Origin: Lachnospiraceae bacterium P6B14
GTDB taxonomy: Bacteria; Bacillota; Clostridia; Lachnospirales; Lachnospiraceae
DNA: 64,000 nt
Assembly (NCBI GenBank): GCA_000687695.1
Contig: JHWZ01000001.1
Span: 186,001 to 250,000 of the forward strand
Direction: 5' to 3'
Positions 1 through 64,000 of the stretch are shown in pieces. Positions within the stretch are counted from its first letter, which is position 1, and every line of letters starts with the position of its first letter. Under the pieces are notes generated by a model that was not told the DNA's origin, did no database searches, and was given only the letters and a program-made list of their open reading frames with translations. A program made the translations under genes and the position numbers.

Positions 1-626
1 CTCGGTATACCTTCCATAAATCCTACCAGAATGAACACGGATATCGGTAGCGCAAAAGCAACATTAACCGGAATCAGCGCCCAGATGGTATCATAAAGTC
101 CCATACCGATAGTCAACTGGAAGATCGGGATCATCGTTACATGGATCGGCACACTCATCAGAGCCACGATCAGCATGTAGATCGGCTTTCTCATCTTGAA
201 TCTGAATCTGGAGAGCGGATATGCCGCGCACGCAGATATAAATAAAAGTATGATCAGCGACAGTGCAAGTACGATGACCGAGTTTTTGAAGTAAATCCAG
301 AAGTTCGGATCGGTTATGACATCTAAGTAGTTCTTAGTAAATATCTTTTCGGGCAGGTGAAACGCGCCATACATGATCGTTTCAAGCTTCTGTTTGAAGC
401 CCGTAAGTACCATAAATAAAAATGGTATGAGCGCGACAAAGAGCCATATGATGGCAAGTATCATAACAAATATCCATGATGTGACTTTCTTTCTTTTGGC
501 TACGGCATAGACCTTGTTCAGATCCTTTTGCTCGTAGTCATCACATCTGTTGATGACCTTACCGTCTTCAACTATCTTTTCATCATCAAGTTCAATGTCC
601 TGCTTGATATTTTTATTATCCGTCAT
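1..626 (-). CDS. Sugar ABC transporter permease, MalG/AraQ type (3' part outside window)
   Basis: Inner-membrane permease of a CUT1-type sugar importer. Translation from the ATG at 626 gives a charged cytoplasmic N-terminus, then a first membrane helix (SWIFVMILAIIWLFVALIP) and further hydrophobic segments. The frame is open to the window edge, where it reads VGFMEGIP, the point just before the EAA loop that contacts the ATPase, so roughly the last quarter is missing. Its ATG overlaps the TGA of the upstream permease gene (ATGA), implying translational coupling. GGGAGGTGA lies about 11 nt before the start. The neighbouring GH120 xylosidase and xylulokinase make xylo-oligosaccharides a likely substrate (inference). 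Confidence 0.9.
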   Translation of the reverse strand, partial: MTDNKNIKQDIELDDEKIVEDGKVINRCDDYEQKDLNKVYAVAKRKKVTSWIFVMILAIIWLFVALIPFLFMVLTGFKQKLETIMYGAFHLPEKIFTKNYLDVITDPNFWIYFKNSVIVLALSLIILLFISACAAYPLSRFRFKMRKPIYMLIVALMSVPIHVTMIPIFQLTIGMGLYDTIWALIPVNVAFALPISVFILVGFMEGIP

Positions 627-1528
627 AGTATGTCGTCACCTCCCTTTCTGTTCAGTAGCTTCATGACTATGGCAGCAAAGACGGTGATAAGTATGAACAT
701 ACCACCCGCGATCGCCGAGCCGTAACCCATGTTGAAGGTGATGAACGAATTTTTATACATATATGTCGCCATAAGTTCCGTAGACGTTCCGGGTCCTCCT
801 CCCGTCATAACGTAGATGAGGTCGAAGTACTTCAGAGAACCGATCAAAGAAAGAATGATGGCACTCTTTATCGTAGGAACCAAAAGCGGCAATGCTATAC
901 GACGGATATACTGTGCATGGGTCGCACCATCCACGACAGCCGCCTCGTAAACGTCTGTTGAAATACTGGAGTAACCCGCCATATAATAAACCATATAAAA
1001 CGGGATAAACTGCCAGCAGATAACCGCGATTACGGCAAAAAGCGCCGTGCTCTGATTACCGAGAAGGTCAATCTTTCCACCGCCGAAAAGCTCAGCGATA
1101 GAGGAAACCAGGCCTCCGTTTGTGGCCAAAGCATATCGGAAAAGATAACCGACTGCAACCGAGCTCATAAGCATCGGTAAGAACCATATTGCTTTAAAGA
1201 AATTGAACTTCTTTCCGCCTGCATCGAGGAAAGTAGCAAGAAGAATACCGATAGGCATCTGGATCACCAGAGAAAGAACCATGATGATCAGGTTGTTCTT
1301 GAACGCTCCCCAAAACTTGGAATCACCTATCAGTGCTACCCAGTTGTCAAAGCCGATAAAGCTTTTATCCGCTGAGATACCGTTCCACTGAAAAAGGCTG
1401 TTAATGAAGGTTGCTATTATCGGGTATAACAGATATGCTGCCAGAAAAATGAGAGCCGGCAAAAGGAATACGGTCTCACATATTATGAGAGAACGGCGTC
1501 TTTTTTTTAAGACATTTGATATTCCCAT
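623..1528 (-). CDS. Sugar ABC transporter permease, MalF/UgpA type
   Basis: First permease subunit of the CUT1 importer, 301 aa, the usual size. A cytoplasmic KKRRR stretch precedes a strong first helix (residues about 15-38). The ATPase-docking EAA loop is visible near residue 195 (YEAAVVDGATHAQYIRRIAL). It lies downstream of the binding-protein gene, separated by a GC-rich hairpin, and overlaps the second permease by 4 bp. AAGGAG lies about 10 nt before the ATG. No ATPase gene is seen; such importers often share a housekeeping MsmK-type ATPase encoded elsewhere (known for the family). Confidence 0.93.
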   Translation of the reverse strand: MGISNVLKKRRRSLIICETVFLLPALIFLAAYLLYPIIATFINSLFQWNGISADKSFIGFDNWVALIGDSKFWGAFKNNLIIMVLSLVIQMPIGILLATFLDAGGKKFNFFKAIWFLPMLMSSVAVGYLFRYALATNGGLVSSIAELFGGGKIDLLGNQSTALFAVIAVICWQFIPFYMVYYMAGYSSISTDVYEAAVVDGATHAQYIRRIALPLLVPTIKSAIILSLIGSLKYFDLIYVMTGGGPGTSTELMATYMYKNSFITFNMGYGSAIAGGMFILITVFAAIVMKLLNRKGGDDIL

Positions 1529-1568
1529 AAGTGGTCACTCCTTTTTTAACATAACATCTGTAAAAAAT

Positions 1569-1610
1569 GGCGCGCACCCGGGATGTATAATATACTCCGG
1601 GACACGCGCC
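1569..1610 (-). terminator. Intercistronic hairpin / partial terminator after the binding-protein gene
   Basis: On the minus strand GGCGCGTGTCCCGGA pairs with the downstream CCGGGTGCGCGCC and is followed by ATTTTTTA. It lies between the binding-protein gene and the first permease gene. A partial terminator or RNA-stabilising hairpin here would give much more binding protein than permease, a common arrangement in such operons (inference). Confidence 0.75.
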
Positions 1611-1631
1611 CTTCATCTCAAAATGCTTTAA

Positions 1632-3002
1632 TTATTTCTGCTCACTGAGCCACTTGTCCATAGCATCCTGCTGAGCTTTTGCAACAGGCTCTGCCTTCTC
1701 AGAATTGTCAAAGAGTTTCTGAGTCTCTGACTTGTGAACATCTGCAACTGCCGGTGGCAGATACTGATCCCACCACAGCTGTACGCTTGAAGCTGTGTTC
1801 AGGAAGGAAAGGATATCCTGCCATGCAGGCTCCTCGCTTGTTGCAGCCTTGAGCGGCGGAAGGTTACCACTGTCGATATCCATCTTCATCCACTCATCTG
1901 ATGAATACATAACTGCCATCTTGAATGCTTCCTCGAGCTTCTCGCCCTCGCAGTTAAATGAGATGAATGTATCACCAAGTGTACCAACGACTGCTGTCTG
2001 GTCAGCGGTTGATCCGTCAAGTGCCGGGAATGGGAATGCTCCAAGGTTCTTGTAGAAGTCCTCATTCTCTGACTTGATCGAAGATACCTGCCATGCTCCG
2101 TGAAGCATCATACCTGCTCCCTGATAAAGAAGCGCACGGTCATCTCCGTTATCCGGTGAAAGTGAGTTAACACCATCCGGGAAGTATCCCTTCTCAGCCC
2201 ACTCGTTGATCTTGTCACCTGCGAACTTAGTTGAATCATTTACAAGAGATCCTGTTCCGTCATATGCCTTTGTAACGATCTCCGGACCGCCATGACGAGC
2301 TACAAGATACATATAGTACATGGAACCTGTCCACTGTGCCTGGTTTGCAAGAGCGAACGGTGTGATACCGTCTTTCTTCATCTTCTCGCAAAGAGCCTCA
2401 AGCTCAGAGATGGTCTTCGGTACTTCATATCCCTTCTCTTTCCACATCTTCTTGTCATAGAAGAAGCATGCGATAGAGTTTGACTTAACCGGGATAGCAT
2501 AGATCTTTCCATCGATCGTTGCCTGTGCAAGTGACGCCTCCATGTACTTGTCACGAAGACCATACTTGTCAACAAGCGCTGTAATATCCTTAGCGTATCC
2601 ACTCTTTACATACTCAACGAGACCACCACCGGTCCAGTTTGTGTACATATCCGGGCACTCTCCTGCACCCATTGCTACTGCGAGCTTCTCTTTATACTGA
2701 TCGTTCACGGTCGGAACCTGCTCGATAGTATATCCTGAGTTACCGCTCTCTTCTTTGTTGTACTTGTCAACAGCCCAGGTGTAAAGTGTCTTATCCGGCT
2801 CATCTGTAGCGATGTTCCAGAATGTGATCTTGCCTCCTGCAGCGCTGTCATCCGCAGCCGGCTCCTCTTTAGTATCATCAGCTGCCGGTGCCGGCTGATC
2901 TGCATCTTTCGGTGCTGCCTCAGGCTGTTTGCCACATCCGGTAAATGCCATGGTCGCTACCAAAGTAAGCGCTATCAGCTTTCCAACAAACTTCTTTTTC
3001 AT
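1632..3002 (-). CDS. Sugar ABC transporter substrate-binding lipoprotein
   Basis: Extracellular solute-binding protein (SBP family 1) that captures the sugar for the two downstream permeases. The start at 3002 is chosen because AAGGAGGAAT lies just upstream; a longer reading frame lacks a ribosome site. The N-terminus MKKKFVGKLIALTLVATMAF leads into a lipobox ending TGC, so the mature protein should be lipid-anchored at that cysteine. A linker rich in A, P, D and E follows (residues about 25-50), then a typical binding fold starting GKITFWNIATDEPDKTLYTW. The mature core of about 400 aa fits the family. Specificity is not readable; context suggests xylo-oligosaccharides. Confidence 0.93.
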   Translation of the reverse strand: MKKKFVGKLIALTLVATMAFTGCGKQPEAAPKDADQPAPAADDTKEEPAADDSAAGGKITFWNIATDEPDKTLYTWAVDKYNKEESGNSGYTIEQVPTVNDQYKEKLAVAMGAGECPDMYTNWTGGGLVEYVKSGYAKDITALVDKYGLRDKYMEASLAQATIDGKIYAIPVKSNSIACFFYDKKMWKEKGYEVPKTISELEALCEKMKKDGITPFALANQAQWTGSMYYMYLVARHGGPEIVTKAYDGTGSLVNDSTKFAGDKINEWAEKGYFPDGVNSLSPDNGDDRALLYQGAGMMLHGAWQVSSIKSENEDFYKNLGAFPFPALDGSTADQTAVVGTLGDTFISFNCEGEKLEEAFKMAVMYSSDEWMKMDIDSGNLPPLKAATSEEPAWQDILSFLNTASSVQLWWDQYLPPAVADVHKSETQKLFDNSEKAEPVAKAQQDAMDKWLSEQK

Positions 3003-3097
3003 GGTAGATTCCTCCTTACAAAAAAATGTTTTTTTTAATAAAGATCCCCAGTCTTTTGACGGCAGTCTGTACACAACTACCATCTTATGTGCATATA

Positions 3098-3127
3098 ATA
3101 ATAAAAAATCGCCTTGACTTATATCAA
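3098..3127 (-). promoter_or_regulatory. Predicted promoter of the sugar ABC transporter operon
   Basis: Minus-strand TTGATA (3127-3122) and TATTAT (3103-3098) are spaced by 18 bp, about 100 bp upstream of the binding-protein start. The -35 box is embedded in the candidate AraC-family site, as expected for an activated promoter. Confidence 0.5.
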
Positions 3128-3141
3128 AAATCTGTTACAAT
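3114..3141 (+). promoter_or_regulatory. Predicted promoter of the AraC-family regulator gene
   Basis: TTGACT (3114-3119) and TACAAT (3136-3141) with a 16-bp spacer. It overlaps the divergent transporter promoter and the candidate operator, so the regulator could control itself. Confidence 0.55.
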
Positions 3142-3160
3142 TATAAAAAAACTTTGTAAA
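3123..3160. promoter_or_regulatory. Candidate operator of the AraC-family regulator (site 1)
   Basis: The box ATCAAAAATCTGTTACAA (3123-3140) is followed exactly 20 bp later by a weaker copy (3143-3160). Closely similar boxes occur at 7184-7220 and 10511-10527, upstream of the other two operons of the locus. Paired direct repeats two helical turns apart are typical of AraC-family binding sites (known). Assignment to this regulator is inference. Confidence 0.5.
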
Positions 3161-3194
3161 TTTTAAAAAACGAGCCGCATGGGAGGTAAAAATA

Positions 3195-4463
3195 ATGAAT
3201 TATTCCTTTATTTTATACCAGGCTGCAACACATCTTTTCACTTCAGCAAGGATGTATGACACTGATTATACTCTTCTTGACATGTGCAGAAGAGATGATG
3301 ACATCGATGACAATATAGTTGCCTCCACGCTTATCGAAAATGATTTTATTCAACAAGATGACGGGATGATGCCGCTCATTTTTTCCGTAAACGAGCATCT
3401 GGTTTACGCATGGATCTACTCCGGCGAACACTATTTTCTTCTGGGCCCCACGAGGTTCGTTTCGCATTCGCCCAACTCCGGCATCGCCCCCATACTGCTT
3501 AAACATAACCTTTCCCTACCTGATATCGATACGGAAGATCTGCCCAAACTCATCCCGGAATGCACTCTTCAGATCCTGTCGCAGGACGCTATCATATTGT
3601 ATAATCTGGAAAGAAAGAACAAACACGATTTTTTGGATTCGCAGACTCTGATAAAGGCAATGTGTTTGCCTCCTGATGAGATCGAAGACACCATGGAAAC
3701 ACTCTATCAGACAATGTTTGATCAGGTGGAGAACAGCTTTGCGCACAATCCGTATAACCACGAAAAGCTCGAGGTCTCTTATATAAAGAACGGTGACGTG
3801 GAATCCTTACGAAGACTGCTTCAGGAACGATTCCCCGGTCGTTACGGCAAACTCTCCGACGACCCGATAAAACAGGAAATATACCTGGCCATAGTTGCGG
3901 TAACACTCGCTGTCAGAGCTGCGATAGACGGCGGCATGCATCCGGAAACCGCCTTTTATTTGAGTGATGTATCCATACACAAAATAGGAAAGTGTCGTGA
4001 CGCGAATGAAATAATAAGACTTACGGTAGAAACAGAACTGCAGTGCGCTCAAATGGTTCGCGATATAAAGAACTCAAAGGAAGATGACGAGATCACTGAG
4101 GAGAACCCTCATATATCAAGATGCAAAGATTATATTTTTGCTCATATGCACGGAAAGATAACGGTAAAAGAACTGGCGAGTGCCGTAGGACTTGAAACAA
4201 ATTATCTCTCTGCTTTATTTAAACGCTGCGAAAAGAAAACTCTTAAACAGTATATAACAGAAGAAAAGGTCAAGCTGATCAAAAATCTGCTGACCTATTC
4301 TTCTTACTCTTACATTGAGATCGCGACCTACCTCGGGTTCTCATCGCAGAGCCATATGGGGATGGAATTCAAGCGGATCACCGGGATGACGCCCGGTGAA
4401 TACCGCGCTAAGTTCATTCGTGAAGACTTCATGAATGATTCGATGTTTGTTAACGAGGAATAA
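3195..4463 (+). CDS. AraC-family transcriptional regulator
   Basis: A 422-aa cytoplasmic DNA-binding regulator. The C-terminal 100 residues hold the two helix-turn-helix motifs of the AraC/XylS family: ITVKELASAVGLETNYLSAL and, later, SYIEIATYLGFSSQSHMGME with the family ending FKRITGMTPGEYRAKF. The N-terminal 300 residues should bind an effector or a partner but match no domain I recognise; they show no membrane helices. GGGAGGT lies 8 nt before the ATG. The gene is divergent from the ABC transporter operon and its last 14 bp overlap the convergent xylosidase gene. Most likely it activates the surrounding pentose genes. Confidence 0.9.
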   Translation: MNYSFILYQAATHLFTSARMYDTDYTLLDMCRRDDDIDDNIVASTLIENDFIQQDDGMMPLIFSVNEHLVYAWIYSGEHYFLLGPTRFVSHSPNSGIAPILLKHNLSLPDIDTEDLPKLIPECTLQILSQDAIILYNLERKNKHDFLDSQTLIKAMCLPPDEIEDTMETLYQTMFDQVENSFAHNPYNHEKLEVSYIKNGDVESLRRLLQERFPGRYGKLSDDPIKQEIYLAIVAVTLAVRAAIDGGMHPETAFYLSDVSIHKIGKCRDANEIIRLTVETELQCAQMVRDIKNSKEDDEITEENPHISRCKDYIFAHMHGKITVKELASAVGLETNYLSALFKRCEKKTLKQYITEEKVKLIKNLLTYSSYSYIEIATYLGFSSQSHMGMEFKRITGMTPGEYRAKFIREDFMNDSMFVNEE

Positions 4464-6465
4464 ACAGTTCTTTGCCTGCTTCCTTTACATCTGCAAAGGG
4501 CCCCGGTATCGGAGCAATACTTCTGTGTTCTCCGAAGTAGTCCTCGTCAAATACTATTTCGCTTCCGTCCGCGCTCTCAAAACGCTGCTCGGATTCAAAT
4601 GCGGTTCCGAGAACAGCCGATGAGATCACTTTTACCTTTGTATCAGGAAGCACATCAAACAGGTTTGTCTTCAGCTTTGGTTTATCCTCAGCATCCGTAA
4701 GTTCTATTGTTATTTTGTTCTTTGTATCCACAAAAGCATCCGCCTCAGTAGAGTTCGCTTTTGCCCCGTTATAATAGAGATTTCCTGCTCCGTCAACGGG
4801 GAGAACATCATAAAACTTGTCTCTGTTTTTCTCTACTTCAGGATCCCACGGTCCGAAGTTTGAGAAGTATTTTTCTGCTGTAGGATAACCTTCATATATA
4901 CCGGTTCCGGCTTCAAAATTATACTCATTTACCATATCATATTTTTCAGCATAGGCGATGTAATCATCGCGTTTTTCAGGCTGAACAAATATGTTATTAT
5001 AAACGCGCATATCACCGTGAAGAATGGTCATGAATCCTGCAACCTCTGTCCGGTGCGGCATATGATATGGGGTGTAACGCGGTGTCGGAAGCTCGACCCC
5101 TCCGTTCATGACACCGTAGCCTACCCATGTAAAGGATCCCGCGATCAGGTTGTGAACAAATGCCACGCCCTGTGTCGATATACGACACGCACAAGGCGAC
5201 AGCAGGAAGTTGTTATCAACGAGTGTAGGTCCGTGAGATACCTCGATAAAGATATCTTCCCCGAGTCCCAAAAGTTCTGTGATATCGATACCCTTCGGTG
5301 GTGTATTGTCATGGAACAGGTTCTGGGTAACTCTCGTTCCCTGCGCCTGCCAGTCTAACCACAGACCTCTCGTACAATGGTGGATGTGATTTCTGCGATA
5401 CACGACATCGATCGCCGCGTGCATTTTTATTCCACCGATCTCAGCTCCTGCCAGATCCTGTTTGTTATTTATGTGGTGGATATGATTGTCCTCGATAAGC
5501 GAGAACACTCCGCCGAGATGCCCTACGATACCTGTCTGGCCACAGTGATGAATGTGACAGCGGCGGATGATGTGAGAGCCGATGGTCTCCTTTGACCAGC
5601 CCTCTGCCTGCGCCTGCATTATATTGTCACGCTCTGTCTGCGTACCATCCTTGGTATACTTTGTTGTCCATTTGTTATCATTGTTCGGCTGGAGATATTT
5701 GCCAAGTGTGATACCTGAACAACGTGAATGTGATATCTCACAATCCTCTATTATCCAGCCCTTCGACCAGTGCGGACCTACCATACCATCCTGATATGCC
5801 GTAGGCGGCGCCCACTGTGTCGCTGCTTTTGTAACCTTAAATCCCGAGAAGGTGATATACCCCACACCTTCCTTTGATGGATAAAAACAGTTTCTTCTTA
5901 CGTTTATCTCCACGCATTCTTTGTTCGGGTCAGCCCCTCCGAAGTTAGCGTAGATAAGAGTCGAATCACCATCCTGTTTTGTATACCATTTTTTGATGGT
6001 GATATCATCAGGTTCCCATGACATGGCAAACGGCTTCGGGTCGAGCACTTCCTCAAGGCTCATAACCTCATACATCGCCACATCATTCAGATAAACCTCT
6101 CCGGTATGTACCGGATCAGTTGCAAAATACCAGTCTCCTGCCACAGGGACAGTATACGGATTGTAATCTCCGAAAACTCCGTTACCGATGCGAATCATCC
6201 AGGTATCCCCTTCGTACGGCTCCCAACCGGTAGCTCTTTCGGCTCCCGTAATCACCGCTTCCAAAGGCTTCTCTGATCTATAGACGATCCTAGCATCAGG
6301 TGTACCCGCGTTTTCAGGATCCACATATTCGTGGTAAGTACCCGCTCCCACGATCACCTCATCGCCGGGCATAGCAAGCTTTGCTGCCTCGCGGATGGTC
6401 TTGAAGGGATACTTTTCAGATCCGTCTCCACTGCGATAAACAGAAGCGGAAACATAATATCTCAT
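4450..6465 (-). CDS. Beta-xylosidase-like glycoside hydrolase, GH120 type (beta-helix)
   Basis: A 671-aa enzyme predicted to release xylose from imported xylo-oligosaccharides. It has no signal peptide, so it should act in the cytoplasm. The start MRYYVSASVYRSGDGSEKYP leads into a right-handed parallel beta-helix rich in HIHH and NHIHH repeats. Blocks such as GPHWSKGWIIEDC, HLGGVFSLIEDNHIHH, GLWLDWQAQGTR and EVSHGPTLVDNN strongly recall XylC of Thermoanaerobacterium (GH120), whose nucleophile Asp and acid/base Glu lie in the LDW and EVSHGP blocks; both residues are present here. AGGAGGAAATGCTAC precedes the ATG. The DUF624 gene lies 38 bp upstream in the same operon. GH family assignment is from memory of the family. 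Confidence 0.85.
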   Translation of the reverse strand: MRYYVSASVYRSGDGSEKYPFKTIREAAKLAMPGDEVIVGAGTYHEYVDPENAGTPDARIVYRSEKPLEAVITGAERATGWEPYEGDTWMIRIGNGVFGDYNPYTVPVAGDWYFATDPVHTGEVYLNDVAMYEVMSLEEVLDPKPFAMSWEPDDITIKKWYTKQDGDSTLIYANFGGADPNKECVEINVRRNCFYPSKEGVGYITFSGFKVTKAATQWAPPTAYQDGMVGPHWSKGWIIEDCEISHSRCSGITLGKYLQPNNDNKWTTKYTKDGTQTERDNIMQAQAEGWSKETIGSHIIRRCHIHHCGQTGIVGHLGGVFSLIEDNHIHHINNKQDLAGAEIGGIKMHAAIDVVYRRNHIHHCTRGLWLDWQAQGTRVTQNLFHDNTPPKGIDITELLGLGEDIFIEVSHGPTLVDNNFLLSPCACRISTQGVAFVHNLIAGSFTWVGYGVMNGGVELPTPRYTPYHMPHRTEVAGFMTILHGDMRVYNNIFVQPEKRDDYIAYAEKYDMVNEYNFEAGTGIYEGYPTAEKYFSNFGPWDPEVEKNRDKFYDVLPVDGAGNLYYNGAKANSTEADAFVDTKNKITIELTDAEDKPKLKTNLFDVLPDTKVKVISSAVLGTAFESEQRFESADGSEIVFDEDYFGEHRSIAPIPGPFADVKEAGKELFIPR

Positions 6466-6503
6466 GTAGCATTTCCTCCTATGGAATTGACATGTGCGTT
6501 AGA

Positions 6504-7127
6504 TTACTCCTCTGTCTGCTCGAGTACCGTAAATACGGAGTGATAAATCTTCACACCGATGATGCCCGGAACCGATATTCCGAAAAGCAGCACGAGCGGA
6601 AGTGTCAGAATGGAACGGACTGCTATGACTGGGAGAACGCAAACCGCTGCCATCAGGATCGTTCGCGGAAATCTCGCTACCGCCAACAAAAATGACATCT
6701 TCATCACCACACCGAAGTTCCCTTTAAACCTGGCCTGCAAAGGGAACACCCACTGAAATACAAACAGTGCGAACAGTCCCGCCACACCTGCGGGGATCAT
6801 AATATAACTGGGGATTAATCCGGGTGCAGCAAATATGATTATTATATCTGCGATACACCCTGAAAATATAAACAGAAACGGCACCCACAATAAGGTCGCC
6901 TGTTTCATGTTTTTTCGAAATGAAGAAAAATACCTGCGTGTGATATATCCGTCTTCTTTACGGACGATCATCTGCAGTACATCATGCATGGAAGTGAGTG
7001 CCGCCCCGATCGTGATGACGGGAAGACAGCATAACAGGGTCAGAAGGTTAATAAGAACCAACTGAGCGATCATGGACGATACTCGTATGATCACATTGTT
7101 TTCTCCCTGTAAACGCGAAATTGGCAT
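6504..7127 (-). CDS. DUF624 (YesL-like) membrane protein
   Basis: A small integral membrane protein of 207 aa with about five hydrophobic helices. The opening block MPISRLQGENNVIIRVSSMI and the following LLTLLCCLPVITIGAALTSM are typical of DUF624, a family found in sugar-utilisation operons of Firmicutes with unknown molecular role. The start at 7127 is preferred over an ATG 15 bp upstream, because GGAGGGG sits 6 nt before it and overlaps that earlier ATG. It is probably the first gene of the operon with the xylosidase. Confidence 0.88.
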   Translation of the reverse strand: MPISRLQGENNVIIRVSSMIAQLVLINLLTLLCCLPVITIGAALTSMHDVLQMIVRKEDGYITRRYFSSFRKNMKQATLLWVPFLFIFSGCIADIIIIFAAPGLIPSYIMIPAGVAGLFALFVFQWVFPLQARFKGNFGVVMKMSFLLAVARFPRTILMAAVCVLPVIAVRSILTLPLVLLFGISVPGIIGVKIYHSVFTVLEQTEE

Positions 7128-7155
7128 ATACTTCCCCTCCATGTTTGATAAGGAT

Positions 7156-7220
7156 AGTATATGCCAATCAGGTTCAATTAGATATCAAAAATCTTTTGCT
7201 TTTACAAAAAATCTTTTAAG
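7156..7220 (-). promoter_or_regulatory. Activated promoter with paired candidate AraC-family sites (site 2)
   Basis: A minus-strand -10 box TATACT (7161-7156) has no good -35 at the right distance. Directly upstream lie two boxes, CAAAAATCTTTTGC and CAAAAAATCTTTTAAG on the plus strand; their ATCTTTT cores (7191-7197 and 7211-7217) are exactly 20 bp apart. A weak -35 next to phased direct repeats is what an AraC-family activator would need. The motif matches those at 3123 and 10511. Confidence 0.55.
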
Positions 7221-7225
7221 TTTTA

Positions 7226-8689
7226 TCAATACAACTCTTTTACAGTCGGATAAAGCTTTGTAAATTTCTCATAAGCCTTGTCATATCTCTTTACGATCTC
7301 CGGATCCGGATGGATCACATCAACAACCTTTACAAGCTTGTTGGCTGCCTCCTCTACGGATGCATATTCACCGCAAGCTACAGCTGCAAGGATTGCTCCA
7401 CCGTATCCCGGACCTTCCTCGCTCTCGATGATCTGGATATCCACGTCGAGAACATTTGCACAGATCTGACGCCACAGAGGAGACTTCGCACCGCCTCCGG
7501 TGAGCTTGGCTTCCTTCACAACGATACCTGTTTTTCTCGCGATGGTGAGGCAGTCTCTCATGGCAAATGCCACACCCTCGAGTACGGCCTGAGTCATATC
7601 CGCACGGGTTGTGTCCATGGACATACCAAAGAACATCGCTCTCGCATCAGGATTATTGTGCGGCGATCTCTCACCCATCAGATACGGGAGATAATAAACG
7701 TTGTTGTTTCCGAGCTTATCTTTTGAAATAGGCTCCTGCTCTTTTGCATAATCCTTCGTGTTAACGATGTCGTCCATCCACCATTTGTTACATGACGCAG
7801 CAGACAGGATACATCCCATCAGATGATATCCGCCATCGGCATGATCGAATGAGTGAAGGGCGTTGTAAGGATCCTTTTTAAACTCTTTTCCCGAGATGAA
7901 AAGTGTTCCGGATGTTCCGAGAGAAACCGTACAGCCTCCCTCTCCGACAGTCGCTGTTCCGACAGCTCCTGCAGCATTGTCACCCGCACCCGCTGCCACC
8001 TTACATGCGGTAGTGAGTCCGAGAGTCTTTGCTACATCCTCGGTAAGTGTACCGGTCACTTCATAACTCTCAAAAAGCTTCGGCATCTGCTCTTCTTTGA
8101 TGTCGCAGATATCAAGCATCTCCTTTGACCAGCACTTATGCTCTACATCGAGAAGAAGCATTCCCGATGCATCGGAATAATCACATGAGTGAACTCCCGT
8201 CATCTTATAAGCGATGTAATCCTTCGGGAGCATGATCTTTTTAATCTTTGCAAAAAGCTCCGGCTCGTTTGCCTTCATCCACAGAAGCTTCGGTGCCGTG
8301 AAGCCTGCAAAGGCAATGTTAGCCGTATACTGTGAGAGCTTATCCATACCGATCTCATTGTTCAGATAATCGGTTTCCTTTCCCGTACGTCCGTCATTCC
8401 ACAGGATCGCAGGACGGATCACGTTGTCATTTTCATCCAGCACAACCAGTCCGTGCATCTGTCCGCCAAAGCTGATACCTGCAACCTCGGCCGGATCAAC
8501 ATCCTTTACGAGCGCCGGTATACCATCCGTAACAGCAGCCCACCAGTCCTCGGGCTTCTGCTCGCTCCATCCCGGATGAGGGAACGTCAACGGGTATTCG
8601 CGGGACTCAATGTTTACGATCTTGCCGTCGCCTGTCATCAGTAACAGCTTAACGGCGGATGTTCCTAAGTCAACTCCTATGTAGTACAT
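7226..8689 (-). CDS. xylB: Xylulokinase
   Basis: Phosphorylates D-xylulose to xylulose 5-phosphate for the pentose phosphate pathway. At 487 aa it is full length for the FGGY kinase family. The N-terminal phosphate-binding block YYIGVDLGTSAVKLLLM, the AGISFGGQMHGLVVLD block and the WNDGRT motif are all typical of XylB. The C-terminal domain shows GVAFAMRDC and TGGGAKSPLWRQ, the nucleotide-binding signature. GGAGGTGAACC precedes the ATG. It lies downstream of the isomerase gene, separated by a strong terminator and a long inverted repeat, so it may need read-through or its own weak promoter. Confidence 0.95.
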   Translation of the reverse strand: MYYIGVDLGTSAVKLLLMTGDGKIVNIESREYPLTFPHPGWSEQKPEDWWAAVTDGIPALVKDVDPAEVAGISFGGQMHGLVVLDENDNVIRPAILWNDGRTGKETDYLNNEIGMDKLSQYTANIAFAGFTAPKLLWMKANEPELFAKIKKIMLPKDYIAYKMTGVHSCDYSDASGMLLLDVEHKCWSKEMLDICDIKEEQMPKLFESYEVTGTLTEDVAKTLGLTTACKVAAGAGDNAAGAVGTATVGEGGCTVSLGTSGTLFISGKEFKKDPYNALHSFDHADGGYHLMGCILSAASCNKWWMDDIVNTKDYAKEQEPISKDKLGNNNVYYLPYLMGERSPHNNPDARAMFFGMSMDTTRADMTQAVLEGVAFAMRDCLTIARKTGIVVKEAKLTGGGAKSPLWRQICANVLDVDIQIIESEEGPGYGGAILAAVACGEYASVEEAANKLVKVVDVIHPDPEIVKRYDKAYEKFTKLYPTVKELY

Positions 8690-8719
8690 GGTTCACCTCC
8701 TGTTGTTGTTGTAGCTGCA

Positions 8720-8865
8720 GCCCATCGGACTAATTTGAATGTCCGTGGGGGCACGCTTGCGCTTTTTTCGAGTACGTAACGGTGCATGGCAGCAAAATAC
8801 GCTGCCTACGCACCGACGTACTCGACACATCCCCCACTTGGACAAATTCAAATTGTCCGACGGGC
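8720..8865. repeat. 146-bp imperfect inverted repeat (branched hairpin element A)
   Basis: Nested stems fold the whole gap into one long hairpin: GCCCATCGGAC (8720-8730) with 8855-8865, GTGGGGG (8745-8751) with 8831-8837, CGAGTACGT (8769-8777) with 8816-8824, and CGGTGCATGGCAGC (8780-8793) with 8801-8815 around a 7-nt loop. No open frame of note. Related architecture, but different sequence, occurs in four other gaps of this window. Confidence 0.85.
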
Positions 8866-8890
8866 ATACTGTTCTCTAGCAGTAAACTAT

Positions 8891-8927
8891 AAAAGGAATG
8901 TGTCAACAAAGTTGACACATTCCTTTT
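8891..8927 (-). terminator. Rho-independent terminator after the isomerase gene
   Basis: A perfect 17-bp stem, AAAAGGAATGTGTCAAC, with a 3-nt loop and a T-rich end, starting 9 bp beyond the stop codon of the isomerase gene. The A/T-flanked symmetry means it could work in both directions. Confidence 0.9.
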
Positions 8928-8936
8928 GATCCTGAT

Positions 8937-10433
8937 TTACGCGAACGGATTCTCAGTTGCGTAACGAACGCCTGCCGGCTGATTGTAACCGATCTCGGCA
9001 ACATCAACACCGATGTACTTAAATACTTCATAAAGAAGCTTTCCATAGTGGCCGAACGCAACGGCACCATGGTGCGGGAAGTTCTTCTCGATCAGCCAGT
9101 GACGATAGAAACGTCCCATCTCTTTGATGGCAAAAATTCCGATACCACCGAATGACTGTGTCGGTACATCGAGAACCTCACCCTCTGCAACATATGCACG
9201 GAGGATACCGTCTGCTGTTGACTGCAAACGATAGAAGGTGATGTCACCCGGAGCGATATCACCCTCGAGAGTTCCGTTTGTAACCTCCTCAGGCAGCGCA
9301 CGAGCCATGATCAGCTGGTTCTTCATCTCGCACTTGCCGAGTTTCTGTGAGCATGTGTTTCCACAGTGGAAGCCCATGAACACATCTGTCTTTGTATAGT
9401 CGAACTTGCCCTTGATATCTGCATCGTAGATGTCGTAAGGTACTGAGTTGTTGATATCAAGAAGTGTTACGATATCCTGGCTCACTACTGTTCCGATGAA
9501 CTCTGAAAGTGCTCCGTAGATATCAACCTCGCATGATACCGGAATGCCACGGCCTGTCAGACGGCTGTTTACATAGCACGGTACGAAACCGAACTGTGTC
9601 TGGAATGCAGGCCAGCACTTGCCGGCGATACATACATACTTGCGATATCCTTTATGCTCCTCGATCCAGTCGAGAAGAGTAAGCTCGTACTGAGCGAGCT
9701 TGGTAAGAACCTCAGGCTTTTTGTTTCCGTCACCGAGCTCTGCTTCCATATCCTTGACAACGTCAGCGATACGTGCATCACCCTCATGCTTGTTGTATGA
9801 CTCGAAGAGGTCAAGCTCTGAGTTCTCCTCGATCTCAACATTCATATTGTAGAGCTGCTTGATAGGTGCGTTGCACGCAAGGAAATTCTGCGGGCGCGGA
9901 CCAAAGCTTATGATCTTCAAGTTGTTAAGAGCTGAAACAGTACGTGCAACCGGCAGGAAGTCGTGGATCATATCCGCAACCTCATCCGGAGTTCCTACAG
10001 GATACTCAGGAATGTAAGCACCAATGTTACGAAGTTTCAGGTTGTAGCTTGCGTTCAGCATACCGCAGTATGCATCACCACGTCCCTGGATAAGACCACC
10101 GTTCGCAGCGCTCTCCTCCGCAGCTGCAACGAACATCTTCGGTCCCTCAAAGTGCTTTGCAAGCAAAGTCTCTGAGATCTCCGGTCCAAAGTTTCCGAGA
10201 TAAACAACCAGGGCGTCGCACTCATTTTTCTTCACGTCCTCAAGTGCTTTCACCATGTCGATCTCGCTCTCAAAGATCAGTACCGGACACTCATAGATGT
10301 CAGCATCAGAATATTTTTTGCGATATGCTTCGCAAACCTTTTTATGTCTGTCTACTGATAACTGCGGCGGGAAGCAGTCACGGCTGACAGCCACGATTCC
10401 GATCTTTGTCTTTGGCATGTTTGTTAAGTCCAT
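8937..10433 (-). CDS. L-fucose/L-arabinose isomerase-family sugar isomerase
   Basis: A 498-aa cytoplasmic aldose-ketose isomerase of the FucI/AraA superfamily. The N-terminal domain opens TKIGIVAVSRDCFPPQLS; the C-terminal domain has the conserved SCEVDIYGALSEF, LLDINNSVPYD and GFHCGNTCSQKLG blocks that carry metal-binding acids in this superfamily. It is shorter than E. coli FucI (591 aa). GGAGGG lies 8 nt before the ATG. Because the next gene is xylulokinase and no classical xylA is seen, the substrate could be D-xylose rather than L-arabinose or L-fucose; this is inference. Confidence 0.85.
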   Translation of the reverse strand: MDLTNMPKTKIGIVAVSRDCFPPQLSVDRHKKVCEAYRKKYSDADIYECPVLIFESEIDMVKALEDVKKNECDALVVYLGNFGPEISETLLAKHFEGPKMFVAAAEESAANGGLIQGRGDAYCGMLNASYNLKLRNIGAYIPEYPVGTPDEVADMIHDFLPVARTVSALNNLKIISFGPRPQNFLACNAPIKQLYNMNVEIEENSELDLFESYNKHEGDARIADVVKDMEAELGDGNKKPEVLTKLAQYELTLLDWIEEHKGYRKYVCIAGKCWPAFQTQFGFVPCYVNSRLTGRGIPVSCEVDIYGALSEFIGTVVSQDIVTLLDINNSVPYDIYDADIKGKFDYTKTDVFMGFHCGNTCSQKLGKCEMKNQLIMARALPEEVTNGTLEGDIAPGDITFYRLQSTADGILRAYVAEGEVLDVPTQSFGGIGIFAIKEMGRFYRHWLIEKNFPHHGAVAFGHYGKLLYEVFKYIGVDVAEIGYNQPAGVRYATENPFA

Positions 10434-10471
10434 AGTTTAACCCTCCGTTTCTAAAAAAAAATGATAATGTG

Positions 10472-10530
10472 AATATAACACAAAACACCCTCTTTGCACA
10501 AGATGTTTTTTTACAAAATCTGTTAAGATT
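10472..10530 (-). promoter_or_regulatory. Isomerase promoter with candidate AraC-family site (site 3)
   Basis: Minus-strand TTGTGC (10501-10496) and TATATT (10477-10472) are spaced 18 bp. About 10 bp upstream lies TTACAAAATCTGTTAAG (10511-10527, plus strand), matching the boxes at 3123 and 7184 in sequence and in orientation relative to the gene. A long A tract follows the -10. Confidence 0.5.
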
Positions 10531-10536
10531 TCTTTT

Positions 10537-12093
10537 TTAGTTTTTATGCGAGTCGAAAAGATCCTCCTCAAGTTCCTTTAACTCGTCCTGATAATCACTC
10601 TGATGAGAATGCTGGTTTGTCGATACTTTTTTGTGGAGATTCACCGCTGCCACGCTCTTTGCCAGAGGCTGTACGGTACCTACTCCCGCGATACATCCTC
10701 CCGGACATGCCATACCCTCGAGAAGGTATCCGTCATACTGTCCGCGCTTCGCGAGCATCATCATCTTGCGACACTCTTCGAGATTCTCGGCGACATGCAT
10801 CGGTATCTCACCGACCTCAGGATGGTTCTCCTTGATATAGTTTGCCACGGCCTGAGCCACTCCTCCGCTGACAGCGAAGCCACGTCCGTCTGCCGAAGCA
10901 CCATGCATCGCATCGAACTCTTCGAGTTTTTCGAAGTCAACCTCCTTCGCCTCAAACATACCCATAACTTCCTCATATGTCAAAACGAAATCGATGTCGC
11001 TTCGGATCGATCTTCTGGACGCCTCGAGTTTTTTCGCCGAGCACGGTCCGATAAACGCGACCTTGCAGCCCGGATGTCTTTTCTTTATAAGTCGTCCCGT
11101 GAGCACCATCGGTGTGAGTGCCATCGATATGCACTTCGCCTCATCGGGGAATACTCTCTTTGCCATAGCCGACCAAGCCGGGCAGCATGATGTAGCCATG
11201 AACGGAAGCTCAGACGGCACCTCTTTGAGGAACATCTCTCCTTCCTCTATGGTACACAGATCCGCTCCGATGGCAACCTCTATGGCATCTTCGAATCCGA
11301 GTTCCTTGAATGCGACACGGATCTTCTCCGGTGTCAGCTTGTCACCGAACTGACCTGCCACAGCCGGCGCCACTGCCGCATACACGGGCACATCCGAACG
11401 GATGGCCTGGATGGTCTGGAATATCTGAGCCTTGTCGGATATCGCTCCGAAAGGACAGTTCGCCATACACTGACCGCATGATACACAGTTATCCTGATTG
11501 ATCTCGGCACGTCCGAGCTCATCTGATGATATCGCCTTCATACCGCACGCCTCGGCGCATGGTCTCTTCAGACGAATGATGGCCTCATATGGACATACAT
11601 TTATACACTTGCCGCATTTGATACAACGGCTCTGATCGATCTTTGAACGTCCATGCTTAAAACTGATCGCTTTACGAGGACAAACCTCCTGACACGGATG
11701 AGCCAGACATCCCTGACATCCCTCCGTGATCTGAACCTCGTTGTCCGGGCAGGCGTTACAAGCAAACTTGATTATGTTGATAAGGGGTGGCTGATAATAC
11801 TTCTCCGGCTTTACGCACTCGTCGGCACCTGTTGATACCGGCGCATGCTCCGACGTATCACGCAGGGGCAAACCCATAGCCAGACGCATACGCTCCTTGA
11901 CTATAGCCCTTTCCAAAAAGACCGAATCACGGTACTTGGAAACCTCACCCGGTATGATCCTGTACGGAATCTGCTCCATCTCGGATAAAGAACCCTCCTC
12001 ATAGTTGTAGGAGAGCTTCGCCACCTCGGCGTAGACTTTTTTTCTGATATCATTGACCGGTGTCATGATACCTCTCATAGACTGTGCTGCCAT
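10537..12093 (-). CDS. [FeFe] hydrogenase, group B (monomeric, multi-ferredoxin)
   Basis: Catalyses reversible proton reduction or H2 oxidation with ferredoxin as likely partner, in the cytoplasm. The N-terminal third holds several 4Fe-4S cysteine sets, including CIKCGKCINVCP and CVSCGQCMANCP. The H-cluster motifs are L1 TSCCPAW, L2 FIGPCSAKK and L3 EGMACPGGC, the variant forms (GPC instead of MPC) that define group B enzymes. Length 518 aa. The ATG at 12093 is preferred to a GTG 6 bp upstream because AGGAG then has a normal 9-nt spacing. HydE is encoded nearby. The C-terminus ends in an acidic, His-containing tail. Confidence 0.93.
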   Translation of the reverse strand: MAAQSMRGIMTPVNDIRKKVYAEVAKLSYNYEEGSLSEMEQIPYRIIPGEVSKYRDSVFLERAIVKERMRLAMGLPLRDTSEHAPVSTGADECVKPEKYYQPPLINIIKFACNACPDNEVQITEGCQGCLAHPCQEVCPRKAISFKHGRSKIDQSRCIKCGKCINVCPYEAIIRLKRPCAEACGMKAISSDELGRAEINQDNCVSCGQCMANCPFGAISDKAQIFQTIQAIRSDVPVYAAVAPAVAGQFGDKLTPEKIRVAFKELGFEDAIEVAIGADLCTIEEGEMFLKEVPSELPFMATSCCPAWSAMAKRVFPDEAKCISMALTPMVLTGRLIKKRHPGCKVAFIGPCSAKKLEASRRSIRSDIDFVLTYEEVMGMFEAKEVDFEKLEEFDAMHGASADGRGFAVSGGVAQAVANYIKENHPEVGEIPMHVAENLEECRKMMMLAKRGQYDGYLLEGMACPGGCIAGVGTVQPLAKSVAAVNLHKKVSTNQHSHQSDYQDELKELEEDLFDSHKN

Positions 12094-12139
12094 GATCACA
12101 TACTCCTTTTATGACTTAACTTTTTAGAAAGATGCATAT

Positions 12140-12168
12140 ATAGTAACACATTTCAATCCGGTTGACAA
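12140..12168 (-). promoter_or_regulatory. Hydrogenase gene promoter
   Basis: Minus-strand TTGTCA (12168-12163) and TACTAT (12145-12140) with a 17-bp spacer, about 45 bp upstream of the hydrogenase start. Its -35 box lies on top of the -35 box of the divergent DUF2752 promoter. Confidence 0.65.
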
Positions 12169-12190
12169 GACCTTTGTACTTGCGTATACT
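12162..12190 (+). promoter_or_regulatory. DUF2752 gene promoter
   Basis: TTGACA (12162-12167) and TATACT (12185-12190) with a 17-bp spacer, close to consensus. The start of transcription would be near 12197, only about 13 nt before the ATG. A TTG in-frame codon at 12162 is part of the -35 box and cannot be a start. Confidence 0.8.
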
Positions 12191-12209
12191 AGTACAAAAG
12201 GAGAGCGCC

Positions 12210-12629
12210 ATGAATGAAAGATTTGAAAAAACGGATCGTGTATTTTTTATACTATCTCTGATCATACTCGGAGCTTTTTTTGTTATGGCCGCGCTCCAAC
12301 TTGCCGGTATTTTTAAGCTTACATATAATGTTGAATACCCGTGCGGCTTTCGCCTGGTAACCGGTTTTTATTGTCCGGGCTGCGGCGCTTCTCACAGCCT
12401 TACTTCACTGATCGATCTGCATATCATCGACAGTTTTCTTTACAATCCTTTTGTTCCGTATGTACTTTTATGTGCATTATTATTTGTCGTAACAAACACG
12501 ATCGCACTCATCCGAAAAAAGAATTATTTACACTTCAGAATGCTTTATGTATTCATAGGTTTAGGCATCCTTTTAGGTCAGTGGATCATCAAAAATATTC
12601 TCATGTTAGTAGGCATTACATACAGCTGA
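12210..12629 (+). CDS. DUF2752 membrane protein
   Basis: A 139-aa membrane protein with three or four hydrophobic helices. The DUF2752 signature is present as CGFRLVTGFYCPGCGASHS, a CPGCG motif on the presumed outer or membrane-border side after the first helix. The function of the family is unknown. AAAGGAGAG lies just upstream of the ATG at 12210. It is divergent from the hydrogenase and convergent with HydE, 3 bp from its stop codon, so it is squeezed between two hydrogenase genes; a link to hydrogenase function is speculative. Confidence 0.85.
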   Translation: MNERFEKTDRVFFILSLIILGAFFVMAALQLAGIFKLTYNVEYPCGFRLVTGFYCPGCGASHSLTSLIDLHIIDSFLYNPFVPYVLLCALLFVVTNTIALIRKKNYLHFRMLYVFIGLGILLGQWIIKNILMLVGITYS

Positions 12630-12632
12630 TGA

Positions 12633-13673
12633 TCACACCAGAGAGTCTCCTCTGTCAACTACCGCCTCATATCCGATCGCCGCAACTCTATTTCTGATAC
12701 TCTCCATGGAATCCACTCCGTCATCTTCCACTCCGTATTTGTTATCGTATAACTGATATCTTTTTTTGATCTCCTTCGGAGTGAAGTTCGGCATGATGAC
12801 ATTGGCTCCCGCCATGATACCTTTTTCATATCCGTTTTCACCTACTGACGCAAGTGCGGTAGTCGCAGGCAAAAGAACCTTCGGATTCATGATCCTTAGT
12901 ATCGCAAGCATCTTTAATGTCATCTCGGCACTGCCGCTTTTTTCTAACGAAAACGGAGTCGCCTCATGCGGGATAAAGGGTCCTATACCGATCATATGCG
13001 GACACAGTTCCCTGATAAATAAGATATCCTCGTACAGACACTCGACGGTCTGACCCGGCGATCCTATCATCATTCCGCATCCAACCTGATAACCTATATC
13101 GAGAAGCTCAAAAAGACACTTTACCCTGTGCTCGTATATCATGGTCGGCGGATGCAGATGTCTATAGTGATCACGATTTGCTGTCTCATGACGAAGTAAA
13201 TATCTGTCCGCTCCCGCATCAAAATAAGCCTGGTATGATTCTTTACTTTTTTCTCCGATCGAAAGCGTGATGGCGATATCAGGATAAGCCTCTCTGACCT
13301 TGCTTACCAGTTCCACTATATGCTTATCTTTGTCCATCGGGTTTTCTCCACCCTGAAGGACTACTGTTCTCGCTCCAAGTTCGTAAGCATTTTTCACACA
13401 ATTAAGTATTTTTTCATCTGTCATACGGTATCTGGAAAGCGCCGTATGTCCGCCTCTTATGCCACAATAATAACAGTTATTTTTACAGTAATTAGTAAAC
13501 TCTATCAGCGCGCGAATAAATATCTTTTTTCCGTAGTGCTCGTCGCACACCTGTCTCGCCGTCTGATAAAGATATTCCGCATGCTCGTAGGAAAGATCGA
13601 GAAGATATTTAAGCTCATCACACGTGATCTCTCTCTTTATCCTTAGACGATCTATCTCGCGCCTGTAATCCAT
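12633..13673 (-). CDS. hydE: [FeFe] hydrogenase H-cluster maturase HydE (radical SAM)
   Basis: A radical S-adenosylmethionine enzyme that helps build the dithiomethylamine ligand of the H-cluster. The radical-SAM cluster motif CKNNCYYC is near residue 67 in the context IEFTNYCKNNCYYCGIRGG, typical of HydE and distinct from BioB. Further family blocks are VVLQGGENP, RHETAN and GCGMMIGSPGQT. At 346 aa it has the usual length. The hydrogenase structural gene lies 0.5 kb away on the same strand, beyond the DUF2752 gene. HydF and HydG are not in the window. Confidence 0.92.
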   Translation of the reverse strand: MDYRREIDRLRIKREITCDELKYLLDLSYEHAEYLYQTARQVCDEHYGKKIFIRALIEFTNYCKNNCYYCGIRGGHTALSRYRMTDEKILNCVKNAYELGARTVVLQGGENPMDKDKHIVELVSKVREAYPDIAITLSIGEKSKESYQAYFDAGADRYLLRHETANRDHYRHLHPPTMIYEHRVKCLFELLDIGYQVGCGMMIGSPGQTVECLYEDILFIRELCPHMIGIGPFIPHEATPFSLEKSGSAEMTLKMLAILRIMNPKVLLPATTALASVGENGYEKGIMAGANVIMPNFTPKEIKKRYQLYDNKYGVEDDGVDSMESIRNRVAAIGYEAVVDRGDSLV

Positions 13674-13710
13674 GTTCTTTTCCTCTTGTCTACCTGATAA
13701 ATGAACGAAA

Positions 13711-13737
13711 AAAGCCCGCAGTAATACTGCGAGCTTT
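13711..13737 (-). terminator. Terminator of the cheX-like gene
   Basis: AAAGCTCGCAGTA-TACTGCGGGCTTT (minus strand) with one central base, followed by TTTCG. The first bases of the stem overlap the TAA stop of the CheX-like gene. Confidence 0.85.
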
Positions 13738-14203
13738 ACGCTTGCTGCAAAGCAAGGTAAAGGTCTACGCCTCCACCTTCAAACTGCATCGGGACGCAAA
13801 GTGATTTTCCGCCCTTCGATGCAAAGCTGACATTTCCATGTGAAAGAGTCGGGGGAGTGATATCTATCCCTATCCCCGAACTTGAAAATACCGTTGCCAC
13901 ATTTCCCATGATCATGTTTCCCAACTCACTGATAGCACTGCTTGCGAAATCATCCATCTCTTTGATTTCCATCATCGCCATTTTTGACGCGATACCGCAC
14001 GCCTGCTTTTCAGTCATCGCGATAAGTACATGTCCATGCAACTGACCGGTAACACCGACTATTATTACCCAATGATTACTATCAAAAACAATCTCTCTGA
14101 GAATTGGTTTCTGAATCCCGACATCCACGAAGCATACCTCAGAAAGAATCTTTTTCGCAGTAGCCAGGAAGGGATTGATCAGTTCTACACTGAGTGTCGC
14201 CAT
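13736..14203 (-). CDS. CheX-like chemotaxis phosphatase-family protein
   Basis: A 155-aa cytoplasmic protein of the CheC/CheX/FliY phosphatase family, which dephosphorylates CheY-P. The helix SAISELGNMIMGN carries the E-x2-N signature; CheX enzymes usually have one such site in a dimer. The rest is alternating strands ending with a Gly-rich block (QFEGGGVDLYLALQQ). The start at 14203 follows AAGGAGAGGGAT; an in-frame extension upstream lacks a ribosome site. It ends in its own terminator. The two chemoreceptors at 30 and 50 kb are possible pathway partners. Confidence 0.8.
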   Translation of the reverse strand: MATLSVELINPFLATAKKILSEVCFVDVGIQKPILREIVFDSNHWVIIVGVTGQLHGHVLIAMTEKQACGIASKMAMMEIKEMDDFASSAISELGNMIMGNVATVFSSSGIGIDITPPTLSHGNVSFASKGGKSLCVPMQFEGGGVDLYLALQQA

Positions 14204-14281
14204 ATCCCTCTCCTTTTCGCTTGTTTTCTGTATTCCACAGTTATAGTATATTATACACGATTCTGCGCATTTTTTCAAGGA

Positions 14282-14824
14282 CTACATCTTGTGATATACT
14301 CTCTGTTCGTCCACATCATCCGTCTTTTCACAGGAACACTTACACTTGCAGGCACATTTGCAGGGCTTTTTCTCGCCTCTCATCCACAGCGTCTCAGACA
14401 TCGATGCAAGCTTATCGGCGACAGTCAGTATCCATGCCTCCTTACTTTTCGGCACATGTAAAAGTGTAAAAGGCCACATATGAGTTCTGATGGCATCCTG
14501 CACCCGCTCATCCACATCAAAGATCTCAGCTGCTCTGTCGGCCGCGATCAAAGGATGCTTGAAGCCATGAAGTTCTCTTAAGCTGCAGTTATGCCAATCG
14601 TATCCGTAGAAATCATGAAGCAGGGCAGACGTTAATAATATCTCTTTGTCCGACTTCAGATTAAACCTTTTATCAAGCAGATAACACAGCTTTACAACGT
14701 TTATCACATGCCTATAGGTAGTTATCTCTCCGTGCTGAACATACTCTTTCATCTCGCGTATTTCATCACTCCAAAGATACTTACCTATGACCTCTGTTAT
14801 TACCTGCTTATCTTCTGATTTCAT
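14282..14824 (-). CDS. HD-domain phosphohydrolase-like protein with Cys-rich tail
   Basis: A 180-aa cytoplasmic protein. The HD signature is LLTSALLHDFYGYDWHNC around residue 70, with an upstream histidine (TYRHVINVVKL) and downstream HPLIAA and AIRTHMWPF, the metal-binding set of HD phosphohydrolases. Near residue 155 comes a dense cysteine cluster, CKCACKCKCSC, unusual for the family and suggesting bound metal. AAAGGATATTT precedes the ATG. It is 47 bp downstream of the diaminopimelate dehydrogenase gene. The substrate is unknown; YqeK/HDIG-type nucleotide or phosphate hydrolysis is possible. Confidence 0.82.
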   Translation of the reverse strand: MKSEDKQVITEVIGKYLWSDEIREMKEYVQHGEITTYRHVINVVKLCYLLDKRFNLKSDKEILLTSALLHDFYGYDWHNCSLRELHGFKHPLIAADRAAEIFDVDERVQDAIRTHMWPFTLLHVPKSKEAWILTVADKLASMSETLWMRGEKKPCKCACKCKCSCEKTDDVDEQRVYHKM

Positions 14825-14871
14825 AAATATCCTTTCTTATCAGGTCGCTCACGCGACAGTCCGGTTTCCTT

Positions 14872-15843
14872 TTAGAGATAGTGAGCTCTTATCTCGTCAC
14901 CTGAAAGCGGTGAGAGAAGTGCCGGTGCGATATCAAATACGGTACGCGCTCCGCTCTCTCCGTTCTGATTCATGCGATATGCCGCACGCGCATATGCTGC
15001 GAGAACAGAACCTGTAAACTCCGGATTCGAATCGAGATCAAGCTTGTACTCGATAACGTGCTTGTTTCCTTCTCCGGTCTCACCTGTATAGATAACAGAA
15101 CCACCGTGCGGAAGTCCTGAGTGATCACGCTTCATCTCCTCCTCAGAAATAAAGGTCACTGTTGTATCATAATCGGCAAAATAATTCGGCATTGTAACGA
15201 TAGCCTGCTTGATCGCCTCGAGATCAGCTCCATCCTCAGCTACAACAAAGCACTCTCTTGTATGCTTCTGTCTGGTTGTAAGCTCGGGATTTTTTCCGCT
15301 TCTTACCGCGTCTAGAGCAGCAGGTACCGGAACCGTATACTGGCGCGCATCCTTCACTCCATCGATACGACGGATCGCGTCGGAGTGGCCCTGGCTGACA
15401 CCCTTGCCCCAGAATGTATAATCCTTTCCTCCCGGGAGGACACTCATGGAATAAAGACGGTTAAGTGAGAACATACCCGGATCCCAACCGCAGGAAATAA
15501 CACCGATCTTGCCGGCCTTTTTCGCAGCAGCATCCACATTTGAAAAATGCTCCGGAATCCTTGCGTGTGTGTCAAAGCTGTCGATCACGTTGAACATCCC
15601 GGCATACTTCGGAGTCATCTCGGGAAGATCTGTAGCAGAGCCTCCGCAGATGATAAGTACGTCGATGTCATTTTTCATGTTCGGAAGCTCATCCACATGA
15701 TAAGTCTTTGCTCCCGAGCGAACTGATACGCTCGCAGGATCACGTCGTGTAAATACACCGACGATCTCCATATCATCATTTTTCTCTACGGCGTACTCTA
15801 CGCCACGTCCCAGATTTCCGTAACCAAGTATTCCTACTTTCAT
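14872..15843 (-). CDS. ddh: meso-Diaminopimelate D-dehydrogenase
   Basis: NADPH-dependent enzyme that aminates tetrahydrodipicolinate directly to meso-diaminopimelate, a shortcut in lysine and peptidoglycan precursor synthesis. The Rossmann start KVGILGYGNLGRGVEYAV is followed by the family blocks ICGGSATDLPEMTP, NVIDSFDTHARIPEH and SCGWDPGMFS, typical of Ddh. 323 aa, as usual. The ATG at 15843 has AAGGAG 7 nt upstream; longer in-frame starts do not. It sits just after rpoC and its terminator. Confidence 0.94.
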   Translation of the reverse strand: MKVGILGYGNLGRGVEYAVEKNDDMEIVGVFTRRDPASVSVRSGAKTYHVDELPNMKNDIDVLIICGGSATDLPEMTPKYAGMFNVIDSFDTHARIPEHFSNVDAAAKKAGKIGVISCGWDPGMFSLNRLYSMSVLPGGKDYTFWGKGVSQGHSDAIRRIDGVKDARQYTVPVPAALDAVRSGKNPELTTRQKHTRECFVVAEDGADLEAIKQAIVTMPNYFADYDTTVTFISEEEMKRDHSGLPHGGSVIYTGETGEGNKHVIEYKLDLDSNPEFTGSVLAAYARAAYRMNQNGESGARTVFDIAPALLSPLSGDEIRAHYL

Positions 15844-15881
15844 GATAAAACTCCTTTCATCTGTCATATAAGGTCACTAAA

Positions 15882-15908
15882 GGGAACACCGGCAGAGCCG
15901 ATGTTCCC
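15882..15908 (-). terminator. Terminator after rpoC
   Basis: GGGAACATCGGC-TCT-GCCGGTGTTCCC (minus strand) with one mismatch, then CTTTAG. It lies 18 bp beyond the rpoC stop. The T tract is weak, so read-through into ddh is possible. Confidence 0.7.
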
Positions 15909-15926
15909 CAGTTATAGTTTCTTACA

Positions 15927-18900
15927 TCAATCGTCGATGATGTCATCCTCTGCTGCAAGCTCTGCGTCGAGCGCCTCATCGAATTCCTCATCGAATTCTT
16001 CATCAAACTCGTCCTCGAAATCATCGTCGAAATCATCGTCTTCGGTGTTTATCGAGTTTCTGCCTGCACCGCTGCTCTTTGACTTAAGCGCGGACAGATC
16101 GAGTTCTTCCTCCTGCTGCTCCTCAGGCTCGAGACTCTCTCTGAGATCAGAGTAGATCTCGATGTTGCGATAACGCTTCATACCTGTTCCGGCAGGGATC
16201 AGCTTACCGATGATGACGTTCTCCTTCAAGCCGACAAGCGGATCAACCTTACCCTTGATAGCTGCCTCAGTGAGGACCTTGGTGGTCTCCTGGAAGGATG
16301 CAGCTGACAGGAATGAGTTCGTAGCAAGTGATGCCTTGGTGATACCGAGGATGATCTGTGTTCCTGTAGGCGGTGTGAGACCTTCCTTCTCAAGACGCTT
16401 TACCTCATCCTCGAAGTCAAGTGCATCTACCCTGTCACCCGGCAGGAAGTTCGAATCACCGTTGTCATCGATATGGATCTTCTTCAGCATCTGACGAACG
16501 ATCACCTCAAGGTGCTTATCATTGATCTCAACACCCTGAAGACGATATACACGCTGTACCTCGCGCAGGATATAATCCTGGACAGCACGCACACCCTTGA
16601 TCTTCAAAAGGTCATGCGGATTTACACTACCCTCTGTGAGCTCGGCACCGGAGTCGATCTCCTGGCCTTCCTCAACCTTTACACGTGATCCGTACGGGAT
16701 CAGATATGCCTTTGACTTGCCCTCGTCGTTTGTTACGACAACTTCCTTAACATCCTTTTTCTTCTCACGGATGTTAACTTTTCCGCCGAACTCGGCGATG
16801 ATAGCAAGACCCTTCGGCTTACGTGCCTCGAAAAGCTCCTCGACACGCGGAAGACCCTGTGTGATAGAGTCTCCGGCCACACCACCGGTATGGAAAGTAC
16901 GCATCGTAAGCTGTGTACCCGGCTCACCGATGGACTGTGCGGCGATGATACCGACTGCCTCACCGACCTGTACCGGCTCTTTTGTAGCCATGTTCGCACC
17001 GTAGCACTTCGCACAGATTCCGACCTTTGACTTACATGTAAGTGCGGTACGGATCTTGACGGTCTTTTTGATGACCTCTGCACGGATCGGAGCGATCTTT
17101 TTATTTACCTCTGCGAGAGCCTCCTCAAGCTTGATGATCTCAGGTGACTTCTGTGAACCCTTCTCATCTGTCTCTTCCGCATTTCCGGAGTTCTCTCTCT
17201 TTGCTTCTTCCTCTTTTTTCAGATCGTCGAGCTCTCTTGAGATTCTCTTCTGCTCGTCAAGAAGCTCCTTCGGAACATGGAAGCCTTCCTTAGCAACGAT
17301 CTTCTCTGCACGCTTCGGAGTGATCATGTGGTTAGCTTTAACGATAACCTCTCCTGAGTCGTCAAGGATGGTCTCACAAGCATATCGGCCTGTGATACGC
17401 TGCTGGAGACTCTCAACCTCCTCCTTGCCGCTCATGAAGGTTGCAACCTCCATACCCGGGATCTCCTCATCCGGACGAGAGTCATGACAGTCAGTCTCAC
17501 GGATGATAAGCTCCTGTGATACGTCGACAAGACGACGAGTCAGGTAACCCGAGTCGGCTGTACGAAGAGCCGTATCGGAAAGTCCCTTACGAGCTCCATG
17601 CGCCGAGATGAAGTACTCGAGGATATCGAGACCCTCACGGAAGTTGGACTTGATAGGAAGTTCGATGGTCTTACCCGTCGTATCTGCCATAAGTCCACGC
17701 ATACCTGCGAGCTGTTTGATCTGCTTATCGGAACCACGGGCTCCGGAATCAGCCATCATGTGGATATTGTTATAACGATCCAAACCATCCATCAGGCGCT
17801 TGGTAACCTGCTTATCCGCAGACTCCCACATCTTGATAACCGTCTTGTAACGCTCTTCCTCAGTCATCATACCACGTGAGTACTGGAATGCGATCTCATC
17901 GACAGTCTTCTCAGCATCCTCGATGATCTGTTTCTTCTCCGCAGGAACTACCATGTCGGAAATGGAAACTGTCATGGCAGCCTTTGTAGAATAGCTGTAA
18001 CCGAGGGACTTGATCGCATCGAGTGTCTCAGCGGTCTTTGTAGCACCCTCGTTGTTGATGCATTTCTCCAGGATCTCCTTGAGCTGCTTACGGCCAACAT
18101 GGAAATCAACCTCGAGCTTCAGGAAGTTATCCGGGTTCGAACGATCCACAAAACCTAAGTTCTGTGAAAGCACTTCGTTAAAAATGAAACGTCCGAGAGT
18201 AGACTCGATCACACGTGACTCGATTTCACCATCAGCATTCTCACCGAAACGACGGATCTTGATACGCGCATGAAGAGTTATCTCATGGTTTTCATAGGCG
18301 ATGATCGCCTCATTCATATCCTTGAAAAATTTACCCTCACCAAGCTCAGGCTCCGCGTCACCTACACCCGTACCACGCTCCTGTGTCAGGTAGTAGATTC
18401 CGAGAACCATATCCTGAGACGGTACCGCTACGGCACCACCATCGGAAGGCTTCAAAAGGTTGTTCGGGGAGAGCAGAAGGAATCTGCACTCTGACTGTGC
18501 CTCCACTGAAAGTGGAAGATGCACTGCCATCTGGTCTCCGTCGAAGTCGGCGTTGAAGGCCGTACATACGAGCGGGTGAAGCTTGATAGCCTTACCCTCA
18601 ACCAGTGTCGGCTCGAATGCCTGGATACCCAGACGGTGAAGAGTCGGCGCACGGTTAAGCATTACCGGATGCTCACGGATGACCTTCTCAAGTACATCCC
18701 ATACATCATCCTCCAGCTTCTCAACCTTTTTCTTGGCATTTTTAATATTCTGAGCCGAACCGTTCTCAACGAGCTCCTTCATAACGAATGGCTTGAAAAG
18801 CTCGATAGCCATCTCCTTCGGAAGACCGCACTGATAAATCTTTAGCTCCGGTCCTACGACGATAACCGAACGTCCCGAATAGTCGACACGCTTTCCGAGG

Positions 18901-19910
18901 AGGTTCTGACGGAAACGTCCCTGCTTACCTTTGAGCATCTCTGAAAGAGATTTAAGAGGACGGTTACCCGGACCTGTTACCGGACGACCACGACGGCCGT
19001 TGTCGATCAGGGCATCTACTGCCTCCTGGAGCATACGCTTCTCGTTGCGCACGATGATATCCGGCGCGCCGAGCTCGAGCATTCTCTTCAAACGGTTATT
19101 TCTGTTTATGATACGACGATAAAGATCGTTCATATCGGATGTTGCAAAACGTCCACCATCGAGCTGTACCATCGGACGCAGATCCGGCGGGATCACGGGG
19201 ATCACCGTAAGGATCATCCACTCCGGTCTGTTTCCCGACTCCAAAAATGCCTCCACAGCCTCGAGTCTTTTTATAACACGGGCACGCTTCTGGCCTGTGA
19301 GAGACTCAAGCTCATCCTTGAGATCCTTTGCTTCCTTGTCGAGATCGATTCTCTCGAGAAGCTCCTGTACAGCCTGAGCACCCATACCTACACGGAAAGA
19401 ATCACCGTATTTTTCTCTGGCATCCTGATACTCCTGCTCGGAAAGAACAGTCTTTACCGGCATATCCGGAATATCAGACTCAAGTACGATATATGATGCG
19501 AAGTAAAGAACTCTCTCAAGTACTTTCGGTGAGAGGTCAAGCATCAGTCCCATACGGGAAGGAATACCCTTAAAATACCAAATGTGTGAAACAGGAGCAG
19601 CGAGCTCGATATGTCCCATACGCTCACGACGAACGCTGGACTTGGTTACTTCTACACCACACTTATCACAGATCTTGCCCTTGTAGCGGATCTTTTTATA
19701 CTTTCCGCAGTGGCACTCCCAGTCCTTGCTGGGTCCGAAGATACGCTCACAAAACAGACCCTCTGTCTCCGGCTTCAAGGTACGGTAATTGATGGTCTCC
19801 GGTTTTGTAACCTCACCGCGTGACCACTCACGGATCTTCTCCGGAGATGCAAGCATGATCTTGATCTTGTCATAGGTAACCATACTGTTATTATCATCTA
19901 TCTGAGACAT
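15927..19910 (-). CDS. rpoC: DNA-directed RNA polymerase subunit beta'
   Basis: Largest RNA polymerase subunit. The N-terminal zinc finger [20 protein letters not shown], the catalytic [14 protein letters not shown] motif with its three Mg-binding aspartates, and the trigger-loop and bridge-helix regions are all present. The start at 19910 ([18 protein letters not shown]) follows GGAGGAAAAATA; upstream codons lack a site. The protein is 1327 aa. The C-terminus adds an acidic tail of about 40 residues made mainly of D, E and F repeats (residues about 1285-1327), not a usual part of the core. It follows rpoB by 50 bp in one operon. Confidence 0.98.
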
Positions 19911-19960
19911 TATTTTTCCTCCATTCTTTTCCTTTGTCATTTTTCAGAAGTCACACGGTT

Positions 19961-22900
19961 TCAGTCGGAAATTATGATGCTGTCATCATTCAGTCCGGCC
20001 AGATCATCACTGATCCGATACCCATGTGAGTCAAAGGAATCCTCACGTCCGGAATAATTGCTGTCCTCATTCATGTACTCGCGGGCACCCATATCCGTAA
20101 CCTCGGTATCCTCGGTCATCACGATCTCCTGTCCGTTCTCGTCAAGCACTGTTACGTCGAGAGCGAGTGACTGGAGCTCTTTCAGAAGGACCTTGAAGGA
20201 CTCCGGTATACCCGGATCCGAGATATTCTCGCCCTTGATGATCGCCTCGTAAGTCTTTACACGGCCGACCACGTCGTCGGACTTCACGGTCAGGATCTCC
20301 TGAAGTGTATATGCTGCACCGTAAGCCTCGAGAGCCCAAACCTCCATCTCTCCGAAACGCTGTCCACCGAACTGTGCTTTACCACCGAGCGGCTGCTGCG
20401 TAACGAGTGAGTATGGACCGGTCGAACGAGCATGGATCTTGTCGTCGACAAGGTGGTGGAGCTTCAGATAATGCATGAAGCCGATCGTGACCTCACTGTC
20501 GAAGCACTCACCGGTACGTCCGTCGCGAAGCTGTACCTTTCCATCCTCGCGGATCGGAACGCCCTCCCATTCCTTACGGTAATCCTGATTCTCGATGAGG
20601 TATTTCATAACCTCAGGATCAAGTATGTCTCTGTATTTTTTCTTGAACTCATCTATAGGTGTGTTTACATAGTCATTTGCGAGCCGCAAAGTATCCATGA
20701 TGTCAACCTCGTTCGCACCGTCGAATACCGGTGTCGATACGTCGAAGCCGAGAACCTTTGCCGCGAGTGACAAATGGATCTCCAAGACCTGTCCGATGTT
20801 CATTCGGGACGGCACACCCAGAGGATTCAGCACGATGTCAAGCGGTCTTCCGTTCGGAAGGAATGGCATATCCTCGACAGGAAGTACACGGGAAACGACA
20901 CCCTTATTTCCGTGACGACCGGCCATCTTATCGCCGACCTGAATCTTTCTCTTCTGTGCTATGTAAACTCTGACGCTTCTGTTTACCTGCGGCGGAAGCT
21001 CATCATTGTTCTCTCTTGAGAACACCTTCGTATCTACTACGATACCGAACTCACCATGAGGCACCTTCAGGGAAGTATCTCTAACCTCTCTTGCCTTTTC
21101 TCCAAAAATAGCACGCAGGAGTCTCTCCTCAGCAGTAAGCTCTGTCTCGCCCTTCGGTGTGACCTTTCCGACCAGGATATCTCCGGCACGAACCTCAGCA
21201 CCGACACGGATGATACCGTTCTCATCAAGGTCTTTAAGAGCATCCTCGCCGACTGTTGAGATATCACGAGTGATCTCCTCGGGTCCGAGCTTGGTCTCTC
21301 TGGCTTCTATCTCATACTCTGAGATATGTACTGATGTATAGACATCCTCCTGAACGAGTCTCTCGCTGAGAAGTACCGCATCCTCGTAGTTGTAACCTTC
21401 CCATGTCATGAATCCGATGAGAGGGTTCTTTCCAAGAGCGATCTCACCGCCCGAAGTAGACGGTCCGTCTGCTATAACCTGTCCGGCCTCGACATCCTCA
21501 CCGACATCAACGATCGGACGCTGGTTCATACATGTTCCCTGGTTGGAACGAACGAATTTCTGAAGACGATACTCATCGAGCTCGCCGTCCTCCTTGCGGA
21601 TGACGATACGATTACTCTCGGCACGCTCAACCTTACCCGGATTGTCTGCTACTACACAGTTACCGGAGTCGACTGCTGCCTTCATCTCGATACCTGTACC
21701 GACTACAGGCTCCTCTGTCATAAGAAGAGGCACTGCCTGACGCTGCATGTTTGATCCCATCAGCGCACGGTTCGCGTCGTCGTTCTCAAGGAACGGGATC
21801 ATCGCCGTAGCGATGGAGAATACCATCCTCGGTGATACATCCATGAAATCAATCTGGCTTCTGGCAAACTCTGATATCTCATCACGATGACGACCGGAAA
21901 TATTCTTACGTACAAAATATCCCTTGTCATCGAGCTTCTCGTTCGCCTGTGCCACATAGTAACGATCCTCTTCGTCCGCGGTCATGTATACGACCTCATC
22001 AGTCACGCGCGGATTCTCCGGATCCGTTTTGTCAACCTTGCGGTACGGTGCCTCTACGAAACCGTACTGATTGATCTTTGCATATGATGCCAACGAGTTG
22101 ATAAGACCGATGTTCGGTCCCTCAGGGGTCTCGATCGGGCACATACGTCCGTAATGTGAATAGTGTACGTCTCGCACCTCGAATCCGGCACGGTCTCGTG
22201 AAAGACCACCGGGGCCGAGCGCTGACAGACGACGCTTGTGTGTAAGCTCTGAGAGCGGGTTGTTCTGATCCATGAACTGTGACAGCTGAGAGCTTCCGAA
22301 GAACTCCTTCACTGCTGCAGTCACAGGTTTGATATTGATGAGAGACTGTGCAGAGATACCCTCGATATCCTGAGTACTCATACGGTCTCTGGCCATACGC
22401 TCCATACGTGAAAGACCGATACGATACTGATTCTGCAACAGCTCACCTACGGCACGGATACGACGGTTTCCAAGGTGATCGATATCATCCTTGTTGCCGA
22501 GTCCGTATGCAAGATGCATGTTATAGTTTATGGAAGCAAAAATATCCTCTTTCGTGATATGCTTCGGAATCAGGTCAGCAACTCTGCGGCTGATAGCCTC
22601 AGCGCGATCTGCCTGCTTTTTATTCTCTTCAAGAATCTCCTTGAGAACCGGATAGTAAACCTCCTCGGTGATACCGAGCTCTTCTTTATTTACCTTCGGT
22701 AAGAAGGCATTCAGATCTACCATCATGTTTGAAAGGACCTTAACCACACGATGAACCATGGTGATCTCCTCACCTTCTCCATCCTCGTTAGCGGTTCTTT
22801 CCTCGACCTCACAGTCAACCATTACATAAGGAATAGCTGCATTCTGGATCTGATCAGCGATCTCCTCTGTAATAAGTGTGCCTGCCTCAGCGATAACCTC

Positions 22901-23812
22901 TCCTGTCTCTGTGGATACGGCATCCTCTGCAAGCTCGAAGCCTGCGATACGATTTCTGAATGCAAGCTTTTTATTAAACTTGTAACGCCCAACCTTTGCA
23001 AGGTCATATCTGCGCACGTCAAAGAACATCGAGTTAAAGAGGCTGAATGCGTTCTCGACCGAAAGAAGCTCGCCCGGACGCAATCTCTTGTAAAGCTCGA
23101 TGATACCTTCATCAGAATTCTGTGATGCATCTTTTTCGAGAGATGCCAGGATCTTCGGCTCCTCACCGAACATCTCGATGATCTCTTCGTTTGTAGACAC
23201 ACCAAGAGAACGGATCAGCACCGTGATTGGCACCTTACGGTTGCGGTCTACCTTTACATAGAACACATCCGATGAATCCGTTTCATATTCAAGCCATGCT
23301 CCGCGGTTCGGGATAACGGTTGCCGAGAAAAGCTCGGTTCCGTATTTATCCTTCGTAATATCATAGTAGATACCCGGAGAACGCACGAGCTGACTGACGA
23401 TAACACGTTCTGCTCCGTTGATAACAAATGTACCGGTGCGGGTCATCAGAGGCAGATCTCCCATAAAGATACTGTGCTCTGAGATCTCTTCGGTCTCGTT
23501 GTTGTGAAGTCTGACCTTAACCTTTAAGGGTGCGGCGTATGTTGCGTCACGCTCCTTACACTCCTCAATGGTGTACTTGGCCTCATCACGGCACAGCTCA
23601 AAGTCTACGAAATCGAGGCTTAATGAACCGTTAAAATCCGTGATCGGAGAAATGTCTCTGAAGACCTCCTGCAGTCCCTCCTCGAGGAACCAGTCGTAAG
23701 AGTCCTTCTGAACCTGGATAAGGTTCGGCATCTCCAGCACCTCACGCTGTTTTGAGTAACTCATCCTGACACGTTTGCCCACCTTGACAGGGCGGATCCT
23801 GTTTTTTTCCAT
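19961..23812 (-). CDS. rpoB: DNA-directed RNA polymerase subunit beta
   Basis: Second large subunit of RNA polymerase, 1283 aa. The rifampicin-pocket region reads [20 protein letters not shown] then [20 protein letters not shown], fully canonical with no resistance substitution obvious. The conserved C-terminal [17 protein letters not shown] and [20 protein letters not shown] blocks are present. The C-terminus carries an extra acidic, Ser-rich stretch after the core. AAGGAG lies about 11 nt before the ATG. It has its own promoter at 23902-23930 downstream of rplL. Confidence 0.98.
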
Positions 23813-23901
23813 CGATGATACACTCCTTGTTTAATTTGCAGAACTGTGATAAATTACAGTGTAGAGCCTAGTTCCCTACTTTACACAATAGTGCAACCTA
23901 T

Positions 23902-23930
23902 ACCTTAACACAAACGCAAGTGGATGTCAA
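23902..23930 (-). promoter_or_regulatory. rpoBC promoter
   Basis: Minus-strand TTGACA (23930-23925) and TAAGGT (23907-23902) with a 17-bp spacer, about 90 bp before rpoB. The upstream context AAAAAAAATGCTTGACA is nearly identical to that of the rplJ and rpmG promoters. Confidence 0.7.
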
Positions 23931-23949
23931 GCATTTTTTTTGCGCGTAA

Positions 23950-24076
23950 GCAACGAGCCGTGCAGAAAAAAAGCATCTCAATGTGAGCTTGCTCACATAC
24001 GAGATGCCTGTTTTCTGTATGGCGACTGCCGCGACAGCGAGGAACCTTCGGTTCCGAGCCCGTCGCGGCTCGTTGC
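23950..24076 (-). repeat. 127-bp branched inverted repeat with internal terminator (element B)
   Basis: Outer arms GCAACGAGCCG (23950-23960 and 24066-24076) enclose two hairpins. One has stems CAGAAAA, GCATCTC and TGTGAGC nested between 23963 and 24017 and, read on the minus strand, ends in TTTTTTT, so it is a good intrinsic terminator for rplL. The other pairs CCGCGAC (24029-24035) with 24062-24068 around a GGAACC/GGTTCC stem. It starts 5 bp after the rplL stop codon and ends about 20 bp before the rpoB promoter. Confidence 0.85.
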
Positions 24077-24080
24077 GATA

Positions 24081-24452
24081 CTACTTCAATGTTACCTTTG
24101 CGCCCTCTGCCTCGAGCTTCTCCTTGATCTGATCTGCCTCTTCCTTTGAAGCACCCTCTTTTACGATCTTCGGAGCGCCGTCTACGAGATCCTTTGCCTC
24201 TTTAAGTCCAAGACCTGTTACCTCGCGGACAACCTTGATAACCTTAACCTTCTGACCGCCTACATCTGTAAGCTCTACGTCAAATGAATCCTTGTCATCG
24301 CCACCTGCTGCGCCTGCGTCACCGCCTGCTGCTGCTACGACAACACCTGCTGCTGCAGATACGCCAAACTCTTCCTCACAAGCCTTTACAAGCTCGTTCA
24401 AATCAGTAACGCTCATCTCTTTGATAGCGTCGATAAATTCCTGTGTAGTCAT
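24081..24452 (-). CDS. rplL: 50S ribosomal protein L7/L12
   Basis: Stalk protein that recruits translation GTPases. 123 aa: N-terminal dimerisation domain ([20 protein letters not shown]), an Ala/Gly hinge ([20 protein letters not shown]) and the C-terminal factor-binding domain with KTEFDVEL-like [10 protein letters not shown] and [15 protein letters not shown]. The start at 24452 is chosen because GGAGGAAATATTC precedes it; an ATG 15 bp upstream contains that ribosome site. It follows rplJ in one operon. Confidence 0.97.
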
Positions 24453-24517
24453 GAATATTTCCTCCATTCATATTCCGGATCGTTTCCGGTTGTACTTTGA
24501 TTTTGTTTCTTAATTGC

Positions 24518-24550
24518 TGACAGAATACTATGATAATTAAGTATCTGTCA
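24518..24550 (-). other. Hairpin in the rplJ-rplL spacer
   Basis: TGACAGATACT pairs with AGTATTCTGTCA around an AT-rich loop. It lies between rplJ and rplL without a T tract. It may protect or process the mRNA so that rplL, needed in several copies per ribosome, is expressed more strongly (inference). Confidence 0.45.
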
Positions 24551-24572
24551 CTACCTGATCAGTACTGACTGA

Positions 24573-25244
24573 TCACTCCTCGGCTGCTTCCTCAGCCGGT
24601 GCCTCTTCCTCTGCGGGAGCCTCAGCTTCTTCAGCCGGAGCTGCTTCCTCTGCGGGAGCTGCCTCCTCAGCAGGAGCCTCAGCTGCCGGTGCCTCTTCAG
24701 CAGGTGCTGCCTCAGCTGCTTCCTCAGAAGCAGTTTCTTCAGCCGGCTTCTCTGCGGCCTCGCCACCATTCTCGGCGATCTGCTTCAGCACGCGAGCAAA
24801 ATTGGTGATAGGTGACTGCAGGCTTCCAAGAAGCTTGGAGATAAGCTCGTCTCTTGACGGGATCTTTGCCAACTCCTGGATTCCGGCTACATCATAGTAG
24901 GTTCCACCTACGACAGCGCCCTTGAACTCAAGTGCCTCTGCCTCCTTTGCAAACTTTGCAAGGATTCTTGCCGGAGCAGTCTCATCATCAATACCGAACG
25001 CTACCGCTGTCGGTCCTTCCAGATGCTTGTCCAACTGATCGTAATCTGTACCCTCGAAGGCAAGATGAAGCATTGTGTTTTTGTAAACCTTGTAAACCAC
25101 ACCTGCCTCACGCAACTGACGACGAAGACGTACATCCTGCTCAACCGTAAGTCCACGGTAGTCAACAAGGACAGCACCCTTGGCGTCATTAGCGTAGCCT
25201 TTGATCTCGTCAACGATCGGCTGTTTCAATTCGACTTTTGCCAT
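24573..25244 (-). CDS. rplJ: 50S ribosomal protein L10 with long acidic tail
   Basis: Base of the ribosomal stalk that binds L7/L12 dimers. Residues 1-165 are normal L10 (MAKVELKQPIVDEIKGYAND; VDYRGLTVEQDVRLRRQLRE). The usual protein ends near there; here about 55 more residues follow, an almost pure Ala/Glu/Pro run of repeated PAEEA units (residues about 168-223). The frame and codon use are continuous, so this is not a frameshift. GGAGGAAAAAGATCTC precedes the ATG. Autoregulation through the L10 leader upstream is likely. Confidence 0.96.
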   Translation of the reverse strand: MAKVELKQPIVDEIKGYANDAKGAVLVDYRGLTVEQDVRLRRQLREAGVVYKVYKNTMLHLAFEGTDYDQLDKHLEGPTAVAFGIDDETAPARILAKFAKEAEALEFKGAVVGGTYYDVAGIQELAKIPSRDELISKLLGSLQSPITNFARVLKQIAENGGEAAEKPAEETASEEAAEAAPAEEAPAAEAPAEEAAPAEEAAPAEEAEAPAEEEAPAEEAAEE

Positions 25245-25274
25245 GAGATCTTTTTCCTCCTTATTTATTTTTCG

Positions 25275-25312
25275 AAAAAAATAAGCTCATCTGCACATCC
25301 GCAGACGAACTT
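25275..25312 (-). terminator. Attenuator (intrinsic terminator) of the rplJL leader
   Basis: On the minus strand AAGTTCGTCTGC pairs with GCAGATGAGCTT around a 6-nt loop and is followed by ATTTTTTTC. It sits between the L10 leader structure and rplJ, 30 bp before the ribosome site, so it should control read-through. Confidence 0.8.
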
Positions 25313-25313
25313 A

Positions 25314-25440
25314 AGGAGTCTCATGCTATGTAAACGCATACGCGTAGTACTCACTCTCGACATCCCCCTCGGCAGGCGCGACCCGGTCGCTTACGTCATT
25401 GACACCTACTGTCTACGGCAGATCCGTTATTTTTCTCACG
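25314..25440 (-). ncRNA. Ribosomal protein L10 leader RNA
   Basis: The minus-strand leader between the promoter and the attenuator contains GCCGTAGACAGTAGGTG and, downstream, CGCCTGCCGAGGGGGATG, the conserved core of the L10 leader that L10-L12 binds to repress its own operon (known for Firmicutes). Boundaries are approximate. Confidence 0.8.
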
Positions 25441-25446
25441 ACGAGT

Positions 25447-25475
25447 ACTCTAACATATCCCATTAAAAATGTCAA
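25447..25475 (-). promoter_or_regulatory. rplJL promoter
   Basis: TTGACA (25475-25470) and TAGAGT (25452-25447) with a 17-bp spacer on the minus strand. The TGA inside the -35 hexamer is the stop codon of the upstream permease gene, so the promoter overlaps its coding end. Confidence 0.75.
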
Positions 25476-26803
25476 GCACTTTTTTCCGTATTCTCTTTTT
25501 TATTGTCCTTCGGCAGGATGAGGTCCAGGAATAACGCAAGGATAAATACCAAAGCCACGCAGTTTTCTCCGAAGACATAACGTATTATATCCGGAAATAC
25601 ATTAAACAGCTCAGGGACGGAGGTAAACCCGACTCCAACTGCGAGAGAAAGGGAAACTATGGTTATATTGCGGGCAGAATACCCTGCCTTTCCTATCATT
25701 TCTATACCGCTCACCACGATCGATCCGAACATCATGATGGTACAACCGCCGAGCACAGGCGACGGCACCGTAGCGATCGCATCTCCGATGATCGGGAAAA
25801 ATCCGGCAAGTATCAGGATAAGAGCACAGCTTCCGATCGCTCTGCGGTTAACAACACGGGTCATATTTACCAGACCGATATTCTGAGCATAGGTTGTTAT
25901 CGGCAGGCAGCCGAAAACCGACGACAGCGCGCTCACAAACCCGTTACAGGATATCGCTCCGCGTATCTCCTCAGGCTTCGCCTCGCGCCTGAAGGATCCG
26001 TTCGTAAGTGCTTCGGTAGCGCCGATAGCCTCCGTCGCAGACACCAGATAAATGCAAACGACCGAGAGTATGGCCGGGAGCTCAAACTTAAAATCATATG
26101 ACAAAAATGCCGGAAGGCCGACAATCTTCGATTCGGCCAAGCCGGAAAAATCAACCACTCCCATGCAGATAGCCAAAACATAACCGACTACAAGTCCGAA
26201 AAGAACCGACATTTTTTTCAAAAAGCCCTTGCCGAACGCTCCCATAAAAATGCAAACTAAAAGTGTCACTCCACCGATGATCCAACTCTCGGTCGAGCCG
26301 AAGTTCTGCGATCCTTCTCCGCCTCCGAATGACTTCGCGCCAACCGGAAGTAACGACAGACCGATGGCCGTAACAACGCTCGATGACACAACCGGAGAAA
26401 TAAATCTTATCCAAAAAGTCGCAAGCAGACCGAGAACACCCTCTATAACTCCGCCGATAAGCACGGCTCCGAGGATAGATTCATATCCATACGTAGCTCC
26501 GATATAACAAAAAATACTCACAAAGGTAAAGCTGAGCCCCGTTACTATCGGAAGTCCCGCGCCGATATGCCACAGCGGAAAAAGCTGGATCAGGGTACCG
26601 ATACCTGCAATCAGCATCGTACTCTGGATCAGTCTCGCCATATCCCCGCCTGCCAGACCGCACGCGGAGGCAACTATGATCGCGGGCGTAAAGTTCGAAA
26701 CCAGCATCGCCAGGATATGCTGCAGCCCAAAAGAAACCATCGATTCAACAGGTATCTTTCCCTTGAACTGATATAAAGCGGAAGTCGATTTTTGTTCGGT
26801 CAT
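25472..26803 (-). CDS. NCS2-family purine (xanthine/uracil-type) permease
   Basis: Proton-coupled nucleobase transporter, 443 aa, with about 12-14 hydrophobic helices. The NAT/NCS2 signature is present as [10 protein letters not shown], a Gln-start form more typical of xanthine/uric-acid carriers than of uracil carriers (which usually have Glu). The helix-8 substrate block [15 protein letters not shown] is also present. AAAGGAGCAGAT precedes the ATG. It stands alone between rplA and rplJ with its own promoter, and its stop codon is part of the rplJ -35 box. Exact substrate cannot be read. Confidence 0.88.
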
Positions 26804-26843
26804 ATCTGCTCCTTTGATCTGCTGTAATTTATATCACACATAT

Positions 26844-26872
26844 ATCATATCACTTTTTTCAGATGTTCTCAA
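26844..26872 (-). promoter_or_regulatory. Purine permease promoter
   Basis: TTGAGA (26872-26867) and TATGAT (26849-26844) with a 17-bp spacer on the minus strand, starting just after the rplA terminator. No purine riboswitch is seen in the 40-nt leader. Confidence 0.65.
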
Positions 26873-26877
26873 TACAA

Positions 26878-26909
26878 AAAACCGTTTGGGCATACACCCA
26901 AACGGTTTT
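26878..26909 (-). terminator. Terminator after rplA
   Basis: A perfect 13-bp stem, AAAACCGTTTGGG with its complement, a 6-nt loop and a T tract, 17 bp beyond the rplA stop. It closes the rpmG-to-rplA operon before the permease promoter. Confidence 0.92.
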
Positions 26910-26926
26910 CATGATTCTGAAGTGAC

Positions 26927-27619
26927 TTATGCGTATTTAACCGGGCTTACTTTAATTCCGGGGCCCATCGTATTGGTGAGCGTTACAGACTTAAAGTACT
27001 GTCCCTTTGCACTTGCCGGCTTAGCCTTTACAAGCGCATCCATAAGTGTATCAAAGTTATCTGTGAGCTGCTGCTCGGTAAATGAAGCCTTACCGATCGG
27101 GCAGTGGATTATATTGGCTTTGTCCAAACGATACTCAATCTTACCTGCCTTGATATCCTCGACAGCCTTGCCAACTTCCATTGTAACCGTACCGGCCTTC
27201 GGGTTCGGCATCAATCCCTTGGGACCGAGCACACGACCGAGACGACCGACAACGCCCATCATATCAGGTGTAGCCACGACTACATCAAACTCAAACCAGC
27301 CGTCGTTCTGAATCTTCGGGATCAACTCTTCACCGCCTACATGATCTGCGCCTGCAGCCTCAGCCTCGGCAAGTTTATCACCCTTTGCAAAAACCAGAAC
27401 TCTGACCTGCTTACCGGTACCATGCGGAAGAACTACAGCACCGCGGACCTGCTGGTCAGCATGACGACCATCGACACCCAGACGTACATGAGCCTCTACG
27501 GTTTCATCAAACTTGGCAACCGCTGTCTTCTTTACAAGAGCAACGGCATCGGCTACTTCATACTGTGTGGTACGATCCACAAGCTTAGCAGCCTCTTCAT
27601 ACTTCTTTCCGTGTTTCAT
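26927..27619 (-). CDS. rplA: 50S ribosomal protein L1
   Basis: Component of the mobile L1 stalk of the large subunit, 230 aa. It has the family opening [20 protein letters not shown] and the signature block in [19 protein letters not shown]-like form ([20 protein letters not shown]), with a short [12 protein letters not shown] end. AGGAGG precedes the ATG. It is the last gene of the rpmG-secE-nusG-rplK-rplA operon. The spacer before it contains a possible L1-binding hairpin. Confidence 0.97.
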
Positions 27620-27635
27620 TTTAATTACCTCCTAA

Positions 27636-27665
27636 GTGGTGTTGGCGGTAGATACTACCTCCCAC
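27636..27665 (-). promoter_or_regulatory. Possible L1-binding hairpin in the rplK-rplA spacer
   Basis: On the minus strand GTGGGAGGTAG and CTACCGCCAACACCAC form two short stems (GGTAG/CTACC inside, GTGG/CCAC outside) separated by asymmetric loops, directly upstream of the rplA ribosome site. L1 autoregulates through similar purine-rich asymmetric loops in other bacteria; assignment here is by resemblance only. Confidence 0.35.
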
Positions 27666-27708
27666 AACGTCCATTTCTCGAGTTTGGTCTTTTATGCTCT
27701 GAAGTCGA

Positions 27709-28134
27709 TCACTCCTCGACTTCGATTCCCATGCTTCGTGCGGTACCGGCGATCATGCTCATTGCCGCCTCGATACTGCCTGCGTTCAGATCCGGCATTT
27801 TTGTCTCCGCGATCTGTCTCAAATCATCCTTGGTCACCTTAGCGACCTTTTTCTTGTTCGGCTCACCTGATCCTGACTGGATCTTTGCTGCCTTCTTAAG
27901 AAGAACAGCTGCCGGCGGTGTCTTGGTGACAAAGCTGAAGCTTCTGTCAGCATACACCGTGATGACAACAGGAATGATCATTCCGTCCTGTCCCTGTGTC
28001 TGTGCATTAAACTGCTTTGTAAACTCTGCGATATTGATGCCGTGCTGTCCAAGAGCAGGTCCAACCGGCGGTGCCGGTGTAGCTTTTCCTGCCGGGATCT
28101 GCAGCTTCACATATCCTTCGACTTTCTTAGCCAT
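27709..28134 (-). CDS. rplK: 50S ribosomal protein L11
   Basis: Binds 23S rRNA at the GTPase-associated centre. 141 aa, the standard size. The N-terminal domain has [20 protein letters not shown] then [20 protein letters not shown], the Pro-rich region contacted by elongation factors; the C-terminal domain ends with [12 protein letters not shown]. An AGGAGG-type site precedes the ATG. 15 bp separate it from nusG. Confidence 0.97.
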
Positions 28135-28149
28135 GATAATCCTCCTTAA

Positions 28150-28668
28150 TTATACCTTCTCCAATTCCGAAAGATTGAAATCTACCGGTGTATCTCTACC
28201 GAACATCTCAATCATTACGACTGCCGTTCCGTCTGCCGGATGGATCTCAGAGATCACACCGACCTTATCCTGCCACATTGCATCGTTGATAACAACATGG
28301 TCTCCTACTGAGAATGGGCTTACCTTCGCCTCGGCGATCATGCTGAGACTCTTTACCTCTTCCTCGGTCAAAGGAACCGGCTTTGAACCCGGTCCGACGA
28401 AACCGGTCACACCGCGAGTATTTCTGACCACGTACCAGGTCTGCTCGTTCATGATCATTTTGACCAGAACATAGGCCGGGAACATTTTTTTCTCAGATTC
28501 CTTTGTTTTACCGTTCTTCTCCTCGGACACGGTCTGTGTCGGGATCATCACGTCGAGAATCTGATCCTCCATACTACGGTGATTGATCATTTTTAAAATG
28601 TCATCCTTCACCTTGTTCTCATATCCTGAGTAGGTGTGAACAACATACCACTGTGCTTTTTCAGCCAT
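28150..28668 (-). CDS. nusG: Transcription termination/antitermination protein NusG
   Basis: Transcription elongation factor that bridges RNA polymerase and ribosome or Rho. 172 aa with an NGN domain (AQWYVVHTYSGYENKVKDDI; MFPAYVLVKMIMNEQTWYVV; GVTGFVGPGSKPVPLTEEEV) and a C-terminal KOW domain (FSVGDHVVINDAMWQDKVGV). GGAGG precedes the ATG. It lies between secE and rplK as in most bacteria. Confidence 0.97.
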   Translation of the reverse strand: MAEKAQWYVVHTYSGYENKVKDDILKMINHRSMEDQILDVMIPTQTVSEEKNGKTKESEKKMFPAYVLVKMIMNEQTWYVVRNTRGVTGFVGPGSKPVPLTEEEVKSLSMIAEAKVSPFSVGDHVVINDAMWQDKVGVISEIHPADGTAVVMIEMFGRDTPVDFNLSELEKV

Positions 28669-28685
28669 TGAATCCTCCTAACGAA

Positions 28686-28889
28686 TTATGATGAAACAAT
28701 ATTCATTGCGGTAAGTCCAAGACGGATCGCCCAGTCAAAGCCGGCAATCACTACACCGAGAAGTACGCTCACTATGATAACAAGCGCAGACTGCTTTGCC
28801 AGTTCATTCTTCTTCGGCCATGTGCACTTTTTGAACTCCGCTTTCAGATTCTTGAAAAAGCCCGGTTTTGAAGCTCTCTCTTCACTCAC
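28686..28889 (-). CDS. secE: Preprotein translocase subunit SecE
   Basis: Single-span subunit of the SecYEG channel, 67 aa. The cytoplasmic amphipathic helix FFKNLKAEFKKCTWPKKNEL carries the conserved TWP motif, followed by one membrane helix (ALVIIVSVLLGVVIAGFDWA). The start is a GTG; the one at 28889 (reading MSEERASK) is preferred, but a GTG at 28898 is possible, since AGGAAAGG lies upstream of both. It lies between rpmG and nusG. Confidence 0.92.
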   Translation of the reverse strand: MSEERASKPGFFKNLKAEFKKCTWPKKNELAKQSALVIIVSVLLGVVIAGFDWAIRLGLTAMNIVSS

Positions 28890-28927
28890 TAGATACACAT
28901 CCTTTCCTAATAAAGTAACCTATCCGA

Positions 28928-29077
28928 TTACTTCGTCTCCTTGTGGAGCGTATGCTTCCTGCAGAATCGACAATACTTCTTTGTTTCCATTCTGTCCGGA
29001 TGGTTTCTTTTCTCTTTGGTCGTATCGTAGTTACGCTGTTTGCACTCGGTACATTCCAAAGTGATCTTTGTACGCAT
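28928..29077 (-). CDS. rpmG: 50S ribosomal protein L33
   Basis: A 49-aa ribosomal protein starting [20 protein letters not shown] and ending HTLHKETK. Both zinc-binding pairs are intact (CTEC and CRFC), so this is the zinc-containing (C+) form. CGGAGGTGACGTG precedes the ATG. It is the first gene of the operon with secE and nusG and lies about 270 nt behind its promoter. Confidence 0.95.
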
Positions 29078-29101
29078 CACGTCACCTCCGTTCTTCATTC
29101 G

Positions 29102-29301
29102 TTACTGTTCACACGTCTCCGCCCGCATTCGGAGAGTCCGCACTCGTGTCCACATCTGTGCACACGGTGCTCTACCGTCGCTTCGCGACACTCTCCTCAT
29201 GCATGGGCGGTGACTCGTTCCACGTGTACCGGCACATCGATATGCTTGTGAAAGCAAGCTTTCACCGCATATCTTCGCGCCTCTACACGTGTGAACAGTA
29301 A
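29102..29301 (-). repeat. 200-bp multi-branched inverted repeat in the rpmG leader (element C)
   Basis: Perfect 15-bp outer arms TTACTGTTCACACGT (29102-29116, 29287-29301) enclose at least two arms. One is CCGCCC (29119-29124) with 29205-29210 plus GGAGAG (29131-29136) with 29191-29196. The other is GATATGC/GCATATC around the perfect GTGAAAGC-AA-GCTTTCAC hairpin (29248-29265). It lies between the promoter and rpmG, so it should be transcribed as 5' untranslated RNA. No ribosomal or tRNA-like content is recognised. Confidence 0.85.
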
Positions 29302-29346
29302 CTCTTTTTGAGCATAAAAAAAAGACCTGAAACTCTTTGCTCGAGT

Positions 29347-29376
29347 AGTATAACATAGGTCTGTGTGCCGCGTCAA
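29347..29376 (-). promoter_or_regulatory. rpmG-secE-nusG-rplKA promoter
   Basis: TTGACG (29376-29371) and TATACT (29352-29347) with an 18-bp spacer, minus strand, preceded by AAAAAAGTGC, the same upstream context as the rplJL and rpoBC promoters. Confidence 0.75.
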
Positions 29377-29416
29377 GCACTTTTTTCTCATTTTTTTCAA
29401 AAATATCCCGAAAGAA

Positions 29417-29456
29417 GGAGCTCCCGATCAGATCTGTATACCTGAACGGGAGCTCC
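29417..29456 (-). terminator. Terminator after the FliD-like gene
   Basis: The stem GGAGCTCCCG pairs with CGGGAGCTCC across a 20-nt loop, followed by TTCTTTC on the minus strand. It lies 30 bp beyond the stop codon. Confidence 0.75.
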
Positions 29457-29485
29457 GGGCGTTGACAGGCCCCTCTTTTATCCTG

Positions 29486-30118
29486 TCAACAATACGAGTT
29501 GAATAGCATGCCGCTATACAACGAATTTTCATATGCGGGTCCGACGTCTCTGCCAGCCAGGTGTCCGTAACTGTACACCTTCTGATCCACGTACTCCATC
29601 GGATTCATACTCATCTCCTCGGCTTTTGCTTCCAACTCTGATACGAAACCTACCGGCGGGAACAGCTCGCTGCCATCCTCTGCCGCAGGCGATGTCAGAA
29701 ATCCTTCATCATCAATCGAGAAGCCTGCTTGGGTCAACTCATCGGTGTATCTGCGGATCATATTTCGCAATTCCCCTCCGGGACGGGACGGTTTCCCATT
29801 GGCTTTCCCGAAATCATCGCTCTTTTTCAGCAGATCGTTGAAGGTTTCCGCCATCTTAGTCATGTTCTCGGAGAGCTTCGACTGGTCTCCCCTCAACACG
29901 GACTCTGTAGCTTCGCCAAGTTCCATGGACAATTCCTTCACATTTAACACATATGCCTGTGTCTTGTTGGAAATGCGTACCACCGTTTGCGGATTGGAAT
30001 TGTTCATGCTTACGATGTTTTTGTATTTAGTTTTTAGCTCTTTCCTGTTGTGGACACTACGCTCCGGGTCGAGCCGGGGCAGGTAGCCACCCAGGTACAA
30101 ATTGTAAGCTGCTACCAT
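29486..30118 (-). CDS. Unrecognised protein, possibly flagellar-cap (FliD) related
   Basis: A 210-aa protein with no membrane segment or signal peptide. It is mostly charged and probably helical. The run LNVKELSMELGEATESVLRG, the NDLLKKSDDFG block and RYTDELTQAGFSIDDEGFLT loosely recall the C-terminal region of flagellar hook-associated FliD, which would fit the chemoreceptor gene next door, but the match is weak. It ends in a single Cys after LFNSY. The ATG at 30118 has AAGGAAGG upstream; an earlier ATG at 30154 lacks a good site. It has its own promoter and terminator. Confidence 0.7.
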   Translation of the reverse strand: MVAAYNLYLGGYLPRLDPERSVHNRKELKTKYKNIVSMNNSNPQTVVRISNKTQAYVLNVKELSMELGEATESVLRGDQSKLSENMTKMAETFNDLLKKSDDFGKANGKPSRPGGELRNMIRRYTDELTQAGFSIDDEGFLTSPAAEDGSELFPPVGFVSELEAKAEEMSMNPMEYVDQKVYSYGHLAGRDVGPAYENSLYSGMLFNSYC

Positions 30119-30217
30119 AACAATCACGCCTTCCTTGGCTTCTCCCACGGTCATCCCTGTATGTGGGAGGTACTAATTTTGCAGCACCATGATAGAAGAT
30201 GCTACTACTACACCTTG

Positions 30218-30246
30218 ATTATACCATCAAGCCCGCATGAATGCAA
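30218..30246 (-). promoter_or_regulatory. Promoter of the FliD-like gene
   Basis: TTGCAT (30246-30241) and TATAAT (30223-30218) with a 17-bp spacer on the minus strand, about 100 bp before the start codon. Confidence 0.7.
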
Positions 30247-30271
30247 GCATTTTTTCGAAAAAATACGAAAA

Positions 30272-30313
30272 AAATCACCCCTCACAGCCATCATGTCTGC
30301 AAAGGGCGATTTT
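30272..30313 (-). terminator. Terminator of the 4HB chemoreceptor gene
   Basis: AAATCGCCCT pairs with AGGGGTGATTT across a loop of about 20 nt that can extend the stem, followed by TTTTTCG on the minus strand, 17 bp beyond the stop codon. Confidence 0.75.
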
Positions 30314-30329
30314 GAATTCTGAATTATGA

Positions 30330-32048
30330 TCAAACTCTGAAGTAAGAAATAGTCTCATCCATATCATGAGCAAGAGTACGAAGCTTCTCTGAAGACTCGC
30401 TGATGGTAGAGAATGTGGCATTCAGCTGCTCCATTGATGCCGAGGACTCCTCGGATGATGCCGCATTCAGCTCGGATACGCTCGTCAGCTCCTGGATGAT
30501 CTCTATGAGAGCGTTCTTTGCGTCATTCAACTCATCCACACGCTGACGGATATTATCGGAGCTCTCGAATACATGGTTAACATTTTCGGACATCTCCTGC
30601 ATATCAGATTTTGTTGTGGTGATCTGCTCGCCCTGAGTAGAGATACTCTTGTTAAGCTCCTCCATAACTCCGACCGATGCCTCTGTGTCGTGAAGAAGTG
30701 TATCGATGATCGCCTTGATCTCATCCGCACTCTGTCTGGACTGATCTGCCAGCTGACGGATCTCATCCGCAACGACTGCGAATCCCTTTCCACTTTCTCC
30801 TGCTCTGGCCGCCTCGATGGAAGCATTCAGCGAAAGCAGGTTTGTCTGCTCGGCGATATCCATGATCGCGTCAGAGAACTGTGAGATGTTCTGAACACTG
30901 TTATTGGTAGCGTTTATGGTCTCGCCGATATCGTGAACAGATCTCGATACATTATTATTGGAAGAAATAAGTTCTTCGAGAGTATTCATCGTGGTATCGC
31001 AGGAGTCTTTCATCTTGTGTGAATACTCGTTCAGCTCACCCATATCAGAATTGATGTACTCGATATTGTTTCCGATGACCTCTGTACGATTTGATGCGGT
31101 CTGGACACTCTCTGACTGAGTCACGGCACCCTCTGCCACATCATTCACCGCTGCAGATACCTGCGTTGAAGCATCAGACGCCTGGCCTGCGCTCATTGCA
31201 AGATCCTCTCCGGATACGTTCAACTCTCCGGACATGGTCTTTGTCTTTGATATGATATCCTTAAGTCTTTCAGCAAGATTATTCGTTGCCTTCTCGATGG
31301 TTCCGACCTCGTCGGTTCCGGCCTTGCTTACATCTATAGTCACATCCAGGTCACCCTCGGCGATCTTTTCAAGTCCGTTTGTCGCTCTGCGGATACCCTT
31401 TATGATAACCTGAACCACAAACAGCGCGAACACTATGATAGCAATGGCCACAATACTGAATATGACTGCGAGAAGTATAATGGATGTTCCGATGGACTTA
31501 GCCAGAGCATCATGCTGCTCCTCGGCCCATGCCTCCACGTTCTCTCCCATCTCATTGATAACATCTCTCGCTGCACCGAACTCACTGTCTATAAGCTTTT
31601 CATCAGGTTTACCTTCAGTCTTTGAAAGCTCTGCCTTTACCTTTTCAAAATGCTCATCAAAAATATCCCCATACGTCGCAAAGCTTCCGATCTCACCCTG
31701 TCTGTTGTATAGACTTTCATCCTGCTTGGCGATCTCTATGGCTTTATGAACTTCGTCATAGGTCTGCTGAGCATTCTCCTCAACATCAGCCGCAAACTCC
31801 TTTTTCTCATTTGTAGTCACGTCTCCGCGATACGTATACTGAAGGTGCGCGGAAAGAGCCTGGTAGAAATCACGATCTGCATTTATCGTCGCATCCGTGA
31901 TGTTGAACAGAACCTCGTAGTAAATATCCGTCGTCTGTCCCTCTATCTGTTTCATCCTCATGATACCGACAAACGTACAGGCAACCAAAGCCACCACGAG
32001 CGGGATCACGATCAAACCGATCTTAAACTTCAAACTGAGATTTTTCAT
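30330..32048 (-). CDS. Methyl-accepting chemotaxis protein (4HB-type sensor)
   Basis: A 572-aa transmembrane chemoreceptor. Helix 1 is near residues 10-32 ([20 protein letters not shown]); a roughly 160-aa helical extracellular domain like 4HB_MCP follows; helix 2 ([20 protein letters not shown]) leads into HAMP ([15 protein letters not shown]). The signalling hairpin tip is [20 protein letters not shown] then [20 protein letters not shown], canonical. No CheR-binding pentapeptide is seen at the C-terminus. The start at 32048 follows AGGAGGACGGTATT. The ligand is unknown. Confidence 0.93.
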
Positions 32049-32162
32049 AATACCGTCCTCCTGACGCATCTAAAAGGTCTTTCCCTCACCCCTTGGAAAG
32101 ATACGCTACTATCATATCAAAAATGCTCCGGCATGTCAATATTTCAAATCCGCTCTTTAAGT

Positions 32163-33404
32163 TTATTTCAGGCCGAACGCCTCCTGCATGGTCGGGTTAT
32201 CCTTCGTGAGCTTTTTCACGGAAACATCCTCAACCTTGTTCGTGGCGATGCGAAGCTGATTGTCCGACTTGGTGAGAAACTCCTTCACCTTTTCAAGGTC
32301 CTTTATGGACTTATCGATCGCATCGATCGCCTTATCGAAATGTCCATGTGCAAGATCATAGTTTCTGGAAAAACCTTCCTTAAACTCGTTCAGTCGCTCC
32401 TCAAAATTTGTCACATCGATATTCTGGTTCCTGACGACCGCGAGCTCCTTTTTATACTCCATGGCACTCATAGCGGCATTCCTTAAAAGTGAAATGATAG
32501 TCAAAAAGCACTGCGGTCTGACTACATACATTTTTTCATATCTATAAGAAACATCCACGATTCCCGAGTTATACAGATCACTGTCTGACTCAAGCAAGGA
32601 CACCAGCACTGCGTACTCACAGCCCTTTTCGTTTCGATCCTTGTCAAGTTCCTTGAAGAAGTCTTCGTTTTTATGCTTGGTGGCAGTAGTATCCATCTCA
32701 TTTTTCATCTCGAACATGATTGACAGTATTTCCACACCATCCTCATCGTTCTCACGATAAATATAATCACCCTTACTGCCGGATTTGGCATCATTATCCT
32801 TTTCAAAATACGCGTTCGGGAATGCCGTCATACGCATCTTGTTAAACTCGATCTCGCAGTGTTGCTCCAGACTCTCTCCGATCATCTTCGTTGACATTCT
32901 GGTCTTCATATCCTTGTACAGCTCAATAGTTTTTTCCTTCTCATCGAGCAGTATCTCGTAACGTTCCTTCTGACCCTGGATATCTCTCTCGAGGTCTCTC
33001 TTTTCATCCTCAAGCTTCTCTTTAGCCTTCATCACGGCCAGTTCTTTATCCGCATCATTTTTCTCGATGGCAAGCTTAAGTTCTTTTGTACGATCCTTCT
33101 CCGACTGAAGCTCACTTTTCAACTTTTCAAGCTCTTTTTCATACTCCTCTTTTTCTTTTTCAAGCTGCTCTTTTGTTTCCAACCTTATCTTGGTCTCACT
33201 GCTCTCCAGCTCGTGTGCATGCTTGTCTTCTATGTTCTCCAACTCCAATGCATGCTTTTGATTGAGGTTTTCCGTGATCTCCTCTATCTTTTTATGTATA
33301 TCTTTATCAAACTCAGAATTTCTGATCTGAGCCACTATCGATGCAAGTGCCGTATCATCAACCGTGAACACCTGCCCGCAACTCGGACATTTTAATTCAG
33401 CCAT
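32163..33404 (-). CDS. DUF2130 domain protein with coiled coil
   Basis: A 413-aa soluble protein. It begins with a zinc-ribbon-like MAELKCPSCGQVF, followed by a coiled coil of about 160 residues rich in E and K (residues about 35-190), then the DUF2130 domain (RMSTKMIGESLEQHCEIEFN; GDYIYRE; MFEMKNEMDTTATKHKNEDF). DUF2130 has a restriction-endonuclease-like fold in some predictions; E and K residues in EMKNE would fit, but the function is unknown. AGGAGTAAT precedes the ATG at 33404. Most likely a nucleic-acid-related or cytoskeletal protein. Confidence 0.85.
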   Translation of the reverse strand: MAELKCPSCGQVFTVDDTALASIVAQIRNSEFDKDIHKKIEEITENLNQKHALELENIEDKHAHELESSETKIRLETKEQLEKEKEEYEKELEKLKSELQSEKDRTKELKLAIEKNDADKELAVMKAKEKLEDEKRDLERDIQGQKERYEILLDEKEKTIELYKDMKTRMSTKMIGESLEQHCEIEFNKMRMTAFPNAYFEKDNDAKSGSKGDYIYRENDEDGVEILSIMFEMKNEMDTTATKHKNEDFFKELDKDRNEKGCEYAVLVSLLESDSDLYNSGIVDVSYRYEKMYVVRPQCFLTIISLLRNAAMSAMEYKKELAVVRNQNIDVTNFEERLNEFKEGFSRNYDLAHGHFDKAIDAIDKSIKDLEKVKEFLTKSDNQLRIATNKVEDVSVKKLTKDNPTMQEAFGLK

Positions 33405-33417
33405 ATTACTCCTTTCA

Positions 33418-33475
33418 TGCCGCGATTTCTGCGGCTCGCGCATGCGTGTCTCCAACACGCATGTCGCATCAGGCA
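33418..33475. repeat. Small double hairpin between CoA-transferase and DUF2130 genes
   Basis: GCCGC...GCGGC (33419-33435) and the perfect 9-bp stem CATGCGTGT/ACACGCATG (33441-33463), bracketed by a short TGCC/GGCA pair. No T tract. It resembles a reduced form of the larger branched elements in this window. Confidence 0.5.
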
Positions 33476-33478
33476 CTC

Positions 33479-34819
33479 TCATCTCTTATTCGAGCGTCGC
33501 CAAATCCTTCTTTCTTCAGCTTCCTTTATCAGCTCATCCCTGAAATCCGGATGAGCAATAGAAATAAGCGCCTCGGCTCTCTCCCAGGTTGACTGCCCTT
33601 CGAGATTCACCACTCCGTACTCCGTCGCTATAAAGTAAACTTGACTTCTCGGAGACGTGATGATGTCACCGTTGAACTGCGGAACTATTCTCGACTGTAT
33701 ACTTCCGTCGCGTTTTCTGTGTACAGACTTCATACATATAAACGCCTTGCCTCCGCGCGACGCACTCGCGCCCGCAAGGAAATCGAGCTGACCGCCTGTC
33801 CCGCTGATCTGACGCGAGCCGGCGCTCTCCGCTGCCACCTGACCGTACAGATCCACCGCAACGCAGGCATTTATCGAAACCATATTATCGAGCTGCGCTA
33901 TGACGCTCGGTCTGTTTACATACTCAAGAGGATAGGCTGCTATACCGTGATTGTCATCGAGCCACTCGTAAAGCTCGCTCGATCCGACAGCACAACCGAA
34001 CACTCCTTTTCCTCTGTTTATGGTTTTCTTTTTATTTGTGAGTTTTCCTTTCCTGTGGAGCTCGAGATAAGCATCCGTACACAGCTCGGTATGCATACCC
34101 AGATCAGAAATATCCGACGCGGCTATAGCCTCACCTATAGCATTGGGAACCGCTCCCACTCCGAGCTGAAGATTCGCCCCGTCGACGATGTACGGTATGA
34201 TGTGTTCCGCTATTTTTTTATCATCCTCAGTCGGGTTTATCGGAAGATAATTTTTAAATGGCTCATGTTCACCCTCAACGATCATATCTATCTCATCGAT
34301 GTGGATACACTCATGATAACCGCCGTGTATCTTCGGCAGGTTTTCATTTATCTCAACTATTACTATATCAGCCTTCTCACAGATCGGTCCCGCCACTCCG
34401 GTATTTACGGAAAAATTGAAATAGCCGTGTTTATCCATCGGAGAAACACTGACCATTGCGACATTTACTTTTATGAAAAATTCATAGTAGGCGGCATTGT
34501 TATGAAACACCATCGGGATATAATAACAAAGTCCTTTATCACAGAGCTGTCTTTCATATGCCGAGCAGTGCCACGAATGATAGACAAAGTGCTCCTGACT
34601 CGGATCTGCTTCGACCGTCTCAATAGGACCAACTATAAGATTACCTCTTATCTTTACATCGGTGAGTTCATCACATCTTTTTGCCAGAGCTCTGTCAAGA
34701 AGAATAGGCATACCGAGCGTACTGGTATAGTCGACCCAGTCTCCGCTTTTTACAACAGACACAGCCTCCTCGGGAGTCCTTAATTTCTTTCTGTATTCCT
34801 CTGCGTAATCCCTAAGCAT
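33479..34819 (-). CDS. Acyl-CoA:acetate CoA-transferase (butyryl-CoA/4-hydroxybutyrate type)
   Basis: A 446-aa cytoplasmic CoA-transferase that moves CoA from an acyl-CoA to acetate. Family blocks include KSGDWVDYTSTLG, GVGAVPNAIG (CoA-binding), HTELCTDAY with the probable catalytic Glu, SAGSRQISGTGGQLDF and the ending ALISIAHPDFRDELIKEAE. This ending is shared with butyryl-CoA:acetate CoA-transferases of Roseburia-like bacteria, where the enzyme makes butyrate; the related 4-hydroxybutyrate and propionate transferases cannot be excluded. GGAGGGATAA precedes the ATG. Confidence 0.87.
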   Translation of the reverse strand: MLRDYAEEYRKKLRTPEEAVSVVKSGDWVDYTSTLGMPILLDRALAKRCDELTDVKIRGNLIVGPIETVEADPSQEHFVYHSWHCSAYERQLCDKGLCYYIPMVFHNNAAYYEFFIKVNVAMVSVSPMDKHGYFNFSVNTGVAGPICEKADIVIVEINENLPKIHGGYHECIHIDEIDMIVEGEHEPFKNYLPINPTEDDKKIAEHIIPYIVDGANLQLGVGAVPNAIGEAIAASDISDLGMHTELCTDAYLELHRKGKLTNKKKTINRGKGVFGCAVGSSELYEWLDDNHGIAAYPLEYVNRPSVIAQLDNMVSINACVAVDLYGQVAAESAGSRQISGTGGQLDFLAGASASRGGKAFICMKSVHRKRDGSIQSRIVPQFNGDIITSPRSQVYFIATEYGVVNLEGQSTWERAEALISIAHPDFRDELIKEAEERRIWRRSNKR

Positions 34820-34861
34820 TTATCCCTCCAAGTAATAATAGAGTTACTATTACGTTATTAT

Positions 34862-35656
34862 TTATACCGCGTATTTTTTCAGAAGGCTTTTATAATCGCT
34901 CAGCACTCCTGCCATTTTTTCAGCATTATTACTGTCTATACCACACTTGCGAGTTAGCTTCTTTGCAGAATCTTTTACTGTTATTTTTAAATTATTTGAT
35001 GACAGAATCCGCATCAGTTTATCCAGTTTTTCATCGGTAGCAGATGTGTTTTTGGAAATAGTAAACTTCGCCGTAGTAGTCAAAAGATAATTCAGATACT
35101 CTCCCTTTCTTTGGCTTCTGCTCGATGAACTTCCTTTCAGAGTAACGGACTCACCGCCTCCCGATATGACCATCTTTTTATACTTTCTGCTGGTACTGCC
35201 GTGAATCTGAACTATAGACCTTACGGTCATCCCCATGGAAAGAACTGATGATGATCCGGATTTCTGAGCTGTAATGGTTGGCCACAGAACAACAGTCTCC
35301 GCAAAGTCTCCATAGCCATAATGAGGGATTTTAAACACTTTATAATAACCATATAATGTCAAAGATGACTTCTTTTTGTTTATATCCTTAAACTCATACG
35401 CTGCACTTGCTCGCTTTCCCCTGAGCTTTTTTCTGATCGCTCTATACGGAACTTTTTTAGTGTATTTCGTTCTTACTGCCTGACCGGTAGCAGCATCTAC
35501 GGCGCCTCCTGTTACCGCGTCATCAGCAGTTTTGTATACTACGGGCTGTGTTTCCGTAGCCGTCATGCCTGCCTCAACGTCAGCAGGTGCACACGCGGGC
35601 ATAACAAGACTAAAAACAAGAGCCGTCACCACAAGTATTGCCATTCTTTTTTTCAT
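34862..35656 (-). CDS. Secreted protein of unknown function
   Basis: A 264-aa protein with a clear signal peptide, MKKRMAILVVTALVFSLVMP, and a cut likely after ACA. The mature part is basic and rich in Lys, Ser, Thr and Tyr, with predicted beta content and no domain I recognise. The ATG at 35656 follows AGGAG by 7 nt; an ATG 6 bp upstream overlaps the stop codon of the ADP-ribosylglycohydrolase gene. The two genes are therefore probably translationally linked, although their roles look unrelated. Confidence 0.8.
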   Translation of the reverse strand: MKKRMAILVVTALVFSLVMPACAPADVEAGMTATETQPVVYKTADDAVTGGAVDAATGQAVRTKYTKKVPYRAIRKKLRGKRASAAYEFKDINKKKSSLTLYGYYKVFKIPHYGYGDFAETVVLWPTITAQKSGSSSVLSMGMTVRSIVQIHGSTSRKYKKMVISGGGESVTLKGSSSSRSQRKGEYLNYLLTTTAKFTISKNTSATDEKLDKLMRILSSNNLKITVKDSAKKLTRKCGIDSNNAEKMAGVLSDYKSLLKKYAV

Positions 35657-35658
35657 GT

Positions 35659-36477
35659 TCATTCTCCTTTGTGATAGTGTTTATCCCTTTCCCCTTCAAA
35701 CCTTACAAGTACGGAATTGATACCGATATCAAGTCTGTTTATACACTCATATCTCAAGTTCTCAGGTACGCCGTAAAATGCTTCCGCTATTCCACCTGCT
35801 ATGCATGTAAGCGTATCCGAATCTCCACCGAGTGACACCGCTGTTCTGATCACATCCTCGAAATCCTCACCCTCCAAAAAAGCAGTGATCGCCTCAGGCA
35901 CAGTCTCCTGACAACTCTCAACATGGAAGTAATGTGGTCTGATCTCATCGCATGTACGCGAAAGATCATAAGCAAACTGCTCTGTTATATACGAACGAAT
36001 ATCATCCTTGGTCGCGTCGTTCCTTGCAAGAAAGATAGCGGCCGCTGTTGCCTGAGCTCCCTTGACACCTTCGGGATGATTGTGCGTGACCTCAGCTGTC
36101 CAACGGGCGACTCTGCGCGTCATGGCAATATCATCGTAAAGCCATCCGACAGATGAGACCCTCATGGCTGATCCGTTGCCCCAGCTGTTATACGGTCTCG
36201 GATCATCGGTCAGTAACCAATTAATGAAGCCTCCTCCATATCCCGCGTCAGGATAAGCCCTTCCCCACCTGCGCATGGACGCGATCACTCCATCCTTGAT
36301 ATCCTCTTCTCTCGCCTCAGGTCCGGCCTCGATAAGTGCCTCCGCCACAGCGACGGTCATCACCGTGTCATCGGTAAAGTGAACCCTCGGATCGAAAAGC
36401 TCAAAGTCCTTTGTTTTATCCCCGCGATCAAACTCATAGGGCGACCCGATCATATCTCCAAGTATAGCTCCGTACAT
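35659..36477 (-). CDS. ADP-ribosylglycohydrolase family protein
   Basis: A 272-aa enzyme of the DraG/ARH family that removes ADP-ribose from proteins or small molecules. The metal-binding motifs are intact: GAILGDMIGSPYEF at the N-terminus, FTDDTVM, and the C-terminal SLGGDSDTLTCIAGGIAEAF. The start at 36477 is set by GGAGGAGAGCC; upstream codons are not translated because the promoter lies there. Cytoplasmic. The target is unknown; no ADP-ribosyltransferase toxin gene is nearby. Confidence 0.92.
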   Translation of the reverse strand: MYGAILGDMIGSPYEFDRGDKTKDFELFDPRVHFTDDTVMTVAVAEALIEAGPEAREEDIKDGVIASMRRWGRAYPDAGYGGGFINWLLTDDPRPYNSWGNGSAMRVSSVGWLYDDIAMTRRVARWTAEVTHNHPEGVKGAQATAAAIFLARNDATKDDIRSYITEQFAYDLSRTCDEIRPHYFHVESCQETVPEAITAFLEGEDFEDVIRTAVSLGGDSDTLTCIAGGIAEAFYGVPENLRYECINRLDIGINSVLVRFEGERDKHYHKGE

Positions 36478-36519
36478 GGCTCTCCTCCATACAAAGATAC
36501 GAACACTAAATATGTTCTT

Positions 36520-36548
36520 ATTATAATAAAATCCGCTCAATGCGTCAA
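36520..36548 (-). promoter_or_regulatory. ADP-ribosylglycohydrolase promoter
   Basis: TTGACG (36548-36543) and TATAAT (36525-36520) with a 17-bp spacer, minus strand, about 45 bp before the ATG. Confidence 0.8.
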
Positions 36549-36579
36549 GTCCATGATGAGCAGAAAAGCCAAAACCCGC

Positions 36580-36608
36580 TTGCATTTCGATACGATATGG
36601 AGTATGAT
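36580..36608 (+). promoter_or_regulatory. Promoter of the hypothetical / 2-hydroxyacid dehydrogenase operon
   Basis: TTGCAT (36580-36585) and TATGAT (36603-36608) with a 17-bp spacer, 40 bp before the first ATG and divergent from the ADP-ribosylglycohydrolase promoter. Confidence 0.7.
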
Positions 36609-36648
36609 TAAAAATAGCAATAAAAACAATGCAAATAAAGGAGGCACC

Positions 36649-37035
36649 ATGATCAGAAAGATAGATGAAGATACAAGATTCGGCGTAGGTTCTTATCGTT
36701 ATGCATCGGACAGTATCCATAGCCTCGAACAGGCAATCTCATTCCTTTGCAAGACCAGAGATATAGCCGGCTACAAGGTAGAGTATATCAGACTCGAGGA
36801 TATCGACGGAAACGAAAACGATACCACCACCCGTATTTCCGCGGATGCAACACCGGAGTTCATCTGCGAGGATATACAGGGGAAAGAGATCCAGCGAGTC
36901 GCCTTAGTCGGCATGTACATGGGTGCAGCCTGCCGTGTGTCGGTATATCTGAAAGGGTATACGATCCACCTGTTTTTAGACACACTCGATCCGATGATAC
37001 GTGACAGGATGGTAGAGGAGTTCGGAAAGCTATGA
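36649..37035 (+). CDS. Hypothetical protein, coupled to the dehydrogenase gene
   Basis: A 128-aa soluble protein that I do not recognise. It starts MIRKIDEDTRFGVGSYRYAS and has a mixed alpha/beta look with no signal peptide, membrane segment or cysteine cluster. AAAGGAGGCACC precedes the ATG at 36649. Its TGA overlaps the ATG of the following D-2-hydroxyacid dehydrogenase gene (ATGA), so the two are made together, which hints at a shared pathway or partner role. Confidence 0.75.
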   Translation: MIRKIDEDTRFGVGSYRYASDSIHSLEQAISFLCKTRDIAGYKVEYIRLEDIDGNENDTTTRISADATPEFICEDIQGKEIQRVALVGMYMGAACRVSVYLKGYTIHLFLDTLDPMIRDRMVEEFGKL

Positions 37036-38015
37036 GTCAAATGAAGATAGTTGTTCTCGAGGCAGATGCTGCAGGTGTAAGCTTTGACGAGTTGAAAAGA
37101 TTCGGTGAGCTTGTAACCTACGAGCATACACCTCAGGAGCTTGTCGCAGAAAGGATACGGGACGCGGACATAGTAGTCCCAAATAAATGCTTACTACACG
37201 AGGATGTTCTTAAGTCGGCACAAAAACTGAAGCTGATCTGCGAGGCCGCGACCGGATATAATAATATCGATATTGATTACTGTAAAAAAACAGGAATCCC
37301 TGTTACAAATGCCCGGGGGTATTCTACCGAGGCGGTGGTTCAGCACACGTTCGCTCTGCTTTTACATGTATGGGAAAAACTCGGTTATTATTCCGACTAT
37401 GTTTCTTCGGGAAGCTACTCCGCACAGGAATCCTTCACTCATATGGGAAAGACTTTTTTGGAGTTAACAGGAAAAAGATTTGGAGTGATAGGACTCGGTG
37501 CGATAGGAAGACGCGTTGCCGAAGTAGCGACCGCTTTCGGTATGGAGGTAGTATATTTTTCCGCAAGCGGAAACACTTATGACGCTCCTTATAAAAGACT
37601 GGACTTCGATGAGTTTTTATCATCCTGCGATGTTATATCATGTCATGCTCCGCTAAATGATAACACAAAAGGTATGATGAATTATAACGCATTTAGTAAG
37701 TGTAAAAGTACCTGTGTATTTTTGAATCTCGGACGCGGTCCGATAGTTGTTGAGGAGGATTTAAAAAGAGCACTCGAAGAGAATGTGATCGCAGCTGCGG
37801 CACTTGATGTTTTTGAAAAAGAACCGCTCTCGGATGACAGTCCACTGATGGAACTGGCAAAAAAATATAAGGGTACAGAGAACGAAGATAGACTGCTTCT
37901 CACTCCTCATATAGCCTGGGCTCCGTTGGAGGCAAGGCAGAGACTGGTCACGGATGTTGCCATGAGCATAAATGCCTGGCTTGATGGCAAACCGAGGTCA
38001 CTGGTGACGAAATAA
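37032..38015 (+). CDS. D-isomer-specific 2-hydroxyacid dehydrogenase
   Basis: NAD(P)-dependent reductase of 2-keto acids, 327 aa. The nucleotide-binding motif is GKRFGVIGLGAIGRRVAEVA; the catalytic Arg is in NLGRGPIVVEEDL, the Glu in LDVFEKEPL and the His in TPHIAWAPLEARQR. These place it in the D-lactate/glycerate/phosphoglycerate dehydrogenase superfamily, in the hydroxypyruvate-reductase-like group, but the substrate cannot be read. Cytoplasmic. It is followed by a terminator. Confidence 0.9.
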   Translation: MSQMKIVVLEADAAGVSFDELKRFGELVTYEHTPQELVAERIRDADIVVPNKCLLHEDVLKSAQKLKLICEAATGYNNIDIDYCKKTGIPVTNARGYSTEAVVQHTFALLLHVWEKLGYYSDYVSSGSYSAQESFTHMGKTFLELTGKRFGVIGLGAIGRRVAEVATAFGMEVVYFSASGNTYDAPYKRLDFDEFLSSCDVISCHAPLNDNTKGMMNYNAFSKCKSTCVFLNLGRGPIVVEEDLKRALEENVIAAAALDVFEKEPLSDDSPLMELAKKYKGTENEDRLLLTPHIAWAPLEARQRLVTDVAMSINAWLDGKPRSLVTK

Positions 38016-38036
38016 GAACAAACAATAAACGAAACG

Positions 38037-38060
38037 ATAGCTCGCCTGATGGCGGGCTAT
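38037..38060 (+). terminator. Terminator after the dehydrogenase gene
   Basis: ATAGCTCGCC-TGAT-GGCGGGCTAT, a 10-bp stem with a G-T pair, followed by TTGT. Weak T tract. Confidence 0.65.
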
Positions 38061-38082
38061 TTGTACTTATAAAGAAAGTTTT

Positions 38083-38122
38083 TGGAAATTATATTGACAT
38101 TATGGAAATATTTTGGTAATAT
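38083..38122 (+). promoter_or_regulatory. HTH-Uma2 promoter with three phased repeats
   Basis: TTGACA (38094-38099) and TAATAT (38117-38122) with a 17-bp spacer. Three similar boxes, TGGAAATT (38083), TGGAAATA (38103) and TGGTAATA (38114), lie 20 and 11 bp apart through the promoter, a possible operator for the helix-turn-helix domain of the gene it drives (inference). Confidence 0.6.
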
Positions 38123-38156
38123 TATGATGTAAGGATGTAATATGGAGGTGAAGCAT

Positions 38157-39041
38157 ATGACACTTACCGAATTAAAACAAGCCAAAATAGAAACCGGACT
38201 CAGCTATGAGGAGATCGCTGAAAAGTCAGGTGTTCCTCTCAGCACAGTTCAGAAGGTCTTCAGTGGCGCCACGAAGAGTCCCAGATCAGATACACTCAAA
38301 CAGCTTTCTAGGGCGTTTGGTTATTTAGATGAGATTTATTCAGGTAAAGCGCTCACCTCGAAGCATACCACTGTGGCTGAGCCTGCGCATGATTTCGGAA
38401 AGCCTCTTGCTCTGGAGCCTGCATTTGAACCGGGAAGTCGCGAACCGTTCCGGCGACAGGGCACATATACTGTGGAGGATTATTACCGGGTACCTGATGA
38501 TCGAAGAGTCGAGCTTATCGATGGAGTTTTTTATGATATGACCGCTCCTTCGACTATCCATCAGCATCTGGTCATGCATATTTCAACACAAGTATTCTCG
38601 TTCATTCAAAAGAATCACGGAAAATGCGTTCCCTTTGTTGCGCCCACTGATGTGCGCCTTGATATCCTAAAGGATGATCGTTCGATGGTACAGCCTGATA
38701 TTTTTGTTGTATGTGACGAAGAAAAAATAGACATAGATAATGTAAAAGGTGCACCCGACTTTGTAGCGGAAATACTCTCACCTTCAACGAGAAATACAGA
38801 CATGACAAAAAAGCTTAAAAAATATGTAGATGCCGGAGTCAGAGAATACTGGATCGTCGATCCTGAGATTGGACAGATCATGGTGTATGATTTTGAAAAG
38901 AACTCTAGTTTTAAAATGTATTCCTTCGGAGAAAAAGTGCCTGTAAGTATCTATGATGGAAAATTGAAAATTGACTTCGGTGACATGCCCAAGTTTATTA
39001 CTAAGTGGTACGATGACGACTGGAAGCTGAGGACATACTGA
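38157..39041 (+). CDS. HTH-XRE / Uma2 (PD-(D/E)XK nuclease-like) fusion protein
   Basis: A 294-aa protein in two parts. Residues about 1-60 are an XRE-type helix-turn-helix (SYEEIAEKSGVPLSTVQKVF then LKQLSRAFGY). A Pro-rich linker leads to a Uma2 domain from residue about 105 (YTVEDYYRVPDDRRVELIDG), with nuclease-like residues in VQPDIFVV, VAEILSPSTRNTDMTKKLKK and EYWIVDPE. Uma2 families expand in cyanobacteria and Firmicutes and have unknown function. The ATG at 38157 is chosen because GGAGGTG lies 6 nt before it and overlaps the earlier ATG at 38142. The 3' end overlaps the broken MFS gene by 41 bp. Confidence 0.85.
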   Translation: MTLTELKQAKIETGLSYEEIAEKSGVPLSTVQKVFSGATKSPRSDTLKQLSRAFGYLDEIYSGKALTSKHTTVAEPAHDFGKPLALEPAFEPGSREPFRRQGTYTVEDYYRVPDDRRVELIDGVFYDMTAPSTIHQHLVMHISTQVFSFIQKNHGKCVPFVAPTDVRLDILKDDRSMVQPDIFVVCDEEKIDIDNVKGAPDFVAEILSPSTRNTDMTKKLKKYVDAGVREYWIVDPEIGQIMVYDFEKNSSFKMYSFGEKVPVSIYDGKLKIDFGDMPKFITKWYDDDWKLRTY

Positions 39042-39776
39042 AGAATGCTATCACAACACCTACACCACAAACGACAGCGCCGGTGATGAGCATAACCGTG
39101 ATACCCAGGTTGTCAAGGATCCAACCGCTGACAAGATTAGAAAATACACCCCCTACGGTTATAGCACTCGTTATGAATGCCTGTCCCTTTACCTGATCAA
39201 GCTCGGCCATATAACCGCTCACATAGTATGCTGCGGCAGGGATGAAAACCGCATAAGCGAAAAGCTGGAACGACTGACTGAAATACATCATCGCCATGTT
39301 CCCATATCCTCAACTATACCGCCGATAAAAAATGCAGTTACGGCAAAGCTTGCAGAACCGAGTCCTCTCGCAAGACCGTAAAAGATGTTACACCCTGCCT
39401 TCTGGTACTCAAAGCAAAGCGCAGTCATCACAGGCTGATAAGCAAACTGGATCATATATATGATGATATAGGCGATAAATATTATCGGTTTATTTTTATC
39501 GGTGATCATAAGGATAGCGGATCCGGCCATGATGATCAAAACCGATATGATTATAAATCTTCTGTTGGTAAGTGCGCCCGGTTTATCTATTATTCCCGCA
39601 AAAACAGGCTGAGCTATCGCGGAAAGGATATTTGCTATCGCAAGCAATACCCCGACCTCGGTATTATTAAACCCGTTCGCAAGAAGATATACTGCCGCCA
39701 ATGCATGAATCGTGCAAAATGCAACAAAGTATGCGGCATTTAAAAGTGTATACCTGAACGTCCAGAATCTGCCCAT
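39001..39776 (-). pseudogene. Broken MFS transporter gene (internal deletion and frame change)
   Basis: Two pieces of one LacY-like MFS transporter lie in different frames. The first (39776 to about 39288) gives helices 1-5, from GRFWTFRYTLLNAAYFVAFC to FFIGGIVEDMG, then stops. The second (39297 to 39001) gives helices 9-12, from YFSQSFQLFAYAVFIPAAAY to VCGVGVVIAFFSM. Together they make about 260 aa of an expected 390-420, so about 130 residues (helices 6-8) are missing at the joint. The tail after FFSM runs into the Uma2 gene and looks non-native. AGGGGGATTATA precedes the ATG at 39776. An assembly error is the main alternative. Confidence 0.8.
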
Positions 39777-39852
39777 TATAATCCCCCTATTTGTTTTCAA
39801 ACATCGCCTGCATGTATTGTTTTATCTATCTCCTTATGCTTTGGTGCACTTA

Positions 39853-39916
39853 TTATACTGCGTTATACTACACTAACTTATGCAGATATTTTATACTACG
39901 TTATACTTTTTGTCAA
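39853..39916 (-). promoter_or_regulatory. MFS gene promoter with two operator-like repeats
   Basis: TTGACA (39916-39911) and TAAAAT (39893-39888) with a 17-bp spacer, minus strand. Two 16-bp near-identical boxes, TTATACTACGTTATAC (39891-39906) and TTATACTGCGTTATAC (39853-39868), lie 38 bp apart, one inside the promoter and one downstream, as expected for a repressor that loops or cooperates. No adjacent regulator gene is seen. Confidence 0.65.
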
Positions 39917-39946
39917 ACCCCTCATATCATACGATTTTTTGAAAAT

Positions 39947-39975
39947 TTGCGCGCACAAAAAAACTATGATATAAT
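39947..39975 (+). promoter_or_regulatory. Promoter of the YgjP-like gene (leaderless)
   Basis: TTGCGC (39947-39952) and TATAAT (39970-39975) with a 17-bp spacer. The -10 box ends only 6 bp before the ATG, so transcription should start at or next to the first codon. Confidence 0.7.
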
Positions 39976-39981
39976 CAAAAA

Positions 39982-40557
39982 ATGAGCATACAATCTGAAA
40001 ACTACCGTATCATACGCAGCAAAAGAAAGACCATCTCGATCGAGGTCACACCCGATCTGGAGGTCATCGTTCGTGCGCCGAGATGGGTCGCAAAAAGAGA
40101 CATAAGATACTTTGTGGACGAGAAGGAAGGCTGGATCAAAAAGACTCTGGCAAGACTTGAAAAAGTCCGTGAGAGCGAGGGCGACAAACCGGATATCCGG
40201 CTGACCAATGACGAACTTAATGCGTTGAAAAAACAGGCTAAAGACATCATCCCGGAAAGAGTATCCTACTACGCTGCTAAACTGGGGGTCACATACGGCA
40301 CTATTACAATACGTCATCAGAAGACGAGATGGGGGAGCTGTTCGGCAAAAGGAAACCTTAACTTCAACTGCCTGCTGATGCTGGCGCCACCCGAAGTTCT
40401 CGATGCGATAGTAGTGCATGAACTGTGTCACAGAAAGGTTATGGATCATTCTGACCGTTTTTATAAGGAAGTATACAAGGTATATCCCGACTATGATAAA
40501 TGGAATAAATGGCTTAAAGACCATGGAGCCGAACTGCAACGGAGGAATCCGTCATGA
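39982..40557 (+). CDS. YgjP/DUF45-type zinc metallopeptidase-like protein
   Basis: A 191-aa cytoplasmic protein. It shows the DUF45 order: N-terminal strands (YRIIRSKRKTISIEVTPD), the RWGSCSAKGNLNFN block, and the zinc motif HELCH in VVHELCHRKVMDHSDRFYK, with a further downstream Tyr/Trp-rich segment. The fold is that of gluzincin-like WLM/SprT peptidases; the substrate is unknown. There is no ribosome-binding site: the -10 box sits 6 bp before the ATG, so the mRNA appears leaderless. It is divergent from the broken MFS gene. Confidence 0.88.
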   Translation: MSIQSENYRIIRSKRKTISIEVTPDLEVIVRAPRWVAKRDIRYFVDEKEGWIKKTLARLEKVRESEGDKPDIRLTNDELNALKKQAKDIIPERVSYYAAKLGVTYGTITIRHQKTRWGSCSAKGNLNFNCLLMLAPPEVLDAIVVHELCHRKVMDHSDRFYKEVYKVYPDYDKWNKWLKDHGAELQRRNPS

Positions 40558-40620
40558 GTGGAAACTATTCCGTCTAACCTATGAAAACAAAAACAAAAAG
40601 GGAGACTGTGAATAAACTAA

Positions 40621-40655
40621 AAAACGGCACCGATCTGTAACGATCAGTGCCGTTT
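40621..40655. terminator. Bidirectional terminator between convergent genes
   Basis: AAACGGCACCGATC pairs with GATCAGTGCCGTTT around a 6-nt loop, flanked by A and T runs. It lies between the YgjP-like gene and the glycogen phosphorylase gene. Confidence 0.88.
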
Positions 40656-40707
40656 ATAATTCTTACATAAGATGTTCTCTTCCGGTCTGGTCACGACCAT
40701 AAACTCC

Positions 40708-43185
40708 TTATCTGATAGTCACTTTATCCAAATGCCAGATGTCATCCACGTACTCCTGGATGGTACGATCGGATGAGAACTTACCGACCTTGGCAACCTG
40801 GGTCATAGCCATCTTTGCCCACTTCTTTTCATTCTTATAAGCCTTCTCAACTTCCTTCTGAGCAGCCTCATATGAGCGGAAGTCCTTCAGGATGAAGTAC
40901 TGATCCGCAGGTGTGCCGCCATCTCTCTCGAGAAGTGAGTTATAAAGCTCGCGGAAAAGCTCCGGATCCTGACGTGAGTAAGTGCCGTCGATCAGCTGAG
41001 TGAGGACTGCACGCACATCTCCATCCATGTTGTAGATGTCCTTCGGATCGTACTGGCCATTGTGCTCGAAATCGATAACCTCCTGTGAACTCAGACCGAA
41101 GATAAATGCGTTCTCCTGGCCAACCTCCTCGACGATCTCGACGTTCGCACCGTCCATGGTTCCGAGTGTAGGAGCACCGTTCAGCATGAACTTCATGTTT
41201 CCTGTACCGGATGCCTCCTTGGATGCGGTTGAGATCTGCTCTGATACATCCGCTGCCGCGAAGATAAGCTCAGCATTTGATACACGGTAGTTCTCGATGA
41301 ATACGACCTTGATCTTTCCTTTGATGGAAGTATCGTTGTTGATCACATCACCTACACTGTTTATAAGCTTGATGATAGCCTTCGCTCTTCTGTATCCGGC
41401 ACTGGCCTTTGCTCCGAAGATAAAGGTACGCGGATAGAAGCTCATAGAAGGATTCTTCTTCAGCTGGTTGTAAAGGTGCATGATATGAAGAATATTAAGC
41501 AACTGTCTTTTGTACTCATGCAGACGCTTTACCTGTACATCGAAGATAGATTTCGGATCCACCTCGATGCCATTGTGATTTTTGATATACTCAGCAAGTC
41601 TGACCTTGTTCTGATACTTGATACTCATGAACTCCTGCTGGCTCTTTTCGTCATCGATGAATACTGAAAGCTTGTCCATCTTTGACAGATCGGTGATCCA
41701 CTCGTCTCCGATTTTTTCGGTAACCCATGCAGCGAGCTTCGGATTTCCGTGAAGAAGGAATCTTCTCTGTGTGATACCGTTCGTTTTGTTGTTGAACTTC
41801 TTCGGCATCATGTCATAGAAGTCCTTGAGCTCCTGATTTTTCAGGATCTCAGTATGAAGTCTCGCCACGCCGTTTACAGAGAAGCCTGCAACGATAGCGA
41901 GATTTGCCATCTTTACCTGGCCGTCATAGATGATAGCCATCTTTCTTACCTTCTCCATATCTCCCGGATATTTTTCCTGGATTTTCAGAAGGAAGCGACG
42001 GTTGATTTCCTCAGTGATCTGATAGATACGCGGAAGGAGACGTGAGAACAGCTCAAGCGGCCATTTCTCCAAAGCCTCGCTCATGATCGTATGGTTTGTA
42101 TACGCACATGCTTTGCTCGTTACTTCCCATGCATCCTCCCATTCGAGGTTGTACTCGTCGAGAAGGATCCTCATCAGCTCAGGTATGGTTACCGTCGGAT
42201 GAGTATCGTTAAGCTGGAAGCAAACCTTCTCAGCAAGTCCGCGGATATCATCATGCTTCTCCATATACTTGGCAACAGCACGCTGAACGCTGGCGGATAC
42301 GAAGAAATACTGCTGCTTCAGACGAAGCTCTTTTCCTGCATAGTGGTTGTCGTTCGGATAGAGAACCTCACAGATGGTACGTGCCAGGTTCTGCTGCTCG
42401 ACAGCCTGCTGATAATCACCCTTGTCAAAGTGATCAAGGTTAAATGTATCGATAGCCTCCGCATCCCAGATACGAAGTGTATTTACAACATGGTTTCCGT
42501 AGCCCACTACCGGGAGATCATACGGCACTGCGAGTACCGACTGACAGCCCTCCTGTACGAACTTATCACGGCCTGTAGCCTCATCCTTGCGTACAGCCAC
42601 GTATCCGCCGAAGTTTACCTGAACGGCATACTCAGGACGCTTGATCTCGAACGGGTTACGATCCTTCAACCAATCATCCGGAGTCTCAATCTGAAATCCG
42701 TCTCTGATCTCCTGCTTGAACATACCGTATTTATAACGGATACCGCATCCGTATGCAGGATATCCGAGCGTGGAAAGAGAGTCGAGGAAGCATGCTGCAA
42801 GTCTTCCGAGACCACCGTTTCCGAGCGCTGCATCCGGCTCCTGATCCTCAAGTACATCAAGATCGAATCCCAGATCATCGAGCACGTCACGTACTACCTT
42901 ATCCTGCTTCAGATTGATAATAATGTTTCCGAGCGCTCTACCCATCAAAAACTCCATTGACAGATAGTAAACGGTCTTCACATCGTCCTTATCATACTTT
43001 TTGTGTGTTGCCATCCAGTCATCGACAACATCATCCTTTACCGCAAAAGCCACCGCCTGGAACATCTGCTGCGGAGTCGCCTCATCAACGGTTTTGCGGA
43101 AAAGAAGCTTCATGTAATCCTGGATTTTGTTCTTCAGATCCTTTTTTCTTTCCGCGTCAGTCATTACATTTTTTGCTGCCATCAT
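40708..43185 (-). CDS. glgP: Glycogen/maltodextrin phosphorylase
   Basis: Releases glucose 1-phosphate from alpha-1,4-glucans, 825 aa (usual size). Family blocks include YYLSMEFLMGRALGNIIINL, ALGNGGLGRLAACFLDSL, the catalytic-site NGITQRRFLLHGNP region and the pyridoxal-phosphate lysine motif EASGTGNMKFMLNG. AAAGGAGATAC precedes the ATG. It starts only 12 bp after the ileS stop codon, so it is probably co-transcribed with it, an unusual pairing of translation and storage metabolism. Confidence 0.95.
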   Translation of the reverse strand: MMAAKNVMTDAERKKDLKNKIQDYMKLLFRKTVDEATPQQMFQAVAFAVKDDVVDDWMATHKKYDKDDVKTVYYLSMEFLMGRALGNIIINLKQDKVVRDVLDDLGFDLDVLEDQEPDAALGNGGLGRLAACFLDSLSTLGYPAYGCGIRYKYGMFKQEIRDGFQIETPDDWLKDRNPFEIKRPEYAVQVNFGGYVAVRKDEATGRDKFVQEGCQSVLAVPYDLPVVGYGNHVVNTLRIWDAEAIDTFNLDHFDKGDYQQAVEQQNLARTICEVLYPNDNHYAGKELRLKQQYFFVSASVQRAVAKYMEKHDDIRGLAEKVCFQLNDTHPTVTIPELMRILLDEYNLEWEDAWEVTSKACAYTNHTIMSEALEKWPLELFSRLLPRIYQITEEINRRFLLKIQEKYPGDMEKVRKMAIIYDGQVKMANLAIVAGFSVNGVARLHTEILKNQELKDFYDMMPKKFNNKTNGITQRRFLLHGNPKLAAWVTEKIGDEWITDLSKMDKLSVFIDDEKSQQEFMSIKYQNKVRLAEYIKNHNGIEVDPKSIFDVQVKRLHEYKRQLLNILHIMHLYNQLKKNPSMSFYPRTFIFGAKASAGYRRAKAIIKLINSVGDVINNDTSIKGKIKVVFIENYRVSNAELIFAAADVSEQISTASKEASGTGNMKFMLNGAPTLGTMDGANVEIVEEVGQENAFIFGLSSQEVIDFEHNGQYDPKDIYNMDGDVRAVLTQLIDGTYSRQDPELFRELYNSLLERDGGTPADQYFILKDFRSYEAAQKEVEKAYKNEKKWAKMAMTQVAKVGKFSSDRTIQEYVDDIWHLDKVTIR

Positions 43186-43197
43186 GTATCTCCTTTC

Positions 43198-46100
43198 TTA
43201 TAATCTCTCAGTTCCGAGTGTCACTGCCTCACCGTTTATCTTCCACTCTTTAGCGGTGCCGCCGGTCTGACCGTAGACGATCTCGTCGGCCAAGGTATCA
43301 TGCTTGATAGCCTCTTCATTGGCAGTAAAAATATCACGTATCTTGTCATTTTTATCTACATAGATACGAATGTGATCCATTACCTCGTAGTCAGCTTCCT
43401 TACGCATCGTCTGAACCTTTGAGATGATCTCGCGTACGAATCCCTCCTCGATCAGCTCATCTGTAAGGTTGGTGTCGATCACGACGGTGATGCCGCGGTC
43501 GGTCTCCGATACGAAGCTGTCCATCTGCTTAGACTCGATCACAAGGTCGTCTCTGCTGATAAACTCATCGAGACCCTCTAATGTGATCTTCACTTCGTTT
43601 CTCTCATTCAGCATAGCCATCGCTTCGTTGCCGTCGAGCGCGAGAAGAAGATCCTTAACCTGATTGATCTTGCCTCCGAAGCGCTTGCCGAGAGTTTTGA
43701 AGTTCGGCTTGATGGTGTAGTCGGTGAAGTCTGCCACATCGTCCGTGAGCACAACTTCTTTTACATTTAACTCATCCGCTATGATATCAGTATAGAATGC
43801 GTCGAGCTCGCCGTCTGCTTTTACATATATCTTTCCGATAGGCTGACGGTTTTTGATATTTGCGGTATTTCTTGCCGCACGTCCGAGCACTACTATCTGC
43901 AGCAACTCGTCCATCTTTTTCTCAAGCTCGGTATCGATATGATCCTCATTTACCTTCGGGAAGTCACAAAGGTGGATGGACTCCGGAGCATTTTTATCGA
44001 GGCCTCTTACAAGGTTCTGATAGATGCTCTCTGTCATGAACGGGATCATCGGTGCCGCTGCCTTTGAGATGGTAACGAGTGCGGTATAAAGCGTCATGTA
44101 TGCGTTTATCTTGTCCTGCTCCATGCCCTTTGCCCAGAAACGGTCACGACAGCGTCTGACATACCAGTTACTCATCTCCTCCACGAAGGCCGTGAGCGCT
44201 TTCGCCGTCTCAGGGATGCGGTAATTCTCGAGGTTCTCATCTACTTCTTTTACCGTAGAGTTCAGTCTCGAGAGGAGCCACTTGTCAATAACCGCGAGCG
44301 AGTCATAGTCAAGCTCGTATTTTGTCGCATCAAAATCATCTATATTTGCATACAGTACGAAAAATGCATAGGTGTTCCACAGTGTTCCCATGAACTTTCT
44401 CTGGCCTTCGGTAACGGCCTTCCCATGGAATCTGTTTGGAAGCCACGGTGCACTGTTGATGTAGAAGTACCATCTGATCGCATCAGCACCATAGGTCTTT
44501 AATGCCTCCATCGGATCGACTGCATTTCCCTTACTCTTGCTCATCTTCTGACCGTTCTCATCCTGTACGTGTCCGAGGACGATAACGTTCTCATACGGAG
44601 CCTTGTCAAAGAGCAGTGTCGACTCAGCGAGCAATGAATAGAACCATCCTCTGGTCTGATCCACGGCCTCGGAGATAAACTGTGCCGGGAACTGCTGCTC
44701 GAACAACTCTTTGTTTTCGAAAGGATAATGATGCTGTGCAAACGGCATCGCTCCGGAGTCAAACCAGCAGTCGATAACCTCAGGAACCCTTCTCATAGTC
44801 TTTCCGCACTTAGGACAGGTGCATGTAACCTCGTCTATGTACGGACGATGGAGTTCAACTTCTGCGGCCTTCGGATCACCGGACTTCTCAGCGAGCTCTG
44901 CTCTGCTTCCGATGGATATCTGCTCACCACACTCTTCGCACTCCCAGATATTTAACGGAGTACCCCAGTAGCGGTTACGCGATACTGCCCAATCCTGGAT
45001 ATTCTCAAGCCAGTCACCGAAACGTCCTGTTCCGATTGACTCAGGGATCCAATTGATGGTGTTGTTATTTTTGATAAGGTTATCCTTAACCTTGGTCATC
45101 TCAATATACCACGACTCTCTCGCATAGTAGATAAGCGGAGTGTCACAGCGCCAGCAGAACGGATAATCATGCTCAAACTTCGGTGCCGAGAAAAGAAGGC
45201 CTGCGATGTCGAGGTCTTTTAATACCATCGGATCCGCATCCTTGACGAAGGTTCCCGCATACGGTGTTTCCTCGGTCAGATTACCCTTGTCATCCACAAA
45301 CTGTACGAACGGAAGGTCATAGTTTCTTCCAACCTTCGCGTCGTCCTCACCGAATGCCGGTGCGATGTGGACGATACCGGTACCGTCTGTCATCGTAACG
45401 TAGCTGTCACATGTAATATAGTGTCCCTTTTTATGCTGCTTTTCGCAGGTCGGTTTTACGAAATCAAAGAGAGGCTCATACTCTTTTCTCTCGAGATCTG
45501 TTCCCTTGTAACTCTCGAGAACCTCGTATGCGCTTCCGTCGGCGTTTGCATCGAACTTCTCAGTAAGCGTTGAAAGAACGGTATCAAGAAGAGCCTCAGC
45601 CATGTAGTAGGTAAAGCCGTCGATAGCCTTTACCTTTACATATGTCTCATCAGGGTTTACGCAGAGCGCAACGTTTGACGGAAGAGTCCACGGTGTAGTC
45701 GTCCAAGCAAGGAAGTATGCATCCTCACCCACCACCTTGAAACGAACGATAGCGGAACGCTCCTTGACATTTTTATAGCCCTGAGCTACCTCGTGTGAAG
45801 ACAGAGGAGTACCACAACGCGGGCAGTAAGGTACGATCTTAAAGCCTTTGTAAAGGAGTCCCTTGTCCCAGATTTCCTTGAGTGCCCACCACTCCGACTC
45901 GATAAAGTCGTCATGATAGGTGACATATGGATTCTCCATGTCGGCCCAGAAGCCAACCACATCGGAGAACTCCTCCCACATGCCTTTGTATTTCCAGACT
46001 GATTCCTTGCATTTATTGATGAACGGATCCAGACCGTATTCCTCGATCTGCTCTTTGCCGTCGAGTCCGAGAAGCTTCTCCACTTCGAGCTCGACCGGGA

Positions 46101-46368
46101 GACCGTGTGTATCCCAGCCTGCTTTTCTCGGAACCTTGTAGCCCTTCATAGTGCGATATCTCGGGATCATATCCTTGATAACACGTGTAAGGACGTGGCC
46201 GATATGCGGCTTTCCGTTGGCGGTCGGCGGTCCGTCATAGAACATATAAGATGGCGCACCCTCACGGAGCTCGATACTCTTTTTGAAGATGTCGTTATCT
46301 CGCCAGAAATCCTCGATCTCTTTCTCTCTCTCGACGAAGTTCATATCCGTCGTGACTTTCTTGTACAT
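43198..46368 (-). CDS. ileS: Isoleucyl-tRNA synthetase, type-2-like
   Basis: Charges tRNA-Ile, 1056 aa. The class I signatures are GPPTANGKPHIGHVLTR (HIGH) and KMSKSKGN. These forms (PTANGKPHIGH; KSKGN rather than KSLGN), together with the length and the C-terminal domain, resemble type 2 (eukaryote-like) enzymes rather than the common type 1. Type 2 enzymes are known to be poorly inhibited by mupirocin; that is inference here. Cysteine pairs WECEECGE and CTCPKCGK suggest a bound zinc. GGAGGAATAACTG precedes the ATG. No T-box is seen upstream. Confidence 0.95.
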   Translation of the reverse strand: MYKKVTTDMNFVEREKEIEDFWRDNDIFKKSIELREGAPSYMFYDGPPTANGKPHIGHVLTRVIKDMIPRYRTMKGYKVPRKAGWDTHGLPVELEVEKLLGLDGKEQIEEYGLDPFINKCKESVWKYKGMWEEFSDVVGFWADMENPYVTYHDDFIESEWWALKEIWDKGLLYKGFKIVPYCPRCGTPLSSHEVAQGYKNVKERSAIVRFKVVGEDAYFLAWTTTPWTLPSNVALCVNPDETYVKVKAIDGFTYYMAEALLDTVLSTLTEKFDANADGSAYEVLESYKGTDLERKEYEPLFDFVKPTCEKQHKKGHYITCDSYVTMTDGTGIVHIAPAFGEDDAKVGRNYDLPFVQFVDDKGNLTEETPYAGTFVKDADPMVLKDLDIAGLLFSAPKFEHDYPFCWRCDTPLIYYARESWYIEMTKVKDNLIKNNNTINWIPESIGTGRFGDWLENIQDWAVSRNRYWGTPLNIWECEECGEQISIGSRAELAEKSGDPKAAEVELHRPYIDEVTCTCPKCGKTMRRVPEVIDCWFDSGAMPFAQHHYPFENKELFEQQFPAQFISEAVDQTRGWFYSLLAESTLLFDKAPYENVIVLGHVQDENGQKMSKSKGNAVDPMEALKTYGADAIRWYFYINSAPWLPNRFHGKAVTEGQRKFMGTLWNTYAFFVLYANIDDFDATKYELDYDSLAVIDKWLLSRLNSTVKEVDENLENYRIPETAKALTAFVEEMSNWYVRRCRDRFWAKGMEQDKINAYMTLYTALVTISKAAAPMIPFMTESIYQNLVRGLDKNAPESIHLCDFPKVNEDHIDTELEKKMDELLQIVVLGRAARNTANIKNRQPIGKIYVKADGELDAFYTDIIADELNVKEVVLTDDVADFTDYTIKPNFKTLGKRFGGKINQVKDLLLALDGNEAMAMLNERNEVKITLEGLDEFISRDDLVIESKQMDSFVSETDRGITVVIDTNLTDELIEEGFVREIISKVQTMRKEADYEVMDHIRIYVDKNDKIRDIFTANEEAIKHDTLADEIVYGQTGGTAKEWKINGEAVTLGTERL

Positions 46369-46401
46369 CAGTTATTCCTCCCTGTGAACATAAGTAGATA
46401 T

Positions 46402-46430
46402 ATTTTAGCAAAAATACGCCGATTTGTCAA
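46402..46430 (-). promoter_or_regulatory. ileS promoter
   Basis: TTGACA (46430-46425) and TAAAAT (46407-46402) with a 17-bp spacer, minus strand. It starts 5 bp beyond the stop of the KtrA-type gene and leaves a leader of about 25 nt, too short for a T-box. Confidence 0.8.
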
Positions 46431-46434
46431 ATGA

Positions 46435-47076
46435 CTAGCCGATCTTTAAGTCTTTCTTTTCTGCAACGATCAAAAGAATGCAGGTCTCGGAAAAGATTTT
46501 ATTCGGATCAACGAACTCCCAGTGATGCCCCTTTTCTTTGACTGCAACTACGTTCAAACTGTAGTTTTTGCGGAGATCGAGTTCTCTTAAACTTTTTCCT
46601 ACCCATTCTTTTTTGATATCCATCTCTATCATATACATGTTTGAATCGAGCTCGAAAAAATCCCTGAACGAGCTTGACAACAGTATGCTTGCAGACCTCA
46701 GTCCACCCTCTCCCTCCGGATCCAGGATCTTGTCCACACCGATTTTTTTGAGGATCGAAGACATACGATCGTTTGATGACTTGGCAACGACCACCGGGAC
46801 CTTTTGATCCTTGGCTACTGCCACGCACATGATTGACGCGGCAAGATTGCTCCCCATGGCAGCGACAACAATATCCATGTTGTTTAACTCCAGTGCCATA
46901 ACCTCATCCTCGTTTTCCAGATTGGCACATATCGCAGCCGTACACTTGGAAGCTATCTCATTAACAACGTTCTCATCCCTATCCACGGCAAGTACGTCTG
47001 CGCCCATCCTGTAAAGGTTTTCGGCGAGACTTCTTCCATACTTACCAAGCCCTAAAACAGCAACTGATTTTTTCAT
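46435..47076 (-). CDS. Potassium uptake regulatory protein, KtrA/TrkA type
   Basis: Cytoplasmic gating ring subunit, 213 aa. The N-terminal RCK domain has the dinucleotide-binding VAVLGLGKYGRSLAENL and an acidic residue at the end of strand 2 (LAVDRDE). The C-terminal TrkA-C domain follows (KSLRELDLRKNYSLNVVAVK). The start at 47076 follows GGAGGAGAAT; codons upstream lie in the hairpin region. Its membrane partner is the TrkH-like gene just upstream. Confidence 0.9.
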   Translation of the reverse strand: MKKSVAVLGLGKYGRSLAENLYRMGADVLAVDRDENVVNEIASKCTAAICANLENEDEVMALELNNMDIVVAAMGSNLAASIMCVAVAKDQKVPVVVAKSSNDRMSSILKKIGVDKILDPEGEGGLRSASILLSSSFRDFFELDSNMYMIEMDIKKEWVGKSLRELDLRKNYSLNVVAVKEKGHHWEFVDPNKIFSETCILLIVAEKKDLKIG

Positions 47077-47089
47077 ATTCTCCTCCATT

Positions 47090-47213
47090 CCGGAGCGTAG
47101 CGACGGAGTGGCGACGAGAACATCCAGTTCTCGTCTGCCATCAGTGGCTATTTGTGACGCTCCGGCACAAATAGCCGTGTGAAAAATCAGCATATCAGTG
47201 TGATTTTTCACAC
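47090..47213 (-). repeat. Hairpin cluster between the two potassium-uptake genes (element D)
   Basis: Stems include the 9-bp CCGGAGCGT (47090-47098, 47157-47165), GACGAGAA (47113-47120, 47128-47135), the perfect 11-bp GGCTATTTGTG (47146-47156, 47166-47176) and the perfect 13-bp GTGTGAAAAATCA (47177-47189, 47201-47213). The first and third compete for partners, so more than one fold is possible. It fills the 157-bp gap between the channel and the ring-subunit genes. Confidence 0.85.
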
Positions 47214-47233
47214 TATCCTCCTTGACGAGCACA

Positions 47234-48601
47234 CTATCCTACCGTAAAGTTTCCTTCTGCATGCTGTATTTTTTTATTGTATCTGTTATTCTTTGAGAAG
47301 AAAAATGCCATGGAGATCGGACCTATCCTTCCCAGATACATTGATACTATTATTATCACTCTTCCCCACATATCCAAAGTAGGTGTTATATTTCTCGAAA
47401 GCCCTACCGTACCGAGCGCGCTGACCGCCTCATACGAAGCGTCAGTAAGGCCAAGTCCTCTCGTTAATAATAATAAAATAACAACAAACAATGTAAGCGC
47501 ACTTACAAGTACGATTGCGGATGCTTTTTTCATCATTTCCGCAGTTACTTTTTTATTAAAAATAACATCTTCTTTTCTTCCTCTGATATAAGAAAATGCA
47601 TTCATGAAAAACAGAAATGCAGTTACTGTTTTGATACCTCCGGCGGTACCTACGGGAGAACCTCCTATAAACATCAGTACTCCACCGATAACACAGGATG
47701 CGTCCGTGAGTCCGTCCTGCGGAACTGATGCAAAACCCGCCGTTCGATAGGTGATCGATTGAAAAAGACTGTTTGTTATCTTCCCGGGGAGGCTCATGTT
47801 TCCGATAGTCGCCGGATTGTCATACTCGATAACAAAAAATGTCACTGCTCCAAACAGTATCAAAAATACAGTCGCTACCAAAACCAGCTTACTGTGCTCC
47901 GATAAATGAGATATTATTTGAGTAGGACTATACCTCTGATGGATCCCGACGATCAATGTGTCTGCGATATCAAACCAGACCACGAAGCCCAGCCCTCCCA
48001 GAATTATAAGTATCATGGTGACTGTCATGACAAGCGATGAGTCACGATAGCCTATCATACTGTTTGATCCCGCGATATCCATACCCGCATTACAAAAAGC
48101 CGATACCGACTGAAATACGGATGCCCAGATACCCTTAGCCACACCGAGTACCGGGATAAAATGTATGGAAAAAAGCATCGCTCCGATACCCTCGGTGATA
48201 AACACTCCCTTAAAAATACGCTTGAGGAAAAAGAGTATCTCTTTATTCTTGTCGATATTAAGAGAGTCCTTCAGCAGCAGCCTTTCACCGAGTGAGAACT
48301 TTTTTCTGGTCATCATCATGATCATGGAAGTGACGGCTACCACTCCGAGCCCTCCTATCTGGACTAACACAAGTATGACCGCCTGCCCGAACTCGCTCCA
48401 GTAAGTACATGTATCCACGACAGTGAGCCCCGTTACGCAAACCGATGTGGTCGATGTAAAAAGCGCCGTCAGGACTCCTGCAGATCTTCCCTGTACAGTC
48501 GCTACCGGGAACATCAGCAAAAACATCCCGATCAATATGACGATCAGAAAGCTCAATGGTATAAGCTTAACCGGAGAAAAACGTATTTTTCTTTCATTCA
48601 T
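47234..48601 (-). CDS. Potassium uptake membrane protein, KtrB/TrkH type
   Basis: Membrane subunit of a K+ or Na+/K+ uptake system, 455 aa. The four pseudo-repeats of the superfamily are visible through their filter segments: TSTTSVCVTGLTVVDT, SAFCNAGMDI, YRTAGFASVPQDG and ALGTVGLSRNIT. About eight to ten helices. The ATG at 48601 is chosen over a longer frame because AAGGGG lies 9 nt upstream and the promoter fits. The ring subunit follows downstream. Ion selectivity cannot be read. Confidence 0.9.
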   Translation of the reverse strand: MNERKIRFSPVKLIPLSFLIVILIGMFLLMFPVATVQGRSAGVLTALFTSTTSVCVTGLTVVDTCTYWSEFGQAVILVLVQIGGLGVVAVTSMIMMMTRKKFSLGERLLLKDSLNIDKNKEILFFLKRIFKGVFITEGIGAMLFSIHFIPVLGVAKGIWASVFQSVSAFCNAGMDIAGSNSMIGYRDSSLVMTVTMILIILGGLGFVVWFDIADTLIVGIHQRYSPTQIISHLSEHSKLVLVATVFLILFGAVTFFVIEYDNPATIGNMSLPGKITNSLFQSITYRTAGFASVPQDGLTDASCVIGGVLMFIGGSPVGTAGGIKTVTAFLFFMNAFSYIRGRKEDVIFNKKVTAEMMKKASAIVLVSALTLFVVILLLLTRGLGLTDASYEAVSALGTVGLSRNITPTLDMWGRVIIIVSMYLGRIGPISMAFFFSKNNRYNKKIQHAEGNFTVG

Positions 48602-48650
48602 CTGTGCTTTCCCCTTCCTGATACATTTGTATTCAACCAACCAACTTCTG

Positions 48651-48679
48651 ATTATACCCTATCAAGTCACAATAATCAA
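48651..48679 (-). promoter_or_regulatory. Promoter of the potassium-uptake operon
   Basis: TTGATT (48679-48674) and TATAAT (48656-48651) with a 17-bp spacer, minus strand. The -35 lies in the left arm of the inverted repeat at 48672-48708. Confidence 0.75.
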
Positions 48680-48708
48680 GAAAGAAAGGGATATTCTGTC
48701 TTGATTAT
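48672..48708. repeat. Inverted repeat between divergent promoters
   Basis: ATAATCAAGA (48672-48681) and its exact complement TCTTGATTAT (48699-48708). Each arm contains the -35 box of one of the two divergent promoters, so the symmetry may only reflect the promoters or may mark a shared operator. Confidence 0.7.
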
Positions 48709-48729
48709 GCGTATGAAATATGATATACT
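48701..48729 (+). promoter_or_regulatory. thyX promoter
   Basis: TTGATT (48701-48706) and TATACT (48724-48729) with a 17-bp spacer. The leader to the ATG holds a short CGGATGA/TCATCCG hairpin at 48751-48778. Confidence 0.75.
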
Positions 48730-48800
48730 TTTGAATCGTAGGATAGATTACGGATGAACTGCTGACATAGCTCATCCGGCATGAACGAGAGGAGATAAGG

Positions 48801-49451
48801 ATGCGAGTTATCAGCCCCGCCGTTGAGATCATCGATATGGATGATTATGACAGGATCATAAAAAAAATAGAGAAGATAGGACGCGTATGCTACAAATCAG
48901 AGGATAACATCTCCGATGGAACGGCAGAACGCTTTATCGGAAACATTTTGAAAAGAGGACACGAATCAGTTATTGAACATGAGGCGATCACAGTTCGTTT
49001 TGTCTGTGACAGAGGTGTCACTCACGAGATCGTGCGCCATCGTATCGCCAGCTACTCACAGGAGAGCACCAGATACTGCAACTATACAAGTGATAAGTTC
49101 GGCAACGAGATCACTGTGATCGATCTCGCAGGCGGATTTAACTACGACCTGAATAATCCTGATGACAAAAAGAAATACGATATCTGGACCAGATCGATGG
49201 AGGAAAGCGAGAAGGCTTACTTCGAAATGCTCGATGCAGGTGCTACTCCGCAGGAAGCCCGTTCGGTACTTCCCAACTCATTAAAGACCGAGATCGTTAT
49301 CACGATGAACATCCGCAGCTGGAGAAACTTCTTCCGCCTGCGTACCGAAAAGGCCGCACATCCTCAGATGAGAGAGGTTGCGAACATCGCACTGAAGGAG
49401 TTCAAGGATAAACTCCCGCTCTTCTTCAAGGATATAGAGCCGTACGAATAA
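48801..49451 (+). CDS. thyX: Flavin-dependent thymidylate synthase
   Basis: Makes dTMP from dUMP with methylenetetrahydrofolate and FAD. 216 aa. The ThyX signature RHRIASYSQESTRY is present, with the FAD/dUMP-binding ESVIEHEAITVRFVCDR upstream and SLKTEIVITMNIRSWRNFFR downstream. AGGAGATAAGG precedes the ATG. It stands alone between its promoter and a strong terminator. ThyX replaces ThyA in many anaerobes. Confidence 0.96.
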   Translation: MRVISPAVEIIDMDDYDRIIKKIEKIGRVCYKSEDNISDGTAERFIGNILKRGHESVIEHEAITVRFVCDRGVTHEIVRHRIASYSQESTRYCNYTSDKFGNEITVIDLAGGFNYDLNNPDDKKKYDIWTRSMEESEKAYFEMLDAGATPQEARSVLPNSLKTEIVITMNIRSWRNFFRLRTEKAAHPQMREVANIALKEFKDKLPLFFKDIEPYE

Positions 49452-49473
49452 AGAGTAAACAAGCCGGATGCAA

Positions 49474-49505
49474 AAGAGCCGCGATCAAATGCGATCGCGG
49501 CTCTT
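49474..49505 (+). terminator. Terminator after thyX
   Basis: AAGAGCCGCGATC pairs perfectly with GATCGCGGCTCTT over 13 bp around a 6-nt loop, with TATTATTTT behind. It may also serve the convergent chemoreceptor gene. Confidence 0.9.
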
Positions 49506-49527
49506 ATTATTTTATTGTTCAAATGCA

Positions 49528-51543
49528 TCACTCTGCAACGGCTTCGATATTCTCATCACCATTTGCATTAACCGTAGCCTTCAGATCCTGGATGCTTCTA
49601 AGCACATCATCGGTCTCGCCGGCGATCGTGTCGGAGTGAGTAGCTATATTCTGGAGTGTACGGTTTACCTCCTGAACAGCCTTGTTAACTTCCTCCTGTG
49701 AATCCTCGATCTGACTCAAGATACTGTTGATCGTCTCGACTGAAGCTGTCAACTCCTCAGCGGAAGCACCGAGATCCGAGCTGACCCTTGAGTAGTAGGA
49801 CGCGTCTCTGTCGTAATCATTAGCGAGTGTCTCCAGACCCTCGTAATCCTTCATAACCTTGCTGTCGATAAACTCGAGAATACCATTACTCTCACCGGAG
49901 AGCGCCTCTACTGAAGCGATCACCTTATCCGTAAGATCATTGACCTTGTCAATCTCGTTAGAAGTGCTCTGTGCCAAGGTACCGATCTCAGAAGCCACGA
50001 CTGCGAATCCCTTACCTGTCTCACCTGCTCTTGCAGCCTCGATGGAAGCATTCAATGCGAGAAGGTTTGTCTGGTTTGCGATAGCCTGTATCGACTGGGA
50101 TACACCGACGATCTCCTCGATGATCTTTGCACCCTCGATAGCCTTCTCCAGCTTCTCGCGGCTTTCCTTTGTGATCTCCATAGCGGAGTTTTTATTTCTG
50201 ATGATACTCGGAACCATCTCCTGTACATGACTCTGTATCTCATGTGCCTTTGAAGCCATCTCCTGAGCCTCTCTGGCCAAAGTATCAACGGCGATGCTAA
50301 CCTCATTACATGTGGTGCTGATATCCTCGATGGCATTCGTCTGAGTATCGACGTTTGCTCCTGTCTCCTCCATGGCAGCACTGATAGATGTGATATCCTC
50401 GTTCATATCACCGATCTTTTCATGAGCATCACTCATCATGCTCTCGATCAGGATCGACTCATCACGCGTCTTGTCCACAGTCATGAGGAACTTGTCTTTC
50501 ATAACTCCGATAAGGAATCGGATATTGTCAACCTCTTTTTTGCCCTCAAGAACACTCGCATCCTCAAGGATATTGTCAATAACGAACTTCTCCATCTCAC
50601 CGACAGGCTTAAGGTTCTTTTTAACAAGAACCAGCATGAGGAAGATAACGAGAGCAACTGTCACCGCAAACAGTCCTACACTTGCAATAAGCATGATATT
50701 TAACGGTGCCGAAACCGTATCGTACAGCGATGCTATACCAAATACCCAGTTACAAGCCGGAACCGTTCCTGTAGCAAAGTAAGTCTTCTTTCCATCGTAA
50801 TCAGTAGCAGTCGAAACCTCCGATCCCGGTGAACTGATCATCGGAGCAACATCCGGCATAACCTCCGCAACGGCTGTTGCAACCTCATCACCCGGCATCC
50901 ATGCAGCATTCGGATGGATGACATAGTTTCCTGCCGTATCTACAAGGAATCCGTATACATCTTCACCTGATGTTGCGGCATTTGTAATTTCCGTAATGGT
51001 GTCAAGCGTGTAATCCGCACCGATGACACCGAAAAGCTGATCATTGATATAAATAGGAGTAGCCACCGTAACGCACATACCGCCGATAAGCACGTCCATA
51101 TAAGGATCGGTAACTATAGTCCCCTTGGCTTCCTTCGCAGCGATATACCATCCTCGCGCGGTCGGATCGTAGCCCTCAGGCACCTCCGCATTCGGATCGA
51201 GCTGAAGATGATCCTTCGTCTCCTGTCCGATATAGATATTCAGAAGCTGATCACGTCCCGTTGCCGTAGATATAAGTATCTGTGACATATGCTCTCTGGT
51301 CGGCTTATCCTCACCGAGAGCCAGGATAGAATCTCTGATACCCTCCGTCATGGTCTTTTCTTTGGAAAGCCATGCGCTGATCTGCTCAGCATGAAGGTTT
51401 GCCTTTGCCTGCAGTCCCTCCTGCGCAGAGCTGTCCAGGTTTGCACCGGAAACCATAAGCATCGTCAATGAAAGCGCTATCATAGCGATGGCAACGACGA
51501 TAATGACTGTGCTTGTCAGTGTTCCTTTGATGGTCTTGAACAT
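49528..51543 (-). CDS. Methyl-accepting chemotaxis protein (dCACHE-type sensor)
   Basis: A 671-aa transmembrane chemoreceptor. A first helix ([20 protein letters not shown]) precedes an extracellular double-CACHE-like domain with [20 protein letters not shown] and [20 protein letters not shown], folds that bind small ligands such as amino acids. The second helix is near residues 280-305. The signalling tip is [20 protein letters not shown] then [20 protein letters not shown]. No clear HAMP follows the helix. The start at 51543 follows GGGGGAGAAATT. The ligand is unknown. Confidence 0.93.
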
Positions 51544-51607
51544 AATTTCTCCCCCTGTAATCAAGATAATAATGCACTTTACATTATATTACTTTTGCTT
51601 TCATACG

Positions 51608-52216
51608 TCAAGAATTTTCTATCATATCTCTCACGATCCTCCCGACACGCATGGATTCGGCGTATTCGTAGCATTTCTTCAGATTCTTCTTAGATGATTT
51701 CCTGTATGCCTGAAGTATCTCATCAAGCGTTTTTTCGTCGATAGAATCCCTGAACCTGATCGAATCCGCCACGCTTCTGTCGATATCATAGATCTTTATC
51801 GTCACCCCGTTTTTCACGTAGGACGTCATATGGTCCTCGTATCCGTTTTCAGAGAAATAGTGTCTTGAGACCGGAAAGTCCAGCTTCATACCACCTCTGT
51901 CGGTCCTTTTGGTGGCAACAAACAGCTTATCCGGCTCATTTTTCAAAAGCCCGTGATAAAAGCACGCACTCGGGCCACAGATCACAGCCTTCCCATTGGC
52001 CATGCTCGCCTCCAGATATTTGTAGTCCTTTGGCTTTTTGATATTCAAAAATGTCCCCCAGTAGTTTCCGTGAGACACCTTCTCGATATCCCCGTTTTCG
52101 AGAAGCTCCTTAATATGGATCGTTGAAACTCTGTTATCGATCAACGTCCGTGTCGGCAGATAGCCTCCTGCCTTTTCAAAAAGTGAGTAGATTTTTTCGT
52201 AAGTTCTTTTCAGCAT
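51608..52216 (-). CDS. AbiEi-like antitoxin (type IV TA family), orphan
   Basis: A 202-aa cytoplasmic protein. The N-terminal winged-helix part (YEKIYSLFEKAGGYLPTRTL; GDIEKVSHGNYW) and the C-terminal part (YDIDRSVADSIRFR; KTLDEILQAYRKS) match AbiEi antitoxins, which repress their own operon. The usual AbiEii nucleotidyltransferase toxin gene is not found next to it on either side. No clear AGGAGG; AAGAACTTACG lies upstream of the ATG. An isolated regulator is the likely role. Confidence 0.75.
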   Translation of the reverse strand: MLKRTYEKIYSLFEKAGGYLPTRTLIDNRVSTIHIKELLENGDIEKVSHGNYWGTFLNIKKPKDYKYLEASMANGKAVICGPSACFYHGLLKNEPDKLFVATKRTDRGGMKLDFPVSRHYFSENGYEDHMTSYVKNGVTIKIYDIDRSVADSIRFRDSIDEKTLDEILQAYRKSSKKNLKKCYEYAESMRVGRIVRDMIENS

Positions 52217-52313
52217 AAAAATGCACGCTCCTAACTCACACCACTTTTTAATCGCCCTTCTTCGATCGTCCCTACAGTATTATATTCCCTTCAATAACCC
52301 GGTACTCTAATTG

Positions 52314-54740
52314 TTACAATACCATAATGTACATATAGTACAACTTTTTGATGATGTTTACATCCTTATATACATGGCGGCAAATAATCTCATATACCTC
52401 CCGGAACCTGAATACCGACTGTTCCGTCAGATCGTCAGGGCCGAATGCCGCATGATATACCATTTCAACGTAGAACCGCATCACCTCTTCGGATACGCCC
52501 AGCGCCTCCGTGAGCTCACCGGTCAGCTCCTCCATCGACTGACCTGTATATCTCACTCCCCTGCTCGTAAAGAGCGGTGTGAGATGCCTGTGCGTCATGC
52601 GGATCCGCCTTCTCTTGTTCTTCATATCAGAGAGGTCCCTCTTGAACAGATACTTTCTGATCCGTCTCTGTCCCTCAGCCACGCCCGCTGCGATGGCCAG
52701 TATCAGAAGTATTATTAGGATGACACCGATGATATTCGAAGAATCCGCCTCATTACTGCCGAGTTCTCCTCCATCGAGTCCTTTCTCATCCTCTTCTTCC
52801 GGATCCTCGTTTCCGTCTATATCCTCAAACTCCATGCTCTCGCCCGGCTTCTCGGTAACCATAGGTGTAGGAGTCGCCAAGGCAGGTGACTTTCCTGCAT
52901 CCATGTATCCGCTGTCATAATTCTCTTCATTTCCGTACTGCTCGCCGTGTCCCGGAGTAACCTCCATAGTCACGAATCCATATCTGCGGTCATAGACCTC
53001 GATCCATGCATGTGCATCGTAGTCAGTTACGATTATCTCTTTTCCTTCACCTTCCTTCAGCTCCTCGGGGCTTACATACAGTCCCTCGACAAACCTTGTC
53101 GGGATCCCGATAGATCTTAACAGGATCGCTGCTGCAGAAGCATAATAAGTACAGTAGCCTTTCTTGCTTTCCTTAAGGAAGTACTCAACAGTATCCCTAC
53201 CCGAAGGAGTCTTGCCCGGCGTATCGGTATATACGGTATCGTGAGATATATAAGACTTCACCGCGCGAAGCACATCGCTGATATCACACTGCCCCTCATC
53301 GTACTGTTTGATAAGAGCCTCGTGTTGAGTTTTGAACTCATCGCAAACATCCTTCAGATCGTCAGGGATCTGCAGATAATATTTCTTGGCAAACTTTTCC
53401 AATGCGTTCATTTTTTCTTCGTATGTTGTCCAGAATACCGGATCGACCAGATCCTCAGATGGAGTGAGCAGCATTCTTCTGATAGCATACGGATAGGTAG
53501 TATAGTACTCCTCGTCATATTCCACGCCCGGAATCCTGGTTTTCAGCTCGCCGTCCTCGCTCGTTTGGAAGCCTGTAGTCGGCAGTACCGGTATCGCGTA
53601 TTTCCCGAATCCGAAGGCAATATTTCTCACATGAAGCTTGCCCATGGACCAGAGATTTTCAACACCGCTTCGTTCGTTATCACCGATATCATTTCTGAGC
53701 TGAACATGATACATATCAGGTGTTATTTTTTTCGAAGTAAGCGCTGCAAGATCCTGTTTGTACTCCGCATCTTCTTTATTTGATTTCCACTTATTATTCT
53801 CATAAACATTGGCCACAAAGCTCTTTAAATATAAGCCGTAGTTCATGTTCACATCACCGGATAATTTTAACAGTGTTTTTCCGGAGTGATTGATCTGAGC
53901 TTTGTTTCCGACCTTTCCGTAGTCTATCGCGGAAGCACCGAAATACGCGCTTATCCACTCGAACACCTCGTCGGGATCCCAGGTCGCCAAAGAAAGAATA
54001 GTGTTCTTTGTCTCAAGTAATTTTTCTTTATTTCTATCATATCTTGAAGGCGGAATAATAATGTATGAAACAAGTCCGCTGACAAGTCCGATACCGATAA
54101 GAATCAACGATAATTTCTGTCTGAGTTTTCTGTCTGCAGAGTTGGTTTTTAACTGTCTTGTTCCGATGATGGATATCAGTATTACAAGGTAAATAAATAC
54201 ATCTATAAATGCCCCTACTCTTCCGACAAAAAGAGGCACGATCATAAACGGTGCGGTGCAGATCATAAATACACTTGATTTTCTTCTTCTATAGAAAAAT
54301 GCACTGATGACCGCCACCATCAAAACTCCCACGATAACCAACACCAGGGTTGTCGAGAAGTTCACACTTATATCGTAACTTTCATAGGTAAGCAGTGAAA
54401 GATTGCTTCCGGTAAAGTTCATAAAAGCTTTTAAAAAGCTGTTTGTTATGGTGATGATTCCCTTTCCGAAATCTTCACCGAAACGTATACCTATAGCAAT
54501 ATAGAAAACAAGCAGGCCTCCTATACCGTAAAGCTTTCCGTGACGAATCGTCTCAAGCACCGAAAACAGCGCGTAAAAAAGTATGGAAGCTATCAAAAGG
54601 AAAACTAAAAACAGTGTACGGTTATATACAAGCTCAAGGCCCGCTGCCGTACAGGTGAGTGCGGAAGCTACACCCAGAAACACCATCATGATCTGGATGA
54701 CTTCCATTAAAGCATTGAATAACTTACTCGACTGCTTCAC
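52314..54740 (-). CDS. Membrane protein with transglutaminase-like domain
   Basis: A protein of about 808 aa. Six or more N-terminal helices (residues about 10-235) are followed by an extracytoplasmic region with a transglutaminase core: SKKGYCTYYASAAAILLRSI (Cys), DYDAHAWIEVY (His) and FVTMEVTPGHG, where the usual Asp is replaced by Glu. A low-complexity acidic linker, one more helix (NIIGVILIILLILAIAAGVA) and a basic C-terminal domain complete it. The start is uncertain: GTG at 54740 or 54752, or TTG at 54743. It overlaps the DUF58 gene, the usual MoxR-DUF58-transglutaminase order. Confidence 0.85.
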   Translation of the reverse strand: MKQSSKLFNALMEVIQIMMVFLGVASALTCTAAGLELVYNRTLFLVFLLIASILFYALFSVLETIRHGKLYGIGGLLVFYIAIGIRFGEDFGKGIITITNSFLKAFMNFTGSNLSLLTYESYDISVNFSTTLVLVIVGVLMVAVISAFFYRRRKSSVFMICTAPFMIVPLFVGRVGAFIDVFIYLVILISIIGTRQLKTNSADRKLRQKLSLILIGIGLVSGLVSYIIIPPSRYDRNKEKLLETKNTILSLATWDPDEVFEWISAYFGASAIDYGKVGNKAQINHSGKTLLKLSGDVNMNYGLYLKSFVANVYENNKWKSNKEDAEYKQDLAALTSKKITPDMYHVQLRNDIGDNERSGVENLWSMGKLHVRNIAFGFGKYAIPVLPTTGFQTSEDGELKTRIPGVEYDEEYYTTYPYAIRRMLLTPSEDLVDPVFWTTYEEKMNALEKFAKKYYLQIPDDLKDVCDEFKTQHEALIKQYDEGQCDISDVLRAVKSYISHDTVYTDTPGKTPSGRDTVEYFLKESKKGYCTYYASAAAILLRSIGIPTRFVEGLYVSPEELKEGEGKEIIVTDYDAHAWIEVYDRRYGFVTMEVTPGHGEQYGNEENYDSGYMDAGKSPALATPTPMVTEKPGESMEFEDIDGNEDPEEEDEKGLDGGELGSNEADSSNIIGVILIILLILAIAAGVAEGQRRIRKYLFKRDLSDMKNKRRRIRMTHRHLTPLFTSRGVRYTGQSMEELTGELTEALGVSEEVMRFYVEMVYHAAFGPDDLTEQSVFRFREVYEIICRHVYKDVNIIKKLYYMYIMVL

Positions 54741-55854
54741 CAAAACTGTCACCTCGTAAATCCATTACTTCCAATCGGTTTCTCGTCAAACCGCTACTCT
54801 GAACACCCGTTGCATCACTTACCGTAAGGTACAAAGCCTGCTCCAACGGCATTCCCTGATCCCATGCCAGATATGCCTCTACAAGTTCTGAAGGGTTTTT
54901 CGTCGGCCTTAAGCTCAATAAATCCTGGAGCATCCACAACAGCTCCTCCTCGTGCTCAACAAGCCTTTCCTCAACCACATCATTTTCTTTGTTATACCAG
55001 ATAAAATGCTGCGGTATCGCATGATCGATCATGTACAATGAGATGGAATATATCCCCTGCACCAAAAGATTTCCGTTTTTATGACGTTCTTCACCCTCTC
55101 CCGGCACACACATATCAATAAAAATGTGAAGCGCCTTGGTAAGCGGCAACGACCCGTCCTTAACCATGAGAGAGCCCGTCTTTGAACTAAGCTTCCAATG
55201 GATGCGCTGTATCTTATCACCATCCGCAAAGTCTCTTATATCGAATATTTCCGACGGATCATCACCCTTTTTATAAGGAGAAAATCTGTCCGAATCCTCA
55301 TCTGTTTCGTTGTACCATCTGTCCTTACCCAGATAAAAATCCTTGGTAGGCGGAACAACCAATATATGCTGTGTGGGATAATTCTTTCCGATATGCCATG
55401 CAAAAATACTGAGATAGTCAAATATCTTGACTCTTTCCACCTTGATCGACAGGTTTCCGCAGTTATCCATCGGGATCACTATACGTCTGTCTCGCTTTCT
55501 GCCGGCATCGACGGAAAAACGAACCTTCATCCGTCCGACCTCGCCTGAAAAGCGGTTTTCGTAGCGTACCTTTGCAATACCCTTTGTTATCGGGAGAATC
55601 TTGTTTCTGTTTTCCAGGGAAAGTGTGACCACTGCACGTGCGGGCTTGTCCATGTCGTCCTTCTCTGTCATGGGATTTTTCGAATCCACACTTGCATCAA
55701 CTCTGGATTTCATGAAAATCAGAAACAGGAACATAAAAATCGGAATACACACAAGAATACCTGCAATCGCAACCGTGCCGAATTCCAGGTAGAATACGCA
55801 TATGACAGCCCCGATCAGACACAAAAGGGCGTAGATCAATGTTCCAAAGGTCAT
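54724..55854 (-). CDS. DUF58 domain membrane-anchored protein
   Basis: A 376-aa protein with two N-terminal helices (residues about 5-47), a beta-rich middle and the DUF58 core FSPYKKGDDPSEIFDIRDFA then GDKIQRIHWKLSSKTGSLMV, related to von Willebrand factor A folds. Partner of MoxR AAA+ ATPases. AGGAGGTAACCC precedes the ATG. It lies 14 bp after the MoxR gene and overlaps the transglutaminase gene. The system is thought to assemble or mature metal- or complex-containing targets (known for the family); the target here is unknown. Confidence 0.9.
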   Translation of the reverse strand: MTFGTLIYALLCLIGAVICVFYLEFGTVAIAGILVCIPIFMFLFLIFMKSRVDASVDSKNPMTEKDDMDKPARAVVTLSLENRNKILPITKGIAKVRYENRFSGEVGRMKVRFSVDAGRKRDRRIVIPMDNCGNLSIKVERVKIFDYLSIFAWHIGKNYPTQHILVVPPTKDFYLGKDRWYNETDEDSDRFSPYKKGDDPSEIFDIRDFADGDKIQRIHWKLSSKTGSLMVKDGSLPLTKALHIFIDMCVPGEGEERHKNGNLLVQGIYSISLYMIDHAIPQHFIWYNKENDVVEERLVEHEEELLWMLQDLLSLRPTKNPSELVEAYLAWDQGMPLEQALYLTVSDATGVQSSGLTRNRLEVMDLRGDSFGEAVE

Positions 55855-55868
55855 GGGTTACCTCCTAG

Positions 55869-56798
55869 TTACGCGAGCTTCGGCGCAGGGATACGTCCCA
55901 CGATCTCCTCGATAACATCTTCCTCTGTGATATGTGCCATACGGGCTTTACCGTTTAGGAGAACTCGGTGGGCAAGAACCGCTCCCGCAACACTCCTGAC
56001 ATCCTCAGGAAGAACGAACGCACGACCTGCGACATATGCGCGCGCTCTGGACATATCCATAAATGCCAATGTTCCACGGGGGCTCACACCGAGCGAAAGC
56101 ATCGCATGACTTCTCGTACCGTCAACTATGCGTGACAGATAAGTAAGAACCTTGTCATCAACATGTATCTGCTTAACCTGCTCCTGCATAGCCACGAGCT
56201 CTCTTTTTGAGATGATCTCGCGAACCGAATCGAGCGGGTTGGTCTCCTGACGCTCCTTTATAAGTCGCATCTCCTCCTCCATAGTAGGATAACCCATGGA
56301 GATACGGATCATGAAACGATCGAGCTGAGACTCCGGAAGAAGCTGGGTTCCCGCGGATCCAACCGGGTTCTGCGTAGCCATAACTATAAACGGAACAGGA
56401 AGCTGTCTGGTCACACCATCTACCGTGACCTGCCCCTCCTCCATAACCTCCAGGAGCGCTGACTGAGTCTTCGTAGAGGTACGGTTGATCTCGTCCGCAA
56501 GAAGCAGGTTACAAAGAATAGCGCCCGGCTTGTACTGGAACTCACCGTCCGCACCGATCATATTGAAGCCGACGACATCCGAAGGCAACACGTCCGGCGT
56601 AAACTGAAGTCTCCTCTCCGTAAGCTCCATCGCTCTCGAAAAAGCGACCGCAAGTGTGGTCTTTCCCACTCCGGGTACATCCTCTATAAGAATGTGCCCA
56701 CCTGCCAGAATCGCCGTCATAACAAGTCTGATCTCGTTATCCTTACCTCTGATAACCTGCGCTACCTCATGTAAGATTTGCTCCGTTCTCTCATTCAT
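55869..56798 (-). CDS. MoxR-family AAA+ ATPase
   Basis: A 309-aa chaperone-like ATPase. Walker A is EDVPGVGKTTLAVAF, Walker B is LLADEINRTSTKTQSALLEV, and sensor 1 is ATQNPVGSAGTQLLPESQLDR, all intact. It lies upstream of DUF58 and transglutaminase genes, the standard trio. AAAGGATAATCAAAACT precedes the ATG. A promoter TTGACG-17-TAAAAT lies at 56890-56862, with three CGTCAAA repeats around the -35. Confidence 0.95.
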   Translation of the reverse strand: MNERTEQILHEVAQVIRGKDNEIRLVMTAILAGGHILIEDVPGVGKTTLAVAFSRAMELTERRLQFTPDVLPSDVVGFNMIGADGEFQYKPGAILCNLLLADEINRTSTKTQSALLEVMEEGQVTVDGVTRQLPVPFIVMATQNPVGSAGTQLLPESQLDRFMIRISMGYPTMEEEMRLIKERQETNPLDSVREIISKRELVAMQEQVKQIHVDDKVLTYLSRIVDGTRSHAMLSLGVSPRGTLAFMDMSRARAYVAGRAFVLPEDVRSVAGAVLAHRVLLNGKARMAHITEEDVIEEIVGRIPAPKLA

Positions 56799-56861
56799 AG
56801 TTTTGATTATCCTTTCTAAAAAAATATACAGGGGCGTGTGATCAGATGGAGTTTCTCCGGC

Positions 56862-56890
56862 ATTTTATCCATGCCCGTAAAACCCGTCAA
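56862..56890 (-). promoter_or_regulatory. Promoter of the MoxR operon
   Basis: TTGACG (56890-56885) and TAAAAT (56867-56862) with a 17-bp spacer on the minus strand. Upstream of it TTTGACGGG occurs again (56904-56912 region), giving a direct repeat around the -35. Confidence 0.65.
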
Positions 56891-56916
56891 ACGTCAGCCG
56901 CCCCGTCAAATTCTAT

Positions 56917-58221
56917 TTAACCAACCTTCATCCTAAACTTACGTACTTCTCTCTCGTCCTCAACATCCACCTTTTCAATCCGGCCGCCGAGTCCTTTGAT
57001 CTTGTCCTCGAACCTCTCATATCCTCTTTCGATATAATGTATCTGATCTACAGCGGTGATACCCTCTGCCGCAAGACCTGCCATAACCAGCGCCGCTCCT
57101 GCTCTCAGATCCGGGGCACTCACCTCTGCTCCGGTGAAGTTTTCAACTCCTGTTATAAATGCCGCATTGCCCTCAACGGTTATGTTCGCACCCATACGTC
57201 TGAGCTCACCGACATATTTCAGTCTCGTCTCAAAAATAGTCTCGGTGACGATACTGGTTCCCATAGACAGTGCCAAAAGGGTCGTCATCTGCGGCTGCAT
57301 ATCCGTAGGAAATCCCGGATAAGGCATCGTCTTTACGTTTGCGTATGAAAGTCTCCTGTCTGCTCTGACTCTCACACAATCATCATACTCATCCACCCTG
57401 CATCCGATCTCGGTAAGCTTTGCCGTGATAGCCTCCAAATGCTTCGGGATGACATTTTTAATAAGAACATCTCCCCTTGTAGCCGCCACCATCAGCATGA
57501 AGGTTCCGGCCTCAATCTGATCGGGAATAATGGAATACTCGCTTCCATGGAGCTTCTGTACACCTCTGATCCTGATGGCATCAGTACCTGCACCTCTGAT
57601 GTTCGCCCCCATCGAGTTAAGGAAGTTGGCTACATCTACTATATGCGGCTCCTTGGCCGGGTTTTCAATAATAGTCTTACCCTCCGCCATGCAGGCTGCC
57701 ATCATGATGTTTATTGTAGCGCCCACACTCGGGCAGTCGAGATATATGTGATTGCCATGAAGCTGCTCAGCCTTGGCATCGATCTTTCCATGGTGGATAC
57801 TTACCTTGGCTCCAAGCTGCTCAAAGCCCTTTATATGCTGATCGATCGGTCTGCTTCCTATCTGACAGCCTCCCGGAAGCGCAACCAGCGCTTTTTTGTA
57901 TTTACCGAGAAGGGCACCTACCAGATAGTAAGAGCCTCTGATCTTGCGGATCGCGTCCTGATCAACATTTACATCGTTAATGAGAGCGCCGTTAATACGT
58001 ACCGTGGTCTGATCAAGCCTCTCAACGATGGCACCGATACTTTCAACGGCATCCAAAAGAACACGGACGTCATCCACATCAGGTATATTCTCAATCGTGA
58101 CCGGCTCGTTTGCCATGATGGCAGCGACGATGATACCGAGTGCTGCGTTCTTCGCACCACCTATCACCACTTCTCCGGTCAGGGGTTTTCCACCCCGGAT
58201 CATATACTTCAACATACTCAT
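56917..58221 (-). CDS. murA: UDP-N-acetylglucosamine 1-carboxyvinyltransferase
   Basis: First committed step of peptidoglycan synthesis, 434 aa. The fosfomycin-reactive cysteine is present in ALVALPGGCQIGSRPIDQHI. Further blocks: GGAKNAALGIIVAAIMANEP at the N-terminus and PYPGFPTDMQPQMTTLLALS. No change to Asp at the active-site Cys is seen. GGAGGCTTTTAA precedes the ATG. It is a single gene with a promoter at 58243-58271. Confidence 0.96.
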   Translation of the reverse strand: MSMLKYMIRGGKPLTGEVVIGGAKNAALGIIVAAIMANEPVTIENIPDVDDVRVLLDAVESIGAIVERLDQTTVRINGALINDVNVDQDAIRKIRGSYYLVGALLGKYKKALVALPGGCQIGSRPIDQHIKGFEQLGAKVSIHHGKIDAKAEQLHGNHIYLDCPSVGATINIMMAACMAEGKTIIENPAKEPHIVDVANFLNSMGANIRGAGTDAIRIRGVQKLHGSEYSIIPDQIEAGTFMLMVAATRGDVLIKNVIPKHLEAITAKLTEIGCRVDEYDDCVRVRADRRLSYANVKTMPYPGFPTDMQPQMTTLLALSMGTSIVTETIFETRLKYVGELRRMGANITVEGNAAFITGVENFTGAEVSAPDLRAGAALVMAGLAAEGITAVDQIHYIERGYERFEDKIKGLGGRIEKVDVEDEREVRKFRMKVG

Positions 58222-58242
58222 TTAAAAGCCTCCATAAGGAGC

Positions 58243-58271
58243 ATTATAACATATTTATTACATACAGGCAA
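58243..58271 (-). promoter_or_regulatory. murA promoter
   Basis: TTGCCT (58271-58266) and TATAAT (58248-58243) with a 17-bp spacer on the minus strand, giving a leader of about 15 nt. Confidence 0.75.
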
Positions 58272-58304
58272 GGATTTATTCTACAAATGTATGCAAAATC
58301 GGTA

Positions 58305-59768
58305 TCAATATACCATCCTTACCTTGTAAGCCAGTTCTTCAGAGAGCTCCGGATATATCTGCAGGAAGCAGTCTATCTCGTCAAACGGACCCGAAAGCAC
58401 TACCACGAATTCGTCTCCAAACTCGTGAATAACCTGCATAAGCTCATCGACAGACTCACGGGTCAGCTCCGCTGCCTCGGTAACAAGCAGGCATCTGCCT
58501 ATCAACCTGTCTATCTGATCCATGAGATGGATCGAGTTCATGCGCTCCGCAGTGATACGCATCACCTTCTGGGCAGAGTTGTAACCGAGCCTCGTGAGCT
58601 CTTTTGAAATCTTTTTCGTCATGGTGAGAGTGATCTTTTCCTCTCCGCCCGCCAGTACGAAATGAGGCGGTTCGAAATCCCTGCGTCGTATCTTTGCCAC
58701 GATATCTCTCGTGGTCCAGTAGCGGATACCGTGATCCGAAACGTCCGCAGGCCCTTCCTCGTAATCATCATCTACCGCAAACATAGCCTCCAGGCGATGA
58801 GCCTTCGAAGGATCGTCGGTCTTTACAGGCTCTCCGACGGTTTCTGCCGGACCGCGCCTGTTCAAATACTGAGCCTCCAGGCTGATATGCTCCTTTTCCC
58901 CTATGGGAGCACCCGATACTGTCTTCGGGATCCCTACACTTTCTATCACCGGAGCATCCGGATCCAGCTGCTCCTGCGGATGAGAAGGCTCCACCTCCAA
59001 CTGCTCAATCATCGTACGTCCTGTCTCGGACAGCATCTCATCAAGCGTTGGTTCCTTGGACTCCTCCACAGGCTGAACATCACTCGACTGCTCCACTATA
59101 CGGCTGACCTCGGATCCGACATGCTCGGAAATCGCATTCTCAATATCCGATTCCGCTTCCATACGGGCTGCCAGGTTTTCTTCTATGATGCCGCCAACCT
59201 TTTTCTCCTCGTGGTCGATCTCCGGCTCCTCATCAGGAAGGATACGCGCTCCACCGAACCACAGATGGAGGTCTGCCATCTCCTGTTTGAAATCATCGAT
59301 ACGGCCTGCCGCCTTATAGAGCTCCGCGAGCTTTTTCCCCCAGATTTCCATGTACTCTTCGGCTTTGAACTCCTCCAGGAGTTTTATTCTTTCATCAGCG
59401 CCCGCATCCATCGCATCAAGCATGGCATATCTCAGTTCAAAATCGTCTGCAACGGCGCCGTCCATTTTTTCGAATTCTTTAAGATAAACCTTTGCGTCCC
59501 CAAACTCGCCTATGCGGATAAGAACGGTTATAAACTCTTTCAGATCGCGACGTACATTCGTAGTATTGATAAGGTGAAGATACGTCTTTTTCATCTCATC
59601 AAAATGACTCGTCTTTTCCTGCGCCAGAGCTATATTTCTCAAATCCTGGACAGAATCTATATCATCGAGAGGAAGACTCTCAGAGAGGCGATAAGCCTCT
59701 TCAAAACTGTTCTCGTTAACCAGCTCGTAAAGAGTCTCTAAGCTTCTTTCGATCTCGCGTCGTTTCAT
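58305..59768 (-). CDS. TPR-like / degenerate CbxX-type AAA+ protein, unrecognised role
   Basis: A 487-aa soluble protein. Residues about 1-170 are helical repeats resembling TPR (LETLYELVNENSFEEAYRLS; AEEYMEIWGKKLAELYKAAG). An acidic disordered linker covers residues 180-330. The last 110 residues follow the CbxX/SpoVK AAA+ pattern, but Walker A reads VLAGGEEKITLTMTKKISKE (no GKT), Walker B reads CLLVTEAAEL (no DE), and the closing block EFVVVLSGPFDEIDCFLQIY matches the normal VIVAGYPDEM-like region. The AAA+ assignment is inference from pattern. It lies 28 bp after the CNBD-like gene, in one operon. Confidence 0.75.
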   Translation of the reverse strand: MKRREIERSLETLYELVNENSFEEAYRLSESLPLDDIDSVQDLRNIALAQEKTSHFDEMKKTYLHLINTTNVRRDLKEFITVLIRIGEFGDAKVYLKEFEKMDGAVADDFELRYAMLDAMDAGADERIKLLEEFKAEEYMEIWGKKLAELYKAAGRIDDFKQEMADLHLWFGGARILPDEEPEIDHEEKKVGGIIEENLAARMEAESDIENAISEHVGSEVSRIVEQSSDVQPVEESKEPTLDEMLSETGRTMIEQLEVEPSHPQEQLDPDAPVIESVGIPKTVSGAPIGEKEHISLEAQYLNRRGPAETVGEPVKTDDPSKAHRLEAMFAVDDDYEEGPADVSDHGIRYWTTRDIVAKIRRRDFEPPHFVLAGGEEKITLTMTKKISKELTRLGYNSAQKVMRITAERMNSIHLMDQIDRLIGRCLLVTEAAELTRESVDELMQVIHEFGDEFVVVLSGPFDEIDCFLQIYPELSEELAYKVRMVY

Positions 59769-59796
59769 GTCAACTCATCCTCCATCAGCGAACAAT

Positions 59797-62091
59797 CTAT
59801 GCTTCCAAAAGGAACTTCCTCGTTTTTTCAATCTCAGGCGGTATGTCACACCCGTTCTTGGTAAACTTATGCATCACGTTAGTGATATTTTTCTCGAGCT
59901 TTTTCTGCTCCATGGTATGTCTCTTCGCGGCATCCGCATAGGATGTCTGCGACACCAGACCGGCGGCGATCTCCTGCGCTATCGGACAGTATGTAAACAG
60001 TATGTCGCGGCTTACCTTGTTGAGCCTCATCGCACCGACCGCTTCCTTGGTGATCCAGTCCGTATAATCCTTGGTAAATACATCCCTGTGACGGTTACCT
60101 GCCTGCGTGAGCTGAGCCTTGACCTTTTCCTTTTTCTCAGGTGACAGATCAGAGTTCTTTTTGTAGAACTGCAGGTAATCGGTATACTCACTTGTAAGTG
60201 ACGGATATCTGAAATTGTTCCAGTTGGCACCCATATCGGTACGACATTTTTCCCAACGGAAATGCGCCATCATCCTGAGTATCATGCCGTCAATATTGTT
60301 TTCGGACAGGATCGGCATGAGCACTCTGGCGTGCGTGACTTTTTTCTTGCCCTCGATGTCCTGCCACATCTGGCATCCGCCGCCGCATACCGGAAACAGA
60401 ATAAAGTCCGGTGTGTATCTGTCGATATTTGAAAAATTGTTTAACTCGATCTCTTCGTAATAAGACCTGATCTCCCTGTAGAAAATGGAGTAGTCGATCT
60501 TTTCGACCTTTCTAACGGCCGCGTTTATCGCAGCGCCGGTCACCGCTGCCGAGGAGAGTGTGGTAAGAATTCCCTCGGAACAAAGCACCGGAACAAAGGT
60601 CGAGATGTTTCCGTTTATCAGACGGTCGGCGTACTTGAAGAGGTTTTCAACCTCGAAGTGCATCTTCGCCTCTCCGTCTGCCATGGCAGCCTCCGCCGCC
60701 TGTTTATTTTTCGCAAAATCTTTTCTGACATGCTCCTCATAATCCTCGTCGAACTCATCCTTCGACGGGAGCTTTCTGCCTTCGTAAATCTCCTTGAGCC
60801 ACTCGACCATCGTATAGACATGACAATCAAGATCGCCCGAGCCCACATCAGGGAGTGAAAGAAGTGTCCTTAAATCCTCCTCGGTCAAAAGCTCCTCGCT
60901 CACATATCCGTAGTTCAAAAAGAGCTTAACAGCCAACGGCGGTTTCGGGTCGACAAAGCTTTTTTTGGCTGCCGCCTCGAACACAACAAAAAACGGTTCC
61001 GTGACCTTTTTCCTGATGGCCATGGTCTCCTTGGTTCTTCCAAACTTATCGGTAAGACGCATGAATGCGTCGAGTGCGTCCGAAAATCCCTTCGACACCT
61101 CGGGATCCACTCCGCTGTAATCCATGATCTGCTGGAACGATCCGTTCAGTGAGCTCAGATCCTGCTCGTCTATCTCCACCTCCGCGTTTACATCGTCCGA
61201 GAGCAGCGCCATGTACATAGCCTGCATATGCGTACGGTTCAGCTTCGGATCAGTGCCGACAGTGTCTATGAGAACCGTCTCTATCTCATCGATCTTTGCT
61301 ATGATCTCATCGACAAGTCCCGAAATACGGTCATTCGTCTGGCCTGCTTTTTTCAGGTCCAAAGCCGTCTTTGTAACGTAGGAGAAAAGATTCTTCTCAT
61401 CCATAATAAGTGAGCGGAAAAACTTAAATACCCACTCTCCGTAGATACGGCATCCGTCGATAAGAGGCGGGAAAAGCTCACACTGCTCCATGTAGTGCCT
61501 GAAGGCGATAAGCGATTTGGATCCCAAAAATGCCCTCTGCGCCTCTACCTCCACACTCGCCGCCTCGAGGTAATAATTAACCCCCGAGGGAAGATGAGGA
61601 TCCTCGATGACATCCTCCGAAAGGCGAGCCAATGACGGGATCTCCTGCGGAACCAGTCCGGAATCCACAGCCTCCTTCATATAGGTCGCATAGCTCTTTA
61701 CGAGAAAATCCTTCATCTCATGCGTCGTCTGCTGAAGCTTGTGGAAGGATTTATACATGTCCCTTATCAAAAAGTTTTGTGACGTGACAAGAAGGCCCCT
61801 GTACTGAGCCTTCCCTTCAATCAGCTTTTTTACGCGCGAGACGTCATTTACCGGAAGCGGATAGACCGTCACGCCCTCGCCTGCTATATAAGTAAAACTG
61901 TGCTCACCACGGAGCACATCACAAATTCCCAAAAAATTACCGCTGCCAAGCGTAACCAAAATACCCGATGAGCGCACAGCTACCCTGCCCTTGAGAATAA
62001 GGGCAACACATGTAAGCTCATCACCCTTCTCAAAGATAACGGTACCCTTTGCGACCGGGGTGGTTTCGTTGATAGTTAATTCAGCGGACAT
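59797..62091 (-). CDS. Large protein with degenerate cyclic-nucleotide-binding-like domain
   Basis: A 764-aa soluble protein. Residues about 10-105 have the beta-barrel rhythm of a CNBD (AKGTVIFEKGDELTCVALIL; LGSGNFLGICDVLRGEHSFT), but the phosphate-binding Glu and Arg of the usual GEF(F)GE...R-A cassette are absent, so cAMP binding is unlikely. The remaining 650 residues are mostly helical and unknown, with a CGGGCQMWQD motif near residue 580 and a conserved-looking FRWEKCRTDMGANWNNFRYP segment. AGGAGAACCG precedes the ATG. It is the first gene of a pair with the pseudo-AAA protein. Confidence 0.8.
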   Translation of the reverse strand: MSAELTINETTPVAKGTVIFEKGDELTCVALILKGRVAVRSSGILVTLGSGNFLGICDVLRGEHSFTYIAGEGVTVYPLPVNDVSRVKKLIEGKAQYRGLLVTSQNFLIRDMYKSFHKLQQTTHEMKDFLVKSYATYMKEAVDSGLVPQEIPSLARLSEDVIEDPHLPSGVNYYLEAASVEVEAQRAFLGSKSLIAFRHYMEQCELFPPLIDGCRIYGEWVFKFFRSLIMDEKNLFSYVTKTALDLKKAGQTNDRISGLVDEIIAKIDEIETVLIDTVGTDPKLNRTHMQAMYMALLSDDVNAEVEIDEQDLSSLNGSFQQIMDYSGVDPEVSKGFSDALDAFMRLTDKFGRTKETMAIRKKVTEPFFVVFEAAAKKSFVDPKPPLAVKLFLNYGYVSEELLTEEDLRTLLSLPDVGSGDLDCHVYTMVEWLKEIYEGRKLPSKDEFDEDYEEHVRKDFAKNKQAAEAAMADGEAKMHFEVENLFKYADRLINGNISTFVPVLCSEGILTTLSSAAVTGAAINAAVRKVEKIDYSIFYREIRSYYEEIELNNFSNIDRYTPDFILFPVCGGGCQMWQDIEGKKKVTHARVLMPILSENNIDGMILRMMAHFRWEKCRTDMGANWNNFRYPSLTSEYTDYLQFYKKNSDLSPEKKEKVKAQLTQAGNRHRDVFTKDYTDWITKEAVGAMRLNKVSRDILFTYCPIAQEIAAGLVSQTSYADAAKRHTMEQKKLEKNITNVMHKFTKNGCDIPPEIEKTRKFLLEA

Positions 62092-62114
62092 CGGTTCTCC
62101 TCATGTATAAATAT

Positions 62115-62210
62115 CTGTTCGCGTATCGACGCTCTCTTCACAGAACTACAGATGGACTTCCGGAAGCATGCTTCCGGCTTCCATCTGCAGTTCCGCGCAT
62201 ACGCGAACAG
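62115..62210. repeat. 96-bp nested hairpin element (element E)
   Basis: The perfect 12-bp outer arms CTGTTCGCGTAT (62115-62126, 62199-62210) enclose CAGATGGA (62149-62156, 62180-62187) and the perfect CCGGAAGC-AT-GCTTCCGG hairpin (62160-62177). It lies between the SRP RNA and the CNBD-like gene and may act as an RNA processing or termination site. Confidence 0.85.
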
Positions 62211-62227
62211 TAGTCTGTATATCAAAT

Positions 62228-62490
62228 CCGTGCGCCTCACTTCGAATCTGATCCACCGGACGTTACCACAGCAGTTAACTCGGTCCAGGTGACCCCGCGA
62301 CACACAAGGAGCATCGCTTAGTGCTGCTTCCGTCAGGACCTGACACGGTTCACGAGTCCCTGTTGCACAGGACCCAAACGTCAACGCCACTTTCCGTGGG
62401 CAGCTCCCAAAGATCAAACCCTCCATGAGACAACACCCCTGCTAGAGCGGATTGCAGGTACAGGGCACCGCTAACTCCCCGGCTGCACGG
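62228..62490 (-). ncRNA. ffs: Signal recognition particle RNA (long Gram-positive type)
   Basis: RNA scaffold of the signal recognition particle, about 263 nt, binding Ffh and, through the Alu domain, the ribosome. The minus strand has the Alu-domain start GCCGGGGAGTTAGCGGTGCC then CTGTACCTGCAATCCGCTCT, and the conserved helix-8 tip GTCAGGTCCTGACGGAAGCA then GCACTAAGCG. The ends pair (CCGTGC with GCACGG). Bases 62228-62490 are taken from that pairing. It starts 15 bp after the stop of the HD-GYP gene. No protein is encoded here. Confidence 0.93.
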
Positions 62491-62505
62491 AAATCTTAAC
62501 AAGTA

Positions 62506-64000
62506 TTACTCTTTTCCACTGTTGCTCAGATCGGCAGAATCATAATGGATAGCTATCTGTTTTTTGTCGTACATCTTGTAGAACTCCATCATGATACGAT
62601 CTGTCACCACGTGTACCTGATCTTCATCCATATTGAGCAGAAGAACGATACGCTGAGTCGCGCTGTACTTCGTTGTCGCATCCACACTTCGAATGGACTT
62701 GAGTATCGCACGCTCAAGTATGGTCATCACGCGTTCTGTCTCATCGACGGTTACTCTATGCTCCTGCTCGCTCATCAGTGTAAACAGGAGAAGTCTCACG
62801 TGCTGATGGTTGCGTTCCGCAACATCGGTGATGTAATTGAGCATCGTTGTGAACGCCGGAAGGTCGACTTCAAGGCCTCCCTTGTCACGTTTACGATTCT
62901 TCAGGACAGATACCAAAGCGCGAAGGTCGGCACTCGCCTTTTCCTGACGCTCGATCTCTTCCTGTCCGCGCCAATGGATATAATATCCATCCTCACTCTG
63001 ATGCTTAGCTACGTAAAGCGCCTTATCCGCACGCTCGTAAACTACGTTGAACTCTTCCTTCTCGTGGTCGATCATGGCGATACCGATCGAAACGTTCAGC
63101 TTGCCGAGCGCCACCTGTTCATTTTTCCTGGCATTCAGCTTCTCACGGAACTTCTCCGCCATACGTGTCGCATGCTCAGGTGTGAGCACTCTCGGGAACA
63201 CAGCCACAAACTCGTCCGCGCCGAATCTGGCCACGATACCCTTCTCCCTGAAGGAAGCGATAAGCTTTGCCACGGTCTGCAGATAAATATCGCCGACCAT
63301 GTAACCCTCTGTCTCGTTTACCACATGGAACTGGTCTATATCGAAGATGAACAGGGTTCCCTGTCCCTGACGTGTTGTCTCCTGCAAAAGCTTTAAGCCG
63401 TAATTTCTGTTGTAAGCGCCGGTCAGCTCGTCGTGCATGTAGTTGTTTGCAAGCTGCTCCTCCTGCTTTTCCATGACACGGGAGAGAAGCTCTGTCGCCT
63501 CGCGAACCTCCTTCGGCTCCTCGTAATGCTCTTCCTGGATGAGGCGTCCCTGCTTGAGGAGGTTGAGCATGGCAGTTCCGGCTTCGGGATCGAACTGGGT
63601 CCCGATTCCCTTCTCGATCTCCTCCATGACGATATCGGGATCGAGTCTGTTTCTGTAAACACGGGTGCTGGTCATCGCGTCATACGCATCCGCCACCGCG
63701 ATGATACGTGCGATCTTCGGAATCTCATCTCCCTCGAGTCCGTCAGGATAGCCCTTGCCGTCATAACGCTCGTGGTGATGCTTCGCACCGACATCTATCT
63801 CAGGGATCATACCGATATCCTTGAGGATATCCGCACCGATCACCGTATGATTCTTCATCAGCTGATACTCATCATCGGTAAGCTTTCCGGGCTTGTTAAG
63901 AACAGAATCCGGCACACCGATCTTTCCGATGTCGTGAAGCAACGCGATAAACTTGATGTCCGCGATCTCACTCTCAGAGTATCCGAGCTCCTTCGCGATG
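62506..64000 (-). CDS. HD-GYP and GGDEF domain protein (5' end outside window)
   Basis: Cyclic-di-GMP turnover protein cut by the right edge; 497 residues are visible. An N-terminal HD-GYP domain (FIALLHDIGKIGVPDSVLNK; HHERYDGKGYPDGLEGDEIP) should hydrolyse c-di-GMP. It is followed by a GGDEF domain whose signature reads FGADEF, a tolerated variant that may still be active, with the upstream DELTGAYNRNYG. About 120 C-terminal residues are unknown. The SRP RNA lies just downstream. Combined domains suggest regulated or bifunctional activity. Confidence 0.9.
   Translation of the reverse strand, partial: IAKELGYSESEIADIKFIALLHDIGKIGVPDSVLNKPGKLTDDEYQLMKNHTVIGADILKDIGMIPEIDVGAKHHHERYDGKGYPDGLEGDEIPKIARIIAVADAYDAMTSTRVYRNRLDPDIVMEEIEKGIGTQFDPEAGTAMLNLLKQGRLIQEEHYEEPKEVREATELLSRVMEKQEEQLANNYMHDELTGAYNRNYGLKLLQETTRQGQGTLFIFDIDQFHVVNETEGYMVGDIYLQTVAKLIASFREKGIVARFGADEFVAVFPRVLTPEHATRMAEKFREKLNARKNEQVALGKLNVSIGIAMIDHEKEEFNVVYERADKALYVAKHQSEDGYYIHWRGQEEIERQEKASADLRALVSVLKNRKRDKGGLEVDLPAFTTMLNYITDVAERNHQHVRLLLFTLMSEQEHRVTVDETERVMTILERAILKSIRSVDATTKYSATQRIVLLLNMDEDQVHVVTDRIMMEFYKMYDKKQIAIHYDSADLSNSGKE

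Follow-up and report, generated by a model that had tools for sequence, protein, structure and literature searches.

A possible tie between a nucleotide-site-dead AAA protein, a degenerate CNBD protein and nuclease-less JetABC clusters in Lachnospiraceae

The MksBEF system of P. aeruginosa is encoded by SMC, kleisin and KITE genes without a nuclease (PMC10586767). Among AAA+ proteins, MurG is activated by SpoVK, and those members of the SpoVK/CbbX/EccA clade that have been characterised are described as dedicated chaperones (PMC10659427). The lid of CbbX is a four-helix bundle that binds RuBP. Here we compare with such systems two neighbouring genes, P2 and P1, in a 64,000-nucleotide stretch of DNA (the window) from Lachnospiraceae bacterium P6B14. 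We read their products as accessories to a JetABC (Wadjet type III/MksBEF-like) SMC cluster of the Lachnospiraceae that is chromosomal and lacks the nuclease, an assignment that is possible but somewhat short of probable.

The P2–P1 locus and its two proteins

The locus and the layout of the two proteins are as follows.
62506..63999, minus strand: HD-GYP/GGDEF gene, truncated at the edge of the window and lying beyond the SRP RNA gene from P2
62228..62490, minus strand: bacterial large SRP RNA gene (Rfam RF01854, 190.9 bits, E 1.4e-32), directly upstream of P2
59797..62091, minus strand: P2, an open reading frame of 764 aa
58305..59768, minus strand: P1, an open reading frame of 487 aa
58271–58243: promoter-like site ahead of murA, a consensus match only
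56917..58221, minus strand: murA (NCBIfam NF009470, 5.8e-176), a recurring downstream neighbour of P1
P2 residues ~1–93: CNBD; 95–143: CRP-like long helix; then a helical region; ~300–764: conserved C-terminal domain without a Pfam family
P1 residues 1–171: TPR; then an acidic, low-confidence and probably disordered linker; ~349–485: CbbX/SpoVK-type AAA core

P2 and P1 are 28 bp apart, and a Shine-Dalgarno-like GGAGGA precedes P1. The SRP RNA gene also lies upstream of P2 in many relatives and serves as the anchor of the locus; an open reading frame at 62076–62426 was dismissed, as it overlaps this gene. Promoter-like consensus matches number 17 in the region, with 14.7 expected. The gene at 54724–55854 has no Pfam match and bears a DUF58 label by eye only.

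The HD-GYP/GGDEF gene had suggested to the sequence-only reading that the pair might serve signalling; such a role could be that of a c-di-GMP-related scaffold acting with the adjacent protein. The gene is real, its orthologue precedes the SRP RNA gene and P2 in two close relatives, L119 and L121, and a different HD-domain gene (cluster c37) occurs near murA in 16 of the 46 P2–P1 loci. However, the SRP RNA gene separates the HD-GYP/GGDEF gene from P2, and the c37 gene is encoded on the other strand from murA. Of the 122 P2 loci with upstream genes, only 5 show an HD-GYP match among the nearest three, two of the five being weak. The link is thus weak: we judge that the HD-GYP/GGDEF gene is not part of the module and is kept as a neighbour in close relatives only, and a signalling scaffold is very improbable.

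The core of P1 (~349–485) is a five-strand P-loop fold. CbbX is its first Foldseek match (E 1.2e-5), and the P1 family profile matches CbbX (5.8e-27) and EccA1 (1.3e-15). In the window protein the Walker A place, where GxxxxGK[ST] is expected, reads GGEEKITL and the Walker B place reads LLVTEA; the C-terminal lid is absent, the chain stopping after the fifth strand, and 64 of 90 P1 homologues run more than 60 residues beyond this end. Among the 90 aligned P1s, the window protein included, the motifs listed hold no canonical Walker B D-E at the aligned place, and Walker A is intact in 51. The intact Walker A motifs are spread over all arrangements (4/13 JetC–P1 rows, 5/7 P2–JetABC–P1, 17/24 stand-alone and 25/46 P2–P1, with the P2–ABC–P1 locus L154 counted as ‘alone’ in the P1 tree, motif and neighbour tallies since its ABC gene is broken into two open reading frames). 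On these figures we rejected the idea that JetABC-linked P1s keep an intact ATPase. The dead core is nevertheless the best conserved part of P1 in the one comparison covering it (81% identity to L119, vs 62% for the TPR part and 59% for the linker), and dN/dS against L118 is 0.054 over 294 codons of P1. P1 is an example of an AAA+ domain that has stayed under strong selection after loss of the whole nucleotide site and the lid.

In P2, Pfam places a CNBD barrel at residues 13–86 (1e-8) and finds no match above cut-offs outside it. A Foldseek search with the whole model returned CNBD proteins for all of the best 50 matches listed, with 810 weaker matches beyond. At the places of CRP E72 and R82, the phosphate-binding cAMP contacts, E occurs in 1 and R in 2 of 128 P2 homologues, 6 of 134 rows having been dropped as truncated or lacking the CNBD. 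Among the 25 Pfam families listed for 36 P2 members, a second domain never occurs in more than 4 members, and the P2 model has no match with E ≤ 0.001 in a viral library. The C-terminal half is also found free-standing, as proteins of 469–476 aa in other families of the phylum. Two such homologues have no Pfam match, and inspection by eye of the neighbours of five reveals none that recurs except in the near-identical pair L207/L208. The dN/dS of P2 against L118 is 0.023.

Open reading frame, Pfam, fold and motif checks thus confirm both genes and both dead sites: P1 is, as the earlier reading proposed, a TPR-like protein with a CbxX-type AAA+ domain lacking both Walker motifs, P2 carries a CNBD-like barrel without cAMP contacts, and structure models agree. 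The further suggestion of that reading, that enzymes or sensors were turned into scaffolds, finds support. The folds are conserved, the nucleotide sites are gone and both proteins are under purifying selection, with which scaffold or adaptor roles are consistent. P1 may be an adaptor that works without hydrolysis, by means of its TPR array and pseudo-AAA core, and P2 may dimerise via the long helix after the CNBD, displaying its conserved C-terminal domain.

JetABC clusters between P2 and P1

In seven loci, often behind the SRP RNA gene, the genes run P2–JetA–JetB–JetC–P1 in a single orientation with short gaps; an eighth candidate, L041, is interrupted by a contig end. In L040, PADLOC identifies JetA3, JetB3 and JetC3 (E 1e-103 to 0), with P2 upstream and P1 downstream, and profiles built from these three proteins were used to label the Jet genes of the other loci. 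JetC3 scores at least 990 bits in 21 of 150 Lachnospiraceae genomes. In 14 of the 21, P1 adjoins JetC, 11 times directly and three times with one gene between; one further contig ends inside JetC, and six genomes have no P1 neighbour of JetABC, G131 among them having P1 ~8 kb downstream. Of the 18 JetC–P1 pairs measured, from 16 distinct loci, 15 have a gap of −74 to 78 bp. No JetD_C Pfam match lies on the JetC contig in any of the 21 genomes, 5 having one on another contig, and none is found in the window genome; this search would overlook any JetD that has diverged beyond the reach of the Pfam model. A divergent JetC class behaves differently: JetD_C lies within a few kilobases in 10 of 11 loci, and in all 11 the best P1 place lies over 1 Mb off or on a different contig, as compared by coordinates, L097 alone being read gene by gene. 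The JetABC loci of the Lachnospiraceae therefore fall into two classes, one JetD-linked (10/11) and one P1-linked without JetD (14/21), and two large uncharacterised protein families of the Lachnospiraceae are now tied to an SMC motor. The two classes make it possible to test directly how an SMC machine that acts against plasmids can lose its nuclease and acquire another use.

The window genome itself yields no JetC of the P1-linked class, its best match scoring 19 bits. Because relatives have P2–JetABC–P1 and this genome is without this JetC, we read its P2–P1 pair, most simply, as what remains after loss of JetABC. In the P1 tree (FastTree, midpoint-rooted), JetC–P1 adjacency occurs on either side of the root. 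The loss reading rests on this rooting and on the shared SRP RNA locus; trees alone cannot tell gain from loss. With JetABC present, P1 and P2 might regulate or position the SMC motor; once it is gone, they might retain another, nucleotide-independent binding job for a different client.

Several observations count against the JetABC reading. P1 occurs in 140 of 150 genomes and JetC3 in 21, so P1 must mostly work without JetABC. Synteny at a housekeeping locus can hold genes together without joint function, and P1–murA and P1–glgB neighbourhoods also recur. Co-occurrence adds little. That of P1 and JetC is uninformative, since nearly every genome of the family has P1; that of P2 and JetC is weak (10/21 JetC3 genomes vs 36/129 others) and was set aside. 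The P1 and P2 of the window match no Wadjet model, nor does any of 52 P1 members among the matches listed.

Distribution, other neighbours and alternatives

The earlier reading had joined P1 and P2 in one two-gene operon and held that homologues occurring independently of each other would speak against it. Adjacency does recur, at 57 of 134 distinct P2 loci in a sample biased towards the window, as judged from our own greedy open reading frame calls (at least 60 aa, those below 90 aa mostly ignored). However, P1 and P2 are often apart (140/150 vs 46/150 genomes), JetABC is the neighbour of P1 in other genomes, and an obligate module is not borne out. The two might even be functionally unrelated, neighbours only since a JetABC deletion between them at a conserved locus. 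Most genomes have P1 without P2, P1 was not found in other families of the order whereas P2 extends there, and, of the 36 (of 46) P2-bearing genomes read at P2, 9 show P2–P1, 2 P2–JetABC and 25 neither. Against this, adjacency with short gaps recurs in many divergent lineages (<100 bp in 34/45), and where an ABC ATPase gene sits between the two (9/46 P2–P1 loci) they part no further. We regard unrelatedness as rather improbable.

The other neighbours raise a further alternative, in which P1 is a side branch, particular to the family, of the dedicated enzyme chaperones of the SpoVK/CbbX/EccA clade. It would bind or activate MurA in the P2 clade and GlgB/GlgP elsewhere, and the JetABC adjacency would be secondary. 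The profile matches of P1 to CbbX and EccA1 and the described role of this clade (PMC10659427) favour this. So do the neighbourhoods, tallied over all 46 P2–P1, 24 stand-alone and 13 JetC–P1 rows and one of the seven P2–JetABC–P1 rows: murA lies within four genes of P1 in 32/46 P2–P1 loci, GlgB near P1 in 12/24 stand-alone loci, and in L093 and L094 a Mur ligase gene separates JetC from P1. GlgB, GlgP, TadA, pyrophosphatase and ABC labels come from one tested member each, amylase and KsgA from inspection by eye, and recR and ybaB from size and order after dnaX, itself tested in one locus. Yet with Walker B D-E in 0/90 and Walker A in 51/90, P1s are probably poor ATPases, the window protein has neither nucleotide site nor lid, and murA, with a promoter-like site ahead of it, may be merely an inherited neighbour. 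We consider an enzyme chaperone unlikely.

Comparison with known systems

Like CRP/FNR-type proteins, P2 has a CNBD barrel with a long helix after it. It differs in lacking the cAMP-contact residues and in its large C-terminal part, which has neither a Pfam family nor a recognised DNA-binding domain. The C-terminal domain of P1 shares sequence profile and fold with the CbbX/SpoVK/EccA clade, and P1 has N-terminal TPRs as EccA does; unlike this clade, all 90 P1s miss the Walker B D-E, and the window protein also lacks Walker A and the lid. The long linker of P1 is a further difference.

The preferred reading, of P1 and P2 as accessory proteins of JetABC, sets the clusters beside Wadjet type III (JetABCD), with which L040 shares JetA3, JetB3 and JetC3, here flanked by P2 and P1; the differences are that JetD_C is missing from the JetC contig in 21/21 genomes and that the window genome has no JetC3. 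They might go further and form a distinct Lachnospiraceae branch of Wadjet-type SMC machines, in which JetD was replaced by the TPR–pseudo-AAA protein P1, the degenerate-CNBD protein P2 was added in one clade, a plasmid cutter became a chromosomal regulator or organiser, and both non-catalytic subunits could outlive the motor and take a nucleotide-independent job; we consider this scenario somewhat unlikely. The literature searched yielded no description of an SMC cluster with TPR-AAA and CNBD proteins. As in MksBEF, the JetABC clusters of the relatives consist of SMC, kleisin and KITE genes with the nuclease absent; they differ from it in holding a TPR-AAA protein, P1, and a CNBD protein, P2, inside the cluster.

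Anatomy, selection and distribution of P1 and P2

The proposed two-gene module consists of P1 and P2, confirmed as open reading frames and separated by 28 bp carrying a Shine–Dalgarno-like sequence. The features of the window considered here are:

51608-52216, minus strand: 202-aa protein of no confident family (AbiEi-like antitoxin resemblance by eye)
52314-56798, minus strand: MoxR-type AAA gene, gene without Pfam match and transglutaminase gene, after murA
58305-59768, minus strand: P1, 487-aa TPR-linker-pseudo-AAA protein
59797-62091, minus strand: P2, 764-aa degenerate-CNBD protein
62228-62490, minus strand: bacterial large SRP RNA gene, immediately upstream of P2
62076-62426: 116-aa ORF overlapping the SRP RNA gene, probably spurious

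The CNBD proposed for P2 by the sequence-only reading is borne out by Pfam (1e-8). The absence of its cAMP contacts is borne out by alignment: of 128 homologues, one keeps E and two keep R at the two phosphate-contact positions. A confident AlphaFold model (mean pLDDT 87.9, pTM 0.61) predicts a barrel followed by a 49-residue helix (95–143), then a helical region, and a mixed domain at the C-terminus. Only CNBD proteins appeared among the best 50 PDB fold matches listed, and no second domain recurs among the Pfam families listed for 36 P2 members. Proteins corresponding to the C-terminal domain alone (469–476 aa) occur in other families (L207–L211); two of these were tested and gave no Pfam match.

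P1 is modelled as a TPR domain (1–171) joined by a linker of low confidence to a P-loop core of five strands. CbbX is its top fold match, and a profile of the P1 family hits CbbX at 5.8e-27 and EccA1 at 1.3e-15. Both Walker motifs are indeed missing from the window AAA core, as is the lid. Walker A is kept in 51 of 90 P1 proteins; no member of this set has the canonical D-E where the alignment places Walker B.

Relative to L118, the closest relative, P2 has a dN/dS of 0.023 and P1 one of 0.054 (over the 294 codons available). Against L119, the P1 core and TPR part were compared by identity only, because synonymous sites are saturated; identity is 81% in the dead AAA core, 62% in the TPR part and 59% in the linker. 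By these sequence measures, P1 and P2 are not decaying genes.

Among 150 Lachnospiraceae genomes, P2 is found in 46 and P1 in 140. A profile re-search of 11 genomes, five of them previously without a match, gave a best P1 match of ≤4e-41 in all 11, with further AAA-only matches at about 1e-19 to 1e-26; in several (G040, G070, G106, G129) the TPR and AAA parts are in separate frames. At order level (E ≤ 1e-35), P1 occurs in 14 of 146 genomes, all Lachnospiraceae, with no P1 in G177, a family member by list order; P2 occurs in 41 of 196, including seven other families. The phylum sample has P2 matches in 9 of 299 genomes, five of the C-terminal half alone.

Gene order around P1, P2 and JetABC

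P2 neighbours were examined in 36 of the 46 genomes that carry P2, including that of the window. P2 is paired with P1 in nine (two with an ABC ATPase gene in between) and with JetABC, the Wadjet type III/MksBEF-like SMC complex genes, in two; 25 have neither. Across the 46 P2-P1 rows, an ABC-transporter-type ATPase gene separates P2 from P1 in 9 (L039, L044, L152, L155, L158, L160, L162, L188 and L194).

The L040 proteins are JetA3, JetB3 and JetC3 by PADLOC (1e-103 to 0). JetC3 scores at least 990 bits in 21 of 150 family genomes; the window genome gives 19 bits only, and a canonical SMC is present. P1 follows JetC in 14 of the 21, directly in 11 and after one gene in three. The intervening gene encodes a Mur ligase in L093 and L094 and an ABC-type ATPase in L040. 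P1 does not follow JetC in six, one of which (G131) carries P1 ~8 kb downstream; one further contig ends within JetC. JetD_C, the Pfam model of the JetD nuclease, matches on the JetC contig in none of the 21 and on another contig in five. Eleven more family genomes hold a divergent JetC (123–190 bits), with JetD within a few kb in ten and the best P1 place on another contig or >1 Mb away in all 11.

A contig scan of named relatives covered at least 80 loci, and is biased towards the window because only best matches were taken. P2-JetA-JetB-JetC occurs in 6 of the 80, with P1 following JetC in all six; in L180, a gene resembling the L039 ABC ATPase sits between JetC and P1. Including L040, complete P2-JetABC-P1 clusters number seven. 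Of 18 JetC-P1 pairs, among which two loci are counted twice, 15 have a gap between −74 and 78 bp; the P2-to-JetA gaps are −4 to 116 bp (n = 8).

SMC proteins usually have a catalytic E where these JetC Walker B motifs have N. Of 29 JetC sequences read, 28 carry IDNPF or LDNPF (L040, L074, L078–L097, L156, L168, L175, L179, L180, L197), L041 being cut before the motif; the divergent, JetD-linked L097 shares this type. Relatives of the MoxR AAA/no-Pfam/transglutaminase trio lie directly after P2 in L060, and two or three genes after JetABC in L084, L085 and L091.

Locus history and the SRP RNA gene

In the P1 tree, JetC-P1 loci fall on both sides of the midpoint root; in the P2 tree, P2-JetABC loci form two groups within a clade also holding P2-P1 loci. 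Of 11 searched loci without JetABC, 10 have SRP RNA upstream of P2 (L150 is the exception), as do four of eight searched P2-JetABC loci. Another arrangement (L078, L083) runs SRP RNA, dnaX, two genes (labelled ybaB/recR by size; dnaX was tested in L071), JetABC, P1. L081 has one extra gene before dnaX, and L071 lacks JetABC. SRP RNA was found in four of eight dnaX-type loci searched; the remaining stretches begin at the gene preceding dnaX or close to it. Given these trees and locus orders, JetABC-P1 behind SRP RNA is the likelier older state, with the window pair a remnant. Possibly, JetABC was instead inserted several times independently between P2 and P1, which would likewise suggest a functional link.

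The neighbouring HD-GYP/GGDEF gene had raised the prospect of signalling. Its orthologues do lie upstream of SRP RNA in L121 and L119, but the link is poorly kept elsewhere: of 122 P2 loci with any gene upstream, five have a match to it no more than three genes away, and two of these matches are weak. Another HD-domain gene (cluster c37, one member tested) lies near murA on the opposite strand in 16 of 46 P2-P1 loci. A signalling role is therefore possible, though not indicated for the family.

Proposed role of P1 and P2

From the observed anatomy, loss of sites, selection and gene order, we infer that P1 and P2 are non-catalytic adaptors. They would serve JetABC where it is present and another client in genomes without it. 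P1 and P2 were not found as accessory genes in the titles and abstract openings of open-licence literature on Wadjet, MksBEF, JetABC and CbbX. PMC10586767 describes the MksBEF of P. aeruginosa, an SMC, kleisin and KITE set that lacks the nuclease.

Stand-alone P1 genes, without JetABC or P2 (L099–L117), lie beside glycogen genes, GlgB in 12 and GlgP in 4 of 24 rows.

The main rival to the adaptor reading is that P1 is a chaperone-type relative in the SpoVK/CbbX clade. SpoVK is described in PMC10659427 as a dedicated chaperone activating MurG; of 46 P2-P1 loci, 32 have murA no more than four genes from P1, and the glgB neighbourhood of stand-alone P1 also favours this reading. The lack of Walker B D-E in all 90 P1 proteins compared speaks against an active chaperone, but P1 may have a binding-only role in a pathway of the SpoVK/CbbX type.
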